In this document: positions 1 to 64,000 of the stretch, in pieces | Layout of the letters: every line of letters begins with the position of its first letter | How positions within the stretch are numbered: the first letter of the stretch is position 1 | Translations under genes and position numbers: made by a program | The notes under the pieces: model-generated | Database searches by the model: none | What the model saw: only the letters and a program-made list of their open reading frames with translations | What the model was told of the DNA's origin: nothing | Assembly (NCBI GenBank): GCA_024276995.1 | Contig: JAJRWB010000043.1 | Coordinates: forward strand, 66,830 to 130,829 | From: Candidatus Eiseniibacteriota bacterium | GTDB lineage: Bacteria; Orphanbacterota; Orphanbacteria; Orphanbacterales; Orphanbacteraceae | Length of the DNA: 64,000 bases | Reading direction: 5' to 3'

Positions 1-144
1 GACGTACTCGAGGAGCGTTTCCGCCCACCGGGCGAGAATCGGGCCGGAGAAGAAGAGCAGCGTGGCCATCACGGCGACGGCGCACACCGCCGCGAGGATC
101 GGCAGGGGGATGGTTCTTCTGGACAACGTGGACCCGGCTCTCAC
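1..144 (-). CDS. N-terminal fragment of a membrane protein (possibly TVP38/TMEM64 type)
   Basis: This is the first 48 codons of a gene that runs off the left edge of the window. From a GTG at 144 it reads a short basic N-terminus (RAGSTLSRRTIPL) followed by one strongly hydrophobic stretch (about residues 16-36), and then ARWAETLLEYV. An ATG two bases further out is followed directly by a stop, so GTG is the likely start. It lies just downstream of the glycosyltransferase on the same strand and is probably in the same operon. TVP38/TMEM64 membrane proteins often sit beside TIGR04282-type glycosyltransferases, which makes that family a reasonable guess, but too little is visible to show it. 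Confidence 0.5.
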   Translation of the reverse strand, partial: MRAGSTLSRRTIPLPILAAVCAVAVMATLLFFSGPILARWAETLLEYV

Positions 145-173
145 ATTTTCCGCGGGCTGCTCTTGAAAAGAAT

Positions 174-911
174 CTATTCGATCCACGTACCGAAGTCCTG
201 GCGCTTTCGCGACGTCGAACGGATCAGGTCATCCGCGGCGAGCTGGAGCGAGTCGATCCGGTCCACATCGTACCATCCGGGCAACACGCCCACGGTTAGG
301 TCGCCTCTGTGGCACGCTTCCGTCAATTCATTATACACATTCGGCGTGCTCCAGGAGATGCGAAGCAGTCCGGGGAGGGGCTCGTTCGCGCCGATTCCCC
401 AGACGCCCCCGTCCTTCGCCGGGCCTAGGACGACGTCGAAGAGACCGAGCATCTTATTCATGTCGATGAGGAATTCGAAGGGGAGCGAGGGGGCGTCCGA
501 GCCGATGAAGGCGATCTGTTCATAACCGAGGGCCGCCAGGTCGCTTTGCGTCGCCGTAAGTCGTCCGCCGAGATTCTCCCCTTCCTGCGGGAGGATATGG
601 GTGGCCAAGGGGAAAGCTTCCGCCGCCCATTGCCGATCGGAACGGTTCGCCGGACAGATCACGATATCATAGCTCTTTCTCACCGCCCCGAGCTCTTCCT
701 GGAGGAGAGCGATGCACCCTTCGTAGAACCGGAGGGCGTTCTCCTCGCCGATATCCTCGGCGAGCCGGGTTTTCACCTTTCCTGCAACGGGACAGCGGCA
801 GTAGATGGCGAGCGCCGGCTTCCCCGGTGTTTCGGGGGTACGCTCACCGCGTGTTTCGCCGTGCCGTCCGTCCGTCTTCCGTGCCGTGTCGCCGGCCTTA
901 TGCCGTTTCAG
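174..911 (-). CDS. TIGR04282-family glycosyltransferase (arsenosugar-type)
   Basis: This is a GT-A-like nucleotidyl/glycosyl transferase of about 210 core residues in the family named TIGR04282 'arsenosugar biosynthesis glycosyltransferase'. Visible motifs are CRCPVAGKVKTRLAEDIG near the N-terminus, GENLGGR, FIGSDAPSLP, and VLGPAKDGGVWGIG, which contains the conserved DGG. The usual Tyr after DGG is Val here. The start is unclear. There is no ATG or GTG between the end of the upstream gene and the first motif. A CTG at 911 overlaps the upstream TGA by three bases and has GGAGG about 12 nt before it, so translational coupling from a non-AUG codon is possible. A longer ATG version (to 1046) would lie inside the neighbour's Cys-rich tail. 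The family name comes from gene neighbourhoods, and the substrate is not known. Confidence 0.82.
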   Translation of the reverse strand: MKRHKAGDTARKTDGRHGETRGERTPETPGKPALAIYCRCPVAGKVKTRLAEDIGEENALRFYEGCIALLQEELGAVRKSYDIVICPANRSDRQWAAEAFPLATHILPQEGENLGGRLTATQSDLAALGYEQIAFIGSDAPSLPFEFLIDMNKMLGLFDVVLGPAKDGGVWGIGANEPLPGLLRISWSTPNVYNELTEACHRGDLTVGVLPGWYDVDRIDSLQLAADDLIRSTSRKRQDFGTWIE

Positions 912-3406
912 GGGCAACAGGCGCCTCCGTCGCCCCCGGCGTCGCCGCAGCAGGCGAAGTCGGGATCCACATCGTCCGATCGTCGCGTGATCAGAAACAT
1001 GCCGCGATACGGCGCGCGTTCGAGTTTCGCCGCCGTGTCGGTGCACACTTCCACCGGTACGTTCCGAGGGAACCAGTGCCCCTCCTCGTCGGACACGCCC
1101 TTGAAAGGGCCCTTGTATACGGCAAAGCGGCCGTCGTATACGCAGCCCGCCTTCTTCTCGTACTTGTAGCCTCTCACGGTGACCGAGAAGAAGCGGTGTC
1201 CTTCCACTTCACGCCAGAACGATCGTGAGAGTACCTGGATGCCGTAGAAGCCCGCCCTTTCGAAATACGAGAGGAGTTCCTCCTCGGTGAGTGCCCCGCT
1301 GATGCACTCCCCCCACAGCCGCGGATCCTGCCTCTGATGGACGGGCAGCTCCTCCTCGGAAACGATGTCGGAGATCACCATTCGCCCGTGGTCGTTCAGG
1401 ATCCTCCACATCTCCCAGAGCACCTTGCGCTTGTCGGGCGAGAGGTTGATCACGCAGTTCGACGTGACGAGATCGATCGATCGGTCGGGTGCGGGGATCT
1501 CTTCGAGGAAGCCCTTCCGAAACTCCACCACGTCGAAGCCGAGGTTCTTCGCCACGGCGACGCGCGCTTCCTCGGCGACTTCGAGCATGCTGTCGGTCAT
1601 GTCGACGCCGATCGCCCTGCCGGTGGGGCCGACCCTTTTCGCCGCGCGGAAGACGTCGATTCCCGCGCCGCTCCCGAGGTCGAGCATCGTCTCGCCCGGC
1701 GCGAGGGCGGCGACATCGATCGGAGAGCCGCAGCCATAGAAGCGCTCCACCACCTCCCTCGGGATATGGGCGAGGTCGTCTTCCGACGGCTGCACCGGGC
1801 AGCAGAGATCTTCCTGGGGCTTCTCGGCGGCGTCGCCGTAAAACCGGCGGACCATCCGGCGCGGGGCGTCGAGATCCCACGAGCGGACGCACTCCGAAGC
1901 GTTGGTGACCACCCCTTCGAGCGACTCCTCTACGGCGCAATGGGCGCCGCCGTCGCCCATACCGGTGACGATCACCGGCGCGTTGTATCCCGACTTGCCG
2001 TTCGAAACGACGAGGTCGCGGTCCGCGGCGATGTCGGCCATGGCGTCGTAGATCATCGCCTTGTGGAGATCGCAGTACGGGTCGTCCGCCACCGGCGAAC
2101 CGCCGTAGAAGTAGGCGTGTTCCACGTCGCCGCCGCCGCAGATGAACTTGAGGGGACATTCGCGACACTGATCCTTCTGCATCACCGTGTGGGCGCGAAA
2201 CCGCCGGGGAACCTCCCCGGACCGGAGGATCTCGCCCAGATCCGTCTCGTGAACGCTGCCGCACAGAAGTTCGGGAACATTCGCCATCGCCGCCGAGGGG
2301 TAGACCTTGCCGTCCGAGTAGACGCACAGGCTTCGCACCCCGGCGCTTGCGAGGTCCCGCCTCGTGCCGGCGGGATAGCGGAGCCGGCTCTTGTGGGATT
2401 CGAAGTTGTCGATCGTCACGCCGTGGCGCGCGCCGGTTTCCACCGCCTCGCGCACCACGTCGATCAGCTCGGCGTTCTCCGGGCCTTCGAAGTTGCCGTC
2501 CATCGCCCGACCCCGCCTGTGAAGCCAGAGGAGGTGGTGATTGCGAATACCGATTTCGCCGGCGAGGCGCGTGATGTTCGACACGTCGCCCGCGTTCTGT
2601 CGGGTGATCGCCGTGGTCAGCGTCGGGTTGAGTCCGCCGGCGACGGCGCGGCGCAGCGCGCCGGTGATCTTCCGGAACGAGCCGCTTCCGCGGATCGGAT
2701 CGTTCAACTCGGGCGTCGAGCCGTCGAGGCTGACTTGGAGAATCAACCTGTCCCGGTCATAGACGCCCAGCCGTTCGATCCGGCGGTCGTTGAGGAGCAA
2801 ACCGTTCGTCAGTATGGTGAGATCGGCCTGCGGATCGGACATCATCTCGTCGGCGAGGTCGAAGAGGTCCCTCCGGAGGAACGGTTCGCCGCCGGTGAAG
2901 TGGAAACGCTTCGCCCCGAGTCCGCGCGCTTCGACGATGAGGTCGATGATCTTGTCACCGGGAAGGCCGGTGTCGCCGAGCGGTCCGGACGAGACGAGAC
3001 AGTGGCTACACTCCAGGTTGCAGCTGTTGTTCGTGTGAATCCACAGTTCCTTCAGCTCCGTCGTTTCGAGAAACGGCTCCCGCCCGTGGTAGTCGCCGTT
3101 CCCCGTGCTGCCGATCGCTCCCGGCTCCTCGCCGTCGCCGAGAAGCACTTTCTGGCGAATCGCGTCACGGGCGACCGTCTCGACGTGCTGCCACGCCTTG
3201 GCATGCTCGAAACCGGTGCACGCCGCGTAGCGGCCGACGACTTCGCCGAAGGCGAGCTTTCCGTCGAACAGCTCGAGCACGGCGCGCGCCTTCCCATCGA
3301 CGGCGAGCCAGTTCGGTCCATCCCGGTGGACCATCAGGTTCCATCCCCTCCGCTCGAGGTCGTCGAGGGGGATCAGGCGGAGGCGTGTTTCGTTGGTCAG
3401 GATCAT
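908..3406 (-). CDS. Radical SAM/SPASM enzyme fused to an ArsM-like methyltransferase
   Basis: This 832-residue fusion has four parts. Residues 1-90 resemble a PqqD-type recognition domain. Residues 118-330 are a radical SAM core with the 4Fe-4S motif C129-x3-C133-x2-C136 and a FTGGEPFLR motif. A SPASM-like auxiliary cluster region follows (C361 to C445, including CRECPLKFICGGGD). Residues 534-745 are a class I methyltransferase with LDLGSGAGIDVF and VDMTDSML. The methyltransferase part keeps the cysteines typical of arsenite methyltransferases: CC at 535-536, YGCGSP (C559), SNCVINLS (C651) and GECISGAL (C701). The tail has a GH-F-R/VCTDT region and ends in a Cys-rich ACCGDAGGDGGACCP. In known arsenosugar pathways ArsM methylates As(III), and the radical SAM enzyme ArsS then adds a 5'-deoxyadenosyl group. 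Here both activities may sit in one chain, but the substrate is inference. Confidence 0.85.
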   Translation of the reverse strand: MILTNETRLRLIPLDDLERRGWNLMVHRDGPNWLAVDGKARAVLELFDGKLAFGEVVGRYAACTGFEHAKAWQHVETVARDAIRQKVLLGDGEEPGAIGSTGNGDYHGREPFLETTELKELWIHTNNSCNLECSHCLVSSGPLGDTGLPGDKIIDLIVEARGLGAKRFHFTGGEPFLRRDLFDLADEMMSDPQADLTILTNGLLLNDRRIERLGVYDRDRLILQVSLDGSTPELNDPIRGSGSFRKITGALRRAVAGGLNPTLTTAITRQNAGDVSNITRLAGEIGIRNHHLLWLHRRGRAMDGNFEGPENAELIDVVREAVETGARHGVTIDNFESHKSRLRYPAGTRRDLASAGVRSLCVYSDGKVYPSAAMANVPELLCGSVHETDLGEILRSGEVPRRFRAHTVMQKDQCRECPLKFICGGGDVEHAYFYGGSPVADDPYCDLHKAMIYDAMADIAADRDLVVSNGKSGYNAPVIVTGMGDGGAHCAVEESLEGVVTNASECVRSWDLDAPRRMVRRFYGDAAEKPQEDLCCPVQPSEDDLAHIPREVVERFYGCGSPIDVAALAPGETMLDLGSGAGIDVFRAAKRVGPTGRAIGVDMTDSMLEVAEEARVAVAKNLGFDVVEFRKGFLEEIPAPDRSIDLVTSNCVINLSPDKRKVLWEMWRILNDHGRMVISDIVSEEELPVHQRQDPRLWGECISGALTEEELLSYFERAGFYGIQVLSRSFWREVEGHRFFSVTVRGYKYEKKAGCVYDGRFAVYKGPFKGVSDEEGHWFPRNVPVEVCTDTAAKLERAPYRGMFLITRRSDDVDPDFACCGDAGGDGGACCP

Positions 3407-3677
3407 GTGCGCAAAGCTCCAGTGGATTCGGTCGTTCGTGTCGTCCGGGGCGCTCTACCGGTACCGCCCGCTTTTTCAGTATAGTATAGGGTCGTACGGG
3501 CGAACCAGCACGAAGGCGCCTTTCCGGTATGTCGGTTGAATGGTTCGAATCTTACGGTTCTCCCCGTGGAGACCGGTATTGAACCGATCGACCCGCCGTG
3601 AGAAGCTCGCCGAAAGCTCACCGGTCGCCCCGGCCGGTTTGGAGAAACGTATTCCTGATTCGAGAGGAGAACGGGCG
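3407..3677. promoter_or_regulatory. Divergent intergenic region with a -10-like repeat
   Basis: This 271-bp gap separates the minus-strand arsenic-type operon from the plus-strand peptidase. On the minus strand two overlapping TATACT hexamers (3478-3483 and 3483-3488) lie about 75 bp upstream of the fusion gene start and could be its -10 element. I cannot find a good -35 at the right spacing. No promoter for the peptidase can be read with confidence. An open frame upstream of 3678 exists but looks like chance coding. Confidence 0.35.
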
Positions 3678-5579
3678 ATGACGCGGATCCGCGGCGGTTG
3701 CAGGATGGTCTTTCTTCTATGGATCGCCGTTTGCGCGATTCTTCCCGGTGCCGCGAGGGCGGAAGGGGAGAAGGTGGCGGCGGTAAGCCGCGCGGCGATC
3801 GACGACCGGTACAAGTGGAATGTGGCGGCTCTATTCGCGAGCGACGAGGAGTGGGAGGCGCGGTTCGGTCGTCTCGAGGAGGCGATCGGCGCGCTCGAAA
3901 AGTACAGGGGCACCCTCTCACGTTCTCCCTCGGCGCTTCTCGAATGGTTCGCCGCGCGGGACAGCGTGGCGCGCCGGTATGACATGCTCAGCGTGTACGC
4001 GTCTCTTCGCGCCGACGAGGACACCCGTGTTGCGCTCTACCAGGACATGGACGCCAGGGCATCGCGCCTCGGAACGCTTCTGAAGGAGAAAACCTCCTGG
4101 GCCGATCCCGAGATCGCCGCGATCGACGCCGATACGCTTCGCGCTTTCATCGCCCGCAAAAAGGGTCTCGAGACGTATCGGTTCCACATCGAGGACGGCA
4201 TCCGCCGGAGGGCGCACGTGCTCTCACCTCGGGAGGAGGAGCTTCTCGCCATGTCGGGTACCGCTCTTGCCGCTCCGGCGAAGATCGCCGGTATGCTGCG
4301 AAACGCCGACATGGAATTCCCCGACGTCATCGACGAAGAGGGTCGCGAAGTGACACTCACCCCCGGGCGGTTCGAGTCGTTCCGCGCCTCTGCCGACGCG
4401 CGACTGAGACGGGACGCCTACATCGGCATGCTCGGCGCGTACGAGGGGAAGGCGAACACGCTGGCGGCCGCCCTTTCGGGGACGGTGGAAGCGCATATTT
4501 TCCATGCCCGCGCGAGGGGATTCGATTCATCCCTCGAGGCGTCGCTCTTTCGGAACAACATCCCGCCGGAGGTGTACAGCAGCCTGATCGACGCGGTGTC
4601 GAAGAATATCGAACCGGTGCATCGCTACGTCGCCCTCAGGAAAAAGGCGCTCGGCCTAAACGAAATCCATTATTGCGATCTCTACCCTTCTCTCGCGGAA
4701 AACCCGCCGGGCGCCGTCTCGTGGGACGAGGCGGTCGAAAAGGTGCTCGAATGCGTCCGTCCCCTCGGCGCGGAGTACGCCGGAGCGCTGCGCGAAGGGC
4801 TCCGTTCCGGCTGGGTCGATGTCTACGAGAACGAGGGAAAACGGAGCGGCGCCTACTCGAACGGGGCGCACGGTTCGATGCCGTACATTCTGCTGAATTT
4901 CGGCGACAACATCGACGGCGTCTTCACACTCGCCCACGAGACGGGCCACTCGATGCACTCTCTTCTCACCGGCCGCCGCCAGGCGTATGTGAACTCCGAC
5001 TACTCCACCTTCGTTGCCGAGGTCGCGTCCACGGCGAACGAGGCGCTTCTCCAGCACCGGCTCGAGGAGGACGCCGCCGGCGGGGAAACGGACGCGCGGA
5101 TCTACATTCTCGACAGGTTCCTCAAGGATATGATGGGCACCGTGATCCGCCAGACGATGTTTGCCGACTTCGAATTGACGATGCACGAAATGGCGGAGCG
5201 GGGCGAATCGCTTACCCCCGACGCACTCTGCACGGTGTACGCCGCACTCGTGAGAAAATACTACGGTCCTGAAATGGTGATCGATCCCGAAACCGCCTAC
5301 ACGTGGGCGAGGATCCCCCACTTCTTCTACAATTTCTACGTGTTCCAATACGCGACGAGCTACGCGGCGTCATACGCCATCGCCGAGAAGATCCTCGCCG
5401 GCGAGCCGGGCGCCGTGGAGAAATATCTCGGTCTGCTCGCCGAGGGGGGGGGTGATTACCCGATCGAAGAGCTGAAACGCGCCGGCGTCGACATGACCAC
5501 TCCCGCGCCGGTGGAGGCGGTGATGCGGGCGTTCGCCGGCGCGGTGAACCGTCTCGAGAAGTTGATCGACGCTTCGTGA
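3678..5579 (+). CDS. pepF: M3-family oligoendopeptidase F with signal peptide
   Basis: This is a zinc metallopeptidase of 633 residues. The active site HETGH (HExxH, residues 420-424) lies in FTLAHETGHSMHS, and the downstream glutamate region EVASTANEALL supplies the third zinc ligand, as in the M3 family. The start at 3678 is chosen because it gives a basic stretch (MTRIRGGCR) followed by a hydrophobic core and an AARAEG cleavage site. A start at 3540 would bury this signal. Oligoendopeptidase F is usually cytoplasmic, so an exported copy acting on peptides in the periplasm or outside is unusual. The gene stands alone on the plus strand, 99 bp before a DUF2779 gene. Family assignment is firm; peptide specificity cannot be seen. 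Confidence 0.93.
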   Translation: MTRIRGGCRMVFLLWIAVCAILPGAARAEGEKVAAVSRAAIDDRYKWNVAALFASDEEWEARFGRLEEAIGALEKYRGTLSRSPSALLEWFAARDSVARRYDMLSVYASLRADEDTRVALYQDMDARASRLGTLLKEKTSWADPEIAAIDADTLRAFIARKKGLETYRFHIEDGIRRRAHVLSPREEELLAMSGTALAAPAKIAGMLRNADMEFPDVIDEEGREVTLTPGRFESFRASADARLRRDAYIGMLGAYEGKANTLAAALSGTVEAHIFHARARGFDSSLEASLFRNNIPPEVYSSLIDAVSKNIEPVHRYVALRKKALGLNEIHYCDLYPSLAENPPGAVSWDEAVEKVLECVRPLGAEYAGALREGLRSGWVDVYENEGKRSGAYSNGAHGSMPYILLNFGDNIDGVFTLAHETGHSMHSLLTGRRQAYVNSDYSTFVAEVASTANEALLQHRLEEDAAGGETDARIYILDRFLKDMMGTVIRQTMFADFELTMHEMAERGESLTPDALCTVYAALVRKYYGPEMVIDPETAYTWARIPHFFYNFYVFQYATSYAASYAIAEKILAGEPGAVEKYLGLLAEGGGDYPIEELKRAGVDMTTPAPVEAVMRAFAGAVNRLEKLIDAS

Positions 5580-5581
5580 TT

Positions 5582-5599
5582 CCGCGCGATCGCGCGCGG
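5582..5599 (+). terminator. Short GC hairpin after the peptidase gene
   Basis: A perfect 7-bp inverted repeat, CCGCGCG and CGCGCGG with loop ATCG, starts 3 nt after the pepF stop codon. No T-tract follows, so this may be a weak terminator or only a stable mRNA 3' end. Confidence 0.35.
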
Positions 5600-5678
5600 C
5601 TCGGCGGTTCGTTCGACGTGATATACCGGAAGCCGGGTCCGGCGAACGTCGCCCGGTTCCCCATTACACGGGAGATCG

Positions 5679-7145
5679 ATGGGCCGGAAAAGACGATATC
5701 TCGACGAAGGGACGGTGCTCGTCGCCGGGAAGTGCATGAAGCTGGCGTGGTACCGCGTTCACCGGCCGGGGCGTGGTGGGGGAAACGCCGCGGCGAGGCT
5801 GGGGCGGCGCCACAAGAGGGATGTGACCGTACTCGTGCGCGCCCTTTTCCCCGGCGGGCGGCGGATCGTGGAGAGAAATATCGTCCGCGCGCGCCGATCG
5901 ACGAGGAAGGCGCTTTGCGCCGGAAAGACGGTTCTCTTCCGCCCGGCGTTCCTCCACGACGGCGTGGCGATCCGTCCGGACATATTGGAGAGGCGAAGCG
6001 ATGGAGCGTGGAATGTTTGGGCGGTGAAAGCGTCGTCGGGTGCGGAGCGGCACTTCCAGGGACTGGCGGTGGAGGTTCATATTTTAAGGAATCTGGGCTT
6101 CCGCGTCGTACCGGGGGTGATCCATCTCGACAGGAACGCTACCGTCCGTTCGGCATCGATCTTGAAAAGGACGGTATGCGCCCGGCAGGTCGAACGCCTC
6201 CTTCCCGAGATCGGTTCGAGAATCCGCGAGCTGAAACGCCGCGTGCGGATCGACTATCCCCGTCCCTTCCCGTTGAAGCGCATCTGCGGAAGGTGTGAAA
6301 GGCTTCACCGCTGCCGGCCCGACCTTCCCGAGCGGAATGTATTCCTCCTATTCCAGGGGGACGGTGGTTGGCGCGTGGTGGACGAACTGATCGAGCGGGA
6401 GATCCTCGATCTCGATGAACTTCCCGACGAGATGGAGCTGACCCATGTGCAGAAGAGACAGATGGCGGCGTTCCGCAGCGGAAGGGGGGCGGTATCGGGA
6501 GATCCGGCGCGATCTCTCGCGGAGCGGACCGAATACCCTCTCTTCTTCCTCGACTTCGAAACGGTTTCCCCGGCCGTTCCGCGTTATCGAGCGCAGCACC
6601 CGTTCGATATCATTCCCTTTCAATGGTCGTGCCATCTCGTGCGTGGGGAAGGGGGACCGGCCGAGCATTTCGGGTATCTCCATGACGACCGGGACGGCGG
6701 GGATCCCCGCCGGGGGGTGATCGAGTCGCTTCTCTCCCTTCTCGGCGGGGAAGGAACGATCCTGGTGTATTCCGGCTACGAACGTCGGGTGATCGAGAGG
6801 ATGGCGGAGGTTCACCGCGATCTCGCCCGTCCGTTGCGCGCCCTCGTGTCGAGAATCTTCGATCTTCACGAGTTCGTCGAGCATTGCTACTATGTGCCGC
6901 GGTTCGGCGGTTCGTTTTCGATGAAGAGCGTATACGCCGCCCTTCACGAGGGACGCAGTTACCGCGACCTAGGCGTGTCCGACGGCACCGCCGCCGTGGA
7001 GGCGTTTCTTCGCCTCGTCGAGGAGAAGCCGCCGCCGGAAGAGCGGAAACGGATCCGGGAGAACTTGATCGAGTACTGCAAGAGAGACACGGCGACCATT
7101 GAATCCCTTTACAGGAGACTTATGAAAGTGCGTGCCGAGTGTTGA
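5679..7145 (+). CDS. DUF2779 protein: Cas4-like Fe-S domain plus RNase H-like domain
   Basis: This 488-residue protein has the DUF2779 layout. The N-terminal half resembles a Cas4/PD-(D/E)XK nuclease, with four cysteines placed to hold an Fe-S cluster (C19, C203, C206 and C212; the last three in CGRCERLHRC). The C-terminal half starts with LFFLDFETV (D292, E294), an exonuclease-like acidic motif, and continues through DLHEFVEHCYY to EYCKRDTATIESLYRRL. In the nuclease half the expected D...ExK triad reads D101...A115-V-K117, so the central Glu is replaced by Ala and this site may be inactive. The start has GGGAGATCG just before the ATG. The last codons overlap the next gene. The biological role of this family is not established. 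Confidence 0.85.
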   Translation: MGRKRRYLDEGTVLVAGKCMKLAWYRVHRPGRGGGNAAARLGRRHKRDVTVLVRALFPGGRRIVERNIVRARRSTRKALCAGKTVLFRPAFLHDGVAIRPDILERRSDGAWNVWAVKASSGAERHFQGLAVEVHILRNLGFRVVPGVIHLDRNATVRSASILKRTVCARQVERLLPEIGSRIRELKRRVRIDYPRPFPLKRICGRCERLHRCRPDLPERNVFLLFQGDGGWRVVDELIEREILDLDELPDEMELTHVQKRQMAAFRSGRGAVSGDPARSLAERTEYPLFFLDFETVSPAVPRYRAQHPFDIIPFQWSCHLVRGEGGPAEHFGYLHDDRDGGDPRRGVIESLLSLLGGEGTILVYSGYERRVIERMAEVHRDLARPLRALVSRIFDLHEFVEHCYYVPRFGGSFSMKSVYAALHEGRSYRDLGVSDGTAAVEAFLRLVEEKPPPEERKRIRENLIEYCKRDTATIESLYRRLMKVRAEC

Positions 7146-7774
7146 ACGGGAAAATCATCGATATTTCGAGAACCCTTTCGGCCGGTGCGCCGGTGTGGCC
7201 GGGCGACGCTCCCTTCCGGCTCGAGAGGAAGATGAGCCTGGAGGGGGGCGATCCGGTGAATCTCACCACGCTCCACATGAGCCCCCACACGGGAAGTCAC
7301 GCCGACGCACCGGGCCACGTGGATCGTGCCGGCGCTTCGATCGGCGCGCTGCCCCTTGAACCGTTCATCGGCCCCGCGCGGGTGCTGACCGTCGCGCCGG
7401 GCGAGGATCGGCTCATCGCCACGGCCGCCTTCGCTTCGTGCGACCCGGCCGATCCACCCAGGATTCTTCTTCGCACCGGCGCCGACGGGACACAGCCCTC
7501 CTTCAAGGAGAACTTCCCGGCCCTCTCGCCGGAGGCGGCGGTTCAACTCGTGGCGGATGGCGCGCGCCTCGTGGGGATCGACACCCCCGGTGTGGACCGA
7601 TTCGACAGCGTCGACCTGCCGGTACACCGCCACTTCGCCCGAAGCGGCGTCTGCTGGCTGGAGAATCTCGATCTCAGCGGGGTGGTCGACGGGATCTACA
7701 CCCTCGTCGCCCTTCCGCTCAAGATCGAAGGGGGGGACGGGAGTCCCGTGCGAGCGATTCTGATCGATATCTAA
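7139..7774 (+). CDS. Cyclase / kynurenine formamidase-like metal hydrolase
   Basis: This 211-residue protein belongs to the cyclase family (KynB-like arylformamidases and related metal-dependent hydrolases). The signature HTGSHADAPGH (consensus HxGTHxDxPxH), which binds the metal, is near residues 49-59. A second block is GIDTPGVDRFDS...VHRHF, and a LENLDLSGV motif follows. The start is a GTG that overlaps the stop of the upstream DUF2779 gene by seven bases, so the two are probably co-translated. There is no other kynurenine-pathway gene nearby, so the substrate may be something else. Confidence 0.88.
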   Translation: MLNGKIIDISRTLSAGAPVWPGDAPFRLERKMSLEGGDPVNLTTLHMSPHTGSHADAPGHVDRAGASIGALPLEPFIGPARVLTVAPGEDRLIATAAFASCDPADPPRILLRTGADGTQPSFKENFPALSPEAAVQLVADGARLVGIDTPGVDRFDSVDLPVHRHFARSGVCWLENLDLSGVVDGIYTLVALPLKIEGGDGSPVRAILIDI

Positions 7775-7846
7775 CAAAATACTATTCAATGTATTATAAG
7801 GCTCGACATGCCGCGGGCGACGAAAAGGGGTTGTCGATGTGATATA

Positions 7847-7862
7847 AATATGATATCATATT
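7847..7862. promoter_or_regulatory. 16-bp perfect palindrome upstream of the SPFH operon
   Basis: The sequence AATATGATATCATATT is a perfect 16-bp palindrome in an AT-rich patch inside otherwise GC-rich DNA. It lies 30 bp upstream of the SPFH gene start and just before its Shine-Dalgarno AAAGGAGG. A TATAAAT -10-like element overlaps its left edge. It may be an operator, possibly for the ribbon-helix-helix protein encoded downstream in the same operon. Confidence 0.5.
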
Positions 7863-7891
7863 GATGTCACCAGCCATAAAGGAGGAAATCG

Positions 7892-8767
7892 ATGGCTTCT
7901 GAAAAAACCCGCTCCGCCGCATCGGGCTACGCGATGCTGGTTCTCAACATTCTCCTTTACCCCCTCGCGATCATCGGTTTCATCGCCGGTGTGGCGGTCG
8001 GCCACGCCCTCCTGATCTTCGCCATGATCGTTCTCCTGCTGCTCAATGTATTCATCTCGATCGGCTTCTTCGTGGTGAACCCGAATGATGCGCGGGTGCT
8101 CGTCCTCTTCGGCACCTACAAGGGAACGGTGAAAAAGAACGGCTTCTTCTGGGCGAATCCTTTCTACCGAAAGAGAAAGATCACCCTGCGGGCGAGAAAC
8201 CTGAACGGCGATCGGATCAAGGTGAACGATAAGGAAGGGAACCCGATCGAAATCGCCGCCGTCGTGGTGTGGCGCGTCCAGGAGACGGCAAAGGCGTCGT
8301 TCGACGTCGATGATTACCAGGAGTACGTGGTGGTGCAGAGCGAGGCGGCGGTACGTCACATGGCGGGAAGCTATCCGTACGATACATTCGATTCGAAGGA
8401 GGATGTGATCTCCTTGCGCGGCGGGGCGGACCAGGTGAACCGCGCACTCGAGAAGGAACTCACCGAGCGCTTCGCTCGGGCGGGTATCGAGGTGATCGAG
8501 GCGCGCATCAGCCATCTCGCCTACGCGCAGGAGATCGCCGAGGCGATGCTTCGCCGGCAACAGGCTTCGGCCGTTGTGGCGGCGAGGACGAAGATCGTCG
8601 AGGGTGCCGTCGGCATGGTTCGGCTCGCCCTCGAATCGCTTGCCCGGGAGGGAGTGGTGGAACTCGACGAGGAAAAGAAAGCGACCATGGTGAGCAACCT
8701 CCTCGTCGTTCTCTGCGGCGAGTCGCAGGTCACCCCCGTTGTGAACACGGGAACACTTTACCAGTAG
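7892..8767 (+). CDS. SPFH/band-7 domain membrane protein
   Basis: This is a 291-residue SPFH (stomatin/prohibitin/flotillin) protein. Two hydrophobic segments (about residues 15-35 and 38-62) anchor it. The SPFH domain follows from FFVVNPNDARVLVLFGTYKGT, with typical blocks IEIAAVVVWRVQET, VVVQSEAAVRHM, and the coiled tail AYAQEIAEAMLRRQQASAVVAART. SPFH proteins form oligomeric rings on membranes. The start has a strong AAAGGAGG. A ribbon-helix-helix gene begins 11 bp downstream, and this pair recurs in other bacteria, which suggests a linked function. Confidence 0.93.
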   Translation: MASEKTRSAASGYAMLVLNILLYPLAIIGFIAGVAVGHALLIFAMIVLLLLNVFISIGFFVVNPNDARVLVLFGTYKGTVKKNGFFWANPFYRKRKITLRARNLNGDRIKVNDKEGNPIEIAAVVVWRVQETAKASFDVDDYQEYVVVQSEAAVRHMAGSYPYDTFDSKEDVISLRGGADQVNRALEKELTERFARAGIEVIEARISHLAYAQEIAEAMLRRQQASAVVAARTKIVEGAVGMVRLALESLAREGVVELDEEKKATMVSNLLVVLCGESQVTPVVNTGTLYQ

Positions 8768-8777
8768 GGGCGATTCC

Positions 8778-8966
8778 TTGGCACAGCGGAAGGCTTTTCT
8801 CCTGCGCATCAACCCGGCGCTCTGGAAGGAAGTAGAGCGGTGGGCGGCGGATGAATTCCGCAGCGTGAACGGCCAGATTGAATTCCTGCTTCAAAGGGCT
8901 GTCCACGAAAGAAGGAGGGGGAACCGTTCGGTTCCCCCTCCGCCGCCGGAGAGCGAGGATGAGTAG
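8778..8966 (+). CDS. Arc-type ribbon-helix-helix protein
   Basis: This is a 62-residue protein with a TTG start just after AGGGG. The pattern KAFLLRINPALWKEVERWAADEFRSV... fits the Arc/HicB-type ribbon-helix-helix fold: a beta strand, then two helices, with NGQIEFLLQRAV as the second helix. These proteins dimerise and bind palindromic DNA. No toxin gene follows, so it is more likely a partner or regulator of the SPFH gene than half of a toxin-antitoxin pair. The last 15 or so codons are proline-rich and are encoded by a perfect hairpin-forming sequence. Confidence 0.8.
   Translation: MAQRKAFLLRINPALWKEVERWAADEFRSVNGQIEFLLQRAVHERRRGNRSVPPPPPESEDE
8914..8941. terminator. Perfect 13-bp hairpin inside the 3' end of the RHH gene
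   Basis: Positions 8914-8926 (GGAGGGGGAACCG) and 8929-8941 (CGGTTCCCCCTCC) form a perfect inverted repeat with a TT loop. It lies inside the coding region of the ribbon-helix-helix gene and between two converging operons, so it may end transcription from either side. There is no T-tract. Confidence 0.5.
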
Positions 8967-8980
8967 ATGCGCGCCTCCTC

Positions 8981-9898
8981 TCACACCGGTTTTCGCGCGA
9001 AGAAGCCGACACTCGCGGCGACCACCCGGTTCGCCTCGAGAAACGATTCGACCAGCTCCTTCGACAGCCCTCCTCCGCAACCGCAGCCGCTAACTTCCTC
9101 CGAAACGACAAGCCGCGCGATTGCCGCACAGTCGTACTCCTGCCTCGATCTGGCTTCCACGCCGGCGAGTCCCGCCGCGGCGAGACCCTCTTTGTACTCC
9201 TTTTCGGAGATGGCGCCCGCGATGCACGAACCGTGGAGCGCCGGAAGGGAGCGGAGAAAGTCGGGCGCCTCGTCGAGCACCACGTCGGAGACGAGCATCC
9301 GCCCGCCCGGCTTCAAAACCCTGGCGATCTCGGCGAAGACCTTCTCCTTCTCGGGGGAGAGATTGATCACGCAGTTGGAGATCACCCAGTCGACCGATTC
9401 CGAATCGACGGGCAGCTCTTCGATGATTCCCTTGCGGATGTCGACGTTGTTCAGGCCGGCGGCGGCCGCGTTCGCCTTCGCCCGTTCGATCATTTCGTCG
9501 GTCATATCGACACCGATCGCCTTTCCGGTTGGTCCTACGATCCGCGCGGCGAGAAGGATATCGATACCCGCCCCCGACCCGAGGTCAAGCACCGTGTCCC
9601 CCTCGGCGATTTCGCTCAGCGCAAGCGGGTTGCCGCAACCGAACGAATTGACCGCCGCGTCGCGCGGCAGGGAGCGGAGTTCCTCGTCGGTGTACCCGGC
9701 GAGAAGGGCGAGTACCCCTTTCGACGGACTCACCACTTTGCCGCAACAGCTTTCGGACGACGGCGCGCCGCCGGAGGAGGCAGTGGAAGCCGGACCCTCC
9801 ATGCCGTCTCGCGCAGATTCCTCTTCGGACGGGGGCCGGGAAACGGCTTTCGCATAAGCCTCCTTCACTTGTTCCCGGATCTTTTCGTGGTCGCTCAT
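8981..9898 (-). CDS. arsM: Arsenite S-adenosylmethyltransferase
   Basis: This 305-residue ArsM uses S-adenosylmethionine to methylate arsenite. SAM-binding motifs are VLDLGSGAGIDILLAA and GVDMTDEMIERA. The arsenic-binding cysteines expected of the family are present: CC at 51-52, C88 in SFGCGNP, C176 in SNCVINLS and C225 in GSCIAGAI. A C-terminal CGCGGG is an extra thiol cluster. The start at 9898 has AGGAG six bases upstream; a longer ATG version to 9964 would overlap arsR. It lies 10 bp downstream of arsR on the same strand, so it should be induced by arsenite. Unlike the fusion at 908-3406, it has no radical SAM part. Confidence 0.93.
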   Translation of the reverse strand: MSDHEKIREQVKEAYAKAVSRPPSEEESARDGMEGPASTASSGGAPSSESCCGKVVSPSKGVLALLAGYTDEELRSLPRDAAVNSFGCGNPLALSEIAEGDTVLDLGSGAGIDILLAARIVGPTGKAIGVDMTDEMIERAKANAAAAGLNNVDIRKGIIEELPVDSESVDWVISNCVINLSPEKEKVFAEIARVLKPGGRMLVSDVVLDEAPDFLRSLPALHGSCIAGAISEKEYKEGLAAAGLAGVEARSRQEYDCAAIARLVVSEEVSGCGCGGGLSKELVESFLEANRVVAASVGFFARKPV

Positions 9899-9908
9899 CT
9901 GTTTCTCC

Positions 9909-10232
9909 TCACTCACTCCTTTGTGGATATCGGCATGAAATGCCGCTCGGACAGCATTGCTCAATATAATCTGCGATATTCCGGAGTCGCTTCACGATTT
10001 CAGGGAACCGCACACTGTAATGTACCTCTTTCCCCTTCCTCTCCGACCGGACGATTCCCGCCTCGCGCAGCGTGGAAAGGTGCCTCGAAACAACCGAAAG
10101 ATCGACCTCGATGCAGCACGCTGTTTCGCTCACCGTGGCGGGTCGGCCGAGATTGATCAGTTGAGCGAGGAGCCTGAGCCGGGTCGGATCGCCGAGCGCC
10201 TTGTAGAACCGGGGGTCGCCGAAGGAATCCAA
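9909..10232 (-). CDS. arsR: ArsR-family arsenical repressor
   Basis: This is a winged-helix ArsR/SmtB repressor. The body DPRFYKALGDPTRLRLLAQL leads into the recognition helix DLSVVSRHLSTLREAGIV and the wing RKGKEVHYSV. The C-terminal cysteines read CCPSGISC, that is, Cys at i, i+1 and i+7. This is the spacing of the As(III) site of Acidithiobacillus ferrooxidans ArsR (C95, C96, C102), not the classical ELCVCDL helix site. A further CC precedes the recognition helix. I chose the TTG at 10232 because AAGGAG lies six bases upstream. The longer GTG version (10268) would start about 3 nt from the predicted transcription start and include the palindromes. Confidence 0.9.
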   Translation of the reverse strand: MDSFGDPRFYKALGDPTRLRLLAQLINLGRPATVSETACCIEVDLSVVSRHLSTLREAGIVRSERKGKEVHYSVRFPEIVKRLRNIADYIEQCCPSGISCRYPQRSE

Positions 10233-10250
10233 TCGAATCTCCTTTGTTGC

Positions 10251-10306
10251 GCAATTGAACAATTGCACCTACTTGCAAGTGTAGATGATTCTTCATGAGA
10301 GTGCAA
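10251..10306 (-). promoter_or_regulatory. arsR promoter with two operator-like palindromes
   Basis: Reading on the minus strand, TTGCAC (10306-10301), a 17-bp spacer and TACACT (10283-10278) form a sigma-70-type promoter. A perfect 10-bp palindrome ACTTGCAAGT (10271-10280) overlaps the -10 box. A second inverted repeat, GCAATTG-AA-CAATTGC (10251-10266), lies between the likely transcription start and the Shine-Dalgarno. Both are placed for autorepression by ArsR. Confidence 0.65.
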
Positions 10307-10426
10307 CGAAAAAAAAGAATTGAACCGTCCGGGCTGATGCCGCTCTGCCCAATAGGTCGACCGGGGCGGACGGGAACCCGATCGCCGTGTGTATGGTATT
10401 CTTCCTGTTCCCCCCGGAGATGGACC

Positions 10427-11479
10427 ATGACTCGATTCGATTGCTTTCTCGCGATACCGGTCTTGCTTCTCGGCGTGATCTTCGCCGGCGCCGTTCAGGC
10501 GGAAGGGGATCGTACAACGGCCATCCGGCCGGAGACGGGGAACGTCCGTGAAAGCGGCAAGGTGAAAGGCATGACCGTATCGTGCGCCACTTGGGGGTGG
10601 GAGTGGGGTACCGACGAGATGGTGGAAACGATGCGCGAGCTTCGCGGCATGGGGGTGAACTGGATTACCATCCATCCGTATGCGCGGATCCGCGGCGACG
10701 GCGAGGTGTCGAACGGCTACCAAGAGGAGGGGGGCGCTCCCGCGTGGCTCACCCGGCCGATCGACGAGGCACATCGTCTCGGTCTGAAGATCTTGATCAA
10801 GCCGCATCTCGCCTACTGGGGGAGCCGCTTCAACTGGCGGGGCGAGATCGAGTTTCACACCGACGCGGAGTGGGATCGCTTCTTCACCACGTACGGGGAG
10901 TGGCTCGCCTGGCTCGTCGACACCTGCCCGGAAGCGGATGCCTTCGTGATCGGCACGGAACTCGATAAGACGGTCCGGTTCGAGAAAAGGTGGCGCGCCA
11001 TCATCGCCGACGTGAGGAGAAGGACCGACCGGCCGATCACCTATGCGGCGAACTGGTCCGATTACGCGGCCGTGCCGTTCTGGGACGCTCTCGACGTGAT
11101 CGGCATCCAGTGGTACTTCCCCGTGGCGGAGGGCATCGGCATGCCCGCGCCGGAGGAGCTGAGACGGTCGTGGGCCGAGAGAATCTGGGAGGTGACCGCC
11201 TTCGCGGACAGCCTCGGGAAGAAGATCGTTCTCACCGAACTCGGCTACAACCGCTCCGCCGACGCCGCCCTCCAGCCCTGGGACTACCGCTCGGGCGGCG
11301 CGGATGCCGAAGAGGTGCAGCGGCGTTGCCTGGCCGCGGCGCTCGATGCGGTGAATGAGAGTGATTCCGTGGTGGGCGCATTCCTGTGGAAGTGGTTTCC
11401 CGGCGATCAGCGGGGACGGAACTTCATCCTCTCCACGCCTACCATGCGTGAAGTGATTTCCAGCCATTGGTTGAACTGA
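10427..11479 (+). CDS. Secreted GH113-like glycoside hydrolase
   Basis: This 350-residue protein has a signal peptide (MTRFDCFLAIPVLLLGV...VQAEG) and a TIM-barrel hydrolase body like GH113 beta-mannanases. Characteristic segments are KGMTVSCATWGWEW, GVNWITIHPYA and KILIKPHL. FVIGTELDK carries a likely acid/base Glu (E178) and KIVLTELGYN a likely nucleophile Glu (E271). The C-terminal GAFLWKWFPG also fits. The start at 10427 has GGAGATGGACC before it; an upstream in-frame ATG lacks the signal peptide logic. Substrate specificity beyond the family is not visible. It is divergent from arsR and no sugar genes are adjacent. Confidence 0.8.
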   Translation: MTRFDCFLAIPVLLLGVIFAGAVQAEGDRTTAIRPETGNVRESGKVKGMTVSCATWGWEWGTDEMVETMRELRGMGVNWITIHPYARIRGDGEVSNGYQEEGGAPAWLTRPIDEAHRLGLKILIKPHLAYWGSRFNWRGEIEFHTDAEWDRFFTTYGEWLAWLVDTCPEADAFVIGTELDKTVRFEKRWRAIIADVRRRTDRPITYAANWSDYAAVPFWDALDVIGIQWYFPVAEGIGMPAPEELRRSWAERIWEVTAFADSLGKKIVLTELGYNRSADAALQPWDYRSGGADAEEVQRRCLAAALDAVNESDSVVGAFLWKWFPGDQRGRNFILSTPTMREVISSHWLN

Positions 11480-11547
11480 GGCCGCCCGGCCGTTCGACCG
11501 CGTGGCGTGCGGCGTGCGGCGCGTCGGATCCGACCGATACCCGGCGT

Positions 11548-12651
11548 TCAGCCCCTTCGCCGTCTCCGGTTCCTGATGAAATCGACGAAGATGAAGTCCC
11601 CCACTCTGTCGGGGGACGTGAAGTACGCCCGTCCCCGGTTCAGCTCGGTGAGGCGCCGCACGAACCGCTCCAGATACGGGTCGCCGGCCACCATGAACGT
11701 GGTGATCACGATTCCTTTTCGCCTGCACACCACCGCCTCGTCGAGGGTCCGGTTGACGATCTTCTCGTCGAGGCCCCATGCGTTTCGATAGATCCCCTCG
11801 CCCGGCAGGCGGATCACCGTCGGCTTGCCGTCGGTGACCATGAAGATCTGCTTGTTCCGGTTCTTTCTCCTCTCGAGAATCCGTCGTGCCGCGGCAAGGC
11901 CGGCTTTCGTATTCGTATGATGCGGTCCGACGTCTGCGAAGGGGAGATCGCTCACCGGCACGGTCGTGGCGTCGTCGCCGAAAAGGACGACGTCGAGCGT
12001 GTCCTTGCGGTAACGGGAGAGGATCAGCTCGGTGAGGGCGAGCGCCACCTGCTTCGCGGGAGTGAAGCGGTCCTCGCCGTAGAGGATCATGCTGTGCGAG
12101 ATGTCGAGGAGGAGCACTGTGGCGCACGACGTGCTGAATTCGGTGTCGCACACCACCAGGTCGTTTTCCACGAGAGGAGTGTCGGTGCCTCCCGTCCGCC
12201 GCACGGTGTTCCAAATGCTGCTGTTGAAGTCGATCCGCTCGATATCGTCGCCGAAGCGGAACTCGCGCCGCTCCGGCAACGGTTCTCCCGCGCCGCCCCC
12301 GCCGTACGGCGTCACGTGCCCCCCCGCCGGACCGCCCCTCTTGAGACCCCGAAAGATCCTCTCGAACGAGGAGCGCCTCATCGCCCGGACGCCCCGGTCG
12401 GTGAGTCGCCGTCTCCCCCCGTTCTCCTTCCGGACGAGATCGCGTTTCTCGAGGTGAAGGGCGAACTCATCGAGATCGAGATCACCGTCGATGTACCCGC
12501 GATTCTTCAACTGTCGGAGAAGATCGAGGGCCGCCTCGGCGTCTCCGCTCGCCTTGAGAAGAAGGTAATGGAAGAGATCGAGAAGCCGTTCGAAGGAAGC
12601 GAGCTTCTCGAGCAGGTCGCCGTCGATTTCAGCGTAGCGGAAACGGATCAT
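11548..12651 (-). CDS. VWA-domain protein partnered with MoxR ATPase
   Basis: This 367-residue protein has a basic, helical N-terminal half and a C-terminal von Willebrand A domain. The MIDAS metal site is LLDISHSM (D183, S185, S187), followed by the later VTDG aspartate. It resembles the VWA partners of MoxR/magnesium-chelatase-type AAA+ ATPases (BchD/CoxE style), which couple ATP use to remodelling or metal insertion in a third protein. It begins 18 bp downstream of the AAA+ gene on the same strand. The C-terminus NRRRRRG is basic. The client protein is not evident in the neighbourhood. Confidence 0.82.
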   Translation of the reverse strand: MIRFRYAEIDGDLLEKLASFERLLDLFHYLLLKASGDAEAALDLLRQLKNRGYIDGDLDLDEFALHLEKRDLVRKENGGRRRLTDRGVRAMRRSSFERIFRGLKRGGPAGGHVTPYGGGGAGEPLPERREFRFGDDIERIDFNSSIWNTVRRTGGTDTPLVENDLVVCDTEFSTSCATVLLLDISHSMILYGEDRFTPAKQVALALTELILSRYRKDTLDVVLFGDDATTVPVSDLPFADVGPHHTNTKAGLAAARRILERRKNRNKQIFMVTDGKPTVIRLPGEGIYRNAWGLDEKIVNRTLDEAVVCRRKGIVITTFMVAGDPYLERFVRRLTELNRGRAYFTSPDRVGDFIFVDFIRNRRRRRG

Positions 12652-12669
12652 CTCTTCCCTCGTGCTCCG

Positions 12670-14130
12670 CTAGAGATCGCGCATCATCCTGCTGAGCATA
12701 TCGCCGTAGCGGATCGTGCCGCTCAGCCCCTCGCGGGAGAGCACCGAATGCTGGTGCAGTCCCTCGAGGATCAGCTCCTTCACCGCCGGAAGTTCGTCGC
12801 CGTTCATTTCGGGAAAGAACTTGCGCGCCAGCTCGTCGAGGCCGTCGACCTCGTCGAGAAGGGCGTTCTCTCGGTGCGCCGGTTTGAAGTCGGTGATCTC
12901 CACGTGGTTCCCCCCGCGGAACCACGCTTGGATCGTCTCGTAGAGCGGCTCGCCGCCCCCACCTTCGTGGCGATCGTCGTACACCGGCGGAAAATATCGG
13001 AGGAACACCTCCTTGATCGCCCGCCCGATCAGCCGTTCCGCCACGATGCCCGCTCCCTCCTGCTCTCCCTCGTAGACGAGTTCGAGCTTCCCGGTCACCG
13101 CCGGGAGGAGCGCGAAGAGATCGCACAGACGCGAAGCGGGAACAGTTTCCCCGGTAGTGAGCATCCGCCGCTCCACGTTGCTCACCAGCAGTTCGAGGGC
13201 GCTGATCGGGAGGCGGGCGCTCACCCCCGATGTCTGGTCGACATGCTCGCTCTTTCTCGCCTGCACGGCGATCTCCTCGATCACCTCGCGGAAGAACCGT
13301 GGGATTCGCACGGCGATACTTCGCTCCACATCCGCTTCTCCCTCTGTGATCGCCATGGCCGCTTCGATCGACGTCGGATAATGGGTGATCACCTGGCTCG
13401 CGATCCGATCCTTGAGGGGTGTGATGATGTTCCTGCGGTTCGTGTAATCTTCCGGGTTCGCCGTAAAAAGCATGACGATGTCGAGGTCGAGTCGCAGCGG
13501 GAATCCGCGGACCTGGAGGTCGCGCTCCTCGAGAAGATTCAACAGGCCGACCTGGATCCGCTGCTGCAGGTCGGGGAGTTCGTTGAGGCAGAAGAGTCCG
13601 CGGTTCGTGCGCGGGATGATGCCGTAGTGGATCACCCGCTCGTCGGAAAGGTCGAGCTTTTCCCGTGATGCGCGGATCGGGTCGATGTCGCCGATCAGGT
13701 CGGCCATGCTCACGTCGGGCGTGGCGAGCTTCTCGTGGTAACGTTCGTCGCGGTGAATCCATGTCACGGGTGTCTCGTCGCCAGCCTCGGCGACCCGCGC
13801 GCGCGCTTCGTTCGAGCGGGGTGCGATGGGATCTTCATTCAGTGGACTTCCCTCGATCACGGGGATCCACTCGTCGAGATAGCGGACAAGGGAGCGGCAG
13901 AGCTTCGTCTTCGCCTGACCTCTCAGGCCGAGAAGAAGAATGTCGTGCCGCGAGAGGATGGCGTTCACCATGGCGGGAATCACCGTTTCGTCGAAGCCGA
14001 CAATGCCCGGAAAGAGCGGTTCGCCTCTTTTCAGCGCGGCCATCACGTTCTCGCGCACTTCATCGCGGACGCTCCGGCTCCGGTAAGCGGTCTCCTTCAG
14101 CGCACCGAGGGTGCGTACCGATCGATTCAT
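12670..14130 (-). CDS. MoxR/ChlI-type AAA+ ATPase
   Basis: This 486-residue AAA+ ATPase resembles magnesium-chelatase subunit I. The Walker A-like loop is GLRGQAKTK (residues 68-76; Ala replaces the last Gly, as in several relatives). The Walker B/sensor region includes NRGLFCLNELPDL, and LFTANPEDYTNRRNIITPLKDR carries the sensor and arginine-finger features. The start at 14130 follows GGAAACGAG; the frame stays open further upstream to 14259, across the predicted promoter. It forms a two-gene operon with the VWA gene. Such pairs act as chaperones for metal-cofactor or surface enzymes. Confidence 0.88.
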   Translation of the reverse strand: MNRSVRTLGALKETAYRSRSVRDEVRENVMAALKRGEPLFPGIVGFDETVIPAMVNAILSRHDILLLGLRGQAKTKLCRSLVRYLDEWIPVIEGSPLNEDPIAPRSNEARARVAEAGDETPVTWIHRDERYHEKLATPDVSMADLIGDIDPIRASREKLDLSDERVIHYGIIPRTNRGLFCLNELPDLQQRIQVGLLNLLEERDLQVRGFPLRLDLDIVMLFTANPEDYTNRRNIITPLKDRIASQVITHYPTSIEAAMAITEGEADVERSIAVRIPRFFREVIEEIAVQARKSEHVDQTSGVSARLPISALELLVSNVERRMLTTGETVPASRLCDLFALLPAVTGKLELVYEGEQEGAGIVAERLIGRAIKEVFLRYFPPVYDDRHEGGGGEPLYETIQAWFRGGNHVEITDFKPAHRENALLDEVDGLDELARKFFPEMNGDELPAVKELILEGLHQHSVLSREGLSGTIRYGDMLSRMMRDL

Positions 14131-14221
14131 CCGGTCTCGTTTCCTTTCCTTGCGGCAGGGTGAGAGAGAGGGGGGATCCGCGATCGATGCGCGCCGTGCC
14201 CGCTGTTCGATCGTCGCCTTG

Positions 14222-14250
14222 AATCTAATGAGGGATCGACGGGAAGGCAA
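14222..14250 (-). promoter_or_regulatory. Predicted sigma-70 promoter of the MoxR-VWA operon
   Basis: On the minus strand TTGCCT (14250-14245), exactly 17 bp and TAGATT (14227-14222) match the promoter pattern seen elsewhere in the window. It lies about 90 bp before the ATPase start. Confidence 0.45.
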
Positions 14251-14251
14251 G

Positions 14252-14281
14252 TTGCGCATCGCCCGCGCACGGAAGTATCTT
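14252..14281 (+). promoter_or_regulatory. Predicted promoter of the CDGSH gene
   Basis: TTGCGC (14252-14257), an 18-bp spacer and TATCTT (14276-14281) lie 50 bp before the CDGSH start, back to back with the divergent MoxR promoter. The Shine-Dalgarno GGAG follows. Confidence 0.4.
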
Positions 14282-14330
14282 TCAGAAGAGAAACATCCTT
14301 CCGCGTATCGTTCGAAAAAGGAGATATCGA

Positions 14331-14576
14331 ATGTCAGAACCGGTTCATGCCGACAACAAGCCCGCGGTGCTCAAGCTCGAGAAGGGGATGTATATGATTT
14401 GCAGCTGCGGGCGCTCGGAAAACCAGCCGTATTGCGACGGAAGCCACCATGGCACCGACTTCACCCCGATCGCCTTCGATGTGGAGGAAGAGAAGACGTA
14501 TGCCATCTGCAACTGTAAAATCTCGGGGAACATGCCTCTTTGCGACGGGACGCACAAGACGCTGCCGGTTGAGTAG
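14331..14576 (+). CDS. Double CDGSH iron-sulfur protein
   Basis: This small 81-residue protein carries two CDGSH-type 2Fe-2S motifs. The first is CSCGRSENQPYCDGSH and the second is CNCKISGNMPLCDGTH; each supplies three Cys and one His to one cluster. Proteins with two such motifs are common in bacteria and act in electron transfer or Fe-S/redox sensing. It has a good GGAG Shine-Dalgarno and stands alone between convergent and divergent neighbours. Confidence 0.93.
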   Translation: MSEPVHADNKPAVLKLEKGMYMICSCGRSENQPYCDGSHHGTDFTPIAFDVEEEKTYAICNCKISGNMPLCDGTHKTLPVE

Positions 14577-14607
14577 AGAGCGGGGCGCACGTCCGCGCGG
14601 CGGGTGA

Positions 14608-15837
14608 TTACCGGAAAAGGCCCTTCACACTCCCCCAGGAGGCCTCCTGCGTGGCGGCGGCGGCTGATTTTGTGATCGGATCCTCGTCGACTTGGCGTCG
14701 GATCGCCCAGCCGCCGGCACCGCCCTCTTTGGGGCGAAGCCAGTATTTCTGGCCGGAAAAGATCACCTTGTTGACCAGACCGTCCCCGTCAACCCCGTCG
14801 TGATACCGAACAAGGATCACCAGGTCGACCTGGGTGTTCGCCAGGTACCATGTTTCTCCATCCGGACGATCTTCGAATTCAGTCGTGCTCGCCCGTACGC
14901 TCTGCACGGTCTGTTTCAGGTCGATGTCGAGCACCTGCTTTCCCTCCGGAGTCTCCCATCCGCTGAACATGCGATCGGCGATCTTCATCTCTTCCCCACG
15001 ATCCCAAGTTTCGACGGAAAGGGGGTTGTCGGGATCGGCCGGCAGGTTCTCGAATTCGTATCGCGTATCGAGGAGTGTTGCGTAGAGAAGACTGTCCTTT
15101 CCATTGTAAACCGTCTTGAAATCCTCTTCGAGAAGTTCGGTGATCTGCGAGACGACCCCCTCGTCCTGGGTATACCGGAACATCGCCTTGAGCGCTCCCC
15201 ACTGGGCGTCTTCACTCCACTGCGCGCCCGGGCGCGACCGTGTGATCGGTTCACGGTCCCGCTGTTCGACGATCAAGAGATTCCCCTCCCGGGTCGGGTC
15301 GGGACGGAGGGTGAAAATCTGCCCCGAGAAGACCACGTGATTCCGGGTTTCACCGCCGTAGCCCGCACTCGAATCGAGCACCGTGACGATCAGATTGATT
15401 TCAGCGTCCACGTCGTACCACGTCTCCCCCGGAGCCGCGCCGTCGTGGTCGCTCGAATCGAGGACCGTCGAAATCGCCACGATTCTCAGATCGAGTGCCC
15501 GGACCCGCTTATTGTCCGGATTCGGCACACCGGAAAACATGTTCTCCGTGCAGGCGAGTTCCTCGTCGGCCTTCCAGACGTCGTGATGGGATGGCCGTGC
15601 CCCGTCGGAGGGAACGAAATGGAATCGGTAATTCTCATCGAGCAACGCTTCGTATTCTTTCAGATCCCGGTTGTTATAAGCCTTCTCAAGGGCGTCGAAA
15701 ACCTCCTCCGGCGTCGAAAGAACCGGGTTGTCGTCGCCTTCGCCCAAGCTGTTCGCACCCGTGGGCGAGTCGTCGTTGCCGCACGAGAGGGAGATCGAGA
15801 GGATCGTTATTGCGAGAATGGTGGATCGCTTATACAT
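14608..15837 (-). CDS. Lipoprotein with two tandem NTF2-like repeats
   Basis: This is a 409-residue predicted lipoprotein: a short basic start (MYKRST), a hydrophobic core and a lipobox-like SISLSC. After a disordered GNDDSPTGANSLG linker, two copies of a domain of about 175 residues follow. Each has a Y-x-F motif (NYRFHFV and RYEFENL), MFSG, DGETWY/PGETWY, VxFSGQ, and an end of the form EDPITxS...WGxxKxxFR (QWGALKAMFR and SWGSVKGLFR). The fold is probably NTF2/SnoaL-like; function is unknown. I chose the second ATG (15837) because GGAG lies seven bases upstream; 15849 is the alternative. The WGxxKxxFR tail also ends a secreted protein at 40901. Confidence 0.72.
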   Translation of the reverse strand: MYKRSTILAITILSISLSCGNDDSPTGANSLGEGDDNPVLSTPEEVFDALEKAYNNRDLKEYEALLDENYRFHFVPSDGARPSHHDVWKADEELACTENMFSGVPNPDNKRVRALDLRIVAISTVLDSSDHDGAAPGETWYDVDAEINLIVTVLDSSAGYGGETRNHVVFSGQIFTLRPDPTREGNLLIVEQRDREPITRSRPGAQWSEDAQWGALKAMFRYTQDEGVVSQITELLEEDFKTVYNGKDSLLYATLLDTRYEFENLPADPDNPLSVETWDRGEEMKIADRMFSGWETPEGKQVLDIDLKQTVQSVRASTTEFEDRPDGETWYLANTQVDLVILVRYHDGVDGDGLVNKVIFSGQKYWLRPKEGGAGGWAIRRQVDEDPITKSAAAATQEASWGSVKGLFR

Positions 15838-15870
15838 TTTCAACTCCATTGATTGAGACCCGCAGCTTCG

Positions 15871-15899
15871 ATCATACCCATAAACCGGTTCATTATCAA
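15871..15899 (-). promoter_or_regulatory. Predicted promoter of the duplicated-domain lipoprotein
   Basis: On the minus strand TTGATA (15899-15894), 17 bp and TATGAT (15876-15871) make a near-consensus sigma-70 promoter, 34 bp before the lipoprotein start. Confidence 0.6.
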
Positions 15900-15946
15900 G
15901 CCCGCGCCCGGCCGCCCTTTTCGTCCTCCCTGCTTCATTCTTCCGG

Positions 15947-15975
15947 TTGACACGCTGTCCCGCGAACCGTATCCT
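15947..15975 (+). promoter_or_regulatory. Predicted promoter of the molybdenum cofactor operon
   Basis: TTGACA (15947-15952), exactly 17 bp and TATCCT (15970-15975) form a good sigma-70 promoter facing moeA, back to back with the lipoprotein promoter. Confidence 0.55.
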
Positions 15976-16201
15976 CTTGCCAAACAGAGCGATCGCACGA
16001 TCGCACAGCTCCGATCGGCTTCACCTAAGGTCTCGCTACGGTGTTGCCGGCGATAGGGTCAGTCGGGAAACGGGCTGGCCTCCCGTGTTTGGAAAGGAGC
16101 CGGAATCAACGCCACCCCGAGGGGGATCGCGGCCGCGGTGCGGCCGGGGCGTCGTGTCCTTTCCAGGCATGACACTCCGGCCGTTCATGTATGGAGTCGG
16201 C
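15976..16201 (+). other. Long 5' leader of the moeA operon
   Basis: About 225 nt separate the predicted promoter from the Shine-Dalgarno-supported moeA start. Paired segments can be seen (GGTCAG with CTGGCC, and a CGGCCG repeat), but they do not match a riboswitch consensus that I can recall, including the Moco motif. The moeA frame is open through this leader, so a longer N-terminus is a second possibility. Confidence 0.3.
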
Positions 16202-17428
16202 ATGATCTCGTTCCGGGAAGCGTTCGAACAAGTGGTCGCCGCGGCCGCGCCGGTCGGCGTGGAGCGCATCGCTCTCGATCGCGCCGCCGGCCGTGTTCTC
16301 GCGGTGGGCATATCGGCGGACCGCGATCTTCCCCCCTTCGATCGTTCCGAGCGTGACGGCTTCGCCGTCCGCTCCGCCGATTTTTTCCGTGGCGGGGCGA
16401 AGCTCGCGCTCACCGGGGAAACGATCTTCGCAGGCGCCGAGGCGGTGTCCGCCGTGACGAGCGGTTTCTGCTCCGCCATCATGACCGGCGCGGCCCTGCC
16501 GCCCGGCGCCGACGCCGTCGTGCCGGTGGAGAAGAGTGTGAGGAACGGCACCGCCGTCGCCTTGGACTACGAGAAGATCGTCCCGGGCATTCACGTACAC
16601 CGAAAGGGATCGGATGCCGCGGAAGGGGACCTCCTTCTCGCCGCCGGAACCGTGCTCGACGGCGCCGCCCTCTCGGTGGCCGCGTCGGTGGGCGCGTCGG
16701 AAGTGGATGTCCATCGGAAGGTGAAAGTGGCGGTTCTCTCCACGGGAGACGAGTTGGTCGGCGTGAACGAAACCCCCGGCCGGTTGCAAATCCGCGACGG
16801 GAACGGCCCGTCCCTCCGGGCGCTCATCGAATCGATTTCATGGCTCCAATGTGTGATCCACCGGCGGGTGGTCGACGACGAGACGGTGCTCGGCGCGTCG
16901 GTTGTCGAGGCGCTCGCCGAAGCGGATGCCGTGGTGCTCTCCGGCGGCGTTTCGATGGGCGAAAAAGACCTGGTACCCGGTGTGCTGAAGAGGTGCGGCG
17001 TCGAAGAGATCGCTCACAAGGTGGCGATCCGGCCGGGCAAACCGTTCTGGGTCGGCGCGGCGAAGCACCCTTCGGGTCGCTCCATCATGGTGTACGGCCT
17101 GCCGGGAAACCCGGTGGCGGTCCAGGTCACTTTCCGCGAACTGGTGATGGCGGCGCTCCGCCGGATGGCCGGTCTCGAGACAATCGAGCCGATCGAATTC
17201 CGCCTTCCCCTGGCGGAGAACCTCCGGAAGAAGCTCCCCCTCGGGCAATTCCTGCCGGCCCTGCTCGTGCCGGGAGAGGAGGGGACGTTCGTCCGTCCGG
17301 TGACGAACAACGGCTCGGGTGATTTCGTTTCCATCTCCCGCGCCGACGGTGTGATCGTCCTGCCCGAAGGGGAACTGCGGCTGCGCCCGGGCGATCCCGT
17401 CCGATTCCACCTGTGGAGGAACCGATGA
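16202..17428 (+). CDS. moeA: Molybdopterin molybdenumtransferase MoeA
   Basis: MoeA inserts molybdate into adenylylated molybdopterin to make Moco. The 408-residue protein shows DLPPFDRSERDGFAV near the N-terminus, the TGAALPPGADAVVPVE block, STGDEL, LSGGVSMGEKD, and the YGLPGNPVAV signature. The start at 16202 has GGAG five bases upstream; alternative in-frame ATGs (16169, 16187) lack this. It leads a four-gene Moco operon and overlaps moaA by an ATGA. Confidence 0.93.
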   Translation: MISFREAFEQVVAAAAPVGVERIALDRAAGRVLAVGISADRDLPPFDRSERDGFAVRSADFFRGGAKLALTGETIFAGAEAVSAVTSGFCSAIMTGAALPPGADAVVPVEKSVRNGTAVALDYEKIVPGIHVHRKGSDAAEGDLLLAAGTVLDGAALSVAASVGASEVDVHRKVKVAVLSTGDELVGVNETPGRLQIRDGNGPSLRALIESISWLQCVIHRRVVDDETVLGASVVEALAEADAVVLSGGVSMGEKDLVPGVLKRCGVEEIAHKVAIRPGKPFWVGAAKHPSGRSIMVYGLPGNPVAVQVTFRELVMAALRRMAGLETIEPIEFRLPLAENLRKKLPLGQFLPALLVPGEEGTFVRPVTNNGSGDFVSISRADGVIVLPEGELRLRPGDPVRFHLWRNR

Positions 17429-18402
17429 TCGCCGACCGTCACGGCCGCGTGGCCGACTCTCTGCGCATCTCCCTCACCGACCGGTGCGACCTGAGGTGCA
17501 GCTACTGCATGCCTTTGACGGGGAACACCTTCGCCCCGTCGGAGGAGGTGCTCACCGATGACGAAATCGTCGCCGTCGCTTCTTTCCTGGTGCGCCGCAC
17601 CGGTGTTCGCCGTATTCGTCTCACCGGCGGTGAGCCTCTCCTTCGCGCCGGGCTGGTCGAGCTGGTCGGGAGGCTCGCCGCCACCGGCGTGGAGGATCTC
17701 GCCATGACGACGAACGCCCAGCTCCTCGCCGGGCGCGCACCGGCGTTGAGGGAGGCGGGCCTCACGCGGGTGAACATCAGCCTCGACACGCTCAAGCCCG
17801 ACCGTTTCCGCGAACTTGCGCGCACGGGCGAACTGCAACGAACTCTCGACGGGATCGATGCCGCCCTCGAAGCGGAGCTGACGCCGGTCAAGATCAACAC
17901 CGTTCTCATTCGAGGCGTGAACGATGACGAGATCGTCGACCTGGTGCGCTACTGCGCCGGTCGGAAGATCGAGCTGCGCTTTCTCGAATTGATGGCGATC
18001 GGCGAGTCCGCCGCGGACCACGACGCGAGATACATGTCGACGACTGAAGCGATCGACCGCCTGTCGGAGCGGTTCCGTCTCGTCCCCCACGACTTCGTGG
18101 CAGGGGAGACGTCGCGCCGATACACTCTATCCAACGGCGACGGCACGAAGCACACCATCGGTCTCATCTCGCCGGTGAGCGACTCGTTCTGCAGTTCATG
18201 CAGGCGGCTCCGGCTCGGCGCCACAGGAATGCTCCGCGGTTGCCTGATGAACTGCGACGGCCCCGATCTCCGGTCGATTCTTCGAAGCGGCGATCCGGAA
18301 TGGGAAACGCGGCTCGAGGCGAAAGTATCGGAAGCGTTCCACCAGAAACCGTGGTTGAGCGAAATGACCACGGCGGTGACGATGCACCGCTTGGGGGGTT
18401 GA
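17425..18402 (+). CDS. moaA: GTP 3',8-cyclase MoaA
   Basis: MoaA is the radical SAM enzyme for the first step of Moco synthesis, GTP to 3',8-cyclo-GTP. The N-terminal cluster motif is CDLRCSYC, followed by RLTGGEPLLR. The C-terminal second cluster is built from CSSC and a later Cys in MLRGCL. The protein ends in the conserved Gly-Gly (MHRLGG), which is needed for activity. The start overlaps the moeA stop as ATGA, and GAGGA lies upstream. At 325 residues it is full length. Confidence 0.95.
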   Translation: MIADRHGRVADSLRISLTDRCDLRCSYCMPLTGNTFAPSEEVLTDDEIVAVASFLVRRTGVRRIRLTGGEPLLRAGLVELVGRLAATGVEDLAMTTNAQLLAGRAPALREAGLTRVNISLDTLKPDRFRELARTGELQRTLDGIDAALEAELTPVKINTVLIRGVNDDEIVDLVRYCAGRKIELRFLELMAIGESAADHDARYMSTTEAIDRLSERFRLVPHDFVAGETSRRYTLSNGDGTKHTIGLISPVSDSFCSSCRRLRLGATGMLRGCLMNCDGPDLRSILRSGDPEWETRLEAKVSEAFHQKPWLSEMTTAVTMHRLGG

Positions 18403-18404
18403 AC

Positions 18405-19376
18405 GTGGGAGAAAACGACTTTTCCCATCTGGGGGACGATGGCCGCGCGCGCATGGTCGATGTTTCCGAAAAGAGCGTTACCGTGCGCTTTGCCCGTGCG
18501 GAGGCGCACGTCCATCTCGGCGCGAGTACGGCGGCGCTCCTTGCGAAGGGGGGCGTGACGAAGAAGGGAAACGTCCTCGAAACGGCGCGGCTCGCGGGGA
18601 TCCAGGCGGCGAAGAAGACGGCCGAGCTCGTTCCCCTTTGCCATCCCCTTCTCCTCGATCATATCGACGTGAACGGCGCCTACGAGGGAGAGGAACTCAC
18701 CCTCACGAGCGAAGTTCGATGCTCGGGAAGGACGGGCGTCGAAATGGAAGCGATCATCGCCGTCACGGTGGCGGCGGTCACGGTGTACGACATGTGCAAG
18801 TCGGTTTCGAAGGAAATCGAAATCGGCGCGATCCGGCTCCTGAGGAAGACGGGCGGGAAGAGCGGCACATGGGAACGAGATCATCAGGGGGGGAAGAAGA
18901 TGGAAAAGGGGGTGCCCACGGTTCTCGCGGTATGCATCTCTCCAGGCGGTGTGCCGAAGAGACCGGTACCCGAAGCGGCGGTCTGTATGAAGGGGCTCGA
19001 GGGAGATGGAAGAGACCACGAGAAGCATTGGAAGCCGGAACGGGCGGTGAGCATCCAGGACGAGGAGCTTCTCGAGGTCCTCTCGTCGGAAGGATACGAC
19101 CTCGGTCACGGCACGATGGGCGAGAATCTCACCGTGCGGAATCTCGATGTCCAGTCGATGCCGCCGGGAACGAAACTCCTTTTCTCCGGCGGTGTCGAGC
19201 TGGAGCTGACCGGGCCGAGGAAGCCTTGTTTCGTCCTCGACAAGATTCATCCGAATTTGAAAGACGACGTGATTCTCCGCTGCGGCTGCATGGCGCGCGT
19301 GCTTCGCACAGGAACGATCCGTCCGGGCGAGACGATCCGCGTGGAACGCTCGATGGACGACGGCGGCGGCGTGTGA
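18405..19376 (+). CDS. moaC: MoaC-MOSC fusion protein
   Basis: This 323-residue protein has two domains in one frame. Residues 1-155 are MoaC, cyclic pyranopterin monophosphate synthase, with MVDVSEK, LIPLCHPL-type VPLCHPLLL, and GVEMEAIIAVTVAAVTVYDMCK. It ends in the usual GGKSGTW. After a linker of about 12 residues (ERDHQGGKKMEK) comes a MOSC domain, with GLEGDGRDHEKHWKPERAVS, HGTMGENLTV and a candidate sulfur-carrying Cys in GPRKPCFVLD. MOSC domains bind Moco or carry sulfur for it. The GTG at 18405 is chosen; a TTG at 18399 that overlaps the moaA stop is the alternative. Confidence 0.88.
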   Translation: MGENDFSHLGDDGRARMVDVSEKSVTVRFARAEAHVHLGASTAALLAKGGVTKKGNVLETARLAGIQAAKKTAELVPLCHPLLLDHIDVNGAYEGEELTLTSEVRCSGRTGVEMEAIIAVTVAAVTVYDMCKSVSKEIEIGAIRLLRKTGGKSGTWERDHQGGKKMEKGVPTVLAVCISPGGVPKRPVPEAAVCMKGLEGDGRDHEKHWKPERAVSIQDEELLEVLSSEGYDLGHGTMGENLTVRNLDVQSMPPGTKLLFSGGVELELTGPRKPCFVLDKIHPNLKDDVILRCGCMARVLRTGTIRPGETIRVERSMDDGGGV

Positions 19377-19975
19377 CGGAGCGCGGCAAGGGCGGCGGCG
19401 TCCTCTTTCCAGCAGGAGCGATTCTCATCGGCGGAGGGAGCCGGAGGATGGGTGTGGCGAAGGTGTCGCTTCCCCTTCCGACCGGCGAGCCGATGGGCGT
19501 TCGCATCTGGCGCGTGATCCGTGATCTTTGCGAAACAGTGGTTCTCGTGGGTACGGTGGGCGAGATCCCCGAGGGGCTGCACCATTTGAAAACGCTCCCC
19601 GATCTCCGCTCCGGGCGGCCCGGCCCTCTCGCCGGGTGGGAAGCTCTCCTCTCGTCGGGTGTGGCGAGCGACTATCTCGTCGTTCCATGCGATCTTCCGA
19701 AGGTGACGGCCGCTCTCCTCTCCCTTCTCGCCGCTCCTCCGCCGGGGCGGGCGGCGGCGCTCAAAGTGCGCCGCCGTGACCGCGTCGAACCGATGCCCCT
19801 TCGTCTTCCCGCGTCGGCGCTCCGTGAAGTGAGCGCCGCCCTCGATCGAGGGGAGCACAAGGCGGGAGATCTCCTCGCGAGGCTCGACCCGGTGGAGGTG
19901 GCGCTTCCCGCCGCGCTCGAGCCGGAATTGTTCAACCTGAATCGTCCGGCCGATCTCGACGATCTTCGAAAGTGA
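19373..19975 (+). CDS. mobA: Molybdenum cofactor guanylyltransferase MobA
   Basis: MobA attaches GMP to Moco to make the bis-MGD form used by DMSO-reductase-family enzymes. This 200-residue protein shows the nucleotide-binding loop ILIGGGSRRMGVAK, PDLRSGRPGPLAG, and the metal-binding VVPCDLPKV region, typical of GT-A-like nucleotidyltransferases. A GTG start overlaps the upstream stop by four bases. It closes the Moco operon and is followed by a strong hairpin. Confidence 0.87.
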   Translation: MTERGKGGGVLFPAGAILIGGGSRRMGVAKVSLPLPTGEPMGVRIWRVIRDLCETVVLVGTVGEIPEGLHHLKTLPDLRSGRPGPLAGWEALLSSGVASDYLVVPCDLPKVTAALLSLLAAPPPGRAAALKVRRRDRVEPMPLRLPASALREVSAALDRGEHKAGDLLARLDPVEVALPAALEPELFNLNRPADLDDLRK

Positions 19976-20083
19976 TCTCCCGGCACTCAACTTCTTTTCT
20001 TTCCTGCCGAACCGCTGATCAGCCGAAGGAGTGGAGGAAGAGAGATCCGCGCGCCGGCGTCGCCGGCCGGGCAGGATCTCCGG

Positions 20084-20113
20084 AGGCGCCTTTCCCGCCC
20101 GGGAAGGGCGCCT
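20084..20113 (+). terminator. Strong terminator-like hairpin after mobA
   Basis: Positions 20084-20097 and 20100-20113 can pair over 14 bp (one G-U pair) around a two-base loop. It lies about 110 bp after mobA and 70 bp before the next operon. It probably separates the Moco operon from the kinase operon. There is no long T-tract. Confidence 0.65.
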
Positions 20114-20181
20114 TCACCGTTTGATCGCCGGCCCGCCCGTAGTAGAGTGGTCCCATCGCGTTTCCGGGAGGAGTCCGCGTC

Positions 20182-21219
20182 GTGGTGAGAAAATCGCTGG
20201 AAAAACTGTTCGAGCGCACCTTCGGCGGACCGCCGGAGACGGTCGTCCCCTTGCGGGGGGACGGCTCCGACAGGCGGCTCTTTCGCCTCACGGGCGGAGA
20301 CAGGAGGGTGATCGGCGTCGCATGTGGGGATCACGGAGAGAACGCCGCGTTTGTCGGTTTCTCCCGTCATTTCCGCGCCGTGGGTCTGCCGGTTCCCAAG
20401 ATCATCGCCCTGTCCGAGGAAGAAGGAATCTACCTCGAAACCGATTTCGGCGACATCACTCTCGCCGACGCGATCCTGGCGGCGAAGGAGCGCGGCGAAT
20501 TCCCGGAAGCGGCGATCGATCTTCTCCGAAGCGCCGTCACTTATCTTCCCCGGTTCCAGGTCGAGGGGCACAAGGGGCTCGACTACTCTCTTTGCCACCA
20601 GTCCGAGCGGTTCGGACCGGACGCCATGGTGAAGGATCTCGATTACTTCAGGCGCTGTTTTCTCGACCTCTTCTACGACGGACCGCGCGACGACGGCCGG
20701 CTCGACGTGGATTTCCGTGTCTTCGCGGAACGTCTCGGCGAGGCGCCGTCCGACTTCTTTCTCTACCGCGACTTCCAGCCGCGGAACATGATGGTCGTGG
20801 AAGGAGGCCTCCGGTTCATCGACTACCAGGCAGGAAGGCGTGGGGCGCCGCAATACGATCTCGCCGCCTTTCTCTACGCTTCGAGTTCCTCCCTCGACCG
20901 TTCGCTGCGGGATGATCTGACGGCGGTCTATCTCGGAGCGGCGAAGACCCTCGCGCCGATCGACGCCGAGGTTTTCTTTGAGTACCTTCCCGGCTTCGCG
21001 CTGATCCGGATCCTCCAGGCGCTCGGCGCGTACGGCAACCTCGGCGCGAACCGGGGGAAGACCCGTTTCTTGAGGGCGATTCCCGGCGCCGTCGACCACC
21101 TTGGAGAGGTTCTCGGGAATGGAGAGATCCTCGACGGTACGCCCGCGCTGCGTGGTATTCTGATGCGCATGGCCCGATCCCCCGAGCGCTACGTGAAAGC
21201 ATCGAATTATGAACGATGA
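20182..21219 (+). CDS. Aminoglycoside-phosphotransferase-fold sugar kinase (AmgK-like)
   Basis: This 345-residue kinase has the APH fold. The P-loop-like region is PLRGDGSDRRLFRL, the catalytic loop is LYRDFQPRNMMV (Brenner-type HxDxxxxN, with Tyr-Arg for His), and the metal-binding DYQ lies in FIDYQAGRRGAPQYDLA. Family members next to RapZ-C and a MurU-like nucleotidyltransferase, as here, act as AmgK, which phosphorylates MurNAc/GlcNAc for peptidoglycan recycling. The GTG start has GGGAGGAG upstream. It overlaps the next gene by 11 bp. Confidence 0.82.
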   Translation: MVRKSLEKLFERTFGGPPETVVPLRGDGSDRRLFRLTGGDRRVIGVACGDHGENAAFVGFSRHFRAVGLPVPKIIALSEEEGIYLETDFGDITLADAILAAKERGEFPEAAIDLLRSAVTYLPRFQVEGHKGLDYSLCHQSERFGPDAMVKDLDYFRRCFLDLFYDGPRDDGRLDVDFRVFAERLGEAPSDFFLYRDFQPRNMMVVEGGLRFIDYQAGRRGAPQYDLAAFLYASSSSLDRSLRDDLTAVYLGAAKTLAPIDAEVFFEYLPGFALIRILQALGAYGNLGANRGKTRFLRAIPGAVDHLGEVLGNGEILDGTPALRGILMRMARSPERYVKASNYER

Positions 21220-21616
21220 ATTGACAATACACATATACAGCTTTTCGTATCACACCACGGGGATTCCGCGCGATACCACCGGTCACGGGGAGGGATTCGT
21301 CTTCGACTGCCGTTTTCTCCCGAATCCCGGGAGGGAGGAAAGGTACGTCCGGCTCGACGGGAGGGACGCTCCCGTGAGGGAGTATCTCCTCTCGCGTCCC
21401 GAGGTCGATCTCTTCTGGAGCCATGTGCGCTCGATCGCCGACGGGGCGGCCGCCGCGTTCCGGAAGCGAGGCTTCACCGACATGACTATTTCCTTCGGCT
21501 GCACCGGCGGGCAGCATCGCTCCGTATTCTTCGCGGAGCGCCTGCACGATCATCTCACCGAAGCGGGGTATCACTGCCGGCTGAACCACACCGTCGTCGG
21601 CGGGCGGGGGCGATGA
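21209..21616 (+). CDS. Stand-alone RapZ C-terminal domain protein
   Basis: This 135-residue protein matches only the C-terminal half of RapZ, the part that binds amino-sugar phosphates and small RNAs in enterobacteria. Visible motifs are HIYSFSYHTTGIP, DCRFLPNPG, and ISFGCTGGQHRSVFFAERL, the family signature. The P-loop kinase half is missing. It sits between a sugar kinase and a nucleotidyltransferase, with overlaps on both sides, so it probably senses GlcN6P- or MurNAc-type sugars in that pathway. Confidence 0.85.
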   Translation: MNDELTIHIYSFSYHTTGIPRDTTGHGEGFVFDCRFLPNPGREERYVRLDGRDAPVREYLLSRPEVDLFWSHVRSIADGAAAAFRKRGFTDMTISFGCTGGQHRSVFFAERLHDHLTEAGYHCRLNHTVVGGRGR

Positions 21617-22359
21617 ATCGGCCGGTCGCCGGGATGATCCTCGCCGCCGGGTACGGGAAACGGCTCGGCGTGCTCACCGCGACGAAGCCCAAGGCCCTCG
21701 TCGAAGTGGCGGGACGGACCTTCCTATCTCTCGCCCTCGAGAAACTCCGGCGGGCCGGAGTCTCGCCGGTGGTGATCAACTCGCATCATATGGCGCCCGA
21801 TGTCGCTCGCGCGACGCTCGCCGATGCGGGGACGATCGATGTCGCCGTACTCACCGAGGAGATGATCCTCGGCACAGGCGGGGGTGTGCGCGCCGCGGCG
21901 GATCGACTGGGAAAGGATCGAATCGTTCTCGTTCACAACGTCGATGTCCTCTCGGCGCTTTCGATCCGCGATTTGATCGAGCGATTCCACCGCGAGCCGT
22001 GCGACGCGATGCTCGCCGTCGAGGAGCGGCCGACGAAAAGGCCTCTCGCGATGGACGCGGCCCGGTTCATTGTCGGTCGCTCGGGGGACGACGAAGTGCG
22101 CGAGCCACGGGGGGATGTGACGCCCGTCGGTTTCAGCGGTATTCAGATCCTCGCGCCCGGCACGGCCGGCGCACTCGACGGAGACCCGCCCTTCTCGATC
22201 ATCGACGCCCTTCTTCGTCTTGCGCGCCGGGGCGCCACGCTCAGGGCGTATCCGATGGAAGGGTGCTACTGGGCCGACCTGGGCACGCCGGAACGCCTCG
22301 CGCGGGCGCGGCGCGACATCGAAACGGGCATCGTCCCCCTCGAAGCGCTTCTTTCGTGA
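21613..22359 (+). CDS. Sugar-1-phosphate nucleotidyltransferase (MurU-like)
   Basis: This 248-residue GT-A nucleotidyltransferase carries the NTP-binding loop MILAAGYGKRLGVLTATKPKA, followed by EEMILGTGGGVRAAA and VLVHNVDVL (metal-binding Asp). It is short and lacks a C-terminal left-handed helix, which fits MurU-type enzymes that make UDP-MurNAc from MurNAc-1-phosphate. It overlaps RapZ-C as ATGA, so all three genes are probably translated together. Confidence 0.85.
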   Translation: MNRPVAGMILAAGYGKRLGVLTATKPKALVEVAGRTFLSLALEKLRRAGVSPVVINSHHMAPDVARATLADAGTIDVAVLTEEMILGTGGGVRAAADRLGKDRIVLVHNVDVLSALSIRDLIERFHREPCDAMLAVEERPTKRPLAMDAARFIVGRSGDDEVREPRGDVTPVGFSGIQILAPGTAGALDGDPPFSIIDALLRLARRGATLRAYPMEGCYWADLGTPERLARARRDIETGIVPLEALLS

Positions 22360-22363
22360 CCGC

Positions 22364-23158
22364 CTACTTGAATGCCACCACGTAGGCGACCCACGCGATC
22401 GAATCGTCGCCCCGCTTGACGGGACGGAAAACGCCGTTCCCGTCGCCGTCCTTGTCGGTGCCCTCCCAGTAGACGACCACCTTCGAGAAGCCGGTTTCCT
22501 TCAACAGGTCTTTCACCTCCGTCAGGTTCCAAAGGCGCCAGTCGTAACGGAACGCCTTTTTCATTCTCGTGCCGTCGGGGAAGTCGAAGTGGATGAAGCA
22601 GCGGTAGTCGCCCGTTACAGGATCGTAATCGTCTTGGTCCCAAACATAGGTGAAATCGTCGTACTCCCACTCCTCGAGTTGCGGAATCTGCGCTTCCGGC
22701 CCGCCGTAGATGTCGAGATAGAGAAATCCTTCCCGGACGAGCGAGCGACGGACGGCGCGGAAGTAGCGGGCGAGATCCTTCCGTTTCTTGAACGTGAAAT
22801 AGGAGAAGTTGTTGGCGCAGATGATCTGCATCTTGTCGTCGCGTTCTTCGAGAACATCGGCGCGGATCAGCTTCACTCTTTCGGCCGCGGCGCCGAGGGG
22901 CGCCACGTTGTGTTCCCGGCCCCATTCGAGAGGCACGGTGTCGAGGTCGATGCCGATGGCCCGATTCTCGGGGGAGCGCCTGACCCACTCGCAGGCGATG
23001 GCGCCGGTACCGCAGAAGTCCTCTCGCAATCGCGTCGCCTTCTTCCCGAATCTCTTCTTGTAGACACGGTGAACAAACTTCACTTCCGCCTTCGGATCCT
23101 GAACCGATTGTTCATATAAAACGTACTTGTCCGCGGTGCGCGCGGTGAATCGTGCCAT
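22364..23158 (-). CDS. Class I SAM-dependent methyltransferase
   Basis: This is a 264-residue methyltransferase. The SAM-binding region reads LREDFCGTGAIACEWV, followed by AIGIDLDTVPLEW, VKLIRADVLE and ICANNFSYF. The family acts on unknown substrates; the DFCGTG variant of the glycine motif is seen in several uncharacterised bacterial methyltransferases. The start at 23158 is chosen because the homologous part begins there (MARFTARTADKYVLYEQSVQ); the upstream extension is basic and low quality. It converges with the nucleotidyltransferase gene. Confidence 0.85.
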   Translation of the reverse strand: MARFTARTADKYVLYEQSVQDPKAEVKFVHRVYKKRFGKKATRLREDFCGTGAIACEWVRRSPENRAIGIDLDTVPLEWGREHNVAPLGAAAERVKLIRADVLEERDDKMQIICANNFSYFTFKKRKDLARYFRAVRRSLVREGFLYLDIYGGPEAQIPQLEEWEYDDFTYVWDQDDYDPVTGDYRCFIHFDFPDGTRMKKAFRYDWRLWNLTEVKDLLKETGFSKVVVYWEGTDKDGDGNGVFRPVKRGDDSIAWVAYVVAFK

Positions 23159-23270
23159 GGATGGAGCCCCTGTTGCCCGGCGGGCGCTGGTTCGAATTGC
23201 GGGGAACCGGTCGTCACGGCGCGGAGCTTCCCCTCGTTCCGCGCGACGGGAAGGATAGCACAACCGCCGA

Positions 23271-24692
23271 TCAGCGCACGAGATTCAACTTCGCCGTCGC
23301 CGAGGCGCTTCCGGCGGTGAGGCGGGTGAAATAGACGCCGCTCGCCGCAGCCGCTCCGCCGTCGTCCAGGCCGTTCCAGCGGACCGAGTGATCTCCTCCC
23401 GGTAGGGTGCCGGAAAGGAGGTTCCGGACGAGCCGGCCGGACGGGGCGTAAATGGAAAGGGTCACGTCGTTCCTGCCGGGAAGAGTGAAGGAGATCATCG
23501 TCGCCGGATTGAACGGGTTCGGACCGGGCACGAGTCGGAGGGGATGTCCCGCCATCTCCGTGGTCCCTTCCGCGACGCCGGTGAAATCCTTAAAGCGAAG
23601 AAGGTGGATTCCGAACAGCTGGTCGCTCGCGATCAGCGTGCCCGACGGCAGGAAGGGATAATTCCCCCAGTTTCCGGCGTACGTGCCGCTCGTGTAGGGT
23701 GGATACGTGTCGTAGTAGCCGATCTCCACCGGGTTGTACGGGTCGGCGAAATCGACGAGTCTGAGACCGTTCGCGTAGTAGGCGATGTAGGCGATCGTCC
23801 CTTTCACGAGCACGTTGTGCGCCGAGAAGCTGAAACCGGGGATCTGGTATTTCGACACCTCGGTGATATTCTTGAAATCAGAAATATCCCAGCAGCGGAC
23901 GTGCCCCCTGTTCGCTTCATCCGACGTGAGAAGGAAACGGTGATCCTGCAAGAGCCAGGCGTTATGGTTCGAGGCGCCGGAATAGAAATGACTCGCCAGA
24001 ACGGAGATGCTCGCCGGATTCGACACATCGAGGATTTTCAATGTGCCGGAGTAGATCGGCGATACGTACGCCGTGTCGTTGAGGACGAAGAGATCGTGGA
24101 TGTAATCATTGTTCCACGATCCGAGCCAGGCCGGATTCGCCGGGTCGGCGGAAAGGTCGAGGATGTGCATTCCACTCCCGGTGCCGACGACATAGCAGCG
24201 TGCGGCGGCGGTGTCGATGTAAAGATTGTGGGCGGTGGTGAATGTGGCGTTGTACGTGTTCGCAAGAAACGGATTCTCGGGATCGGAGATGTCGACGATC
24301 TGGAGTCCCGATCCCGAACCGGTTCCTTCTGTGACGATATAAGCATGCGTACCGAATGTCTTGATGTCCCGCCAGATCGAATTCGGCCCGGTTATGAAGC
24401 CCACCTCGACGGGGTTGCGCGGGTCGGTGACCCTCGTGAAGATCGTTCCCGTCCTGTAGCCGGTGATGGCGTATTCCTGCCCGTTCGCCGCGAACCCCCA
24501 GCAGTCGCTGTACGCTTTCGTGCTGTCCCGAATGATCGAGAGCGCCTCCATGTTGCACACCAGCGTATCGGGACACGTCGCGGCGATGACCGGAGCGGTG
24601 TTCACCGCCGCAAGGAGGAGAAACATCGGCGGGACGATAAGGCGGAGTCGGTTCGCCGGAGCCGCGACGGGACGGTACGATCCTATTTTCAT
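23271..24692 (-). CDS. Secreted choice-of-anchor B (LVIVD repeat) protein with FlgD-like C-terminus
   Basis: This 473-residue exported protein has a signal peptide (VPPMFLLLAAVNTAPVIAATC) and a series of LVIVD-type beta-propeller repeats, such as GLQIVDISDPENP, GMHILDLSADPANP, LKILDVSNPASI and GLRLVDFADPYNP. The last 85 residues form a FlgD-like/type IX-type tail: NPFNPATMISFTLP, GRLVRNLL, GGDHSVRWNGLDDGG, SGVYFTRL and KLNLVR. Such tails sort proteins to the surface in FCB bacteria. It is a close paralogue of the next gene upstream, with the same opening SDCWGF block. The start has GGAGG upstream. Confidence 0.85.
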   Translation of the reverse strand: MKIGSYRPVAAPANRLRLIVPPMFLLLAAVNTAPVIAATCPDTLVCNMEALSIIRDSTKAYSDCWGFAANGQEYAITGYRTGTIFTRVTDPRNPVEVGFITGPNSIWRDIKTFGTHAYIVTEGTGSGSGLQIVDISDPENPFLANTYNATFTTAHNLYIDTAAARCYVVGTGSGMHILDLSADPANPAWLGSWNNDYIHDLFVLNDTAYVSPIYSGTLKILDVSNPASISVLASHFYSGASNHNAWLLQDHRFLLTSDEANRGHVRCWDISDFKNITEVSKYQIPGFSFSAHNVLVKGTIAYIAYYANGLRLVDFADPYNPVEIGYYDTYPPYTSGTYAGNWGNYPFLPSGTLIASDQLFGIHLLRFKDFTGVAEGTTEMAGHPLRLVPGPNPFNPATMISFTLPGRNDVTLSIYAPSGRLVRNLLSGTLPGGDHSVRWNGLDDGGAAAASGVYFTRLTAGSASATAKLNLVR

Positions 24693-24745
24693 CTCTTCCT
24701 CCGTATGGATGGAGCGGCCTCTCCGCCGCCTCTCCCGACCCGCCC

Positions 24746-27148
24746 TCATCGGACGAGCAGCAGTTTTCTCGTCTCCACAAAACCGCCCGCCGCCAACCGG
24801 TAGAAGTAGACACCGCTCGCGACGTCGATGCCGTTTTGATCCTTGCCGTTCCACACGACACTGTGCGAGCCGGCGAGGAGGGGCGCCCGGACGAGGGTCC
24901 GCACGAGACGCCCCGCGGGATCGTACACCGAAAGATCGACGTCGGCTCTTGCGGGGAGATCGAAACCGATCGTGGTGGTCGGGTTGAACGGGTTCGGCCG
25001 GTTCGCGCCGAGACGGGTGCGCCCGGAGAGACCGCCGTCCGTGCCGCCTTCCACCGATACGACTGCGGCCGGGGCGCCGCGGATACCGAAGTCGTCGACG
25101 CCCGCCTCGACCACCGAACCGGGAGCGTCATCGCGGGCGACGAAGCGGAGGCGCATCGTGGCGGTGGGCGCGATGAACGTCGAGACAGGGATCAAAACGA
25201 AACGCCACGATGCGTCGGACGCCATCGTGCTGTCCACCGTGACCCAACTCGTGCCTCCGTTGTTCGAAAGGGAAACGACCCACGGGTCGGTGGCCGGGTT
25301 CGAGCCGGCGTCATTGGAAAACCAGCGGTAATATGTGATCTCCGGATCGACGAGGCCGCTCAGATCGTACACGCCGCTCAGGAGAGTGGTGGCGCCGCCG
25401 TCGACATCATTGGCGCCGATCGTCGCGCCGGGCGAGGACTGTCCCGTGATCCAGCAGAGAACGCCGGGCGCGGCGGTGTGATCGTCCTCCGGCTGCACCG
25501 TCCCGCCGCCCGTGCCGTTCGGATCGACCCGCTCCCAGATGCCTGTGGTGGCGGCGTCCCCGGCCGCCCCCACCATCCACGACGGATCGCTTTCCATGTC
25601 AAGCGCCGTGAGCCACGGTTGCAACGTGAAGTCGGCGACAGACGACCCGCCGTCCACCACGTTCACCGTTGCGGTATCGGGATCGTATCCGAAGCTCGAT
25701 GCGATCACCTGGTATGTTCCCACGGGAACATGGGAGAGCGTATAGGCGCCGGCGGCGTCGGTGATGTCGGAGCGGGGCGCGCCGATAATAGAAACGCCGA
25801 CGCCCCCGAGCGGCGCGCTCGAGGGATCGTTCACGGTGCCGGTGATATATCCGCCCGGAAGAGGAGTGAGCAGGAAGTCGTAGGTTACGGTGGACGCGGT
25901 GACGATGTTCACCACCGCTGTGTCGGGCACGAAACCGTACGCCGAGGCGACGACCGTCTGGTTCCCGCCCGGCGCCGTCATGGCGTACGCTCCCGCGGCA
26001 TCGGTCGAATCGGAAACCGCCGCCGCCGGGATACGCACGACGCCCGGCACGGGAAAAACGCCGCCCGTATCGGTCACCGTGCCGCTCAGCGTACCGGCCC
26101 CGGGCACGTACTTCAGTAGCCACAGACCCGTGGAAAGATCACTGCTGACGATCGTTCCCGACGGGAGATAGGGATAGGTTCCCCACATCCCTTCGTACGG
26201 TCCTCCCGCGCCGAGATATGTGTCGTAGTAGCCGATTTCCACCGGCGCGAACGGGTCGGTGTAGTCGATCACCCTGAGACCTTCGGTGTAATACGAAGCG
26301 TAGCACGTGTCGTTCTTCGCGAAGATGTTATGTATCGACGTGCCGACGCCCGTGCCGAACGAGGAGACCTGGCTGATCGTGCCGAGGTTGGAAATATCCC
26401 AGCAGCGGACGAGGCCGCCCGCCTCTTCGTCTACCGTCAGAAGATAGCCGGGGGTGTTGTCGAGGAGCCACGTGGCGTGACTCGAGTGGCCGTAGCTCAA
26501 CGTGGCGAGGTTCGTCACGCTCGAAGCGTTCGACACGTCGAGAATTCGGAATTCGCCGTCGTAGATGCACCCCACGTACGCCGTGTCGCCGCGCACGTAC
26601 ATGTCGTGGATGTAGCGCACTTCCCATGAGCCGAGCTCCACCGGGTTCACAGGGTCCGTTCCGATATCGAGAATCCGCATGCCGCCCGAGCCGAGGTTCG
26701 AACCGATGATGTACGCCCTCGATGTGACCGAGTCGACGAAGATATTGTGCGCCGTGCTGAACCCGGCGTACGTGTTGACCAGATTCGGGCTGTCGGGATT
26801 GGAGATGTCGACGATCTGCAACCCGCCCCCCGCTCCCTCGGTTACGATGTAGGCGTAGTTGCCGTTCGTCTTCATGTCGCGCCAGATCGAGCTGACCCCC
26901 GTAATATCGCCGACGAGAACGGGATTCCCCGGGTCGGTGACCCTGTAGAAGAGCGTTCCCGTGTTGTAACCGATCATGGCGTACTCGTCCGCACCCGACG
27001 TGAACCCCCAGCAGTCGCTGTAACCGCTCCCTTTCGGGTTCTGGTTGGAAAGGAGGATCACGTTGCTGCTGATCTGCGCCGATGCCGCCCCGGGAAGGAG
27101 CGTGGCGGCGATGAGCAATGCATTCGAAAGAAGGCGGATTCGAGTCAC
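24746..27148 (-). CDS. Large secreted choice-of-anchor B protein with carboxypeptidase-regulatory-like domains
   Basis: This 800-residue exported protein has a signal peptide ending AASAQ. The first 370 residues are LVIVD-type repeats (GLQIVDISNPDSP, GMRILDIGTDPVNP, EFRILDVSNASSV) like its downstream paralogue. Two carboxypeptidase-regulatory-like beta domains follow (LSGTVTDTGGVFPVPGVVR and ITGTVNDPSSAPLGGVGV). A lectin/MAM-like beta domain comes next, and then a FlgD-like tail with NPFNPTTTIGFDLPA and SGVYFYRLAAGG. It is probably a cell-surface protein. The two genes are 53 bp apart on one strand and look like a duplication in which this copy gained extra domains. Confidence 0.85.
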   Translation of the reverse strand: MTRIRLLSNALLIAATLLPGAASAQISSNVILLSNQNPKGSGYSDCWGFTSGADEYAMIGYNTGTLFYRVTDPGNPVLVGDITGVSSIWRDMKTNGNYAYIVTEGAGGGLQIVDISNPDSPNLVNTYAGFSTAHNIFVDSVTSRAYIIGSNLGSGGMRILDIGTDPVNPVELGSWEVRYIHDMYVRGDTAYVGCIYDGEFRILDVSNASSVTNLATLSYGHSSHATWLLDNTPGYLLTVDEEAGGLVRCWDISNLGTISQVSSFGTGVGTSIHNIFAKNDTCYASYYTEGLRVIDYTDPFAPVEIGYYDTYLGAGGPYEGMWGTYPYLPSGTIVSSDLSTGLWLLKYVPGAGTLSGTVTDTGGVFPVPGVVRIPAAAVSDSTDAAGAYAMTAPGGNQTVVASAYGFVPDTAVVNIVTASTVTYDFLLTPLPGGYITGTVNDPSSAPLGGVGVSIIGAPRSDITDAAGAYTLSHVPVGTYQVIASSFGYDPDTATVNVVDGGSSVADFTLQPWLTALDMESDPSWMVGAAGDAATTGIWERVDPNGTGGGTVQPEDDHTAAPGVLCWITGQSSPGATIGANDVDGGATTLLSGVYDLSGLVDPEITYYRWFSNDAGSNPATDPWVVSLSNNGGTSWVTVDSTMASDASWRFVLIPVSTFIAPTATMRLRFVARDDAPGSVVEAGVDDFGIRGAPAAVVSVEGGTDGGLSGRTRLGANRPNPFNPTTTIGFDLPARADVDLSVYDPAGRLVRTLVRAPLLAGSHSVVWNGKDQNGIDVASGVYFYRLAAGGFVETRKLLLVR

Positions 27149-27223
27149 GGGTTCCTCCGGGAAAATGAGTTGGATTCAGGCGTTTTCCGTGTCGGGCAGG
27201 GGAGACGACCCGATACGAAACCC

Positions 27224-27229
27224 ATTATA
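27224..27229 (-). promoter_or_regulatory. Consensus -10 box upstream of the secreted-protein pair
   Basis: On the minus strand the sequence reads TATAAT, the perfect -10 hexamer, about 75 bp before the 800-residue protein gene. The -35 at 17 bp (TTTTCT) is weak. It is a likely promoter for the two choice-of-anchor B genes. Confidence 0.45.
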
Positions 27230-27314
27230 ACAGATAACTTCGGGCGAGAAAAGGGGTTTGAACGTCCCGGCGGGCCCATGTTACACACGGAAGGGGAGAG
27301 GAGGAGAATCGGCA

Positions 27315-29291
27315 TTGAAGAAGATCATCGCTCCTCTTTCGATCTTCCTCCTCGCACTCCTGATTCGGTTCGCCTATCTCCTTTCCCTGCGAGGCACTCC
27401 GGTCACCGAATTACTCCTCATCGACTCAGCCACCTACGAACGGTTCGCTCGGCTGATTCTCGACGGACGTTTCCGCGGCGAGGAAATCTACTCGATGAAC
27501 ATCCTCTATCCCTGGTTCCTCGCGATGATTCACCGGGTCGTTGACGGCGTCACGCCCGTGTTCGTCGTGCAGGCGATTCTCGATGCCGCGACATGCGTGA
27601 TGATCGGCCGCCTCGGGGCGGCGCATTTCGATCGAAGAACCGGCTTGTGGAGCGGAATCATCGCGGCGTTCTATGGACCGTTCGTATTCTATACCGGCGC
27701 GCTTCTCACCCCGGCGGTGATCAACTTCTTCTGCGTCGCCACCCTACTTCTTCTCGCCAGCTATGCCGTCTCGCGCCGGGGTCGTGTCGCGTTTCTCGCC
27801 GGCCTCGCCCTCGGCATCGCCTCTCTCGGCAGAGGAAACAGTGTTCTCCTCGTCCCGTTCGCCGCCTGGTGGTTCATCTCCCTTTCCGGGCCGAGGCGGA
27901 TCGCCGTGCGACACTGGGCCGCTTTCGCCGCGGGCGCCGCCCTCCTTCTCACCGGCGTGACGGCGCGGAACTACTTCGTCGAAGGGAAGATCGTGCCCCT
28001 GTCGGCGAACTACGCCGCTTTCTATATCGGCCACAACGAGAAGTCGAACGGCCTATACACCCTTCCCGATTTCGTGAAGAGCGCCGATTTCGAGGGGGAA
28101 GTGGGTGGCACCCGGAAGGCGGTGGGGCGCCTTCTCGGCAGGGAGGTCACCGTCGCCGAGAGCGCGGCGTATCTTTTCCGCGCCGGGTGGCGTCACATGG
28201 TCCGCCACCCGCTCGACGAGGCGTTCCTCGCGATGAAGAAGTTCTACTATTTCTGGAACGACGTCGAGTCGGGCACGAACCTGAGCTACTACTTCACCCG
28301 CGATTTCTCGGTGCCGCTGCGGGCGCTCCCTTTTACTTTCGGTTGGCTCGTTCCCTTCGCCGCGGCCGGGGCGGTGGCGAACCGGCGCGAGTGGCGGCAC
28401 CACCTGATTCTCTACCTCCACATGGCGGTCTATCCCGCTACGGCGCTCCTCTTTTTCGTTTCCTCGGAGTACAGGCTTCCCTTGGTGCCGGCGATTATCC
28501 CTTTCGCCGCGGCGGGGGCGATCGGGGCGTTCGGCGGGCTCGGCGCGCGATTGCGCCGGCACCGGTCGGGAACAGGCCGTCTTTTCGCGTTTCCCGCCGC
28601 GACCGGCCCGCTTCTCGCATTTCTCGCCGCGGCGCTCTTCTGCAATTTCCGATCGCCCCTGTTGAAGGCGCAATCGCTGAAGCGTGTCGACTACCTCAAT
28701 TTCGGTGTTCTCTACGCGAGGGAAGGAAAGCTCGATCGCGCCGTCGCCATGTTTGAGCGCTCCCTCGATATCGATCCCCGGTTCGGCCCGGCGCACGAAG
28801 CGCTTTCGGATATCTTCCGCCGCCGAGGGGACGATCGGCGCGCCGCGGCGGAGCTCGAGCTGGCCCGGCGTTACAGGCTGGGCGGGCAGTACACCAGGGG
28901 CGGCGCCGCGCGCTATGATGAAGCGACCGAGGCGATGCTTCGGGCGGCGAACCTCTACAACAGCGGGGAATACGCCGCCGCGCTGAAGGGATTCACCCTC
29001 CTCCACGAGCGCTACCGAGCGGCGGAAGACACGGTGGTTGCCCAGAAGCTGCTGAACAATATCGGCCTTTGCCGCTACAAGCTGGGTGAGTTCGATGAAG
29101 CTGAAGAGGCGTTCGAAACGCTCATCGAAGAGGACCCGGGGTACGCGAAGGCGTATTACAACCTCGGCCGGGTGCGCGAAGCGGAGGGGCGGCGGGCCGA
29201 GGCGCTTCGCCTCTACGAAAACGCCTTCGCCGTGGAGCCGTTTTACGACAAGGCGAGACAGGCGTGGAAGAAGCTCGCGGGGAAACGTTAG
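27315..29291 (+). CDS. GT39-type membrane glycosyltransferase with C-terminal TPRs
   Basis: This 658-residue integral membrane protein resembles PMT/ArnT-like dolichyl- or undecaprenyl-phosphate glycosyltransferases. The first membrane helix is IIAPLSIFLLALLIRFAYLL, followed by the loop IDSATYERFARLILDGRF with the conserved Asp. About ten more hydrophobic segments follow. From about residue 455 it changes to soluble TPR repeats (LNFGVLYAREGKLDRAVAMFERSLDIDP and later copies). The TTG at 27315 has GGAG upstream; a TTG at 27258 is less likely because it adds a non-hydrophobic leader. The sugar and the acceptor are unknown. Confidence 0.8.
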   Translation: MKKIIAPLSIFLLALLIRFAYLLSLRGTPVTELLLIDSATYERFARLILDGRFRGEEIYSMNILYPWFLAMIHRVVDGVTPVFVVQAILDAATCVMIGRLGAAHFDRRTGLWSGIIAAFYGPFVFYTGALLTPAVINFFCVATLLLLASYAVSRRGRVAFLAGLALGIASLGRGNSVLLVPFAAWWFISLSGPRRIAVRHWAAFAAGAALLLTGVTARNYFVEGKIVPLSANYAAFYIGHNEKSNGLYTLPDFVKSADFEGEVGGTRKAVGRLLGREVTVAESAAYLFRAGWRHMVRHPLDEAFLAMKKFYYFWNDVESGTNLSYYFTRDFSVPLRALPFTFGWLVPFAAAGAVANRREWRHHLILYLHMAVYPATALLFFVSSEYRLPLVPAIIPFAAAGAIGAFGGLGARLRRHRSGTGRLFAFPAATGPLLAFLAAALFCNFRSPLLKAQSLKRVDYLNFGVLYAREGKLDRAVAMFERSLDIDPRFGPAHEALSDIFRRRGDDRRAAAELELARRYRLGGQYTRGGAARYDEATEAMLRAANLYNSGEYAAALKGFTLLHERYRAAEDTVVAQKLLNNIGLCRYKLGEFDEAEEAFETLIEEDPGYAKAYYNLGRVREAEGRRAEALRLYENAFAVEPFYDKARQAWKKLAGKR

Positions 29292-29301
29292 AGCGGGCCG
29301 G

Positions 29302-30354
29302 TCAGTTCGGCGGCATCTCCCGGATATACAGGTCGCGCTTCGGGTAGGGAATCTCGATTCCCGCCGATCGGAACTCCCGTATTACCCTGCAGTTCAGCCT
29401 GTCGACCACCCTTCCGCGAAGTACCGGCTCGTCGATCCACGCGAGGAGTTCGAAAACAAGGGCGGAATCGCCGAATTCACGGAACCGCACTCGCGGCTCC
29501 GGCGATTCGCACACATGTTCTTCCTCCAGGGCGGCGTTGGTGAGCACCTCTCTCACCTTGTCGATGTCGGAGTCGTACGCCACTCCCACGCGGACGCGCA
29601 CCCGTTCCTTGTCATAAGGTCCGCCCGTCTCGTTGACGATCTTCGAATTGCCCATCACCGCGTTCGGAACGGTGATCTCGATGTCGTCTCTCGTCAGGAT
29701 GCGGGTACTTCTCAAGCCGATGTCGGTCACCCTTCCCCGCTCCCCCGTATCGAGAATGATGAAGTCGCCGAGCTTGTAGGGCGAGTCGACGATGATGAAA
29801 ATGCCCGAGAAGAGATTGGCGAGGGTATCTTTCGCCGCGAAACCGAGGGCGACTCCGGCGATACCGGCGGAGGCGACCCATCCGGTGATGTCGACGTGCC
29901 AGCTGACGAGTACGAAGTAGATCGCCGCGCCGAATACCAGGACGAAAGCGAGGTTCTCGAAAAGCGGCTGCGTTCTCGGTTGCACGAGCCGGTTCGGCCC
30001 TCTCCCGCGCCCCGCCGTCTCGAGCAGGATCCGTATGATCCCCACCGCGGCGAGCGCCCAGAGGAAAACGCCCATCGTTTTCGCCAGCCGCCGGAAGAGC
30101 GTTGTCGCCGTTTCGCCGAATCCGAACTGCGCGAAGGCGAGCGAGAACCCGATGAGGAGAAAGGTCCAGTGGATCGGCCTGTGGAGAATGCGGACGATCT
30201 TGTCGTCCACCTCGGTTTTCGTCTTCAGCGCGAGACGGAGAAGCACGCGCGTGCTGATCTGGTCCGCCAGGTACGCCGCGACAATGGCGGCGACGAAGTA
30301 CGCGCCTCCACGGACATAGTGATTCTCGAAGAACAGCTCGATTCCCGCGTTCAT
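29302..30354 (-). CDS. MscS-family mechanosensitive ion channel
   Basis: This is a 350-residue small-conductance mechanosensitive channel. Several N-terminal helices lead to the pore region GWVASAGIAGVALGFAAKDTLANLFSG, which corresponds to MscS TM3. The beta domain follows, with GDFIILDTGERGRVTDIGLRSTRI and VPNAVMGNSKIVN. The C-terminal domain ends in IPYPKRDLYI, as in many MscS proteins (IPFPQRDVH). It protects cells against osmotic downshock. The ATG at 30354 is chosen with a GGGGAGG upstream. It converges on the GT39 gene. Confidence 0.92.
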   Translation of the reverse strand: MNAGIELFFENHYVRGGAYFVAAIVAAYLADQISTRVLLRLALKTKTEVDDKIVRILHRPIHWTFLLIGFSLAFAQFGFGETATTLFRRLAKTMGVFLWALAAVGIIRILLETAGRGRGPNRLVQPRTQPLFENLAFVLVFGAAIYFVLVSWHVDITGWVASAGIAGVALGFAAKDTLANLFSGIFIIVDSPYKLGDFIILDTGERGRVTDIGLRSTRILTRDDIEITVPNAVMGNSKIVNETGGPYDKERVRVRVGVAYDSDIDKVREVLTNAALEEEHVCESPEPRVRFREFGDSALVFELLAWIDEPVLRGRVVDRLNCRVIREFRSAGIEIPYPKRDLYIREMPPN

Positions 30355-30450
30355 GCGCCATGCCTCCCCGTGGACCACGGTTCGATCGTGTCGATGACCG
30401 TACCCGATCGTCCGGGAGAGGGCAACCGTGCCGGATGGGGGAGTGGTCCG

Positions 30451-32703
30451 TCACTTCACAAGCACCACGCGGATCGTCTGCCGATAGGGAGGCGCCTCGA
30501 GGCGCACGAAGTAGATTCCCGGCGCCATATCGTCCATGGCGATTCTGAGGGAGTGGTTTCCCCCCGGGAGCCTCCCTTCCGTCCGCCTCCCGACCTCCCG
30601 GCCGCGCACGTCGAAGAGAGTCCAGCGGACGGCCGCCGGGCGGGGGAGATGGAAGCTCACATTCACCCCCGAAGAGGCGGGCATCGGGCCGGTCGAAGAG
30701 AGACTCCATCCCTCTTCTTCCCCGGCCGCCGAGGGGATGCCCACCGTCGGGCCGTACTTGAGGGAGTGACCCCCGTCGGTCCACGGCTCGTAGTCGACGA
30801 ACTCCCCCGCGGCGCCGATCTTCGAGGCGATCTCCTCGCCGTCGATGGTTCCCCAGTAATTGAATTCGGCCTGGACGGTGGGGCAGCCGTTGCATGTCAG
30901 GCTCAGCGGGGAGGACGACGCGACGAAATCATTCGCTTCATCGAGGCTCCCGCCAAGGGTCAAACGCGCGTCCGCGGCGAGATCGCCTCCCACCGCTTTG
31001 GAGATGAAGAAGGAATTCGAGATCGTCGTCGACGCATCTCCCGACGGGATGACGATCGCCTCGTCCCAAAGATTCATACTCGTGAACCGGCATCCGGCGA
31101 CACGGTTCACCCCGTGGGGGGCGACCTTCAGGTTGTAGAGAGGCATGAGGAAGGGCACTTTCCATGTGAATTCGAAACCTCGTCCCGGGGCGCCGATCGT
31201 CACGCCGGTCGTGCCGTGGAGGAGGCGCGCCCCGTACGAGAGGGGGAGCGCCGTCCAGAAGGTCGAATCGGCGCCGCCGGTGCTCAGGAAGGTCACTCCT
31301 CCCCGGATTTTCACGCCGCCGCGGTAGCTTCCGGGGGAGACGAGCACCGTGTCCCCCGGCAGGGCGCAAGCGGCCGCCCAGGCGATTCCCGGGAACGGTT
31401 CGGGTACGGTCAGCACTTCCGGCGCGGGTCGTTCCGGAGACGCGCCTGCATACGGGGTGAAATCGCCCCCCCCGGTGAAACGGTCCCACCCGTCGTTGAA
31501 ACATGGTCCCCCCGGAGCGGCGTTCCCGCAATCGTCGATCAGCCACGCCGTCACGGGAAAGGAGTCGAAAAACTCGCACGTCCTGCCGCAGTAGGTCGGC
31601 ACAAAGAGCGTTCCGAACGGGATATTCGCCCCGGCCCACGCTCGTCCCGGCTCTGCGGCGAAGTCGATCGTTTCCGGTTCGGGGAGGATCTCCACCGCCA
31701 GGTCGCCCCAGTGGAGCCATCGACCGCACCGTTCGACGATCTCGTCGGGCGCCCCGCAACCGGGGATGTCGGGGCCGACGTCGGTCCACGTTCCCGGCGC
31801 TGGGTAGTTCCCGTGCCCCCCGGCACCCCCGTGGACGTCGCCTCCGCACCCGGTGGCGTCGCACAAGTCGCACGCCCAGTCGGATGTTCCCCCCACCCAC
31901 ACCACCGGGTGGGTACCGTCGGCGATGATCATCGACGAGGTGTCCCGTTCGGTGTAGTGGAGATGGAAATAGAAGGCGCACGACACGATTTCCGCCGTCT
32001 GCGGGTCGTCGGATGAGACCTTCACATTCAGATGCTCCCAGTCCCCCTCATGGTTGTTCACCCAATTGTTGTACGGATAGAAGAACCAGTACTGGATCAC
32101 TACGTCGCCGCCGCTCCGGAAGAGATGGACGTACGTGGTGGCGTCGAGAGAGTCCGCCGGCGGATGGGCGGAGGAGCCGTTCGCCAGGAGATCCTCCCAT
32201 TCGGCGGGGCAGTCGACGCCCGGTCCGCCGTAGTCGGGATAGAGCCTCACATAGTAGATGTAGTACGCCGCGCCCGGGGGGGCGCCCACGTAGGTGATCG
32301 CGTTGCCATCCCAGCCGAAGCCGGAGTAGTCGAACAAGGGGCTCGAAAAGGAGGGCGCCGGATTCCACCCGGGATCGGTGGTACGCGCCACGGTGACCAC
32401 CTGCCCCGCCGCATTGTACACCGCCGCCCAGAGGAGATCGGCGGTGAGACCATCACTTCCCCGTCCCAGCACCGTCACGGGGAGCGGTTTCATTCTGGAG
32501 TTTTCGCCGTCCGGGAAGACGAGCGACGGCCTGAACTTCATCGCCAGGTCGATCTCGTTTCCATCGTCGATGCCGTTGCCGTCCAGGTCGGCGCCTTGCG
32601 CGGCGGACATGCCGCCGGCGGCGAGAACCGCCGCCGTCCACAGAATCGCCGCCGTCCTTCCTTTTCCCAGCCTTCCGAATCCGGTCCCGTCCCGCAACCT
32701 CAT
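30451..32703 (-). CDS. Large secreted protein with Vps62-like and FlgD-like C-terminal regions
   Basis: This 750-residue protein is predicted to be exported (signal peptide ending MSAAQGA). An EF-hand/dockerin-like stretch, LDGNGIDDGNEID, follows at once. A central part resembles Vps62/DUF946-type proteins (IQYWFFYPYNNWVNNHEGDW, then SCAFYFHLHY). A right-handed beta-helix-like section follows (DTVLVSPGSYRGGVKIRGGV...). The last 90 residues form a FlgD-like tail (FHLPRPAAVRWTLFDVRG, GGNHSLRI, PGIYFVRLEAPPYR), so it is probably surface-sorted. The start at 32703 has GGGAGGGG upstream. Function is unknown. Confidence 0.75.
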   Translation of the reverse strand: MRLRDGTGFGRLGKGRTAAILWTAAVLAAGGMSAAQGADLDGNGIDDGNEIDLAMKFRPSLVFPDGENSRMKPLPVTVLGRGSDGLTADLLWAAVYNAAGQVVTVARTTDPGWNPAPSFSSPLFDYSGFGWDGNAITYVGAPPGAAYYIYYVRLYPDYGGPGVDCPAEWEDLLANGSSAHPPADSLDATTYVHLFRSGGDVVIQYWFFYPYNNWVNNHEGDWEHLNVKVSSDDPQTAEIVSCAFYFHLHYTERDTSSMIIADGTHPVVWVGGTSDWACDLCDATGCGGDVHGGAGGHGNYPAPGTWTDVGPDIPGCGAPDEIVERCGRWLHWGDLAVEILPEPETIDFAAEPGRAWAGANIPFGTLFVPTYCGRTCEFFDSFPVTAWLIDDCGNAAPGGPCFNDGWDRFTGGGDFTPYAGASPERPAPEVLTVPEPFPGIAWAAACALPGDTVLVSPGSYRGGVKIRGGVTFLSTGGADSTFWTALPLSYGARLLHGTTGVTIGAPGRGFEFTWKVPFLMPLYNLKVAPHGVNRVAGCRFTSMNLWDEAIVIPSGDASTTISNSFFISKAVGGDLAADARLTLGGSLDEANDFVASSSPLSLTCNGCPTVQAEFNYWGTIDGEEIASKIGAAGEFVDYEPWTDGGHSLKYGPTVGIPSAAGEEEGWSLSSTGPMPASSGVNVSFHLPRPAAVRWTLFDVRGREVGRRTEGRLPGGNHSLRIAMDDMAPGIYFVRLEAPPYRQTIRVVLVK

Positions 32704-32890
32704 CCCATCCCCTCCCGTCACGCCGACCCGGCTCATTCCGCGCCGGCACGGGAGGGGCATATGCAGATCCCGTACCGCCGGCGAAACGCGTCCCGCCGCC
32801 GCCGCCGCCGATTTCGCCGTTGGAGGGGGTCATATCGTTGCCGTCCGCCGCCCATCGTATGGGCAGTCCGGTCGCGCCGAGACGAGAAAC

Positions 32891-32918
32891 CCCCCCGGAA
32901 GCGTTCGCCTCCGGGGGG
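32891..32918 (-). terminator. Terminator of the beta-barrel gene
   Basis: Positions 32891-32903 and 32906-32918 pair over 13 bp with one mismatch and a two-base loop. On the minus strand the hairpin is followed by GTTTCTC. It lies about 25 bp after the outer-membrane protein gene. Confidence 0.65.
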
Positions 32919-32943
32919 AATCGATTCTGGAAGGGCGTTCCCC

Positions 32944-33591
32944 TCAGTCCATATCGAAGTAGACGGTCATGGTGGCCATCACGGTGCCGAAGGGACCGAT
33001 GTTCCAGCCGCTTCCCTCCACCGAGGAGGTGCCGCTCCCCTGGAAATCGTCCTCGGTCTTGTTCTTCGAGTAACCGAATCCGAAGGTGTAGTCGCCGCCG
33101 AGAGAGACGGTCTCGCGGATGAAGTACTCGAAACCGAGCATGGCGGCCGCTCCGAACAAGAGGCTGGACGTCTTCTCCTCGAGGAGAGTTCCGTCGGAAG
33201 GATTCGACGATACCGACTTCGTATCCTTGTTCCGGGTCCAGCCGAAGTTCACCATGCCTCCGAGATAAGGAGTCACCCGGTCGGTGGTGGCCATGTTCTT
33301 CTGGATCCCCACGCCGGCGACGAGCGTCGTAACCGACTGCTCCGGATCCGAATTGCCGCTCACCGAGGCGTCCTGGGTGGTGTTGTTGTGGCCCAGGCCG
33401 GCGCGGATGAGGAGATACTTGTCGGGCCCCATGGCGTTCTTCAGGCCGATCGAGCCTCCCCGGATCGGGGTGACACCCAAGTTATCCAGTCCGTTGAAGG
33501 TGAAGGTCATCCCCATGTCGTTGGCGCCGAACACGGCAGCCGGGCCGACGAGGAAAGTGCAGAACAGAATCGCCAATACAGCCTTCTTCAT
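32944..33591 (-). CDS. Outer-membrane beta-barrel protein
   Basis: This 215-residue exported protein has a clear signal peptide (MKKAVLAILFCTFLVGPAAVFGA). The rest alternates hydrophobic and polar residues in strands such as YLLIRAGLGH, VTTLVAGVGIQKN, TPYLGGMVNFGW, SLLFGAAAMLGFEYFI and FGTVMATMTVYFDMD. It ends with an aromatic strand near the C-terminus, as in OmpA/OmpW-like 8-strand barrels. It is a single-gene unit with its own promoter and terminator. Confidence 0.8.
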   Translation of the reverse strand: MKKAVLAILFCTFLVGPAAVFGANDMGMTFTFNGLDNLGVTPIRGGSIGLKNAMGPDKYLLIRAGLGHNNTTQDASVSGNSDPEQSVTTLVAGVGIQKNMATTDRVTPYLGGMVNFGWTRNKDTKSVSSNPSDGTLLEEKTSSLLFGAAAMLGFEYFIRETVSLGGDYTFGFGYSKNKTEDDFQGSGTSSVEGSGWNIGPFGTVMATMTVYFDMD

Positions 33592-33745
33592 GATGGTCCC
33601 TCCCATGGTTGAAGGCGTTTCGTCGTTGTACCGTCGCTCCTTCCCCCGGGGGAAATGGCGGCGGTGCTTTTCTTCTTCCGGAAGAATCCGCGACCCCGGC
33701 GGTCCGGATACGTCTCCCGGGAGGCGCCTGATTCGAGGCCGCCGA

Positions 33746-33774
33746 AAGGTAACTTTCTCACCGTTGAGTGTCAA
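33746..33774 (-). promoter_or_regulatory. Promoter of the beta-barrel gene
   Basis: On the minus strand TTGACA (33774-33769), exactly 17 bp and TACCTT (33751-33746) form a strong sigma-70 promoter. It gives a leader of about 150 nt before the start codon. The rest of the 324-bp gap (33592-33915) shows no gene. Confidence 0.6.
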
Positions 33775-33915
33775 GAAAAAAGAAAAGCCTGTAATGGCGT
33801 GAAATACAACGGGTTACAGAAGAATAAACCTTCCCGGGAGCGGGCGGGCCTTTTCTCTTCCTCTTGCGCCGTGTTCATCTTGCGGCTGTCGCGACGGGGC
33901 GGTACGCTCAGGTTC

Positions 33916-35256
33916 ATGTGCCGACCGGTATTTTTCAGGGGAATCGCAGCGGCCCTCGTCGCAATCGCCTGCGGGTGCGGTGGTGGAGAGCGCGCCGGCG
34001 CGCCGCTCAATCTGCTGTTGATCACGGTCGACACGTTGCGCCCCGACCGGCTCGGGTGCTACGGGAACGAGCGGGCGCGAACGCCGTCGATCGATGCCCT
34101 TGCCGCGAGGGGGGCGACGGTGGCGACCGCCGCCACGTCGATCCCCGCCACGATCCCGAGCCTCTCGTCGCTTCACTCGTCCGCGCCCCCGTCGGAACGA
34201 GGACTCTTTGGGAACAGGGATATCCTCCCGCCCGACGCGGTCACCCTGGCGGAAGCACTCCGCGACGCGGGGTATGCCACCGAGGCGATCGTTTATGGCA
34301 TCCCTTCCCAGGGGCGGGGTCTCGAACAGGGATTCCTCCGCTACAACGGCGCGCCGCCGGGGGAGGGGACACTCCCTTCGGTCGGTTTCGGCGACGCCTC
34401 GGAAGTGGCGGAGCGGTTCGCGAAATGGGCGACCGATCCACCGGAAGAGCCCTTCTTCCTCTGGGTCCACTTCTGGGACCCCCACCAGGACTACACCCCG
34501 CCGGAGCGATTCGCCGCCCTCTACGGCAGCCGCCGGGAAGGTTACTCCACCATGACGCAGTTCAGCGACATCTTCCATGGTGCCGCCGACCTGTCGCCCG
34601 AGGAGCTGGCGAACAGCCTCGGCCTGTACGACGGAGAGATCGCGTATGTCGACGAGAAGGTGGGGGAGATTCTCGCCGCCATCGACGGGAGCGGCCTTGC
34701 CGGGCGGACGGTGACGGCGTTCTCCGCCGACCATGGCGAGGATTTCCATGAGCACCACCGCTACGTCGGCCACGGCCGCTTCTTCTATGAGAGCGCCCTG
34801 CGCATCCCGATGATGATCGCCGGTCCGAACGTCGATCCGGGAAGCGTCGTCGGGGGGACGGTGCGGATCATCGACCTCGCACCGACGCTGCTCCGCCTTC
34901 TCGACGTCGAGCGACCGGCGGCGTTTCGCGGGAGGAGCTTCGCCGGAAGTCTCGCCGGTGGGGTGGTCCGGTCGCCGGGGCCCGTATTCTCCCTCCTCGA
35001 GGACGGTTCGATGATGGTCCGTTCCGGCTCGTGGAAGCTCGCTGTTCACCGGCAGACATCGACGGTGGAGCTGTACGACATCGACGCCGATCCGGGCGAA
35101 AGGGTGAATCTCGAGGCGGTGGAGGATTCCACGGAGAAGGCGCTCGAGGGAAAGCTCCGGAAGTGGGCCCTCACCTTCGCCGACAAGGCGGCCGCGCCCC
35201 GAAAGCTTCCCAAGCCGTTCGAGGAGCGTCTGCGCGCCCTCGGTTACATCGACTAG
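33916..35256 (+). CDS. Sulfatase-fold lipoprotein hydrolase
   Basis: This 446-residue protein belongs to the alkaline phosphatase/sulfatase superfamily. A lipobox-like end of the signal peptide (VAIACGCGG) suggests a lipoprotein. The metal-binding start LLITVDTLRPDRLGCYGN is typical, and later ligands lie in FSADHGEDFHEHH. At the nucleophile position the sequence reads SIPATIPSLSSL, with no C/S-x-P-x-R formylglycine motif, so a Thr nucleophile is more likely than a modified Cys. It may therefore be a phosphodiesterase/transferase and not a true sulfatase. It is divergent from the beta-barrel gene. Confidence 0.85.
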   Translation: MCRPVFFRGIAAALVAIACGCGGGERAGAPLNLLLITVDTLRPDRLGCYGNERARTPSIDALAARGATVATAATSIPATIPSLSSLHSSAPPSERGLFGNRDILPPDAVTLAEALRDAGYATEAIVYGIPSQGRGLEQGFLRYNGAPPGEGTLPSVGFGDASEVAERFAKWATDPPEEPFFLWVHFWDPHQDYTPPERFAALYGSRREGYSTMTQFSDIFHGAADLSPEELANSLGLYDGEIAYVDEKVGEILAAIDGSGLAGRTVTAFSADHGEDFHEHHRYVGHGRFFYESALRIPMMIAGPNVDPGSVVGGTVRIIDLAPTLLRLLDVERPAAFRGRSFAGSLAGGVVRSPGPVFSLLEDGSMMVRSGSWKLAVHRQTSTVELYDIDADPGERVNLEAVEDSTEKALEGKLRKWALTFADKAAAPRKLPKPFEERLRALGYID

Positions 35257-35338
35257 GCCGTCTCCTCCCCAGCAGGCGGCGCGGCGCCCCCCGCCGCTGC
35301 TCAACTCGCCCCCGATTCCCGCTGATCCTAGGGGAGAA

Positions 35339-35746
35339 ATGCTGTTTGTTCCGATGGAGGCGAATGTCTTGAAGGGGGCCCTGTTCAGCACGGAGAAGAA
35401 CAACTACACGCTCTACGGGGCGCTTTTCGGGCTGCTCTTTCTGGTTGTCGCCACGGTCTTCGATGCCCGCTTCCGCTGGGGACACGTCTCCCCGTCGATG
35501 CTGGCGACGGCGCAGCTCGCCGACCCGCTCCTGTGGATCATCGATACGGCGCCTTTCTTCCTCGGCTTCTTCGCGCGCATCGGCGGCATCCGGCAGGATC
35601 GGCTGCACGAGGCGCTCGACGGGCGGGACGACGTGATTCGCCGCCAGACGGAAGACCTGAGAGAGGCGCTCGCCGGGGCGGAAGAGGCGAACCGCGCGAA
35701 GAGCACTTTCCTCGCCAGCATGAGCCACTCATTCGCACGCCGATGA
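35339..35746 (+). CDS. Hybrid histidine kinase, N-terminal fragment (frameshifted)
   Basis: This 135-residue fragment holds two membrane segments ([19 protein letters not shown] and [18 protein letters not shown]), a coiled linker ([21 protein letters not shown]) and the beginning of the H-box, [11 protein letters not shown], including the phospho-accepting His. Directly after that His codon (35726-35728) only two bases (35729-35730) occupy the space where the Glu codon of SHEIRTPMNG belongs. The frame therefore runs into a stop (SFARR*). The rest of the kinase continues in the next frame from 35731. This is a frameshift mutation or a sequence error. Confidence 0.8.
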
Positions 35747-37287
35747 ACGGCATTATCGGGATGAACGATCTTCTCCTCGAGACCGAGTTGACGGCGGAGC
35801 AGGAGGAGTACGCCGACGCGGTTCGGAGCAGCGGTGAGGCGCTTCTAGCATTGATCAACGACATACTCGATTTTTCCAAGATCGAGGCGGGAAAACTCGA
35901 AATCGAGAGCGTCGACTTCGAACTGGTCGACCTGGTGGAGGAAACGGTGGCGCTCCTGGCGCACAAGGTGTCGGGGTGCGATCTCGAGCTGCTCGTCGAG
36001 GTCGATCCCGCCGTTCCCCGGTACGTGCGCGGCGATCCGACGCGACTTCGCCAGGTGTTGACGAACCTGATCGGGAACGCGCTGAAGTTCACCGAAAAAG
36101 GGGAGATCCACGTGACGGCGGAGCTTCTGTCGCGTGGGGAGGGCGAAGAGGGGAGCGCCGTCCGTTTCGCCGTCAGGGATACCGGGATCGGCATCCCGCC
36201 CGAGGCGCAGAAGAAGCTGTTCATAAAGTTCAGCCAGGCCGATTCGTCGACCACCCGGAAGTACGGCGGCACCGGGCTCGGCCTCGCCATCTGCCGGCAG
36301 CTCGCCCGGTTGATGGGGGGGGACGTGGAAGTCGAAAGCACGGCGGGGGAAGGATCGACGTTTTCCTTCACTCTCCCGCTTCGCGAAGCGGAGTCGACCC
36401 CCTCGTCGCAGAGGATCGCCGCGCCTCCGGCGGCGTGCTTCCAGGATCTGCTGGTCTTCGTCATCGACGACAACCGGACGAACAGGACGATCCTCCGGAA
36501 AGGTCTCGAGGGGGTGGGGTGCGATGTGGAGACCGCCGCCGGCGGGGAAGCGGGTCTCGCGGCGATCCGTCGCCGGCTTGATTCGACCCGACCGTTCCGG
36601 TTCGTCCTTCTCGACATGATGATGCCGGAAATGGACGGCATGGAGACGGCCCGCGTGATCCAGAGAGAGCGGTTCGATCCGTCACCGGTAATCATCATGA
36701 TCTCGAGCATCGGAAACCGCCCGGCGCGCGCGGAAATCGAGGAGGCGGGGATCGCGAAGTGGATCGCGAAGCCGGTGCGCCGGAAGATGCTCCTCGCCGA
36801 ACTCGGCCGATGGATGGGAGCGTCCGGTCGCCCCTGCTCCGGCGTCGACGTGCGGCCTCTTCTCGAGAAGATCGGATGGCGCCGGGAGAGTCCGCCGCGC
36901 ATTCTCGTCGCGGAGGACAACCCGGTGAACCGGAAGCTCGCCGAGCGGCTCCTCGCGAAACTCGGCCTTGACGCGAAGGTGGTCGACGACGGCGCCGAGG
37001 CGGTGGACGCGTGTCGCGCCGGCGAATACGATTGCATCCTGATGGATGTGCAGATGCCCCGCATGGACGGTCTCGAGGCGACCGGTCTCATCCGTCGGGA
37101 AGAAGTGGGAAGGGAAGGGCACGTACCGATCATCGCCCTCACGGCGAACGCGATGAAGGGGGACCGGGAACGGTTTCTCGCGGCCGGGATGGACGACTAC
37201 GTGGCGAAACCGATCCGGAGGGGCGAGATAGTGCGGGCACTCGAAAACGTGCTTTCGAAAACGAACCGGGCCGCCAGGACTGTCTGA
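35743..37287 (+). CDS. Hybrid histidine kinase, C-terminal fragment (HisKA, HATPase, two receiver domains)
   Basis: This fragment continues the frameshifted kinase from the middle of the H-box ([13 protein letters not shown] at 35731). In order it holds the rest of HisKA ([16 protein letters not shown]), an HATPase with [22 protein letters not shown] and [10 protein letters not shown], and two receiver domains. The phospho-acceptor Asp of the first lies in [13 protein letters not shown] and that of the second in [13 protein letters not shown]. The partner output is unknown. The first ATG after the frameshift is at 35743, so an independently translated product would lack the His and could not autophosphorylate. 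With the frame restored the full protein would have about 650 residues. Confidence 0.8.
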
Positions 37288-37324
37288 GCCGATCGTCGTC
37301 CGTTCCGGGTGCGTTCCCGTGCGG

Positions 37325-38785
37325 CTACGCCGTTGCGCGACCCTCTTCACTCCGCCCCGTCGTCATCAGGCTCACCGCAACGGTGAATACGAGAGAAAAG
37401 ACGAACGTGGCGAACTTCAGGTCGATCGCGTCGTTCAACGCGCCGACATTGTTCCAGATGATGTTGGAGATCGTGCCGGCGAGCATCCCGGCGAGTGCTC
37501 CGGAACGGGTGATCCGTTTCCACCGGAGCGACAGGAGAAGGGGTGGTCCGAAGGAGGAGCCGAGGCCCGCCCAGGCGTACGCCACCATGTCGTAGATCAT
37601 CTCCTTGCTCGAGAAGGCGAGGACGAGCGCCACCAGGGCGACGCCGAGGGTGGCGAGGCGGCTGACGAGGAGGATCTTCTTTCCGTCCGTCTTCTCCTTT
37701 CCGAGAATGCGGACGTAGAAATCCTCCACCACCGCCGACGTGGCGACGAGGAGCTGCGAGTCGGCGGTCGACATCATCGCCGCCACGGCGCCGGCGATGA
37801 AGATCCCCGCGAGCCAGCCGGGGAGGAGGAACTTCGCCACCAAGGGCATCACCATTTCAGGGTCGGCGAGGTCGGGGCCGAGGAGGCCGACGCCGACCAT
37901 GCCGACGAGGGGCGCCGACCAGTACGCCACGAGCACCCAGCCGATCGCAACGCCCGCCCCCGTCTTCAGCTGGCGCACCCCTTTCGCCGCCATGTACCGG
38001 GTGAGCAGGTGCGGCTGGCCGAGATAGCCGAATCCCCACGAGAGCGAACCGATCATCACGCCGAAGAGGAACGCCGCGCCCGTTTTTCCGCCCGAGAGGG
38101 TGAGCATCTCGGGGGCGCGAGCGGCGAGCGATTCGACGAACGCCGCCGGCCCGCCGAGGTGGAGGATGCCGACCACCGGGAGGATCACCGCCACCGCCGC
38201 CATGAGCAGTCCCTGGAGGACGTCGGTCCACACCACGGCGAGGAGCCCGCCCATGAGGGTGTACGACGTGACCACAAGCGCCCCGAGAATCAGCCCCCAG
38301 CCGTTACTCAGCCCGAAGGTGGCGGTGAGTATTTTCGCGCCGCCGACGAACTGGGCGGCCACGTAGGCGGTGTAAAAGAAGAGGATGATCACCATCGACA
38401 CGGAGCGGAGGATCCTCGCGTGATCGCCGAAGCGCATCTCGAAATAGTCGGGGATCGTGAGGGCGCCGAGCTTCTCGGTGAGCCTGCGCAAAGGGATCGC
38501 GATGAGAATCCACGAGGTGAAGATGCCTGCGGCACTCCCGATGACCGTCCAGTACTCGGTGAAGCCGGCGGCGTACGCCGCCCCGGGAAGGCCGAGGAGG
38601 AACCAGGCGCTCTCCCCGGAGGCGCGTTCGCTGATCGCCGTGGCCACCGCGCCGAGACGGCACCCGGCGAGGAGGAAGTCGTCGAGCCGGCGCATCATCC
38701 GGCTCGCCCAGATGCCGAGGAAAAGGACGATCACCAGGTAGCCGAGAAGGCCGAAGAGGAGGGAGGTGTCGAGGCCGCCGCTCAC
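37325..38785 (-). CDS. Sodium:solute symporter (SSS, PutP-like)
   Basis: This 486-residue symporter has about 13 hydrophobic segments. Family features include ISERASGESAWFLLGLPGAAYAAG, WTDVLQGLLMA, and the sodium-site region AGAVAAMMSTADSQLLVATSAVVED. It resembles PutP, the Na+/proline symporter; the substrate is not certain. The GTG start overlaps the stop of a 31-residue membrane protein gene as GTGA, so the two are probably co-translated. An ATG-initiated longer form upstream is unlikely. Confidence 0.9.
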   Translation of the reverse strand: MSGGLDTSLLFGLLGYLVIVLFLGIWASRMMRRLDDFLLAGCRLGAVATAISERASGESAWFLLGLPGAAYAAGFTEYWTVIGSAAGIFTSWILIAIPLRRLTEKLGALTIPDYFEMRFGDHARILRSVSMVIILFFYTAYVAAQFVGGAKILTATFGLSNGWGLILGALVVTSYTLMGGLLAVVWTDVLQGLLMAAVAVILPVVGILHLGGPAAFVESLAARAPEMLTLSGGKTGAAFLFGVMIGSLSWGFGYLGQPHLLTRYMAAKGVRQLKTGAGVAIGWVLVAYWSAPLVGMVGVGLLGPDLADPEMVMPLVAKFLLPGWLAGIFIAGAVAAMMSTADSQLLVATSAVVEDFYVRILGKEKTDGKKILLVSRLATLGVALVALVLAFSSKEMIYDMVAYAWAGLGSSFGPPLLLSLRWKRITRSGALAGMLAGTISNIIWNNVGALNDAIDLKFATFVFSLVFTVAVSLMTTGRSEEGRATA

Positions 38786-38877
38786 TCGTCGTCTCCCCCA
38801 CGGACGATATACGCCACGGTGAGGGCGAAGAGAATGAGCCACGCGCCGACGACGACGATCAACGTGGAATACGGCAA
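38782..38877 (-). CDS. 31-residue membrane partner of the sodium symporter
   Basis: This tiny gene is a TTG-started frame of 31 codons. The protein LPYSTLIVVVGAWLILFALTVA... has one transmembrane helix and a charged GGDDE tail. A strong Shine-Dalgarno GGGAGGAG lies 5 bp before the TTG. Its stop overlaps the symporter GTG (GTGA), which is typical of coupled subunits. Many sodium symporters have small accessory proteins of this size. Confidence 0.7.
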   Translation of the reverse strand: MPYSTLIVVVGAWLILFALTVAYIVRGGDDE

Positions 38878-38960
38878 GACGACTCCTCCCTTCGGGGGGA
38901 TCGTATGCAGCGCGAGGGGGCGTGTCAACTCGGGAGGAGGGGGCGCGAGCCGGCGTCGTG

Positions 38961-39446
38961 CTAACGAGGCCGGTCTTCCGATGTGCGCCCCGAAGCGTTC
39001 TCCCTGCGGACCGATTGCACCACGTTGTCGAGCTGTTCGAGAAAGCGTGACCGGTCCCGTTTTCCGAGGGGCGGCGGGCCGCCCCTCACCTCGCCCGCCT
39101 CGCGCAGGTCGGCCATCAGGTCGCGCGTCGCCACGGCGTCGCCGATGTTCTCTTCGGTGAAGAGGCGGCCCGTGGGACCGAGCACACGGGCGCCCTCTTT
39201 CAGGCACCGGCTCGCCAGGGGGACGTCGGAGGTGATCACGATGTCGCCGGCGCCGGCGAGCTCGACGATCCGGTCGTCCGCCTCGTCGAAGCCGGCGCCC
39301 ACCACGTCGAGGGTGATCCGCCGATCGGGCGGCACGCGCATCCACGAATTGGCCACCACGGTGACGGCGAGATCGTATCGCGCGGCGACACGGTAGACCT
39401 CCTGCTTGACCGGGCAGGCGTCCGCGTCGATGAAGATATGAAGCAT
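38961..39446 (-). CDS. YaiI/YqxD (DUF188) family protein
   Basis: This is a 161-residue DUF188 protein. The N-terminus MLHIFIDADACPVKQE, the segment VVGAGFDEADDRIVELA and DIVITSDVPLASRCLKEGA are family signatures of a PIN-like fold with clustered acidic residues. The biological function is not known. The last 40 residues are charged and probably disordered. It is upstream of and on the same strand as the symporter pair. Confidence 0.92.
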   Translation of the reverse strand: MLHIFIDADACPVKQEVYRVAARYDLAVTVVANSWMRVPPDRRITLDVVGAGFDEADDRIVELAGAGDIVITSDVPLASRCLKEGARVLGPTGRLFTEENIGDAVATRDLMADLREAGEVRGGPPPLGKRDRSRFLEQLDNVVQSVRRENASGRTSEDRPR

Positions 39447-39908
39447 GGCAAGCCCTCATGTCTGCGCGAGATCTTCGAGGATCATGCTGATCCGTGATCA
39501 CGAGAGACGCCGAATTCATCCGGCTCCTCGATTCTACCGCCTCGGATGCTGCAAAGGGAGAGTTCTCCGCCCATTTCCTTGAAGGTCGGCAAGGGCATTC
39601 GCTCTCCCGGTCCGATTCTCCCGGTGAGCAATGTTTACCCGGGCTTGCTGCGGCGCGACGGGTTTCTTCCCGTCGTGCAAAATAAGTAACCCTATAATTG
39701 GTAATTGACTTGATCCTACTTGGTCGATGTGCTAACATAATTCCCGGTCGATTGTGAAACGCCGGTTCTAAATGCGTCCGGCGCACGTCATTGCCCGGTT
39801 TTCTTCTCGAAGCAGTCCCGAAGGTGCCAGTTCTCCGGCCGGTGCTCCGTTGGAGGACTTTCTTCCCGGGAATATCGGGTAGGTATTCAATTGGAAGGAG
39901 GCGCCAGC
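39447..39908 (+). promoter_or_regulatory. Gene-free region with a promoter for the PPC-domain protein
   Basis: This 462-bp gap shows no believable gene. On the plus strand TTGATC (39710-39715), exactly 17 bp and TAACAT (39733-39738) make a plausible promoter. The area 39675-39740 is clearly more AT-rich than its surroundings. A 10-bp hairpin (39653-39662 with 39669-39678, one G-U pair) lies just upstream and may end transcription or be part of a regulatory element. Confidence 0.45.
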
Positions 39909-40901
39909 TTGAAACACTGCTATCGTATCGGAATCGCGGTGCTCGTCGCGGCCATGATGGTCGTGCTCGCCGTTCCGGCGCTCGCCGCCGGGATCGAGAA
40001 GAAGGATCTACACAATCAGCCCGGGACTTCCCCCTCCGTCGGTCTCCTCGACTGCACCGGCGCGGCCGAGCTTTTCTGCGGTGGTACGGCTCTCGCGGGC
40101 GACAACACCGGCCACGCGAACAACGTGGTGAACTACGGCTGTTCGGGGTTGAATGAGAACGGCGGCGAGGATGTGTATTACTTCACCCTCGCGTCGGAAA
40201 GCCAGGTCACGATCACACTGACTCCCGATGCCGCCGATCTCGATCTGTGGCTTCTCGGCTCGTGTGACGAGGCAGCCTGTCTCACCTATTCCGCGGGCGT
40301 CAGCACCGAGACGATCACCGAATGTCTCCCCGCGGGAACATACTATGTCGTTGTCGACGGCTACGGCAGCACGTACCCGGGCGCAGAAGGCTCGTATACG
40401 ATCGCCCTCGAGTGCGCCAGCTGTCCTTCGGCACCCGACCCGGTCCAGGGCGGTGAGACATGCGCGGACGCGGTCAGCCTCGGCGATTGGCTGCACGGCA
40501 ATGCGTTCAACATCGCGTACGACTGCACCGGCTTCACTAACGACTATGACGAAGACTACAACTGCGGCCAGTATGGATCTTCCGGTGAGGACATGGTCTA
40601 CTCGGTCTGCCTCCAGCCGGGAGGAACGATCGACATCACCCAGACGGGCGATACCGACATGGTTCTCTGGATGGTGGAGGATTGCGGGAACCTGACGACG
40701 TGCGTCGCCAGCTCGGACAACTGCTGCACCGGCGCGGACGAGCATTTCACGTATACCAGCGTCGCCGGCGGCACGTACTTCATCATCGTGGATGGTTACA
40801 CGCTAGGTCCGGTCGGCACGATTTCGGGTACGATCGACGGCTTCTGTACCACGCCGACCGGGACCGAATCCTGGGGTGGGGTGAAAGAACTGTTCCGGTA
40901 A
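39909..40901 (+). CDS. Secreted protein with two PPC-type domains and a WGxxKxxFR tail
   Basis: This 330-residue exported protein has a signal peptide (IGIAVLVAAMMVVLAVPALAA) and two bacterial pre-peptidase C-terminal (PPC-like) beta domains. The first shows EDVYYFTLASESQVTITLT, DLDLWLLGSC and GTYYVVVDGY. The second shows EDMVYSVCLQPGGTIDIT and GTYFIIVDGY. It is rich in paired cysteines. It ends in ESWGGVKELFR, which matches the ends of both repeats of the lipoprotein at 14608-15837. The TTG at 39909 is chosen because GGAGG lies seven bases upstream; the TTG at 39891 would include that Shine-Dalgarno. Confidence 0.78.
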   Translation: MKHCYRIGIAVLVAAMMVVLAVPALAAGIEKKDLHNQPGTSPSVGLLDCTGAAELFCGGTALAGDNTGHANNVVNYGCSGLNENGGEDVYYFTLASESQVTITLTPDAADLDLWLLGSCDEAACLTYSAGVSTETITECLPAGTYYVVVDGYGSTYPGAEGSYTIALECASCPSAPDPVQGGETCADAVSLGDWLHGNAFNIAYDCTGFTNDYDEDYNCGQYGSSGEDMVYSVCLQPGGTIDITQTGDTDMVLWMVEDCGNLTTCVASSDNCCTGADEHFTYTSVAGGTYFIIVDGYTLGPVGTISGTIDGFCTTPTGTESWGGVKELFR

Positions 40902-40931
40902 ACCGAAACATCGCAGCACCGTCGTGCGAAA

Positions 40932-40959
40932 AAGCGGGCGTCCCTCGGGGCGCCCGCTT
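40932..40959 (+). terminator. Terminator after the PPC-domain gene
   Basis: AAGCGGGCG (40932-40940) and CGCCCGCTT (40951-40959) form a perfect 9-bp stem with a 10-base loop, 30 bp after the stop codon. Confidence 0.65.
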
Positions 40960-41018
40960 CGCGAAACGGCCGAGAAAACCGGGGAAGGGGGGACGGGCGA
41001 CGAGAGGGTTTTCTTCCG

Positions 41019-41047
41019 TTGACACCGGTTTTCGATTTTCCTAGGGT
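41019..41047 (+). promoter_or_regulatory. Promoter of the NSS transporter gene
   Basis: A perfect TTGACA -35 (41019-41024), exactly 17 bp and TAGGGT (41042-41047) lie 70 bp before the transporter start. Confidence 0.5.
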
Positions 41048-41117
41048 CATCTGCAGTTTCGCGGCCCCTTACCGGCCGCCCGGCAGCCCGCTTGACCAGG
41101 CCGAATGCGAGGAACCG

Positions 41118-42683
41118 ATGGAACACGCTCCGCGGGGACAATGGAAGTCGAAGGTCGGCTTCATCATGGCCGCGTCCGGTTCGGCCATCGGCCTCGGCAA
41201 CATCGTCTTCTTCAGCGCCAACGCGTACCGCTTCGGCGCCGGCGCGTTCTACATTCCCTACCTGATCGCCCTCTTCGTCATGGGTGTCCCGGTGATGATG
41301 CTCGAACTCGGCCTCGGCCACCGCGCGCGCCGCGGTTTCCCCGAGGCGATGTACGGCGTGGCGGGAATCAAGGGGGAGTGGGTCGGTTGGTTCTGCCTGC
41401 TGAACGCCGCGGTGATCACCATGTACTACATCACCATCCTCGGGGGGGTGCTCGGCATGTGGATCGGCGCGTTCGGCTCCCTCTGGCAGGGCCACGCGGT
41501 GCCCGCCTTCGGCCTGGCCGAGGGAACGCTCTCCAACTCGATGTCGTATTTCTTCAACATGATCTCCCGCTACGACACGATCGCCTACGTGGTGATCGTC
41601 TGGTTCCTGAACGGGCTGATCGTCTGGTGGGGCACCAAGTCGATCGAGAAATCGGTCAAGGTATTCGTCCCTCTCATGTGGATCTTCATGATCGTCCTGA
41701 TCGTTCGCGGGCTGACGCTCCCCCACGGCACGAACGGGCTGATGCTCCTGTTCACGCCCGACTTCGAGGTGATGAAGAACCCGGTGGTCTGGCAGGGGGC
41801 GTTTTCCCAGATCTTCTTCACATTGTCCCTCGGTTTCGGCATCATGGCGACGTACGCCTCGTATCTCCCGAAAGATTCCGACCAGACGTCGAACGCGTTC
41901 ACCATCTCGTTTCTCAACTGTTCGTTCGAATACATCGCGGGTCTGGCGATCTTCTCGCTCCTTTTCTGTTTCGCCGTGGTGCCGAACGCCTCGACATTGA
42001 GCATGACCTTCTTCGTCATCCCCGAGGGACTCGGCGCATTCCCCGTGGGGGCGCAGCTTTTCGGTATTCTCTTCTACACGCTCCTGCTCACCGCGGGACT
42101 CACGTCATCGGTCTCCCTCGTCGAAGCGCTCGGCGCCGGCGTGATCGACAAGTTCGGCGTCGGCCGCCGCCCGACGGTGATCGCCATCTGCCTGCTCGGC
42201 CTCGTCGGGTCGACATTCTTCGCGCTGCCGAAGGTGATCGACGGTTCTCTCGCGAACGACGGCACCCTCGGCCTTACACTCCTCGATCTTTTCGACCACT
42301 GGGCGTTTTCGTACGGACTCCTCTTGTGCGGCTTGCTCGAGTGCATCTTCGTCGGTTGGATCCTGGGGGCGGACAAGCTGAGGGAGTCGATCAACACGAC
42401 GTCGCGGATCCAGTTGAACCGTTCGTTCGATGTGCTGATCCGGTTCGTCATCCCGGCGGTGATTCTCACGATCCTCGGGTTTTCCGTGTGGAGCGAAGTC
42501 AACAGCGGCGGTCCTTACGGGTGGAACTTCGAGTTCGGCGCTCATCCGAACCTCCATATCGTCGTGCTCGCCGTGTGGATCATCTTCACCGCGTGCGGCG
42601 CCATGCTCCTCACGGCGGCGGGGGTATATCAAAGGAAGAGGAAAAGGGAGCGCGGCTCTCTTCTCGACGGGGTGGAAGGATGA
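41118..42683 (+). CDS. NSS/SNF-family sodium-dependent transporter
   Basis: This is a 521-residue neurotransmitter:sodium symporter-type protein. The N-terminal helix with the sodium and substrate unwinding, ASGSAIGLGNIVFFSANAYR, is diagnostic, and FSANAYRFGAGAFYIPYLI follows. Later features are FFTLSLGFGIMATYASYLP (TM6) and TAGLTSSVSLVEAL. It probably imports amino acids. GAGG precedes the ATG at 41118. It overlaps a small membrane protein gene by four bases (ATGA). Confidence 0.93.
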   Translation: MEHAPRGQWKSKVGFIMAASGSAIGLGNIVFFSANAYRFGAGAFYIPYLIALFVMGVPVMMLELGLGHRARRGFPEAMYGVAGIKGEWVGWFCLLNAAVITMYYITILGGVLGMWIGAFGSLWQGHAVPAFGLAEGTLSNSMSYFFNMISRYDTIAYVVIVWFLNGLIVWWGTKSIEKSVKVFVPLMWIFMIVLIVRGLTLPHGTNGLMLLFTPDFEVMKNPVVWQGAFSQIFFTLSLGFGIMATYASYLPKDSDQTSNAFTISFLNCSFEYIAGLAIFSLLFCFAVVPNASTLSMTFFVIPEGLGAFPVGAQLFGILFYTLLLTAGLTSSVSLVEALGAGVIDKFGVGRRPTVIAICLLGLVGSTFFALPKVIDGSLANDGTLGLTLLDLFDHWAFSYGLLLCGLLECIFVGWILGADKLRESINTTSRIQLNRSFDVLIRFVIPAVILTILGFSVWSEVNSGGPYGWNFEFGAHPNLHIVVLAVWIIFTACGAMLLTAAGVYQRKRKRERGSLLDGVEG

Positions 42684-43120
42684 CGGCGACGCGGGCCATG
42701 AAACAGCTCACGGCGGCGGCGGCGATCGTTCTCCTAGCGGCGGCCACGTCCGGCGCGGACGTGGCGCTCACCCTGGGCGACGACTTTCCCGAGCGCGGAA
42801 CGCCGGTGGAAGTGCGCCTGTCCGGCATGGAGCCGGGAGAGAGCTATTCGTTTTCGGTCACCTACCGCCCGAACAGCGAGACTTCCCGGGTGGAGAAGGT
42901 AGGTCTCTTCGACGATGCGGGAAGCGTTCTTTGGACCCCCACCGACGCGGGGATCACCACCCTTTCGGTGCTCGACGGCGCTGGGGAGACGGTGATCTCG
43001 AGGAACGCGGCGGTCCGTTTCGATTCTCCACCGGTGAGCGGTCTTCTCGTGATGATTCTCGCCGGCCTCCTCCTTTTCGGGGGGTCGACCGTCTCGATGA
43101 GGCGTGCCCTTGAAGGGTGA
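42680..43120 (+). CDS. Small membrane-anchored beta protein coupled to the NSS transporter
   Basis: This 146-residue protein has a signal peptide (MKQLTAAAAIVLLAAATSGA), an Ig-like or cupredoxin-like beta core (VEVRLSGMEPGESYSFSVTY, SVLWTPTDAGITTLSVLDG) and a C-terminal membrane helix (VSGLLVMILAGLLLFGGS). The ATG overlaps the transporter stop as ATGA. I do not recognise a named family. It may be a periplasmic accessory subunit of the transporter. Confidence 0.65.
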   Translation: MTATRAMKQLTAAAAIVLLAAATSGADVALTLGDDFPERGTPVEVRLSGMEPGESYSFSVTYRPNSETSRVEKVGLFDDAGSVLWTPTDAGITTLSVLDGAGETVISRNAAVRFDSPPVSGLLVMILAGLLLFGGSTVSMRRALEG

Positions 43121-43150
43121 CGTCGTCGGAAAAAAGGGCCAAAACCGGCC

Positions 43151-43179
43151 TTGCAACGAATCGGCCCAGGGCATACGAT
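43151..43179 (+). promoter_or_regulatory. Promoter of the ferredoxin gene
   Basis: TTGCAA (43151-43156), exactly 17 bp and TACGAT (43174-43179) lie about 70 bp before the ferredoxin start; AGGAG precedes its ATG. Confidence 0.5.
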
Positions 43180-43247
43180 TCAACGGTAAACGCGAATACG
43201 GGGATCCCCGGATCGATCAATAAGAAGCTATTCGAGGAGAGAGACCG

Positions 43248-43553
43248 ATGACGTACATCGTGACCGAAAACTGCCATATGTGCCGCTTCACGGACTGTGT
43301 GACCGTCTGCCCGGTCGACTGTTTCCATGGTGATGACGAGATGCTCTACATCGACCCGGAAGAGTGCATCGACTGCGGGGCGTGCGTGCCGGAATGCCCG
43401 GTGGAGGCGATCTTCGCGGAAGAGGACCTTCCCCCCGAGCAGGAGAAGTGGCTCGAAATCAATGCCGAGAAGGCGCCCGATCTGCCGGTGGTGGCGGAGA
43501 AGATGGATCCCCTCCCCGGCGCAGAGGAGAAGAAGGCGAGCCTCGGTCTTTAA
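43248..43553 (+). CDS. fdxA: Seven-iron ferredoxin (FdxA type)
   Basis: This is a 101-residue ferredoxin. The first cluster region has CHMCRFTDCVTVCPVDC and the second CIDCGACVPECP, with the layout of 3Fe-4S plus 4Fe-4S ferredoxins. It is short, highly acidic and shows the typical TYIVTENC start. It could transfer electrons to or from the hydrogenase or radical SAM enzymes, but no gene links them here. Confidence 0.93.
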   Translation: MTYIVTENCHMCRFTDCVTVCPVDCFHGDDEMLYIDPEECIDCGACVPECPVEAIFAEEDLPPEQEKWLEINAEKAPDLPVVAEKMDPLPGAEEKKASLGL

Positions 43554-43598
43554 GACACGGAAGAGCGGAGCAAAGACTCCGCGAAGGCATTTTTCGAA

Positions 43599-43630
43599 GC
43601 CCGGCGGGGCCTACTTGCCGGGCTCTTTTC
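43599..43630. terminator. Terminator between converging ferredoxin and C25 genes
   Basis: AGCCCGGC (43599-43606) pairs with GCCGGGCT (43618-43625), and CTTTT follows on the plus strand. It ends the ferredoxin transcript and overlaps the last codons of the converging minus-strand reading frame, so it may act in both directions. Confidence 0.65.
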
Positions 43631-44438
43631 GTAGAACCGCTTTTCCGAGGGCGGTCGCCTTCTCGCCGGCGAGGTGCGCGGTGACGCGGTAGATGTAGAC
43701 GCCGTTCGCCACGCGGTCTCCCTCCTCGTCGCGCCCGTCCCAAACGTCCGGATTCCCGTTGTAGCCCGCCCTGCCGCCGAGGCCGACGATCCGCCGGATC
43801 CGTCTTCCGGCAACGGTGAAAATTTCCGCCTCCACGGCGTCGGCGTTCCTCGATAGCTCGTAGTAGAAACCGGTTTCCCCGTCGAACGGATTGGGGTAGT
43901 TGAGGAGTTCGGCGACCCGGAAAGCGTCGTCCACGCGAAAGAGAAACGTCTTGCTCTGGCCGCGGACGGCGACGACCAGCTCGTGCTCTCCCCCCGAAAT
44001 CTCCGGGCGCATCGAGAGGATCCACCGGAAGTCGTCGGGGTGATCGAGGGAGTCGGCGTCGAGCGATGCTCTGTCGAGGGTGACGGTGATCTCCTCCTCT
44101 TCCACCGGCAGCGGGGTGACCACCTCCACGCGAATCAGCGGCGCGGGGGAGACGAGGTCGCCCGCGGCGATCGACGTGCCGTCGAAGGTGACACTCACAT
44201 CGACCACCACCGACAAGGTGAACGTCCCGGCGCGCCCGGCGGCATCGACGGCGCGCAAGACGATATCGTAGCGTTCGATCGCCTCGACGGGGGTTTCGTA
44301 TGTGAGAAGCCACGCCCTGCCGTCATCGGCGCGGGCCGAGTCGATCTCCACGTGGAACGCCGAGCTGTCGATCGAAGCGCCCCGCACGAAGATGCCGATC
44401 GAGTCGCGCTCGATCTTTACTTCGTCATGAAGACGCGC
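43611..44438 (-). CDS. C-terminal part of the C25 protease, beyond an in-frame TAG
   Basis: This stretch continues the gingipain-like gene in the same frame after the TAG at 44441-44439. The reading ARLHDEVKIERDSIGIFVRG follows directly. It is 275 residues long, with Ig-like domains and a FlgD-like tail: NYPNPFDGETGFYYEL, RRIRRIVGLGG, DGRDEEGDRVANGVYIYRV, VLRKEPGK. No credible ribosome-binding site marks a separate start; the first GTG is at 44387. It is best read as the sorting and C-terminal end of one 1,390-residue protein. Confidence 0.7.
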   Translation of the reverse strand, partial: ARLHDEVKIERDSIGIFVRGASIDSSAFHVEIDSARADDGRAWLLTYETPVEAIERYDIVLRAVDAAGRAGTFTLSVVVDVSVTFDGTSIAAGDLVSPAPLIRVEVVTPLPVEEEEITVTLDRASLDADSLDHPDDFRWILSMRPEISGGEHELVVAVRGQSKTFLFRVDDAFRVAELLNYPNPFDGETGFYYELSRNADAVEAEIFTVAGRRIRRIVGLGGRAGYNGNPDVWDGRDEEGDRVANGVYIYRVTAHLAGEKATALGKAVLRKEPGK

Positions 44439-47400
44439 CTAGATCCGCACAGGCGACCCGTCGGCGTGGCCGAGGAGCGACTGGCCGTCGACGGCGCTCT
44501 CCCCGTCGATGGTGACGTCGAAAACAGGCGATGCGGCGTCGAGCACGAGGGCCGGATCCCCGAAGATGACATAGCGCTTCGTCACTTCGCTCCAGTCGGG
44601 GTAGCTGAGGGCGAAGTCATTCATCCCCAAGGCGGTGATCTCACCGAGTGTCCATCTCGGCGTCCCGCCGTACCAGGGCGGCGCGCTTCCCAGCCCTCCC
44701 GGCACCACGCCGGGCGTCTGGAACATGTACTTCAGAATCGATTCGTTGAGCAGAAGGTTCGGCCCGAGAAACTCGATCCCCGTCGAACCGAAGGTGGCGA
44801 CCGCCGCCCCCTTGTCGAAACGGAGCATCTCCTCGGTGATGGCATCGAATCCCTGGGTGCGCCACCGTTCGAACTCCGAGATCGAGCAGCCGTAGGCCAT
44901 GAAGATATACGGTCTGTCGTTCGCTTCGGACCGCTCGGCGATGTCGAAGGAGATATTCGACGTGGCGCCGCGGTAATCCCATCCGTGGCGGAGGATCACC
45001 TCGTGGGTGAGGATCCCCCGGTTGCCGTGGCCCTGGAAGTTGACCATGAGCACGCCCCGGTTCATTTCGTCGAAGAATCGCGGCGTGATCTCGTCGCGCG
45101 CATGATCGACGGTGCAGTCGAGATCGGCCCAGTTCGCGGCGGTCGGAAGGGCGCCGCAAGGACATTCGGAATGGATCGGCGTGGTGAAGCGCGAGAGGTA
45201 GATGTTCACCGTGTCGATTCCCAGGGCCGCCGACTCCTTCAGCGTCTTCGCGTAGTTGGCGGTGTTCAGCTCGAATTGGCGCTGATCCTCGTCGTGCATG
45301 CACAGGTTGTCGAAGGTCCACTCGTCGTCCGCCACGAAGAGGATCCGGTTCCTCCACGTGTCGTCTTCGTGGAACTGCTCGTATCGGATCGTCTTGTCCA
45401 CCATGGCGCTCACACCCGCCGGTTCCTTCGCCGGGAAGCGTCCGATCAGCACGTCGAGAAGCACGTCGTCGCCTCCGTCGAGAAGGCCGTACCATGCGTC
45501 GCTCGCGTCCCAGTGGTCTCCGCTGCCGACGATCTCGGCGTTGAAGAGGGGGAACGACGGGACGTAGTCGAACTCCTCGTCGTTCCACGTGTTGTTCACG
45601 GCGATCCCCTTGTAGTCCTCGAAGCCGTCTCCCACGAGGAGCATCCAACCGGGCGGCGTCGACCACCGGGCGCGGCCGAAACGGTTGTAGCGACGGATCG
45701 CGGCGGGGTCCTTGACGCCGCCGTTGAATTCATCATACACGTCGTCGATATCGACGAGACGCACGGCAAACCCCGTCGATCTCCTGTACTCGGCGAGAGG
45801 CGCCACGGCGTCGAGGAATTTACTGTGTGAAACGATCAGGTAGTCGCCCTCCTCCGATCGGATCGATGTCGGTGTGTCGGCGGTGATCTTCGCCGCGTCG
45901 AGGACGGGGAGCCCGGTCGTCGTGGCGGCGACATACGACCGCACCGCATCGATCGTATCGCGGAAAACGATGGTGAAACCGTTCTCACCGGAGCGCACCG
46001 AGTCGATATCGATCCGCACGGGCGAATAGATGTTCGTCACATCGAAGAGATAAGAGGGAATCGTGTCGAAGCCGTCCACCTCGATGCTCGCTTCCCCTGC
46101 TTCGATGCCCGACGAGAAGCGGGCGTAGCTGTTCACCGCGCGGTTCAGGAAAGATCCGTGCACCTCGTACCAATCGAGGTAGCCGAGGACGCCCTCGATG
46201 GTCGTCGACTGTGTGGGACCCCGAGACCCTTCATATCGAAATCGATTGAGTCCGGCGACGAGGTTCGCCTCGGGGAAGGAGAGTGTGCTCCGGACGAGAG
46301 AGCCCCGCTCGCCGAAGACGAGATGGTTCAACACCGTGTCGCCCGTCGCCTCGTGGATCAAGACGAAGCGATGAAACGAGGGGGTGCCGCCGAGCGAGGG
46401 CCTTCCCACGGTCATCGCCTTGATCGTGTATTCTCCCGACGGATCGAGAGGCGGAAGATCAATCTCGGTCGTTCGTTTTCCCACGACATCGCCCATGGCG
46501 AAATAGTTGTCCACCGTGTCGCTCGGCGTGTTCCAGTTGTACACCGCGTCGATCTCCCATCGGATCGAGTCGGCGTGTGCCTTCCGTGCCGGGAGAGGAC
46601 CGCCGGTGCGAAGACCGCCGCGGCTTTCGAACGACCGCGCCTCACCCTCGGTGGAAAGATAATAGATGCTCTCTTCGGCGAACCGATCGTCGTAGTCGTT
46701 CTTCATCCGGTCGTCGCGGAATCCGGGGAGAAAGACGACGATCCGATCATCTCCTCCGAAAACGCCGTCGCCGTCGACATCCTCGACGTCGAGGGGGAGC
46801 GATCTCTCGGTGAACGGATAGTCTCCGGCGTCGAAGAGGGAATCGGACCAGCCCCGCCGGTAGACGGCGATCGAGGAGGTCGGGACGCCGGCGGGAAGGC
46901 CCTTGTCCGCCAAGTCGGCGAAGCGAACCGCGTAGAGGCGGCTCTCGCGAACCGCGAGCTTGAATTCGGTCGCCGTGCGGGGGCGCTTCGACGCGACCGG
47001 CGCAAGCGGCGCGGGGGACGATCGGAACGATTTCGCCTGCTCGTAGTTGAGAACGGCGCCCCGGTAGATCCCTTCCCAGCGTCCTTCATCGCCGGCGGGG
47101 CGGTCTTCCTTCCCGGCGGTGTGCGCGGCGGCGTGACCGGGAACGAACTCGACGGCGAGAACGATCTTCGTGTAACGGCGGAGAAGCCCGGTGGAGGGAA
47201 CCGTGCGGAACGGCGCGATCCTCACCGGCACCACATCCTGGTAGCGGAGGGTTCCCCTTTTTCCCGCGTAGGCGATCTTTTCCGGGTAGAAGGCGGACGT
47301 GGCGTAGAACGGTTCGTCGAGAACCCAAACCTGCACCGGTTCCGAACCGTTCCGCGAAAGGGTGTCGGTGAGCGCCGGTGTCACCGCCGGCCCGGGGAGG

Positions 47401-47783
47401 TCTTCGAAGAGAGCTTCCAGCACGCGGATGCGGACGGTGCTCCCCCTCGGGACGCCGATGAGATACGTTTCGACGGGAAGTTCGGGCTTGCCGGGCGCCG
47501 TAAGCCTTCCGGCACCGAAGCGGCGGACGGTTCGCCACGCCGCGCCGTCGCGGCTGAGCGTGTCGACCGCGTATGCGCCCTTATCGGGCGTCCACGTGAT
47601 GCGAAGGGAACTCGCATCCTTCGCGTCGAGTGTCGTCGCCGCCACGGCGCCGCCGCCCGCGGCGGCGAGAAGGAGAAGCGCCGCGAGGCATGCCGCAAGC
47701 CGATCGCTTTCGATGGGTTTCAATCGAATCAATACCGCTCTCTTGATCGCGGGAATCACCACAAACGGAAGGACTGTAAACAT
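44439..47783 (-). CDS. Gingipain-like C25 cysteine protease (ends at a premature TAG)
   Basis: This 1,114-residue exported protein is a peptidase C25 (gingipain family) enzyme. An N-terminal propeptide-like region (about 50-300) precedes the catalytic domain. The catalytic His lies in VNFQGHGNRG (H919) and the Cys in MAYGCSIS (C966). The frame ends at a TAG, but the homologous sequence continues past it in the same frame to a FlgD-like tail. The gene is joined to the glgC gene above it by TAATG, where its ATG overlaps the glgC stop by one base. The N-terminus is odd for a signal peptide (a first hydrophobic stretch, then another at residues 30-45), so a TTG further in is possible. Confidence 0.85.
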   Translation of the reverse strand: MFTVLPFVVIPAIKRAVLIRLKPIESDRLAACLAALLLLAAAGGGAVAATTLDAKDASSLRITWTPDKGAYAVDTLSRDGAAWRTVRRFGAGRLTAPGKPELPVETYLIGVPRGSTVRIRVLEALFEDLPGPAVTPALTDTLSRNGSEPVQVWVLDEPFYATSAFYPEKIAYAGKRGTLRYQDVVPVRIAPFRTVPSTGLLRRYTKIVLAVEFVPGHAAAHTAGKEDRPAGDEGRWEGIYRGAVLNYEQAKSFRSSPAPLAPVASKRPRTATEFKLAVRESRLYAVRFADLADKGLPAGVPTSSIAVYRRGWSDSLFDAGDYPFTERSLPLDVEDVDGDGVFGGDDRIVVFLPGFRDDRMKNDYDDRFAEESIYYLSTEGEARSFESRGGLRTGGPLPARKAHADSIRWEIDAVYNWNTPSDTVDNYFAMGDVVGKRTTEIDLPPLDPSGEYTIKAMTVGRPSLGGTPSFHRFVLIHEATGDTVLNHLVFGERGSLVRSTLSFPEANLVAGLNRFRYEGSRGPTQSTTIEGVLGYLDWYEVHGSFLNRAVNSYARFSSGIEAGEASIEVDGFDTIPSYLFDVTNIYSPVRIDIDSVRSGENGFTIVFRDTIDAVRSYVAATTTGLPVLDAAKITADTPTSIRSEEGDYLIVSHSKFLDAVAPLAEYRRSTGFAVRLVDIDDVYDEFNGGVKDPAAIRRYNRFGRARWSTPPGWMLLVGDGFEDYKGIAVNNTWNDEEFDYVPSFPLFNAEIVGSGDHWDASDAWYGLLDGGDDVLLDVLIGRFPAKEPAGVSAMVDKTIRYEQFHEDDTWRNRILFVADDEWTFDNLCMHDEDQRQFELNTANYAKTLKESAALGIDTVNIYLSRFTTPIHSECPCGALPTAANWADLDCTVDHARDEITPRFFDEMNRGVLMVNFQGHGNRGILTHEVILRHGWDYRGATSNISFDIAERSEANDRPYIFMAYGCSISEFERWRTQGFDAITEEMLRFDKGAAVATFGSTGIEFLGPNLLLNESILKYMFQTPGVVPGGLGSAPPWYGGTPRWTLGEITALGMNDFALSYPDWSEVTKRYVIFGDPALVLDAASPVFDVTIDGESAVDGQSLLGHADGSPVRI

Positions 47784-49066
47784 TATACCCCGGCGGGGCG
47801 CCTTCCCGCAAGGGGGGCGACGGTGCTTCCCGGCGCGACTTCCCGGCCCGGAAAGTCCGTCTCCACGGTGTACGGTTCGACAATTGTATTTCCCCCCACC
47901 CTCACCCCGGGGGGAACCGTTGCGCCACGTCCCACCACGATGAGTCCGGTGTGGAGATGGTCGGGAGAGCGCCGGTTCGGCGGGGGATCGTCGTCGAAGC
48001 CGATCGTCGCGCCGGCCCCGATACGCGCCTGCTTGTCCACGATCGTCCCGCGGAGCCTCGCCCCGGCGGCCACCACTGTATTGTGCATCACCACCGAATC
48101 GACCACCTCGGCGCCCTCCTCCACCACCACGCCTGGGGAGAGCACCGAGCGTCTCACGCTCCCTCTCACATGGCATCCGGGGCTGACGATCGCCCGTCTC
48201 ACGTCGGCGCTCCCGGCGATGAGCGACGGCGGCCGGTCGCCGATCCGCCCTTCGAGTTCGAGGTTCGTTCTCACGCGCCATCGGTGGAGGTCGGCGCCCG
48301 ACTCCGGATCGAGAAGATCCATGTTCGCCTCCCAATACGCCTCGATCGTCCCCACATCGCGCCAGTATCCGTCGAAGGGATAGGCGAACACGCGGTCGCG
48401 CCCCACCGCGGCGGGGATGATCTCGTGGCCGAAATCATGGAAAGCGCTCCCGATAAGCACCCGGCGGAGCCAGGCGGTGTCGAAGACATAGATGCCCAAA
48501 GAGGCGAGGTTGCTCTTCGATTCGGCCGGCTTTTCCGCCCATCCGGTCACGCGGTACTCGCCATCCACCTCGGCGACGCCGAAATGGCGCACATCCTCCC
48601 ACGGGACGTGCATCATGGCGATGGTGAGATCCGCCTTCTTTTCCTTGTGGAAGGCGATCATCGGCTCGTAGTTCATGCTGTAGACATGATCCCCGGAGAG
48701 GACGAGGAGCCTCTCCGGATCGAGAGGATCGATGTAATCGAAGTTCTGGCGGATCGCGTCGGCGGTTCCCCTGTACCAGTCCGACTCGGCGTAGCCGGTT
48801 CTCGGAGGGAGGATCTTCGCCCCCCTCGTCCGTCCGTGGAGATCCCACGCCTCCCCTCCCCCGATGTGGCTGTTCAGCGAGAGCGGTTTGTACTGGGTGA
48901 GCACCGCCACGCGGCGGATGCCCGAGTTCATCACATTACTCAGGGCGAAGTCGATGATCCTGTACATCCCGCCGAAGGGGACCGCCGGTTTCGCCCGTGG
49001 CCGGGCGAGCACGTTCAGCCTCGATCCGCCGCCCCCCGCGAGAAGCATGACGAGCGTTCTTCTCAT
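47783..49066 (-). CDS. glgC: ADP-glucose pyrophosphorylase (GlgC) copy 2
   Basis: This 427-residue nucleotidyltransferase makes ADP-glucose for glycogen. It keeps MLLAGGGGSRLNVLARPRAK (nucleotide loop), PFGGMYRIIDFALSNVMNSG, and LVLSGDHVYSMNYEPMI (metal-binding Asp). A left-handed beta-helix follows (IVSPGCHVRGSVRRSVLSPG, DKQARIGAGA). The ATG overlaps the upstream paralogue's stop as ATGA. The downstream protease gene begins inside its stop codon. Confidence 0.9.
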   Translation of the reverse strand: MRRTLVMLLAGGGGSRLNVLARPRAKPAVPFGGMYRIIDFALSNVMNSGIRRVAVLTQYKPLSLNSHIGGGEAWDLHGRTRGAKILPPRTGYAESDWYRGTADAIRQNFDYIDPLDPERLLVLSGDHVYSMNYEPMIAFHKEKKADLTIAMMHVPWEDVRHFGVAEVDGEYRVTGWAEKPAESKSNLASLGIYVFDTAWLRRVLIGSAFHDFGHEIIPAAVGRDRVFAYPFDGYWRDVGTIEAYWEANMDLLDPESGADLHRWRVRTNLELEGRIGDRPPSLIAGSADVRRAIVSPGCHVRGSVRRSVLSPGVVVEEGAEVVDSVVMHNTVVAAGARLRGTIVDKQARIGAGATIGFDDDPPPNRRSPDHLHTGLIVVGRGATVPPGVRVGGNTIVEPYTVETDFPGREVAPGSTVAPLAGRRPAGV

Positions 49067-50265
49067 GAAAGCACCGCCCCGGACGGATAGATGCTCTTTG
49101 CCGGAATGGATGTTTCCTTTTCGATGAGGGTGATGTCGCCGTCGAATCGTTCCCGGTGCGGCGCAGCTTCCGCCCCCCCCACACGGGCGCCGGCGCCGAT
49201 CAGGGCCATCTCGTCGGCGATCACCTTCTCCACCACGGCGCCCTCGCCGACACGGACATAGGGGAAGAGAATCGAGTCGGTCACCACCGCACCCTTCCCG
49301 ACGCGGACGCCGGGAAAGAGAATGCACCCCCTCACGTTCCCCTCGATACGGCATCCGTACGTCACCCTCGACCGGACGACACGGCTCTCCTCGGAAAGAT
49401 ATGCCGGGGGAAGATCGCGAAGGTTCTTGTCGTCCAGATTCGTCCGGATGTTCCACTCCTCGAAGCCGATATCCGACTGTCCGAGGAAATCGATGTTGGC
49501 GCGCCAGAACTCCTCGACCGAACGGCAGTACGCCCAGTAGCCGCGATGCTTCCATCCGTACACCGCACACCTGCCGACGAGCGACGGGAGGATGTCCCGC
49601 CCGAACTCCCACGACGAGCCGTGTTCCGCTTGGCGGCTCACCGCCTCGACGAGCAATTCCTTCCGGAAGAGATAGATCGTCATCGATGCCCACGTGGAGC
49701 GCGGTTTCTCCGGCTTCTCCTCGTACCCGGTGAGCCGTCCCCCTTCGTCGTCGTCGCCCCCTTCGATGACGCCGATGCCGAACCGCCCGGCCCCCTCGCG
49801 CGGCACTTCGACGAACGCCGCCGTGACGTCGGCGCCCATCCTTTCATGAAAATCGATCATCGCTCCGTAGTCCATTCGGTACACATGATCCCCCGAAAGG
49901 ACGAGGGTGTAGTCATGATCATATTCCTCGAGGAAATCGAGATTCTGGAACACCGCGTCGGTGGTTCCCTTGTACCAGTCCGATCCGGCGATCCGCTTCT
50001 GTGGAGGCAATAGGGTGGCGCACCGGTTCCTCCCGACGAAGTCCCACGACGAGCCGATTCCCACGTGGCGAAGGAGCGACGTCGAGCGGTACTGGGAAAG
50101 GATTCCCACGCGCTCGATCCCGGAATTCATCAGGTTGCTCAACGGGAAGTCGATCACGCGGTACATGCCGCCGAAGAAGACAGCCGATTTCGGGCGGTGA
50201 AGCGTGAGGACGCCCAGTTCGTCCACACGTCCTCCGGCGAGTATAAGAGCCACCGTGCGAGCCAA
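49063..50265 (-). CDS. glgC: ADP-glucose pyrophosphorylase (GlgC/GlgD) copy 1
   Basis: This 400-residue paralogue is encoded just upstream of copy 2. The first loop reads ALILAGGRVDELGVLTLHRP, so the usual GGGTRL is changed (RVDEL). The rest of the fold, FFGGMYRVIDFPLSNLMNSG, VLSGDHVYRMDYGAMI and the beta-helix repeats, is intact. It may be a regulatory or divergent subunit, as GlgD is in Firmicutes, or a second active enzyme. The start is TTG at 50265 with GGAGG seven bases upstream; longer versions run into the promoter region of the divergent hydrogenase operon. Confidence 0.85.
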   Translation of the reverse strand: MARTVALILAGGRVDELGVLTLHRPKSAVFFGGMYRVIDFPLSNLMNSGIERVGILSQYRSTSLLRHVGIGSSWDFVGRNRCATLLPPQKRIAGSDWYKGTTDAVFQNLDFLEEYDHDYTLVLSGDHVYRMDYGAMIDFHERMGADVTAAFVEVPREGAGRFGIGVIEGGDDDEGGRLTGYEEKPEKPRSTWASMTIYLFRKELLVEAVSRQAEHGSSWEFGRDILPSLVGRCAVYGWKHRGYWAYCRSVEEFWRANIDFLGQSDIGFEEWNIRTNLDDKNLRDLPPAYLSEESRVVRSRVTYGCRIEGNVRGCILFPGVRVGKGAVVTDSILFPYVRVGEGAVVEKVIADEMALIGAGARVGGAEAAPHRERFDGDITLIEKETSIPAKSIYPSGAVLS

Positions 50266-50471
50266 CGGAATTCCTCCATCTCCCGGCTGGAGCGCGCCTG
50301 CATGATTCGACACGCCCATGGTAACAGAAATGCTGCTACTTTGACCGGCTCCCCCGGCGGAGGTCGTCCTTTTTGTCCGACCATGTTTTCCCTCCCGCGC
50401 GGTCGCCGGGACGGCGGTTCGTAAGAGGCCTGAAATCACTCGATTATGCCGCGGAATCTTCGCCGTCGATA

Positions 50472-50486
50472 TGGCACGGGGATTGC
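50472..50486 (+). promoter_or_regulatory. Sigma-54 (-24/-12) promoter of the hydrogenase operon
   Basis: The sequence TGGCACGGGGATTGC matches the sigma-54 consensus TGGCACG-R-N3-TTGC at every fixed base. GG of the -24 (50473-50474) and GC of the -12 (50485-50486) have the standard spacing. Transcription would start near 50497, 40 nt before the first hydrogenase gene. Such promoters need an NtrC-type activator. Confidence 0.8.
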
Positions 50487-50536
50487 GGAAATAGCGGTCA
50501 TCGGATGGAAGCGAGGCTGTGCCGGGAGGGTGTTCG

Positions 50537-51583
50537 ATGCGGGAATGGGTGTTGTCCGGGGACGACCTCGAGGGGCTGATCGATTCGATTTCGGCCGAGT
50601 GGGATCTCTACGCGCCCCAGCGGAAGGGACGCCTGTTCGAGTTCCGCCGCCTTCGCGATTTCGAGGATTTATGTATAGAGTATCCCTTGACGATGATTCC
50701 CCCCTCGAGCCTCTTCGCCCCCGGGAGCGAGGTGCTCTACCATTTCGATCCCGATCGCCCGGCTGAAATCGAGAGCGTCGACCCCGCCCGGCCGATCGCG
50801 CTTTTCGGCGTCCACCCGTGCGATCTCGCCGGGATCGCCATTCTCGACGAACTCCACCTCTCCCCGCCGATCGACAGGTGCTACGCCAACAGGCGGAGCG
50901 GATCGTTCCTCGTGGCGGTGGAGTGCGCGGCGCCGTGCGTGGAGGAATCACTCTGCGCCGACAAGGAAACGTACCGGGCACGGCGGACCTTCGATCTACT
51001 TCTCATACCCTCTTCGGGCGATCGGTGGTTCCTGCGGAGCGGTTCGGAGGCGGGTGATGATGTGGCCCGGTCGTGCCGGTTCCTTCGCCCCGCCACCTAC
51101 GAGGATCGGTGCCGCGGCGACGAGGAGAGCGCCGCGCGCAACGCCCGGTTCAAGGCGAGATTCGGACTCGATGCGCCGACTTTATCGGCGAGGGTGGAGG
51201 CGAGCTGGGACGATCTCCTCTGGTCGGCCCAGTCGAGGCTGTGCCTCAGCTGCGGGGCGTGCAACGCCGTCTGTCCCACGTGCCACTGCTACGCGGTGGA
51301 TGACGTTCTTCCCGTGAAGCGTGGAGAGTCGGGGGAAAGGCGCCGCCGCAGAACGGGGTGCCAGCTCGCCGACTTCGCCGTCGTCGCCGGCGTGGAGAAC
51401 TTCCGCGGTGAGAAGGCGTTTCGTCTGCGCCACAGGATTTTCAAGAAGGAAGTGTACCTCGTGGAGCGGCTTGGCAGGAGCGGCTGCGTCGGCTGCGGCC
51501 GGTGCGGCCACTTCTGCCCCGCCGGAATCCGGCTCGTCGAGATCTTCCGGCAGATCTCGGGGGAGGAAAAGGTCGATGCGTGA
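50537..51583 (+). CDS. hydB: Group 3b [NiFe] hydrogenase, beta Fe-S subunit
   Basis: This 348-residue Fe-S protein corresponds to HydB/HyhB of sulfhydrogenases. It moves electrons between the catalytic dimer and the flavin subunit. CVEESLC lies early, and two 4Fe-4S motifs follow: CLSCGACNAVCPTC and CVGCGRCGHFCPAG. The front has the GVHPCDLAGI region. The start has GGGAGGG upstream. It overlaps the next gene by eight bases. Confidence 0.9.
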   Translation: MREWVLSGDDLEGLIDSISAEWDLYAPQRKGRLFEFRRLRDFEDLCIEYPLTMIPPSSLFAPGSEVLYHFDPDRPAEIESVDPARPIALFGVHPCDLAGIAILDELHLSPPIDRCYANRRSGSFLVAVECAAPCVEESLCADKETYRARRTFDLLLIPSSGDRWFLRSGSEAGDDVARSCRFLRPATYEDRCRGDEESAARNARFKARFGLDAPTLSARVEASWDDLLWSAQSRLCLSCGACNAVCPTCHCYAVDDVLPVKRGESGERRRRRTGCQLADFAVVAGVENFRGEKAFRLRHRIFKKEVYLVERLGRSGCVGCGRCGHFCPAGIRLVEIFRQISGEEKVDA

Positions 51584-52415
51584 ACTCGTGCGCCCCGCGG
51601 CGAGGATCGACGTTCCCGTGGAGGGGAAGATCATCGGCATCCGGCGCCTCACCGCGCGAGAGAAGGTCTTTCGTATCGAGCTTCCCGGCGGCGCCCGGCT
51701 CGCTCACCAGCCGGGACAATTCGTCATGGTCGGTCTCTACGGGTCGGGCGAGGCGCCCATCTCGATCACGTCTCCGCCGTCGCCGGGCGAATCCTTCGAG
51801 CTGTGCGTGCGCGCCGCCGGCGCGCTGACCCATCGGCTGCACTCGATGGAAGAGGGGGACGTCGTGGGAATCCGCGGTCCCTTCGGCCGGGGATTCCCGG
51901 TACGCGAGATGGAAGGGTACGACATGCTCTTCGTGGCGGGGGGGCTCGGCCTCGCTCCCCTTCGCTCTCTCATCCGGTACGTTCTCGAGCGGCGGGACCG
52001 GTTCGGTTCGGTGACGATCCTCTACGGCGCCCGCACCCCGGCGGACCGGCTCTTTCTCGATGAACTCGCGCAGTGGGAGGGCGACCGGTCGATCGACTTC
52101 CGTCAGAGCATCGATGTGGGGGAGGGCGACTGGACGGGGCGCGTCGGCGTGATCACCACACTCTTTCGCGGCATGGAGCTGAAACCGGCGCGAACGATGG
52201 TCGCCGTCTGCGGACCGCCGGTGATGTACCGGTTCGTCCTGATCGAACTGCTCGCACGCGGGTTTCTCGAGAGCCGGATCTATCTCTCGTTCGAACGGAG
52301 AATGTGCTGCGGCCTGGGCAAGTGCGGCCGGTGCCAGATCAACGGCGAGTTCGTCTGCCGGTCGGGCCCCGTGTACAGCTATCTCCACGCGGGTCGCCTG
52401 CGGGAGGCGCTCTGA
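51576..52415 (+). CDS. hydG: Group 3b [NiFe] hydrogenase, gamma FAD/NAD(P) subunit
   Basis: This 279-residue flavoprotein matches HydG/HyhG. The FAD part has HQPGQFVMVGL and SITSPPSPGESFELCVRAAG. The NAD(P)-binding part has FVAGGLGLAPLRSLI, and a 2Fe-2S site lies at MCCGLGKCGRC near the end. It transfers electrons to NAD(P)+. It starts inside the upstream gene's last codons. Confidence 0.92.
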   Translation: MRELVRPAARIDVPVEGKIIGIRRLTAREKVFRIELPGGARLAHQPGQFVMVGLYGSGEAPISITSPPSPGESFELCVRAAGALTHRLHSMEEGDVVGIRGPFGRGFPVREMEGYDMLFVAGGLGLAPLRSLIRYVLERRDRFGSVTILYGARTPADRLFLDELAQWEGDRSIDFRQSIDVGEGDWTGRVGVITTLFRGMELKPARTMVAVCGPPVMYRFVLIELLARGFLESRIYLSFERRMCCGLGKCGRCQINGEFVCRSGPVYSYLHAGRLREAL

Positions 52416-52416
52416 C

Positions 52417-53223
52417 ATGGCCGGTATCCTCAAGCCGAAGATCGGCGTATTCAGCTTCACCGGCTGCGAGGGATGCCAACTCCAGGTGCTCAACCTGGAG
52501 AACGAGCTTCTCGATCTGCTCGAGCGCGTGGAGATCGTCAACTTCAGGGAAGCGCTGACCGGCGGAACGAACGACTACGCCGTCGCCCTGGTGGAAGGAT
52601 CGATTTCGACGGCATCGGACGAGCGGGAACTGAAGGAGATCCGGCGGAACGCCCGCCTTCTCATCGCCATCGGCGCGTGCGCCCACACCACCGGGCTCAA
52701 CGGGATGAGGAACGGCGAGTCGGCGAAGCTCGCATGGAGCCGTGTCTATCCCGACAGGGCGTTCGACGCGAATGTGGCGGAAGAGGTGAGACCCCTTTGC
52801 GAAGTGGTCGACGTCGATTTCACCGTTCCCGGCTGCCCGATCGACAGGGATGAACTCCTCCGCGTCCTCACGGTGATTCTCGCCGGCGGGACGCCCCGCC
52901 CTTCAACGACGCCGGTATGCGACGAGTGTCGTCGCGCGGGAAACGAGTGCCTCCTCGACGATGGCCGGATCTGTTTCGGCGCCCTCGCCCCTTCCGGGTG
53001 CCGGGCCGTCTGCACGTCGTACGGCGAAAGCTGCGCCGCATGCCGCGGGCATCTTCCGGGCGCGCCGGTGAGCGAACTGATGGCGCTTCTCGAAGAGAAA
53101 GGGATCGACCGGGAGGAGATCATCCTCCGGCTCGGCCGGTTCGGAAGTCGGGAAAGGGCGGTGGCCGCCCTTCTCGAAGAACTTTTCCCGGGAGGGCGAA
53201 ACGCGCAGGAGGCGGCGTCATGA
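52417..53223 (+). CDS. hydD: Group 3b [NiFe] hydrogenase, small subunit
   Basis: This 268-residue small subunit carries the Fe-S relay. The proximal cluster ligands lie in SFTGCEGCQLQVL and AIGACAHTTG, with VPGCPIDRDEL. The distal clusters lie in CDECRRAGNEC and CFGALAPSGCRAVC. It follows the gamma subunit by one base and overlaps the large subunit as ATGA. Confidence 0.93.
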   Translation: MAGILKPKIGVFSFTGCEGCQLQVLNLENELLDLLERVEIVNFREALTGGTNDYAVALVEGSISTASDERELKEIRRNARLLIAIGACAHTTGLNGMRNGESAKLAWSRVYPDRAFDANVAEEVRPLCEVVDVDFTVPGCPIDRDELLRVLTVILAGGTPRPSTTPVCDECRRAGNECLLDDGRICFGALAPSGCRAVCTSYGESCAACRGHLPGAPVSELMALLEEKGIDREEIILRLGRFGSRERAVAALLEELFPGGRNAQEAAS

Positions 53224-54518
53224 AGAAGCTCGAAGTGGACGTTCATCACCTCACCCGCGTGGAAGGCCACGGCAACATCAAGATTCGCGTCGCCGACGGC
53301 GTGATCGAGGAGCTGAAGCTCGAGATCGTCGAATCGCCCCGTTTCTTCGAGTCGATGCTCGTGGGGCGCTATGTCGACGAAGTTCCCCACATCACGTCGC
53401 GCATCTGCGGGATCTGCGCGGTGGGCCACACCACCGCCGCGTGCCGGGCGGCGGAAAAGGCGCTCGGTTTCGATCCCCCTCCCGAGGTGGGTGCGCTGAG
53501 GCGACTCCTCCTCGACGCCGAGTTCATCCAGAGCCACATTCTTCACGGCTGTTTCCTCGCGCTCCCCGATTTCTTCGGTGTGCCGAGCGTGCTCGCCCTC
53601 GCGGAAACGATGCCCGACGTGGTGAAAACGGCGCTTCGGCTGAAGCGTCTCGGCAACACGATCTGCGAGACTCTGGTCGGGCGCCATGTTCATCCGGTGT
53701 CGATGGCGGTGGGCGGCTTCACGCGATGGCCGTCGCGGGACGATTTTCTTCATGTAAAAACGATGATCGAAGAGGCGGCCGATGATCTCGAGGAGACGGT
53801 GCGTCTCTTCGAGGCGATCGAAACGCCGTCGTTCGACAGCCCCGCCGAACGGATCGCCCTCCGATCGGAGGGAGAACGATACGAACTCCTCGAAGGGGTG
53901 GTCACGAGCAGTGCCGGCGATTCGGTGGCGGAAGATCGGTTCGATCGGATCATCCGGGAAACCACACTTCCCCACAGCACGGCCCGCCATGCCCACACCG
54001 AGCGGGGATCGTTCGCCGTGGGCGCCCTGTCGCGGTACGCCGTGAACCATGACAGGCTTCTCCCGGAGGCGGCGCTTGCGGCGGAGCGGCTCGGCCTTTC
54101 GCCCGACACGACGAACCCGTTCCATAATAACGAAGCGCAGGTTGTCGAGGCGGTTCAGTGCGCCGGCGAGGCGGTCCGCCTTTGCGACGAACTCGCCGCC
54201 GCGCGGCCGCCGGGGCGGTTCAAGGCGGTGGCACGGCGCGCTGGCAGGGGGACGGCGGCGGTGGAAGTGCCCCGCGGCACGCTCTACCACGGCTATGAAC
54301 TCGACGGTGCGGGGCGCATTGTCGGCGCGAACTGCGTCATCCCGACGGGGCAGAACCAGGCGAACATCGAACGCGATCTTCATCGTCTCGTGGGCGTTCT
54401 CCTGGAGCGGGGGGAGGGGGACGACGCGGTGCGTCTCGGCTGTGAAATGCTCGTCCGCGCGTACGACCCATGTATCTCGTGTTCCACCCATTTCCTGGAG
54501 GTGGAGTTTGTCGACTGA
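53220..54518 (+). CDS. hydA: Group 3b [NiFe] hydrogenase, large (catalytic) subunit
   Basis: This 432-residue catalytic subunit binds the Ni-Fe centre. The N-terminal pair is RICGIC, and the C-terminal pair is DPCISCSTH. After the His, eight residues (FLEVEFVD) remain, which a maturation protease should remove. The group 3b (NAD(P)-linked, bidirectional, sulfhydrogenase) assignment rests on the gene order beta-gamma-small-large. Confidence 0.95.
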   Translation: MKKLEVDVHHLTRVEGHGNIKIRVADGVIEELKLEIVESPRFFESMLVGRYVDEVPHITSRICGICAVGHTTAACRAAEKALGFDPPPEVGALRRLLLDAEFIQSHILHGCFLALPDFFGVPSVLALAETMPDVVKTALRLKRLGNTICETLVGRHVHPVSMAVGGFTRWPSRDDFLHVKTMIEEAADDLEETVRLFEAIETPSFDSPAERIALRSEGERYELLEGVVTSSAGDSVAEDRFDRIIRETTLPHSTARHAHTERGSFAVGALSRYAVNHDRLLPEAALAAERLGLSPDTTNPFHNNEAQVVEAVQCAGEAVRLCDELAAARPPGRFKAVARRAGRGTAAVEVPRGTLYHGYELDGAGRIVGANCVIPTGQNQANIERDLHRLVGVLLERGEGDDAVRLGCEMLVRAYDPCISCSTHFLEVEFVD

Positions 54519-54999
54519 CCGCATCGTGGTGATCGGCTTCGGGAACGATTTTCGCCGCGACGACGGCGTCGGTCTCGCCGCCCTCAGGGAGCTGCGGAAT
54601 CTCGACCGTCACAGGGAAGGTGTCGACCTGATCGAGGGGGGAATCAGAGGAACCGACCTGATTGATCTTCTGGCGCGATACGAGCGGGCGGTCGTGCTCG
54701 ACGCGATGGTCGGCGGGACCGGATCGGTAGGGGAAATCATCGAAGCGCCGCTCGAAAAGGCGCGGTTTCTTCTGCGGCCCCTCGTGTCGCTTCACAATCT
54801 CGATCTCGCAACGGCATTCGAACTCGCCCGGTCGCTCGCCATCGATCTCCCGCCGGTCGACCTCGTGCTCATGCGCGTTCGCGACGTGCGCCCCGGAGAG
54901 GGACTGACCGCCGAGGCGGCGAAAGCGCTTCGCCGCATGGTCCGCGCGGCGGACGAAAGGATTGCCGCCCTTATGGGGCGTGCGATCGTGCGGAATTGA
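54508..54999 (+). CDS. Hydrogenase maturation protease
   Basis: This 163-residue endopeptidase is of the HycI/HyaD/HoxW type. The metal-binding Glu/Asp/His sites are in VIGFGNDFRRDDGVG, VVLDAMVGG, and the His in SLHNLDLATAF. It should cut the C-terminal extension of the large subunit. The TTG at 54508 overlaps the large-subunit gene, and GGAGG is upstream. Confidence 0.88.
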   Translation: MSTDRIVVIGFGNDFRRDDGVGLAALRELRNLDRHREGVDLIEGGIRGTDLIDLLARYERAVVLDAMVGGTGSVGEIIEAPLEKARFLLRPLVSLHNLDLATAFELARSLAIDLPPVDLVLMRVRDVRPGEGLTAEAAKALRRMVRAADERIAALMGRAIVRN

Positions 55000-55027
55000 G
55001 TTATGATCCTGGAAAGGCGGTAACGTC

Positions 55028-55483
55028 ATGGCGATCAGAGATAACGATGAAGCCCGGTTCCCCCTCTTTAGGGGTCTGAGCCCGGCGGAACTCGAATCGA
55101 TCGAGAAACTGTGTGAAATCGTCCGCTTCCGGAAGGGGGAGACGATCTTCCGGGAAGGGGAGGAGGCTCGTGATCTTCACCTGGTAAGGAAGGGAAGAAT
55201 CGCCCTTCGCATGTCTCTTCCGAACGCGAAATCGATCACCGTGTATACCGTGGAACCGGGGGAGATGGTCGGGTGGTCCGCCTTCCGCCGCGGGAAGAAG
55301 TACACCGCCTCGGGTGTCGCATCGGAGGAGGTCGAAGCGATCCGGATCCGGGGGGACGACTTGACGCGGCTGTTCGCCGAAGACAACCGGATGGGAATGA
55401 TCGTCTACGGGGAGCTGATCGCCGTTCTCTCCGAGCGCCTGGAGGAATCGCGTTCCCGGTTCGTCCAGATGCTTGGTTCGTGA
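55028..55483 (+). CDS. Cyclic-nucleotide-binding (CRP/FNR-like sensor only) protein
   Basis: This 151-residue protein is only a cNMP-binding domain, with PLFRGLSPAELESIEKLC, FRKGETIFREGEEARDLHLV and VEPGEMVGWSAF. There is no helix-turn-helix. Such short proteins are common in group 3b hydrogenase operons; their role is not established. It lies between the protease and hypA in the same operon. Confidence 0.85.
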   Translation: MAIRDNDEARFPLFRGLSPAELESIEKLCEIVRFRKGETIFREGEEARDLHLVRKGRIALRMSLPNAKSITVYTVEPGEMVGWSAFRRGKKYTASGVASEEVEAIRIRGDDLTRLFAEDNRMGMIVYGELIAVLSERLEESRSRFVQMLGS

Positions 55484-55493
55484 AAGGAGCCGC

Positions 55494-55859
55494 TTGCACG
55501 AACTGTCTGTGGCCGAATCGGCCTTGAAAATCGCACGGCGCGTATCGGCGGCCCACGGCAACGTGAAGGTCACGGGAATTCGTCTGTCGGTGGGGTCGTT
55601 CGACCATCTCGACGACGAAGCGCTCTGCTTCGCTTTCGAGATGCTCGCCGACGAAACGGTCTGTCGCGGTGCGGCGATCGCCATCGAACGCCATCCCTTC
55701 AAGGCGACGTGCGGCGCATGCGGCGAAAAGTCCGAATCGGAAGGGATCGCGGAAGTATGCCCGGCATGCGGTTCGGCGGAATTGAAATGGGAGGGGGAGG
55801 AGGCGACCCGGGTGGTCTCGGTCGATCTCGATCTCCCGGACGTGAATGAAGGGGTATGA
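55494..55859 (+). CDS. hypA: Hydrogenase nickel-insertion protein HypA
   Basis: HypA delivers nickel to the large subunit with HypB. This 121-residue protein begins LHELSVAESALKIA (TTG start; the first His binds Ni). The zinc site is CGACGEKSE...CPACGS. The Shine-Dalgarno AAGGAG lies just before the TTG. It is directly before hypB. Confidence 0.93.
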   Translation: MHELSVAESALKIARRVSAAHGNVKVTGIRLSVGSFDHLDDEALCFAFEMLADETVCRGAAIAIERHPFKATCGACGEKSESEGIAEVCPACGSAELKWEGEEATRVVSVDLDLPDVNEGV

Positions 55860-55860
55860 C

Positions 55861-56520
55861 ATGGCGGGAAGCGAAAAGACCGTTCGAGTCCTGGAAAAGG
55901 TGCACAAGGCGAACGATCTGCTCGCCGAGGAGAACAGGGGCTTTTTCGCGGAGAGACGCCTCTTTGTGGTAAACGTGCTCGGTTCGCCGGGATGCGGGAA
56001 GACGACGCTGATCGACGCCACGCGGCGCGGCCTGGAGGGGATCGCCGTGGCGGTGATCGAAGGAGATGTGGCGGGGGACGTCGACGCGCGCCATTTTGCC
56101 GAACAGGGTGTGCCGGCGATCCAGATCAACACGGGCGGCGGTTGCCACCTCGACGCGGCGATGGTGAAGCAGGCCGTCGCCGATCTCGCCGCACCGGACG
56201 ACTCGGCGGTGTTCATCGAAAATGTCGGCAACCTGATCTGCACGTCCGGTTTCGACCTGGGCGAGGGTCTGCGTGTTCTTTGCCTCAGCACTCCCGAAGG
56301 GGACGACAAACCGCTGAAATATCCCGGCATTTTCAGGGGCGCCGACGCTCTCGTGATCACCAAGAGCGAACTGGCCGAGTACGTCGGTTTCCGGTTCGAC
56401 GACGTGAAGAAGCGCGCCTCGCTGCTGAACGAAGAGTTGCCCGTATTCGAAGTGTCGGCGAAAACGGGAGACGGGATGGAGCCGTGGTGCCGATGGCTCG
56501 CGGCGAAGATGCGGGACTGA
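55861..56520 (+). CDS. hypB: Hydrogenase nickel-incorporation GTPase HypB
   Basis: HypB is the GTPase that loads nickel. The P-loop is LGSPGCGKTTLID. EGDVAGDVDARHF, QINTGGGCHLDA (the conserved Cys-His metal site) and VFIENVGNLICTS follow. At 219 residues it lacks an N-terminal His-rich or CxxCGC nickel-storage extension. It starts one base after hypA. Genes hypC, hypD, hypE and hypF are not in this window. Confidence 0.95.
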   Translation: MAGSEKTVRVLEKVHKANDLLAEENRGFFAERRLFVVNVLGSPGCGKTTLIDATRRGLEGIAVAVIEGDVAGDVDARHFAEQGVPAIQINTGGGCHLDAAMVKQAVADLAAPDDSAVFIENVGNLICTSGFDLGEGLRVLCLSTPEGDDKPLKYPGIFRGADALVITKSELAEYVGFRFDDVKKRASLLNEELPVFEVSAKTGDGMEPWCRWLAAKMRD

Positions 56521-56525
56521 TCTTT

Positions 56526-57869
56526 ATGGATGAAGTGTATCTCCGGGGGTTTCTTTCCCGATCCTCGCTCACGGCGAAACGGTCGGAAATCAGGGAATTG
56601 CTCAAGGTGATCGCCCGGCCCGAAGTGATCAGCCTCGCCGGAGGACTTCCCGCGCCGGAAACATTCCCCGTGGAAGGGCTGGCCGATCTTCTCCCGTCGA
56701 TTGTGAAACGCGAGGGCGCCGCGGCGTTCCAGTACGGCGCCACCGAGGGGGATATGGGTCTCCGCGAAGAACTGGCGAAGCTGATCGCCCTCGACGGTCT
56801 CGATGGGATCGGTCCCGAGCGAATCGTGATCACCACCGCGAGCCAGCAGGGACTCGATCTTTGCGGCCGCGTTTTCATCACCCCCGGGGATACGGTGGTT
56901 TGCGGCCTGCCGAGTTACCTCGGCGCCCTGGGCGCGTTCAGTGCATGCGGCGCCAGGCTGAGCGGTGTTCCTCTCGACGGCGACGGCATCCGCCCCGACC
57001 TTATCGAGGAGAGGCTCGTCGATCTTCGCCGGTCGGGGGTGCGCCCGAAATTCCTCTACGTGGTTCCCGACTTTCAGAATCCCGCCGGCGTGACCCTTTC
57101 CCTGGAGCGGCGGCGGGAGATCCTCGAGATCGCGGGCCAATTCGATCTCCTTGTGATCGAGGACAGCCCCTACAGGCAGCTTCGCTACCACGGGGAGCAC
57201 ATTCCCTCCCTCAAGGCGTTCGACCGGGAAGGGCGGGTGATTTCCCTTCTCACGTTCAGCAAGATCCTCTTCCCGGGGCTGCGCCTCGGCTGGATCGTGG
57301 CCGAGCCGGAAATCATCGACCGGATCGTCGTCGCGAAACAGCCCGTCGATCTGTGTACCAGTCCGTTCAACCAGTGCCTCGCCAGGGAGTACCTGCGCAC
57401 CGGCGCGCTTCCCGGTCAGATCGAAAGGACTCGGAAGATCTACCGGGAGAAACTCGAAGCGATCCTCGCCGCGCTCGAGAAGGAAATCGACCGATCGTGG
57501 GGGGTGCGGTGGACACGGCCGGAAGGGGGGCTTTTCCTCTGGATGCAGCTTCCTCCCGGGCTCGATGCCTCGAAGCTGCTCGAGAAGGCGCTCGAAAGGA
57601 ATGTGGCGTTCGTCATCGGTTCCGCATTCCACTGCGACGAGGGAGGAAGCAACGCCCTTCGACTCAATTTCAGCTACCCATCGGTGGAGCAACTTCGCAC
57701 CGGCGCGGCGCGGCTCGCCGAGGCGATCGGCGCGCTCCTGGAAGAGCATCCCGTACCGGGCGACTGGGAGGTTGCCGAGGGCTTTGTAGGCGCCGAGGAA
57801 CTTTCGGACGGGCGGCGAAACCTGGAGCAGCTTTCCCTCAACCTTGCGCTGACGGAGGTGGTGGCGTGA
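56526..57869 (+). CDS. PLP-dependent aminotransferase (class I, 2-aminoadipate/AAT-like)
   Basis: This is a 447-residue fold-type I aminotransferase. It shows the SLAGGLPAPETFP opening, YGATEGDMGLREELA, YVVPDFQNPAGVTLS, and the PLP-lysine in LLTFSKILFPGLRLGW. It resembles LysN/Kat-type 2-aminoadipate aminotransferases. That function would fit the lysine-ketoglutarate reductase and saccharopine genes downstream, but the exact substrate is inference. It follows hypB by six bases, so it is in the hydrogenase operon. Confidence 0.88.
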   Translation: MDEVYLRGFLSRSSLTAKRSEIRELLKVIARPEVISLAGGLPAPETFPVEGLADLLPSIVKREGAAAFQYGATEGDMGLREELAKLIALDGLDGIGPERIVITTASQQGLDLCGRVFITPGDTVVCGLPSYLGALGAFSACGARLSGVPLDGDGIRPDLIEERLVDLRRSGVRPKFLYVVPDFQNPAGVTLSLERRREILEIAGQFDLLVIEDSPYRQLRYHGEHIPSLKAFDREGRVISLLTFSKILFPGLRLGWIVAEPEIIDRIVVAKQPVDLCTSPFNQCLAREYLRTGALPGQIERTRKIYREKLEAILAALEKEIDRSWGVRWTRPEGGLFLWMQLPPGLDASKLLEKALERNVAFVIGSAFHCDEGGSNALRLNFSYPSVEQLRTGAARLAEAIGALLEEHPVPGDWEVAEGFVGAEELSDGRRNLEQLSLNLALTEVVA

Positions 57870-57894
57870 CACGTCGTGGATCGGAGGTCCGGAG

Positions 57895-58440
57895 ATGAAA
57901 GATCTGTTCGAAGCCCACCGGCTGGAAATGGAAGGCGATCTCGCCCGGGCGGTGAGGGAGTACGAAAGGGTCCTGGGAAAGCTCGGCGAGGGGCATAAGC
58001 TCTCCGTGGTGAGGAAACACCTGGGGAATCTCCATTTTCGTCTCGGCCATCTGAGACGGGCGAAAAAGCACCTGGCGGAGGCGTGCGAAATCGACAGTGA
58101 AAACCCGGCGTTCCGGCACGATCTGGGTGTTGTGCAATATCATTGCGCCGAATTCGAGGACGCCACCTCCTCTTTTCGCAAGGCCCTCAGTCTCGATCCC
58201 GATATGCAGCTGTCGTATTTTTGGCTCGGCAATGCACTTTATCACCGGGGAATGATGGATGAAGCGGCCGGTGCGTTCCGGGAGCTGCTGGAGAGATTCC
58301 CCAATTTCACGATCGCCCACTTCCACCTCGGCGTGATCTATCAGCGTCAGGGGAAGGAGGCGGAGGCGCAGGCGCGGTTCGAGGAGGTGCTCCGCCGGAA
58401 TCCGGGTGCCGAGGCGGCGCGCTACTATCTCGACGACTAA
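57895..58440 (+). CDS. TPR-repeat protein
   Basis: This is a 181-residue TPR protein with four to five repeats, such as GHLRRAKKHLAEACEIDSEN, CAEFEDATSSFRKALSLDPD, GMMDEAAGAFRELLERFPN and GKEAEAQARFEEVLRRNPG. There is no signal peptide. It is 25 bp after the aminotransferase and ends the operon. Its partner is unknown. Confidence 0.88.
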   Translation: MKDLFEAHRLEMEGDLARAVREYERVLGKLGEGHKLSVVRKHLGNLHFRLGHLRRAKKHLAEACEIDSENPAFRHDLGVVQYHCAEFEDATSSFRKALSLDPDMQLSYFWLGNALYHRGMMDEAAGAFRELLERFPNFTIAHFHLGVIYQRQGKEAEAQARFEEVLRRNPGAEAARYYLDD

Positions 58441-58495
58441 GCGGGGCGGTTTTCTTCCGCACCTGTTTTGGGGGTGCCCGCATCTCGGTGATCGT

Positions 58496-58524
58496 TTGAC
58501 GCCGTGCCGGGCTTTTGAGAGAAT
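58496..58524 (+). promoter_or_regulatory. Predicted promoter of the lysine-degradation genes
   Basis: TTGACG (58496-58501), exactly 17 bp and GAGAAT (58519-58524) lie 48 bp before the LKR gene. The -35 is strong, and the -10 is weak. Confidence 0.4.
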
Positions 58525-58572
58525 CCCATCTTCAATCCGGACCGTGTCGTCCTTATCGAATGGAGAGATCGC

Positions 58573-59886
58573 ATGAACGTCATCGGCGTGCGCCGGGAAG
58601 ACAAGAGCGTCTGGGAGCGCCGCGTGCCGCTCACCCCCGGCGTTGTGGAGAAGCTGGTGAAACAGGGGATCGCTGTTCGGGTGCAACCTTCCGACAGGCG
58701 TGTTTTTCCCGACGACGCGTACCGGGCGGCGGGCGCGGCGGTGGACGACGATCTTTCGCCGTGCGACGTAATATTCGGGGTAAAGGAAATTCCGGCCGAG
58801 CTTCTGCTCCCCGGGAAGACGTACATCTTTTTCGCCCACGTGATCAAGGGACAACCTTACAACATGGAGATGCTCCGCACGCTGATGGAAAAGAAGGCGA
58901 ACCTGATCGACTACGAGCGGATCGTCGATTCGAACGGAAGACGGCTCGTCTTCTTCGGGCGCTTCGCCGGGCTCGCCGGGATGATCGATGCGCTTCATAC
59001 CTTCGGCGCGCGCGCGCGTCTCGACGGTTTCGACACGCCTCTTTCGGCGATCGGTTTCGCCCATACGTACGATTCCCTCGATGACGCGAAAAGCGCCGTC
59101 GAGAAGGCGGGGGAGAGAATCGCCGCCGGCGATTGGCCGGCCGATCTGCCCCGTCTCGTCTGCGGCTTCGCCGGGTACGGGAACGTCTCGCGCGGCGCGC
59201 AGGAGATTTTCGACCTGCTCCGGCCGGAGACGGTCGATCCGGACGTCCTCGAACGATGCCCCGGTTCGGGCCCGCCGGTGAAGGTCGTTTTCCGCGAGGA
59301 GCATATGGTGCGGCGGAAAGGATCGGAGCCTTTCGCGCTCCAGGAGTACTATGACGAACCGGAGAAATACGAGCCGCGTTTCGAAGAGTACCTTCCCTTC
59401 GTGAATCTTCTGATGAACACGATCTACTGGGAGGAGCGCTACCCGCGCCTGGTGACGAACAACTACCTGAAGCGCGCATGGGAGAGGGGCGCGAGGACGC
59501 TCAAGGTGATCGGTGAGATCAGCTGCGACGTTGCCGGGTCGGTGGAGTGTCTCGTCAAGGTGTGCGATCCGGGAAACCCGGTGTATGTCTATGAACCGCT
59601 CACCGGCGCGGTGCGCGACGGTTTCGAAGGGGACGGCCCGGTGCTCCTCGCCGTCGATATCCTTCCGTGCGAGCTGCCCCGCGAGTCGTCCGTCGCGTTC
59701 AGCGAGGCGCTCGAGCCGTTCATCGAGCCCCTCGCGGCGATCGACTTCACCGCGCCGGTCGATACGTGGGAATTGCCCCCTCCATTGAGGGAGGCGCTCA
59801 TCATGGCCGGGGGAGAACTGACCGAACCGTATGCCTACTTGAATTCATACATGAACCGTCCCGGCGGGGAGGGAAGCCGGAAATGA
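58573..59886 (+). CDS. Lysine-ketoglutarate reductase-type dehydrogenase
   Basis: This 437-residue protein is like the LKR half of plant and animal AASS (AlaDH/PNT fold). It shows MNVIGVRREDKSVWERRVPL, FGVKEIP and TYIFFAHVIKGQPYNMEMLR. A cofactor-binding stretch contains VCGFAGYGNVSRGAQEIFDLL, and ISCDVAGSVECLVK follows. It condenses lysine and 2-oxoglutarate to saccharopine with NAD(P)H. It overlaps the saccharopine dehydrogenase gene as ATGA. Some neighbours of this fold have other substrates, but the pair supports the lysine assignment. Confidence 0.88.
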   Translation: MNVIGVRREDKSVWERRVPLTPGVVEKLVKQGIAVRVQPSDRRVFPDDAYRAAGAAVDDDLSPCDVIFGVKEIPAELLLPGKTYIFFAHVIKGQPYNMEMLRTLMEKKANLIDYERIVDSNGRRLVFFGRFAGLAGMIDALHTFGARARLDGFDTPLSAIGFAHTYDSLDDAKSAVEKAGERIAAGDWPADLPRLVCGFAGYGNVSRGAQEIFDLLRPETVDPDVLERCPGSGPPVKVVFREEHMVRRKGSEPFALQEYYDEPEKYEPRFEEYLPFVNLLMNTIYWEERYPRLVTNNYLKRAWERGARTLKVIGEISCDVAGSVECLVKVCDPGNPVYVYEPLTGAVRDGFEGDGPVLLAVDILPCELPRESSVAFSEALEPFIEPLAAIDFTAPVDTWELPPPLREALIMAGGELTEPYAYLNSYMNRPGGEGSRK

Positions 59887-61211
59887 AATCGGTGCTCGTC
59901 ATCGGGTCGGGGAGGATCGCCGCTCCCCTCATCGAGTATCTCCTCGAAAGGCGGGAGATCTCGGTGGTCGTCGCCTCTCTCGAGAAGGAGAGGGCCGAGG
60001 AGCTGGTGGGTGGCCATGCGAACGGCACGGCGGAGTTTCTCGACCTCACCGACAACGCCGGCATGAGTCGGCTCGTCGCCGCGGCGGACGTGGTGGTGAG
60101 CCTCGCGCCCCCGCCGTTCCATCCCCTCGTGGCGCGTCACTGCGTGACGGCGGGGAAGGCGATGGTCTCCGCGTCGTATGTGAGCGACGAGATGCTCGCC
60201 CTCGATGCCGACGCGCGGTCGGCGGGCGTCCTCCTTCTCAATGAAATCGGTTTCGATCCGGGCGTCGATCATATGTCGGCGATGAGACTGATCGACAGCG
60301 CCCGGAGCCGCTGCGGCAAGATCGTGGAATATCGTTCGTACTGCGGCGGTCTTCCCGCGCCCGACGCGAACGACAATCCTTTCGGCTACAAGTTCTCTTG
60401 GAGTCCCGCCGGCGTGATCGCCGCTTCGGAAGCGCAGGCGATCTTCCGGATCGAAGGGAAGACGATCGACATTCCGGGGAGCGAACTCCACAGGAACACG
60501 CGGCGCGTCCACATCGTGGGGATCGGCGAACTCGAAGCGTATCCGAACCGTGATTCCCTCAAGTATATACCGCTCTACCGGCTCGATCACGCCGAAACGG
60601 TGGTGCGTGCAACGATGCGTTATCCCGGCTGGTGCGACACGATCCGCGTGCTTTCCACGCTCGGTCTTCTCGGGAAGATGGAGATCCGGATGGAAGGGCT
60701 TACCTATGGGATGCTCATCGACAGGCTCGTCGGTTCGGGGAACGGTGGGGACGGCCGTCGCCGCCGTGTGGCGGAGAAGCTCGGGCTCGGTGTGGACGGG
60801 AAGATCATGGAGAGGCTCGATTGGCTCGGTCTTTTCGGCGACGAGCCGATCGGCATCGACAGGGGGGCGCCGGTGGACGCGCTCTTGGATCTCATGGTGC
60901 GGAAGATGGCGTACGCCCCCGGCGAACGGGACATGCTCATCCTCCGTGACGAGATCGTCGCCGAGTTCGAAGACGGACACCGGGAGAGGGCGGTTTCCCT
61001 CCTCATCGGGTACGGCGACCCGGAAGGGGCGTCGGCGATGGCCCGGGCTGTTAGCCTTCCCGCCGCCGTGGCGACGAGAATGATCCTCGAGGAAAAGGTG
61101 AAGGCGACGGGCGTGCGTATCCCGATCGCCCCGGAGATCTACGAGCCGGTGCTCGCCGAGCTTTCGACCCTCGGGATCGAGCTGGAAGAGACCGTCTCGA
61201 ACATCGAGTAG
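59883..61211 (+). CDS. Saccharopine dehydrogenase
   Basis: This is a 442-residue saccharopine dehydrogenase-type enzyme. The N-terminal Rossmann motif is VLVIGSGRIAAPLIEYLLER. LLNEIGFDPGVDHMSAMRLID and the SYCGGLPAPDANDNPFGYKF block are typical. With the upstream reductase it would turn saccharopine into glutamate and 2-aminoadipate semialdehyde. It starts at the ATG that overlaps the upstream stop. Confidence 0.92.
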   Translation: MKSVLVIGSGRIAAPLIEYLLERREISVVVASLEKERAEELVGGHANGTAEFLDLTDNAGMSRLVAAADVVVSLAPPPFHPLVARHCVTAGKAMVSASYVSDEMLALDADARSAGVLLLNEIGFDPGVDHMSAMRLIDSARSRCGKIVEYRSYCGGLPAPDANDNPFGYKFSWSPAGVIAASEAQAIFRIEGKTIDIPGSELHRNTRRVHIVGIGELEAYPNRDSLKYIPLYRLDHAETVVRATMRYPGWCDTIRVLSTLGLLGKMEIRMEGLTYGMLIDRLVGSGNGGDGRRRRVAEKLGLGVDGKIMERLDWLGLFGDEPIGIDRGAPVDALLDLMVRKMAYAPGERDMLILRDEIVAEFEDGHRERAVSLLIGYGDPEGASAMARAVSLPAAVATRMILEEKVKATGVRIPIAPEIYEPVLAELSTLGIELEETVSNIE

Positions 61212-61329
61212 AAAGAGACGATCGCATACGCCGCGCCGCGCGCGCGGCCGCGCTCCACGACGCGCCGGAGAGGAGTGAACGCCTATCGACCCCGTCGCCG
61301 CGCACGCGCTCATCTCCTCCCCCATCGGC

Positions 61330-62466
61330 GTGCTGACCATGCTCTGCGCCGTCACGTCGGTGATGTTCTTTCTCGAAAGCCGTTTTCGCTGGCGGATCTT
61401 CCGCTACTTTCCCCCTCTTCTTTTCATCTACGCCATCCCTATGGTTCTTTCGAACAGCGGCGTCATCCCTGCGAGCAACATCGTCTACGACGGCATCGGC
61501 GCGTGGCTTCTCCCCGTGTTTCTCACCATCATGCTCCTCGACGTCGACGTGAAGGGCGCCGTGCGCGTCATGGGTTCGGGCATCTTCGTCATGCTCATCG
61601 GAAGCGCCGGCGTGGTGCTCGGCGCTCCGGTCGCCTACTTCCTCGTGAAGGGGGGGCTCGGCGACGAGGCGTGGAAGGGTTTCGGCGCGCTGGCGGGAAG
61701 CTGGATCGGCGGGACGGGAAACATGGCCGCCGTGGCGGAAGGACTCGATACGCCTCCGTCGTATTACGGGCTCGCCGCGATCAGCGACAACCTCGTCTAC
61801 GCCGTCTGGCTGCCGATCCTGCTCGGGTCGAAGAACCTGGCGGGCCTCTTTCACCGCTTCACCGGCGTCGGGAAGGAAAGACTCGAGACGATGGAACGCG
61901 CCGCCCGTCAGCTCGAGACGAAGAGCAACGAGGTGTCGTTTCATCACGTGCTCTACCTGGCCCTCCTCGGCCTCTCCGTGGCGTGGATCTCGGCGCGTCT
62001 CGCCACCGTTCTTCCCGAGGCGCCGCCGATTCTCTCGACCGGCACGTGGAAGATCCTCCTGGCCACCACCTTCGGCATCGCCCTTTCGTTCACGCCGGCG
62101 AGGACGATCCCCGGGAGCCATCCCCTCTCGATGGCGCTCGTCTACCTCTTCGTAGCGCGCATGGGGGCGAAGGCGGAGCTTTCCGGTCTCGAAGAAGCGC
62201 CCTGGTTCCTCCTCGGCGCATTCATCTGGATCTTTTTTCACGGGCTGTTCGTCGTGGCGGGGGCACGGATTTTCCGCGTCGACGTTCACACCGCCGCGAT
62301 CGCCTCGGCGGCGAACATCGGGGGGATCGCCTCCGCGCCGATTGTCGCCGCCTTCCACAAAGAGAGCCTCGTTCCGGCGGCGATCCTGATGGCGCTCATC
62401 GGCTACGGAGTGGGGAACTACCTCGCTTTCCTGACGGCGCAGCTCTGCTACTGGGTCGGCGGCTGA
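61330..62466 (+). CDS. DUF819 family membrane protein
   Basis: This is an integral membrane protein of at least 378 residues with about 11 hydrophobic segments. Typical parts are FIYAIPMVLSNSGVIP, WIGGTGNMAAVAE, and AAIASAANIGGIASAPIVAA. DUF819 (YjcL) proteins are thought to be transporters; the substrate is unknown. The start is not clear. The first in-frame standard start is GTG at 61330. However, homologous-looking sequence (IDPVAAHALISSPIGVLTM) begins at an ATC at 61285, which has AGGAG upstream, right after an in-frame stop. A rare ATC start is therefore possible. Confidence 0.83.
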   Translation: MLTMLCAVTSVMFFLESRFRWRIFRYFPPLLFIYAIPMVLSNSGVIPASNIVYDGIGAWLLPVFLTIMLLDVDVKGAVRVMGSGIFVMLIGSAGVVLGAPVAYFLVKGGLGDEAWKGFGALAGSWIGGTGNMAAVAEGLDTPPSYYGLAAISDNLVYAVWLPILLGSKNLAGLFHRFTGVGKERLETMERAARQLETKSNEVSFHHVLYLALLGLSVAWISARLATVLPEAPPILSTGTWKILLATTFGIALSFTPARTIPGSHPLSMALVYLFVARMGAKAELSGLEEAPWFLLGAFIWIFFHGLFVVAGARIFRVDVHTAAIASAANIGGIASAPIVAAFHKESLVPAAILMALIGYGVGNYLAFLTAQLCYWVGG

Positions 62467-62473
62467 TCTCTCC

Positions 62474-62502
62474 TTGCGGCGCCGGCGCGTCGGTCTTACC
62501 TT
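62474..62502 (+). promoter_or_regulatory. Predicted promoter of asnA
   Basis: TTGCGG (62474-62479), exactly 17 bp and TACCTT (62497-62502) lie 53 bp before asnA, right after the DUF819 stop. Confidence 0.4.
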
Positions 62503-62554
62503 CTCCGTTGAGGGGCGGCGGCATTCCGCGCTTTTTCCAGAAGGAGATCCGACC

Positions 62555-63685
62555 ATGGCAGACAAGACCGCCGATCTCGCCGGACCGGGCATCGGCAGCT
62601 ACGATGAACTCGAGAAGATCCTCCCCACCGACTACGAATCGCTTCTCGATCCGAAGGAAACCCAAATGGCGATCACGGCGGCGAAGAACTTCATCGAGGA
62701 AGGGCTCTGCCGCGAACTCAATCTGATCCGCGTCCAGGTTCCCTTGATCGTCGACGTGAACAGCGGGGTGAACGACTACCTCGATCGCGATGGTTCGCGC
62801 ACGCCGGTGGAGTTCCATATTTCCAATGACAGGGAGAAGAACCCGGTCGACGCGCAGGTGGTTCAGGCGGCGACGAAGTGGAAACGGATGGCGCTGAAGC
62901 AGTTCGGCATGAAGCCGGGCGAAGGGCTCTACACCGATATGCACGCCGTCAGAAAGGATTACTTCCTCGACCATGATCACAGCGCCTTCGTCGACCAGTG
63001 GGACTGGGAGAAGGCGATCGAGAGGAAAGACCGGAACCTCGATTATCTCACCGACGTGGTGAAACGGATCTGGTCCGTTCTTAAGGGGGCGGAAAAGCAT
63101 GTGCAGGAGCTTTTCCCGAAGCTGAAAAGCGACAAGTATCCGAATCTCCCCGACGAGCTGACATTTCTCCACGCCGAGGAGATCCTCGAACGCTATCCCG
63201 ACCTGCCGCGCAAGGCGAGGGAGACGGCGATCCTCCAGGAGTACCCGGCGGTGTTCATCTACGGGATCGGGTGGGTGCTCGAGGACGGCTATCCCCACGA
63301 AATGAGGGCCGCCGATTACGATGACTGGATGACCGAAACAGTGTCCGCTTCCGGCAAGCCGATGCACGGGTTGAACGGCGACATCCTCGTGTGTAACCCG
63401 GTGACGAAAAGGCGCCACGAGCTGACGTCCATGGGAATTCGCGTCGACGCGAAGACACTGCGCGGCCAGCTCGAAATCACAGGGCAGCTCGACTTCCTCG
63501 ATATGCCGTATCACCAGGCGATCATAAAAGACGAACTCCCGTTGAGCATCGGCGGCGGCATCGGCCAGTCGCGGACGTACATGTATCTCCTCAGGAAAGC
63601 CCACCTCGGTGAGGTGAGTGTCACCGTGTGGCCGGAAATCCTGAAGAAGATGTGCGCGAAGAAGAAGATCTTCGTTCTCGAATAG
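62555..63685 (+). CDS. asnA: Aspartate-ammonia ligase AsnA
   Basis: AsnA makes asparagine from aspartate, ammonia and ATP. The 376-residue protein has the class II synthetase-like fold: LNLIRVQVPLIVDVNSGVND, VEFHISNDREKNP, VVQAATKWKRMALKQFG, GLYTDMHAVRKDY, DHSAFVDQWDWEKAI, and GGGIGQSRTYMYLL at the end. It is slightly longer than E. coli AsnA (330 residues). AAGGAG precedes the ATG. Confidence 0.95.
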   Translation: MADKTADLAGPGIGSYDELEKILPTDYESLLDPKETQMAITAAKNFIEEGLCRELNLIRVQVPLIVDVNSGVNDYLDRDGSRTPVEFHISNDREKNPVDAQVVQAATKWKRMALKQFGMKPGEGLYTDMHAVRKDYFLDHDHSAFVDQWDWEKAIERKDRNLDYLTDVVKRIWSVLKGAEKHVQELFPKLKSDKYPNLPDELTFLHAEEILERYPDLPRKARETAILQEYPAVFIYGIGWVLEDGYPHEMRAADYDDWMTETVSASGKPMHGLNGDILVCNPVTKRRHELTSMGIRVDAKTLRGQLEITGQLDFLDMPYHQAIIKDELPLSIGGGIGQSRTYMYLLRKAHLGEVSVTVWPEILKKMCAKKKIFVLE

Positions 63686-63725
63686 CACGGGCCGGTTCGC
63701 CGCCCGGGGGCACGTGAAACGGAAA

Positions 63726-63755
63726 AGGGCCGCGGGAGGAGTCTCCCGCGGCCCT
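63726..63755 (+). terminator. Terminator after asnA
   Basis: A perfect 13-bp stem (AGGGCCGCGGGAG with CTCCCGCGGCCCT) and a 4-base loop start 40 bp after the asnA stop, with AAA before the stem and only a weak T-run after it. Confidence 0.75.
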
Positions 63756-64000
63756 GGTTCGTGAGGGCCGAGCGGTTCAAGGGCGATTCTGCCGATTGGA
63801 AACTTCTTTGGCGGGAAAGAACTGTAACCGATTCGCTCCGAGCTTAGCCCAGATCCACGGATAAGAGCTAAAATCGATCATAACACATGCAGCAATACCT
63901 CAGCGACCTTGCGAAGAGGCAGAATTCGTTCTTTTCTGAAGGATTCTTCCGCGGCGGGTCGGCCCAAGCCGGACGATCGTGCCCTCGGACACATTTTTGG
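63756..64000. other. Right-hand end, no gene seen
   Basis: These 245 bp hold no convincing gene on either strand. The stretch 63840-63900 is relatively AT-rich and may be a promoter for a gene beyond the window. Confidence 0.35.

Follow-up and report, generated by a model that had tools for sequence, protein, structure and literature searches.

We propose that an 832-residue protein encoded in the window (the whole 64,000-nucleotide stretch of DNA analysed here) probably acts as a single-chain stand-in for the ArsM and ArsS pair of arsenosugar biosynthesis. The protein carries PqqD-like, radical SAM, SPASM and ArsM domains in one chain; judging by its sequence, it would resemble ArsM plus ArsS in its working, but its radical SAM half lies outside the ArsS family. 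This proposal draws on direct observations of the architecture of the fusion, its conservation, its membership of a gene cassette, its co-occurrence with other genes and the rarity of ArsS in the genomes that carry it. Arsenosugars and arsenolipids are major biological forms of arsenic. To our knowledge, ArsS is the sole enzyme known for the step that creates the carbon-arsenic bond of arsenosugars. If our reading is correct, the fusion represents a second enzyme for this bond, drawn from another radical SAM family, fused to ArsM and present in at least 11 phyla.

Architecture of the fusion protein

The fusion gene runs through 832 codons with zero internal stops (Table 1). Pfam identified Radical_SAM over residues 126-276 (E 7e-19), SPASM over residues 357-418 (E 4e-5) and the class I methyltransferase family Methyltransf_31 over residues 570-719 (E 1e-31). 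Among the NCBIfam models, the arsenite methyltransferase PRK11873 matched residues 531-730 (E 6e-67) and the arsenosugar ArsM NF038099 matched residues 519-801, and there was also a match to the arsinothricin ArsM NF040538. A Pfam search of the N-terminus of the window protein gave no match for the PqqD-like region; PF05402 (PqqD) matched 26 of 50 homologues of the fusion, with a best E value of 1.4e-7. In the AF2 model (mean pLDDT 87.3, pTM 0.88), residues 12-463 aligned with the structure of the sactipeptide maturase 5wgg (Z 32.3, rmsd 4.2, 413 residues). The protein displays the PqqD-like, radical SAM and SPASM fold of CteB-type and other PqqD/RRE-SPASM RiPP maturases. Structural alignment also assigned the ArsM fold to residues 531-811, which matched 4fr0, 6cx6 and 5evj with Z scores of 24-27 and identities of 36-39%. 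Against the solved ArsM/AS3MT structures 4fr0, 5evj and 8xt7, Z scores for this domain were 22-27. These enzymes have the fold and the four cysteine positions in common with the fusion, but they are stand-alone enzymes of the methylation pathway. A sequence-only reading of this DNA had proposed the one-frame architecture, which is borne out by the open reading frame, Pfam, NCBIfam and the AF2 structure; its numbering of the cysteines (C129/C133/C136, CC535-536, C559, C651 and C701) and its Cys-rich tail were all correct.

Table 1. Coordinates of the fusion gene, its domains and the neighbouring genes (window positions unless a locus is named)
Feature	Position	Strand	Basis
VTT (TVP38/DedA-type) membrane protein, start at 186, runs beyond the window (L039 16123-17016)	1..186	-	Locus comparison
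TIGR04283 glycosyltransferase after the VTT gene, just outside the window	L039 15431-16126		Profile match
TIGR04282 / DUF2064 glycosyltransferase-like gene, probable TTG start at 917	174..917	-	Pfam, NCBIfam
Fusion CDS, PqqD-like / radical SAM / SPASM / ArsM, 832 aa	908..3406	-	Single ORF, Pfam, NCBIfam, AF2 model, structural alignment
C-terminal Cys tail (C819, C820, C830, C831)	911..976	-	C830/C831 in 50/50
ArsM domain, residues about 514-810 (CC535/536, C559, C651, C701)	977..1867	-	NCBIfam; ArsM/AS3MT structures
SPASM-type auxiliary-cluster domain, residues about 346-470 (C361, C414, C417, C423, C445)	1997..2371	-	PF13186
Radical SAM core, residues about 117-345	2372..3058	-	PF04055; structure
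CX3CX2C motif C129/C133/C136	2999..3022	-	Kept in 50/50
PqqD-like N-terminal domain, residues 1-95	3122..3406	-	PF05402 in 26/50 homologues; 5wgg alignment from residue 12
Separate canonical ArsM (arsenite methyltransferase)	8981..9898	-	284 bits vs cut-off 263; tree
ArsR/SmtB-family regulator adjoining canonical arsM	9909..10268	-	Pfam, NCBIfam

Distribution and conservation

Homologue searches and a scan of named genomes recovered the fusion, mostly at full length, from about 60 loci in at least 11 phyla; some of the homologues are 59-69% identical to the window protein. These included Planctomycetota (among them the anammox genus Scalindua, Anammoxibacter and Brocadiaceae), Nitrospirota, Acidobacteriota, Armatimonadota, Omnitrophota, Wallbacteria, Zixibacteria, Latescibacterota, Desulfobacterota/Dadabacteria, Hydrogenedentota and Lindowbacteria. 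Few if any of the carriers have been cultured. The occurrence of full-length homologues in so many loci and phyla rules out a chance or misassembled fusion. The literature searched in open access yielded no description of the PqqD-radical SAM-SPASM-ArsM architecture, an absence that proves little; the suggestion that the system is undescribed stands within that literature and does not extend beyond it.

Conservation was counted over 50 aligned homologues of the fusion. The radical SAM cysteines C129/C133/C136 were present in all of them, as were the ArsM cysteines CC535/536, C559, C651 and C701, which, going by the range of the structural alignment, we take to be positions C44, C72, C174 and C224 of ArsM. 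The same was true of C361, C506, C788 and the terminal CC pair (C830/C831), and the GGEP and CX3CX2C motifs did not vary among these homologues from at least 11 phyla. Meanwhile, the SPASM cysteines C414/C417/C423/C445, which the window protein has, were missing from 8-11 of the 50, with 8-9 homologues losing them as a set. Their loss in part of the family indicates that it can function without the auxiliary cluster, while the radical SAM cluster and the thiols that bind arsenic are predicted by this pattern to be essential. Divergent fusions in two genomes (G316 and G287) carry an extra DUF5714 domain; in both, the SPASM cysteines and the CC pair are gone.

These patterns bear on the question of a peptide substrate, an alternative that the sequence-only reading had raised. 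Under this explanation, the radical SAM half would be a RiPP maturase whose PqqD-like domain reads a leader, and the ArsM half would methylate the peptide or separately detoxify arsenic. The PqqD-like domain and the closeness of the fold to 5wgg are what such a maturase would display, but the fusion differs from these maturases in its attached ArsM, its dispensable SPASM cysteines and the lack of a detected precursor. Across the about 60 loci, no small open reading frame near the fusion was conserved beyond close Scalindua-type relatives; those detected were families confined to these relatives, plus stray fragments of uncalled genes. Some of the 50 homologues have lost the SPASM cysteines as a set, but none lacks those of the radical SAM and ArsM domains, and the neighbouring genes are those of ArsS cassettes. 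Since a conserved precursor was not found near the fusion and the auxiliary cluster is dispensable, a peptide substrate appears unlikely, and we regard the maturase explanation as highly improbable.

Genomic context

The gene that follows the fusion scored 125-126.5 bits with the TIGR04282 model, slightly under its curated cut-off of 134. It lacks an ATG start; a TTG codon at position 917, with a GGAGG motif at 928-924 (6 nt upstream), overlaps the stop end of the fusion gene, an arrangement suggestive of translational coupling between the two. Further downstream, the TIGR04283 gene passes its model (211 bits against a cut-off of 182). The order fusion, TIGR04282, VTT and TIGR04283 recurs in another genome of the same family (G004). 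Within this family, TIGR04282 occurs in four genomes with either the fusion (the window genome G000 and G004) or a split ArsM/radical SAM pair (G001 and G005); the three remaining genomes have neither form and no TIGR04282. A canonical ArsR-ArsM pair is located 6-7 kb from the fusion.

The families neighbouring the fusion were identified without a prior list and then sought around 20 ArsS genes. In a Pfam census of 136 fusion neighbours, the most frequent families were PHO4, MerA-like reductases, DUF2064, VTT and DUF547. The 18 usable ArsS loci displayed reductases, VTT and DUF2064 (nine each), TIGR04283 (eight) and PHO4 (seven). At least one of these five partner families occurred near the fusion in 35 of 48 loci and at least two in 21 of 48, versus none of 23 control windows. 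The sequence-only reading would have been overturned by homologues lying consistently away from arsenic-pathway genes; these counts, which address that possibility, leave it standing. Since the same neighbours surround both genes, the fusion occupies the ArsS cassette. Further families, among them a processive GT2 and DUF3179, accompany the fusion at some loci.

The co-occurrence of genes across genomes points in the same direction. Among 47 genomes with the fusion, TIGR04282 was above cut-off in 40, TIGR04283 in 39, and ArsS was found in only three. In a sample of 386 genomes (13 with the fusion, 65 with ArsS and 308 with neither), TIGR04282 was present in 11, 58 and 39 genomes, respectively. 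Comparing fusion genomes with other genomes gave a Fisher p of 2.9e-8, or 5.7e-7 without the family of the window, values that are indicative because the sampled genomes are related to one another. None of the 13 fusion genomes of this sample also had ArsS (p=0.14, not significant alone). Together with the identity of the cassette and the existence of separate single-chain ArsS-ArsM proteins, the co-occurrence of TIGR04282 and TIGR04283 bears out the link to arsenosugars that had been drawn from the glycosyltransferase neighbour.

Some aspects of the context count against a replacement of ArsS. TIGR04282 is a hypothetical equivalog only, and 13% of the other genomes encode it with neither ArsS nor the fusion. 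Classical ars resistance genes were not enriched among the near neighbours of the fusion. As a specific marker, TIGR04282 is weak alone: among 20 loci with this gene but neither ArsS nor the fusion, one had ArsM and a radical SAM gene adjoining it, two more had a radical SAM gene, and four others had a MerA-like reductase with or without VTT.

The proximity of the canonical ArsR-ArsM pair could be taken to mean that the fusion is an arsenic-methylating detoxification enzyme with a degenerate or accessory radical SAM domain, next to a glycosyltransferase by chance. We find this quite improbable: the CX3CX2C and GGEP motifs are invariant throughout the 50 homologues, chance adjacency sits poorly with the TIGR04282 co-occurrence, and the second, canonical ArsM already covers detoxification.

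Relation to ArsS

The arsenosugar chemistry of ArsS and ArsM in cyanobacteria such as Synechocystis is cited in PMC12159101 and PMC8552651. Like this pair, the fusion combines a radical SAM CX3CX2C motif, followed by an auxiliary-cluster region, with an ArsM, and the two systems have TIGR04282, TIGR04283, VTT, MerA-like reductase and PHO4 partners in common. An hhalign comparison aligned residues 6-290 of ArsS, almost its entire profile, with residues 123-424 of the fusion, auxiliary region included (Prob 98.4), so that the radical SAM core and the auxiliary Cys region occur in the same order as in ArsS. Furthermore, of the 44 fusion genomes that lack ArsS, 41 had no protein scoring higher with the ArsS model than the fusion.

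The differences are also clear. The fusion has a PqqD-like domain and a covalently attached ArsM, its set of SPASM cysteines is distinct, and it has no counterpart of the ArsS YDCDF cysteine. Its score with the ArsS model TIGR04167 (rSAM_SeCys) was 43 bits, against a cut-off of 300. In NCBIfam matches, its radical SAM part resembles Rv1681, MftC and PqqE-type SPASM enzymes more closely than it does ArsS, which counts against its being a replacement of the latter. In the radical SAM tree, the fusion, the split proteins and ArsS group apart from seven other radical SAM proteins of their own genomes (97/93), in a tree whose outgroups are too remote and whose ArsS branch is too long for the grouping to be relied on.

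The methyltransferase domain and the transferred group

The ArsM domain of the fusion scored 226 bits with PRK11873, below the cut-off of 263. In the ArsM tree, the fusion domains form one clade (97/98) outside the canonical ArsM clade (100/95), and the ArsM proteins associated with ArsS fall on the fusion's side of this split. The arsinothricin ArsM model gave 178 bits and the arsenosugar ArsM model 166, both under their cut-offs, an outcome that also counts against a replacement of ArsS.

In the arsinothricin route, as described in PMC8552651, the radical SAM enzyme ArsL makes the C-As bond by transferring a 3-amino-3-carboxypropyl group, and ArsM methylates. The fusion might likewise attach a different group (3-amino-3-carboxypropyl, as in ArsL, or another metabolite), giving a non-arsenosugar organoarsenical that the glycosyltransferases then decorate. 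A radical SAM enzyme paired with an ArsM is the logic of arsinothricin too, according to the same source, although ArsL and ArsM are separate proteins whereas the fusion is one chain. The PqqD and SPASM parts and the extra genes of some loci speak in favour of such a product. Transfer of another group is, in our view, the strongest rival explanation, given that the radical SAM half belongs to a subfamily other than ArsS and that the ArsM half scores nearly equally on both models. It seems unlikely nonetheless: the neighbours of the fusion are those of ArsS loci, and the ArsL family was absent from its best 25 NCBIfam matches. The arsinothricin neighbour arsQ was absent from the recurrent neighbours of fusion loci.

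Proposed mechanism and significance

Our preferred reading, the single-chain stand-in for ArsM and ArsS, implies that the protein is probably bifunctional, both an arsenical methylase and an arsenic-alkylating radical SAM enzyme, the alkylation most likely being an adenosylation. We infer its substrate, the order of its steps, the identity of the radical and the product as follows. In the ArsM domain, the cysteines at the four conserved positions would bind As(III), which SAM-dependent methylation would turn into mono- and dimethyl-As(III). A second SAM would then be cleaved reductively by the radical SAM domain, yielding a radical that is joined to the methylated arsenic (dimethylarsenite) on the same chain; by analogy with ArsS, this radical is most likely 5'-deoxyadenosyl. 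Fusion of the two halves, together with the Cys tail, may keep the trivalent intermediate, which is toxic, from leaving the protein, and the TIGR04282 and TIGR04283 enzymes would complete an arsenosugar or arsenolipid. Both the PqqD-like domain and the SPASM domain may derive from a radical SAM ancestor of the peptide-maturase type, and their present role is probably structural, in docking or in electron transfer.

A bolder proposal, which we hold only tentatively, is that this one polypeptide takes inorganic arsenite all the way to an organoarsenical, using radical SAM chemistry that arose in evolution separately from ArsS and possibly attaches a group other than 5'-deoxyadenosyl. This would give an undescribed arsenic natural product or arsenolipid in many uncultured phyla, such as anammox Planctomycetota, Acidobacteriota, Nitrospirota, Omnitrophota and others.

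If the fusion does replace the ArsM and ArsS pair, many uncultured bacteria may make arsenosugars through an enzyme other than ArsS. The range of presumed producers would be much wider, including anammox and groundwater lineages missed by surveys based on ArsS. Being self-contained, the fusion protein would also lend itself to studies of radical SAM chemistry on a bound arsenical.

Other associations of ArsM with radical SAM enzymes

The sequence-only reading described ArsS and ArsM as separate proteins in known pathways, which does not always hold: three genomes (G081, G190 and G194) encode both in one frame, in either domain order. The radical SAM part of these proteins is genuine ArsS (336-413 bits). 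They resemble the fusion in having radical SAM and ArsM within one chain, but differ from it in lacking the PqqD domain and in their variable domain order. In four genomes (G001, G005, G089 and G334), ArsM adjoins a small separate radical SAM gene. The existence of both ArsS-ArsM fusions and split pairs means that ArsM has been joined to a radical SAM enzyme repeatedly. The pair of G334 is located alongside PHO4, DUF2064 and a processive glycosyltransferase.

Linker cysteine and further arrangements of the proposed arsenosugar-type pathway

Invariant among the fusion homologues was a cysteine of the linker, C506 of the window protein, which is kept in all 50 aligned sequences, including those lacking the SPASM cysteines. 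This residue is possibly an arsenic relay or a cluster ligand.

The combination of ArsM with a separate Rv1681-like radical SAM protein is a third pathway arrangement, without ArsS. The small radical SAM gene adjoins ArsM at four loci (L205, L044, L045, and L046), and at L205 (G334:C41:59000-73000) the pair is accompanied by PHO4, DUF2064, and a processive GT2. The stand-alone ArsM of genome G344 displayed no radical SAM gene beside it. Meanwhile, ArsM and a genuine ArsS (TIGR04167) share one open reading frame in three genomes, and both domain orders occur.

Two divergent fusions (L140 and L139) carry DUF5714 as a third, C-terminal domain, and have lost the CC pair of ArsM as well as the cysteines of the SPASM domain. 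At L140, the fusion is followed in the operon by GT2, DUF2064, rhodanese, VTT, an Fe-S protein, and a processive GT2.

Features of the window and of related loci
Feature	Location	Strand	Remark
C506 of window protein	window 1889-1891		SNCV-type motif, linker between SPASM and ArsM
Oligopeptidase-, nuclease-, cyclase-, and SPFH/stomatin-like genes	window 3540-8767	+	
Canonical ArsM with own ArsR regulator	window 8981-10268	-	
Stand-alone ArsM, G344	L134 7700-8689	-	near fusion clade in tree
Single-frame ArsS/ArsM	L184 2475-4304	-	
Single-frame ArsS/ArsM	L185 3511-5472	-	
Single-frame ArsS/ArsM	L186 4013-6001	+	
Divergent fusion	L140 12-3053	-	~1000 aa
Divergent fusion	L139 7402-10368	+	~1000 aa

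Gene neighbourhoods

A PiT-type PHO4 transporter with DUF547 was regularly found beside ArsS and beside the fusion (L144, L150, L151, L155, L159, L163, and many fusion loci), where it may transport arsenate/phosphate or the product. In the window, the canonical ArsM/ArsR pair lies 5.6 kb from the fusion gene; G004, a fusion genome of the same family, likewise has an ArsR-ArsM pair (L040 1936-3142), 11 kb from its fusion. Counterparts of the oligopeptidase-like to SPFH/stomatin-like genes also occur near the G004 fusion (L040 3397-12074), and this region is therefore partly syntenic.
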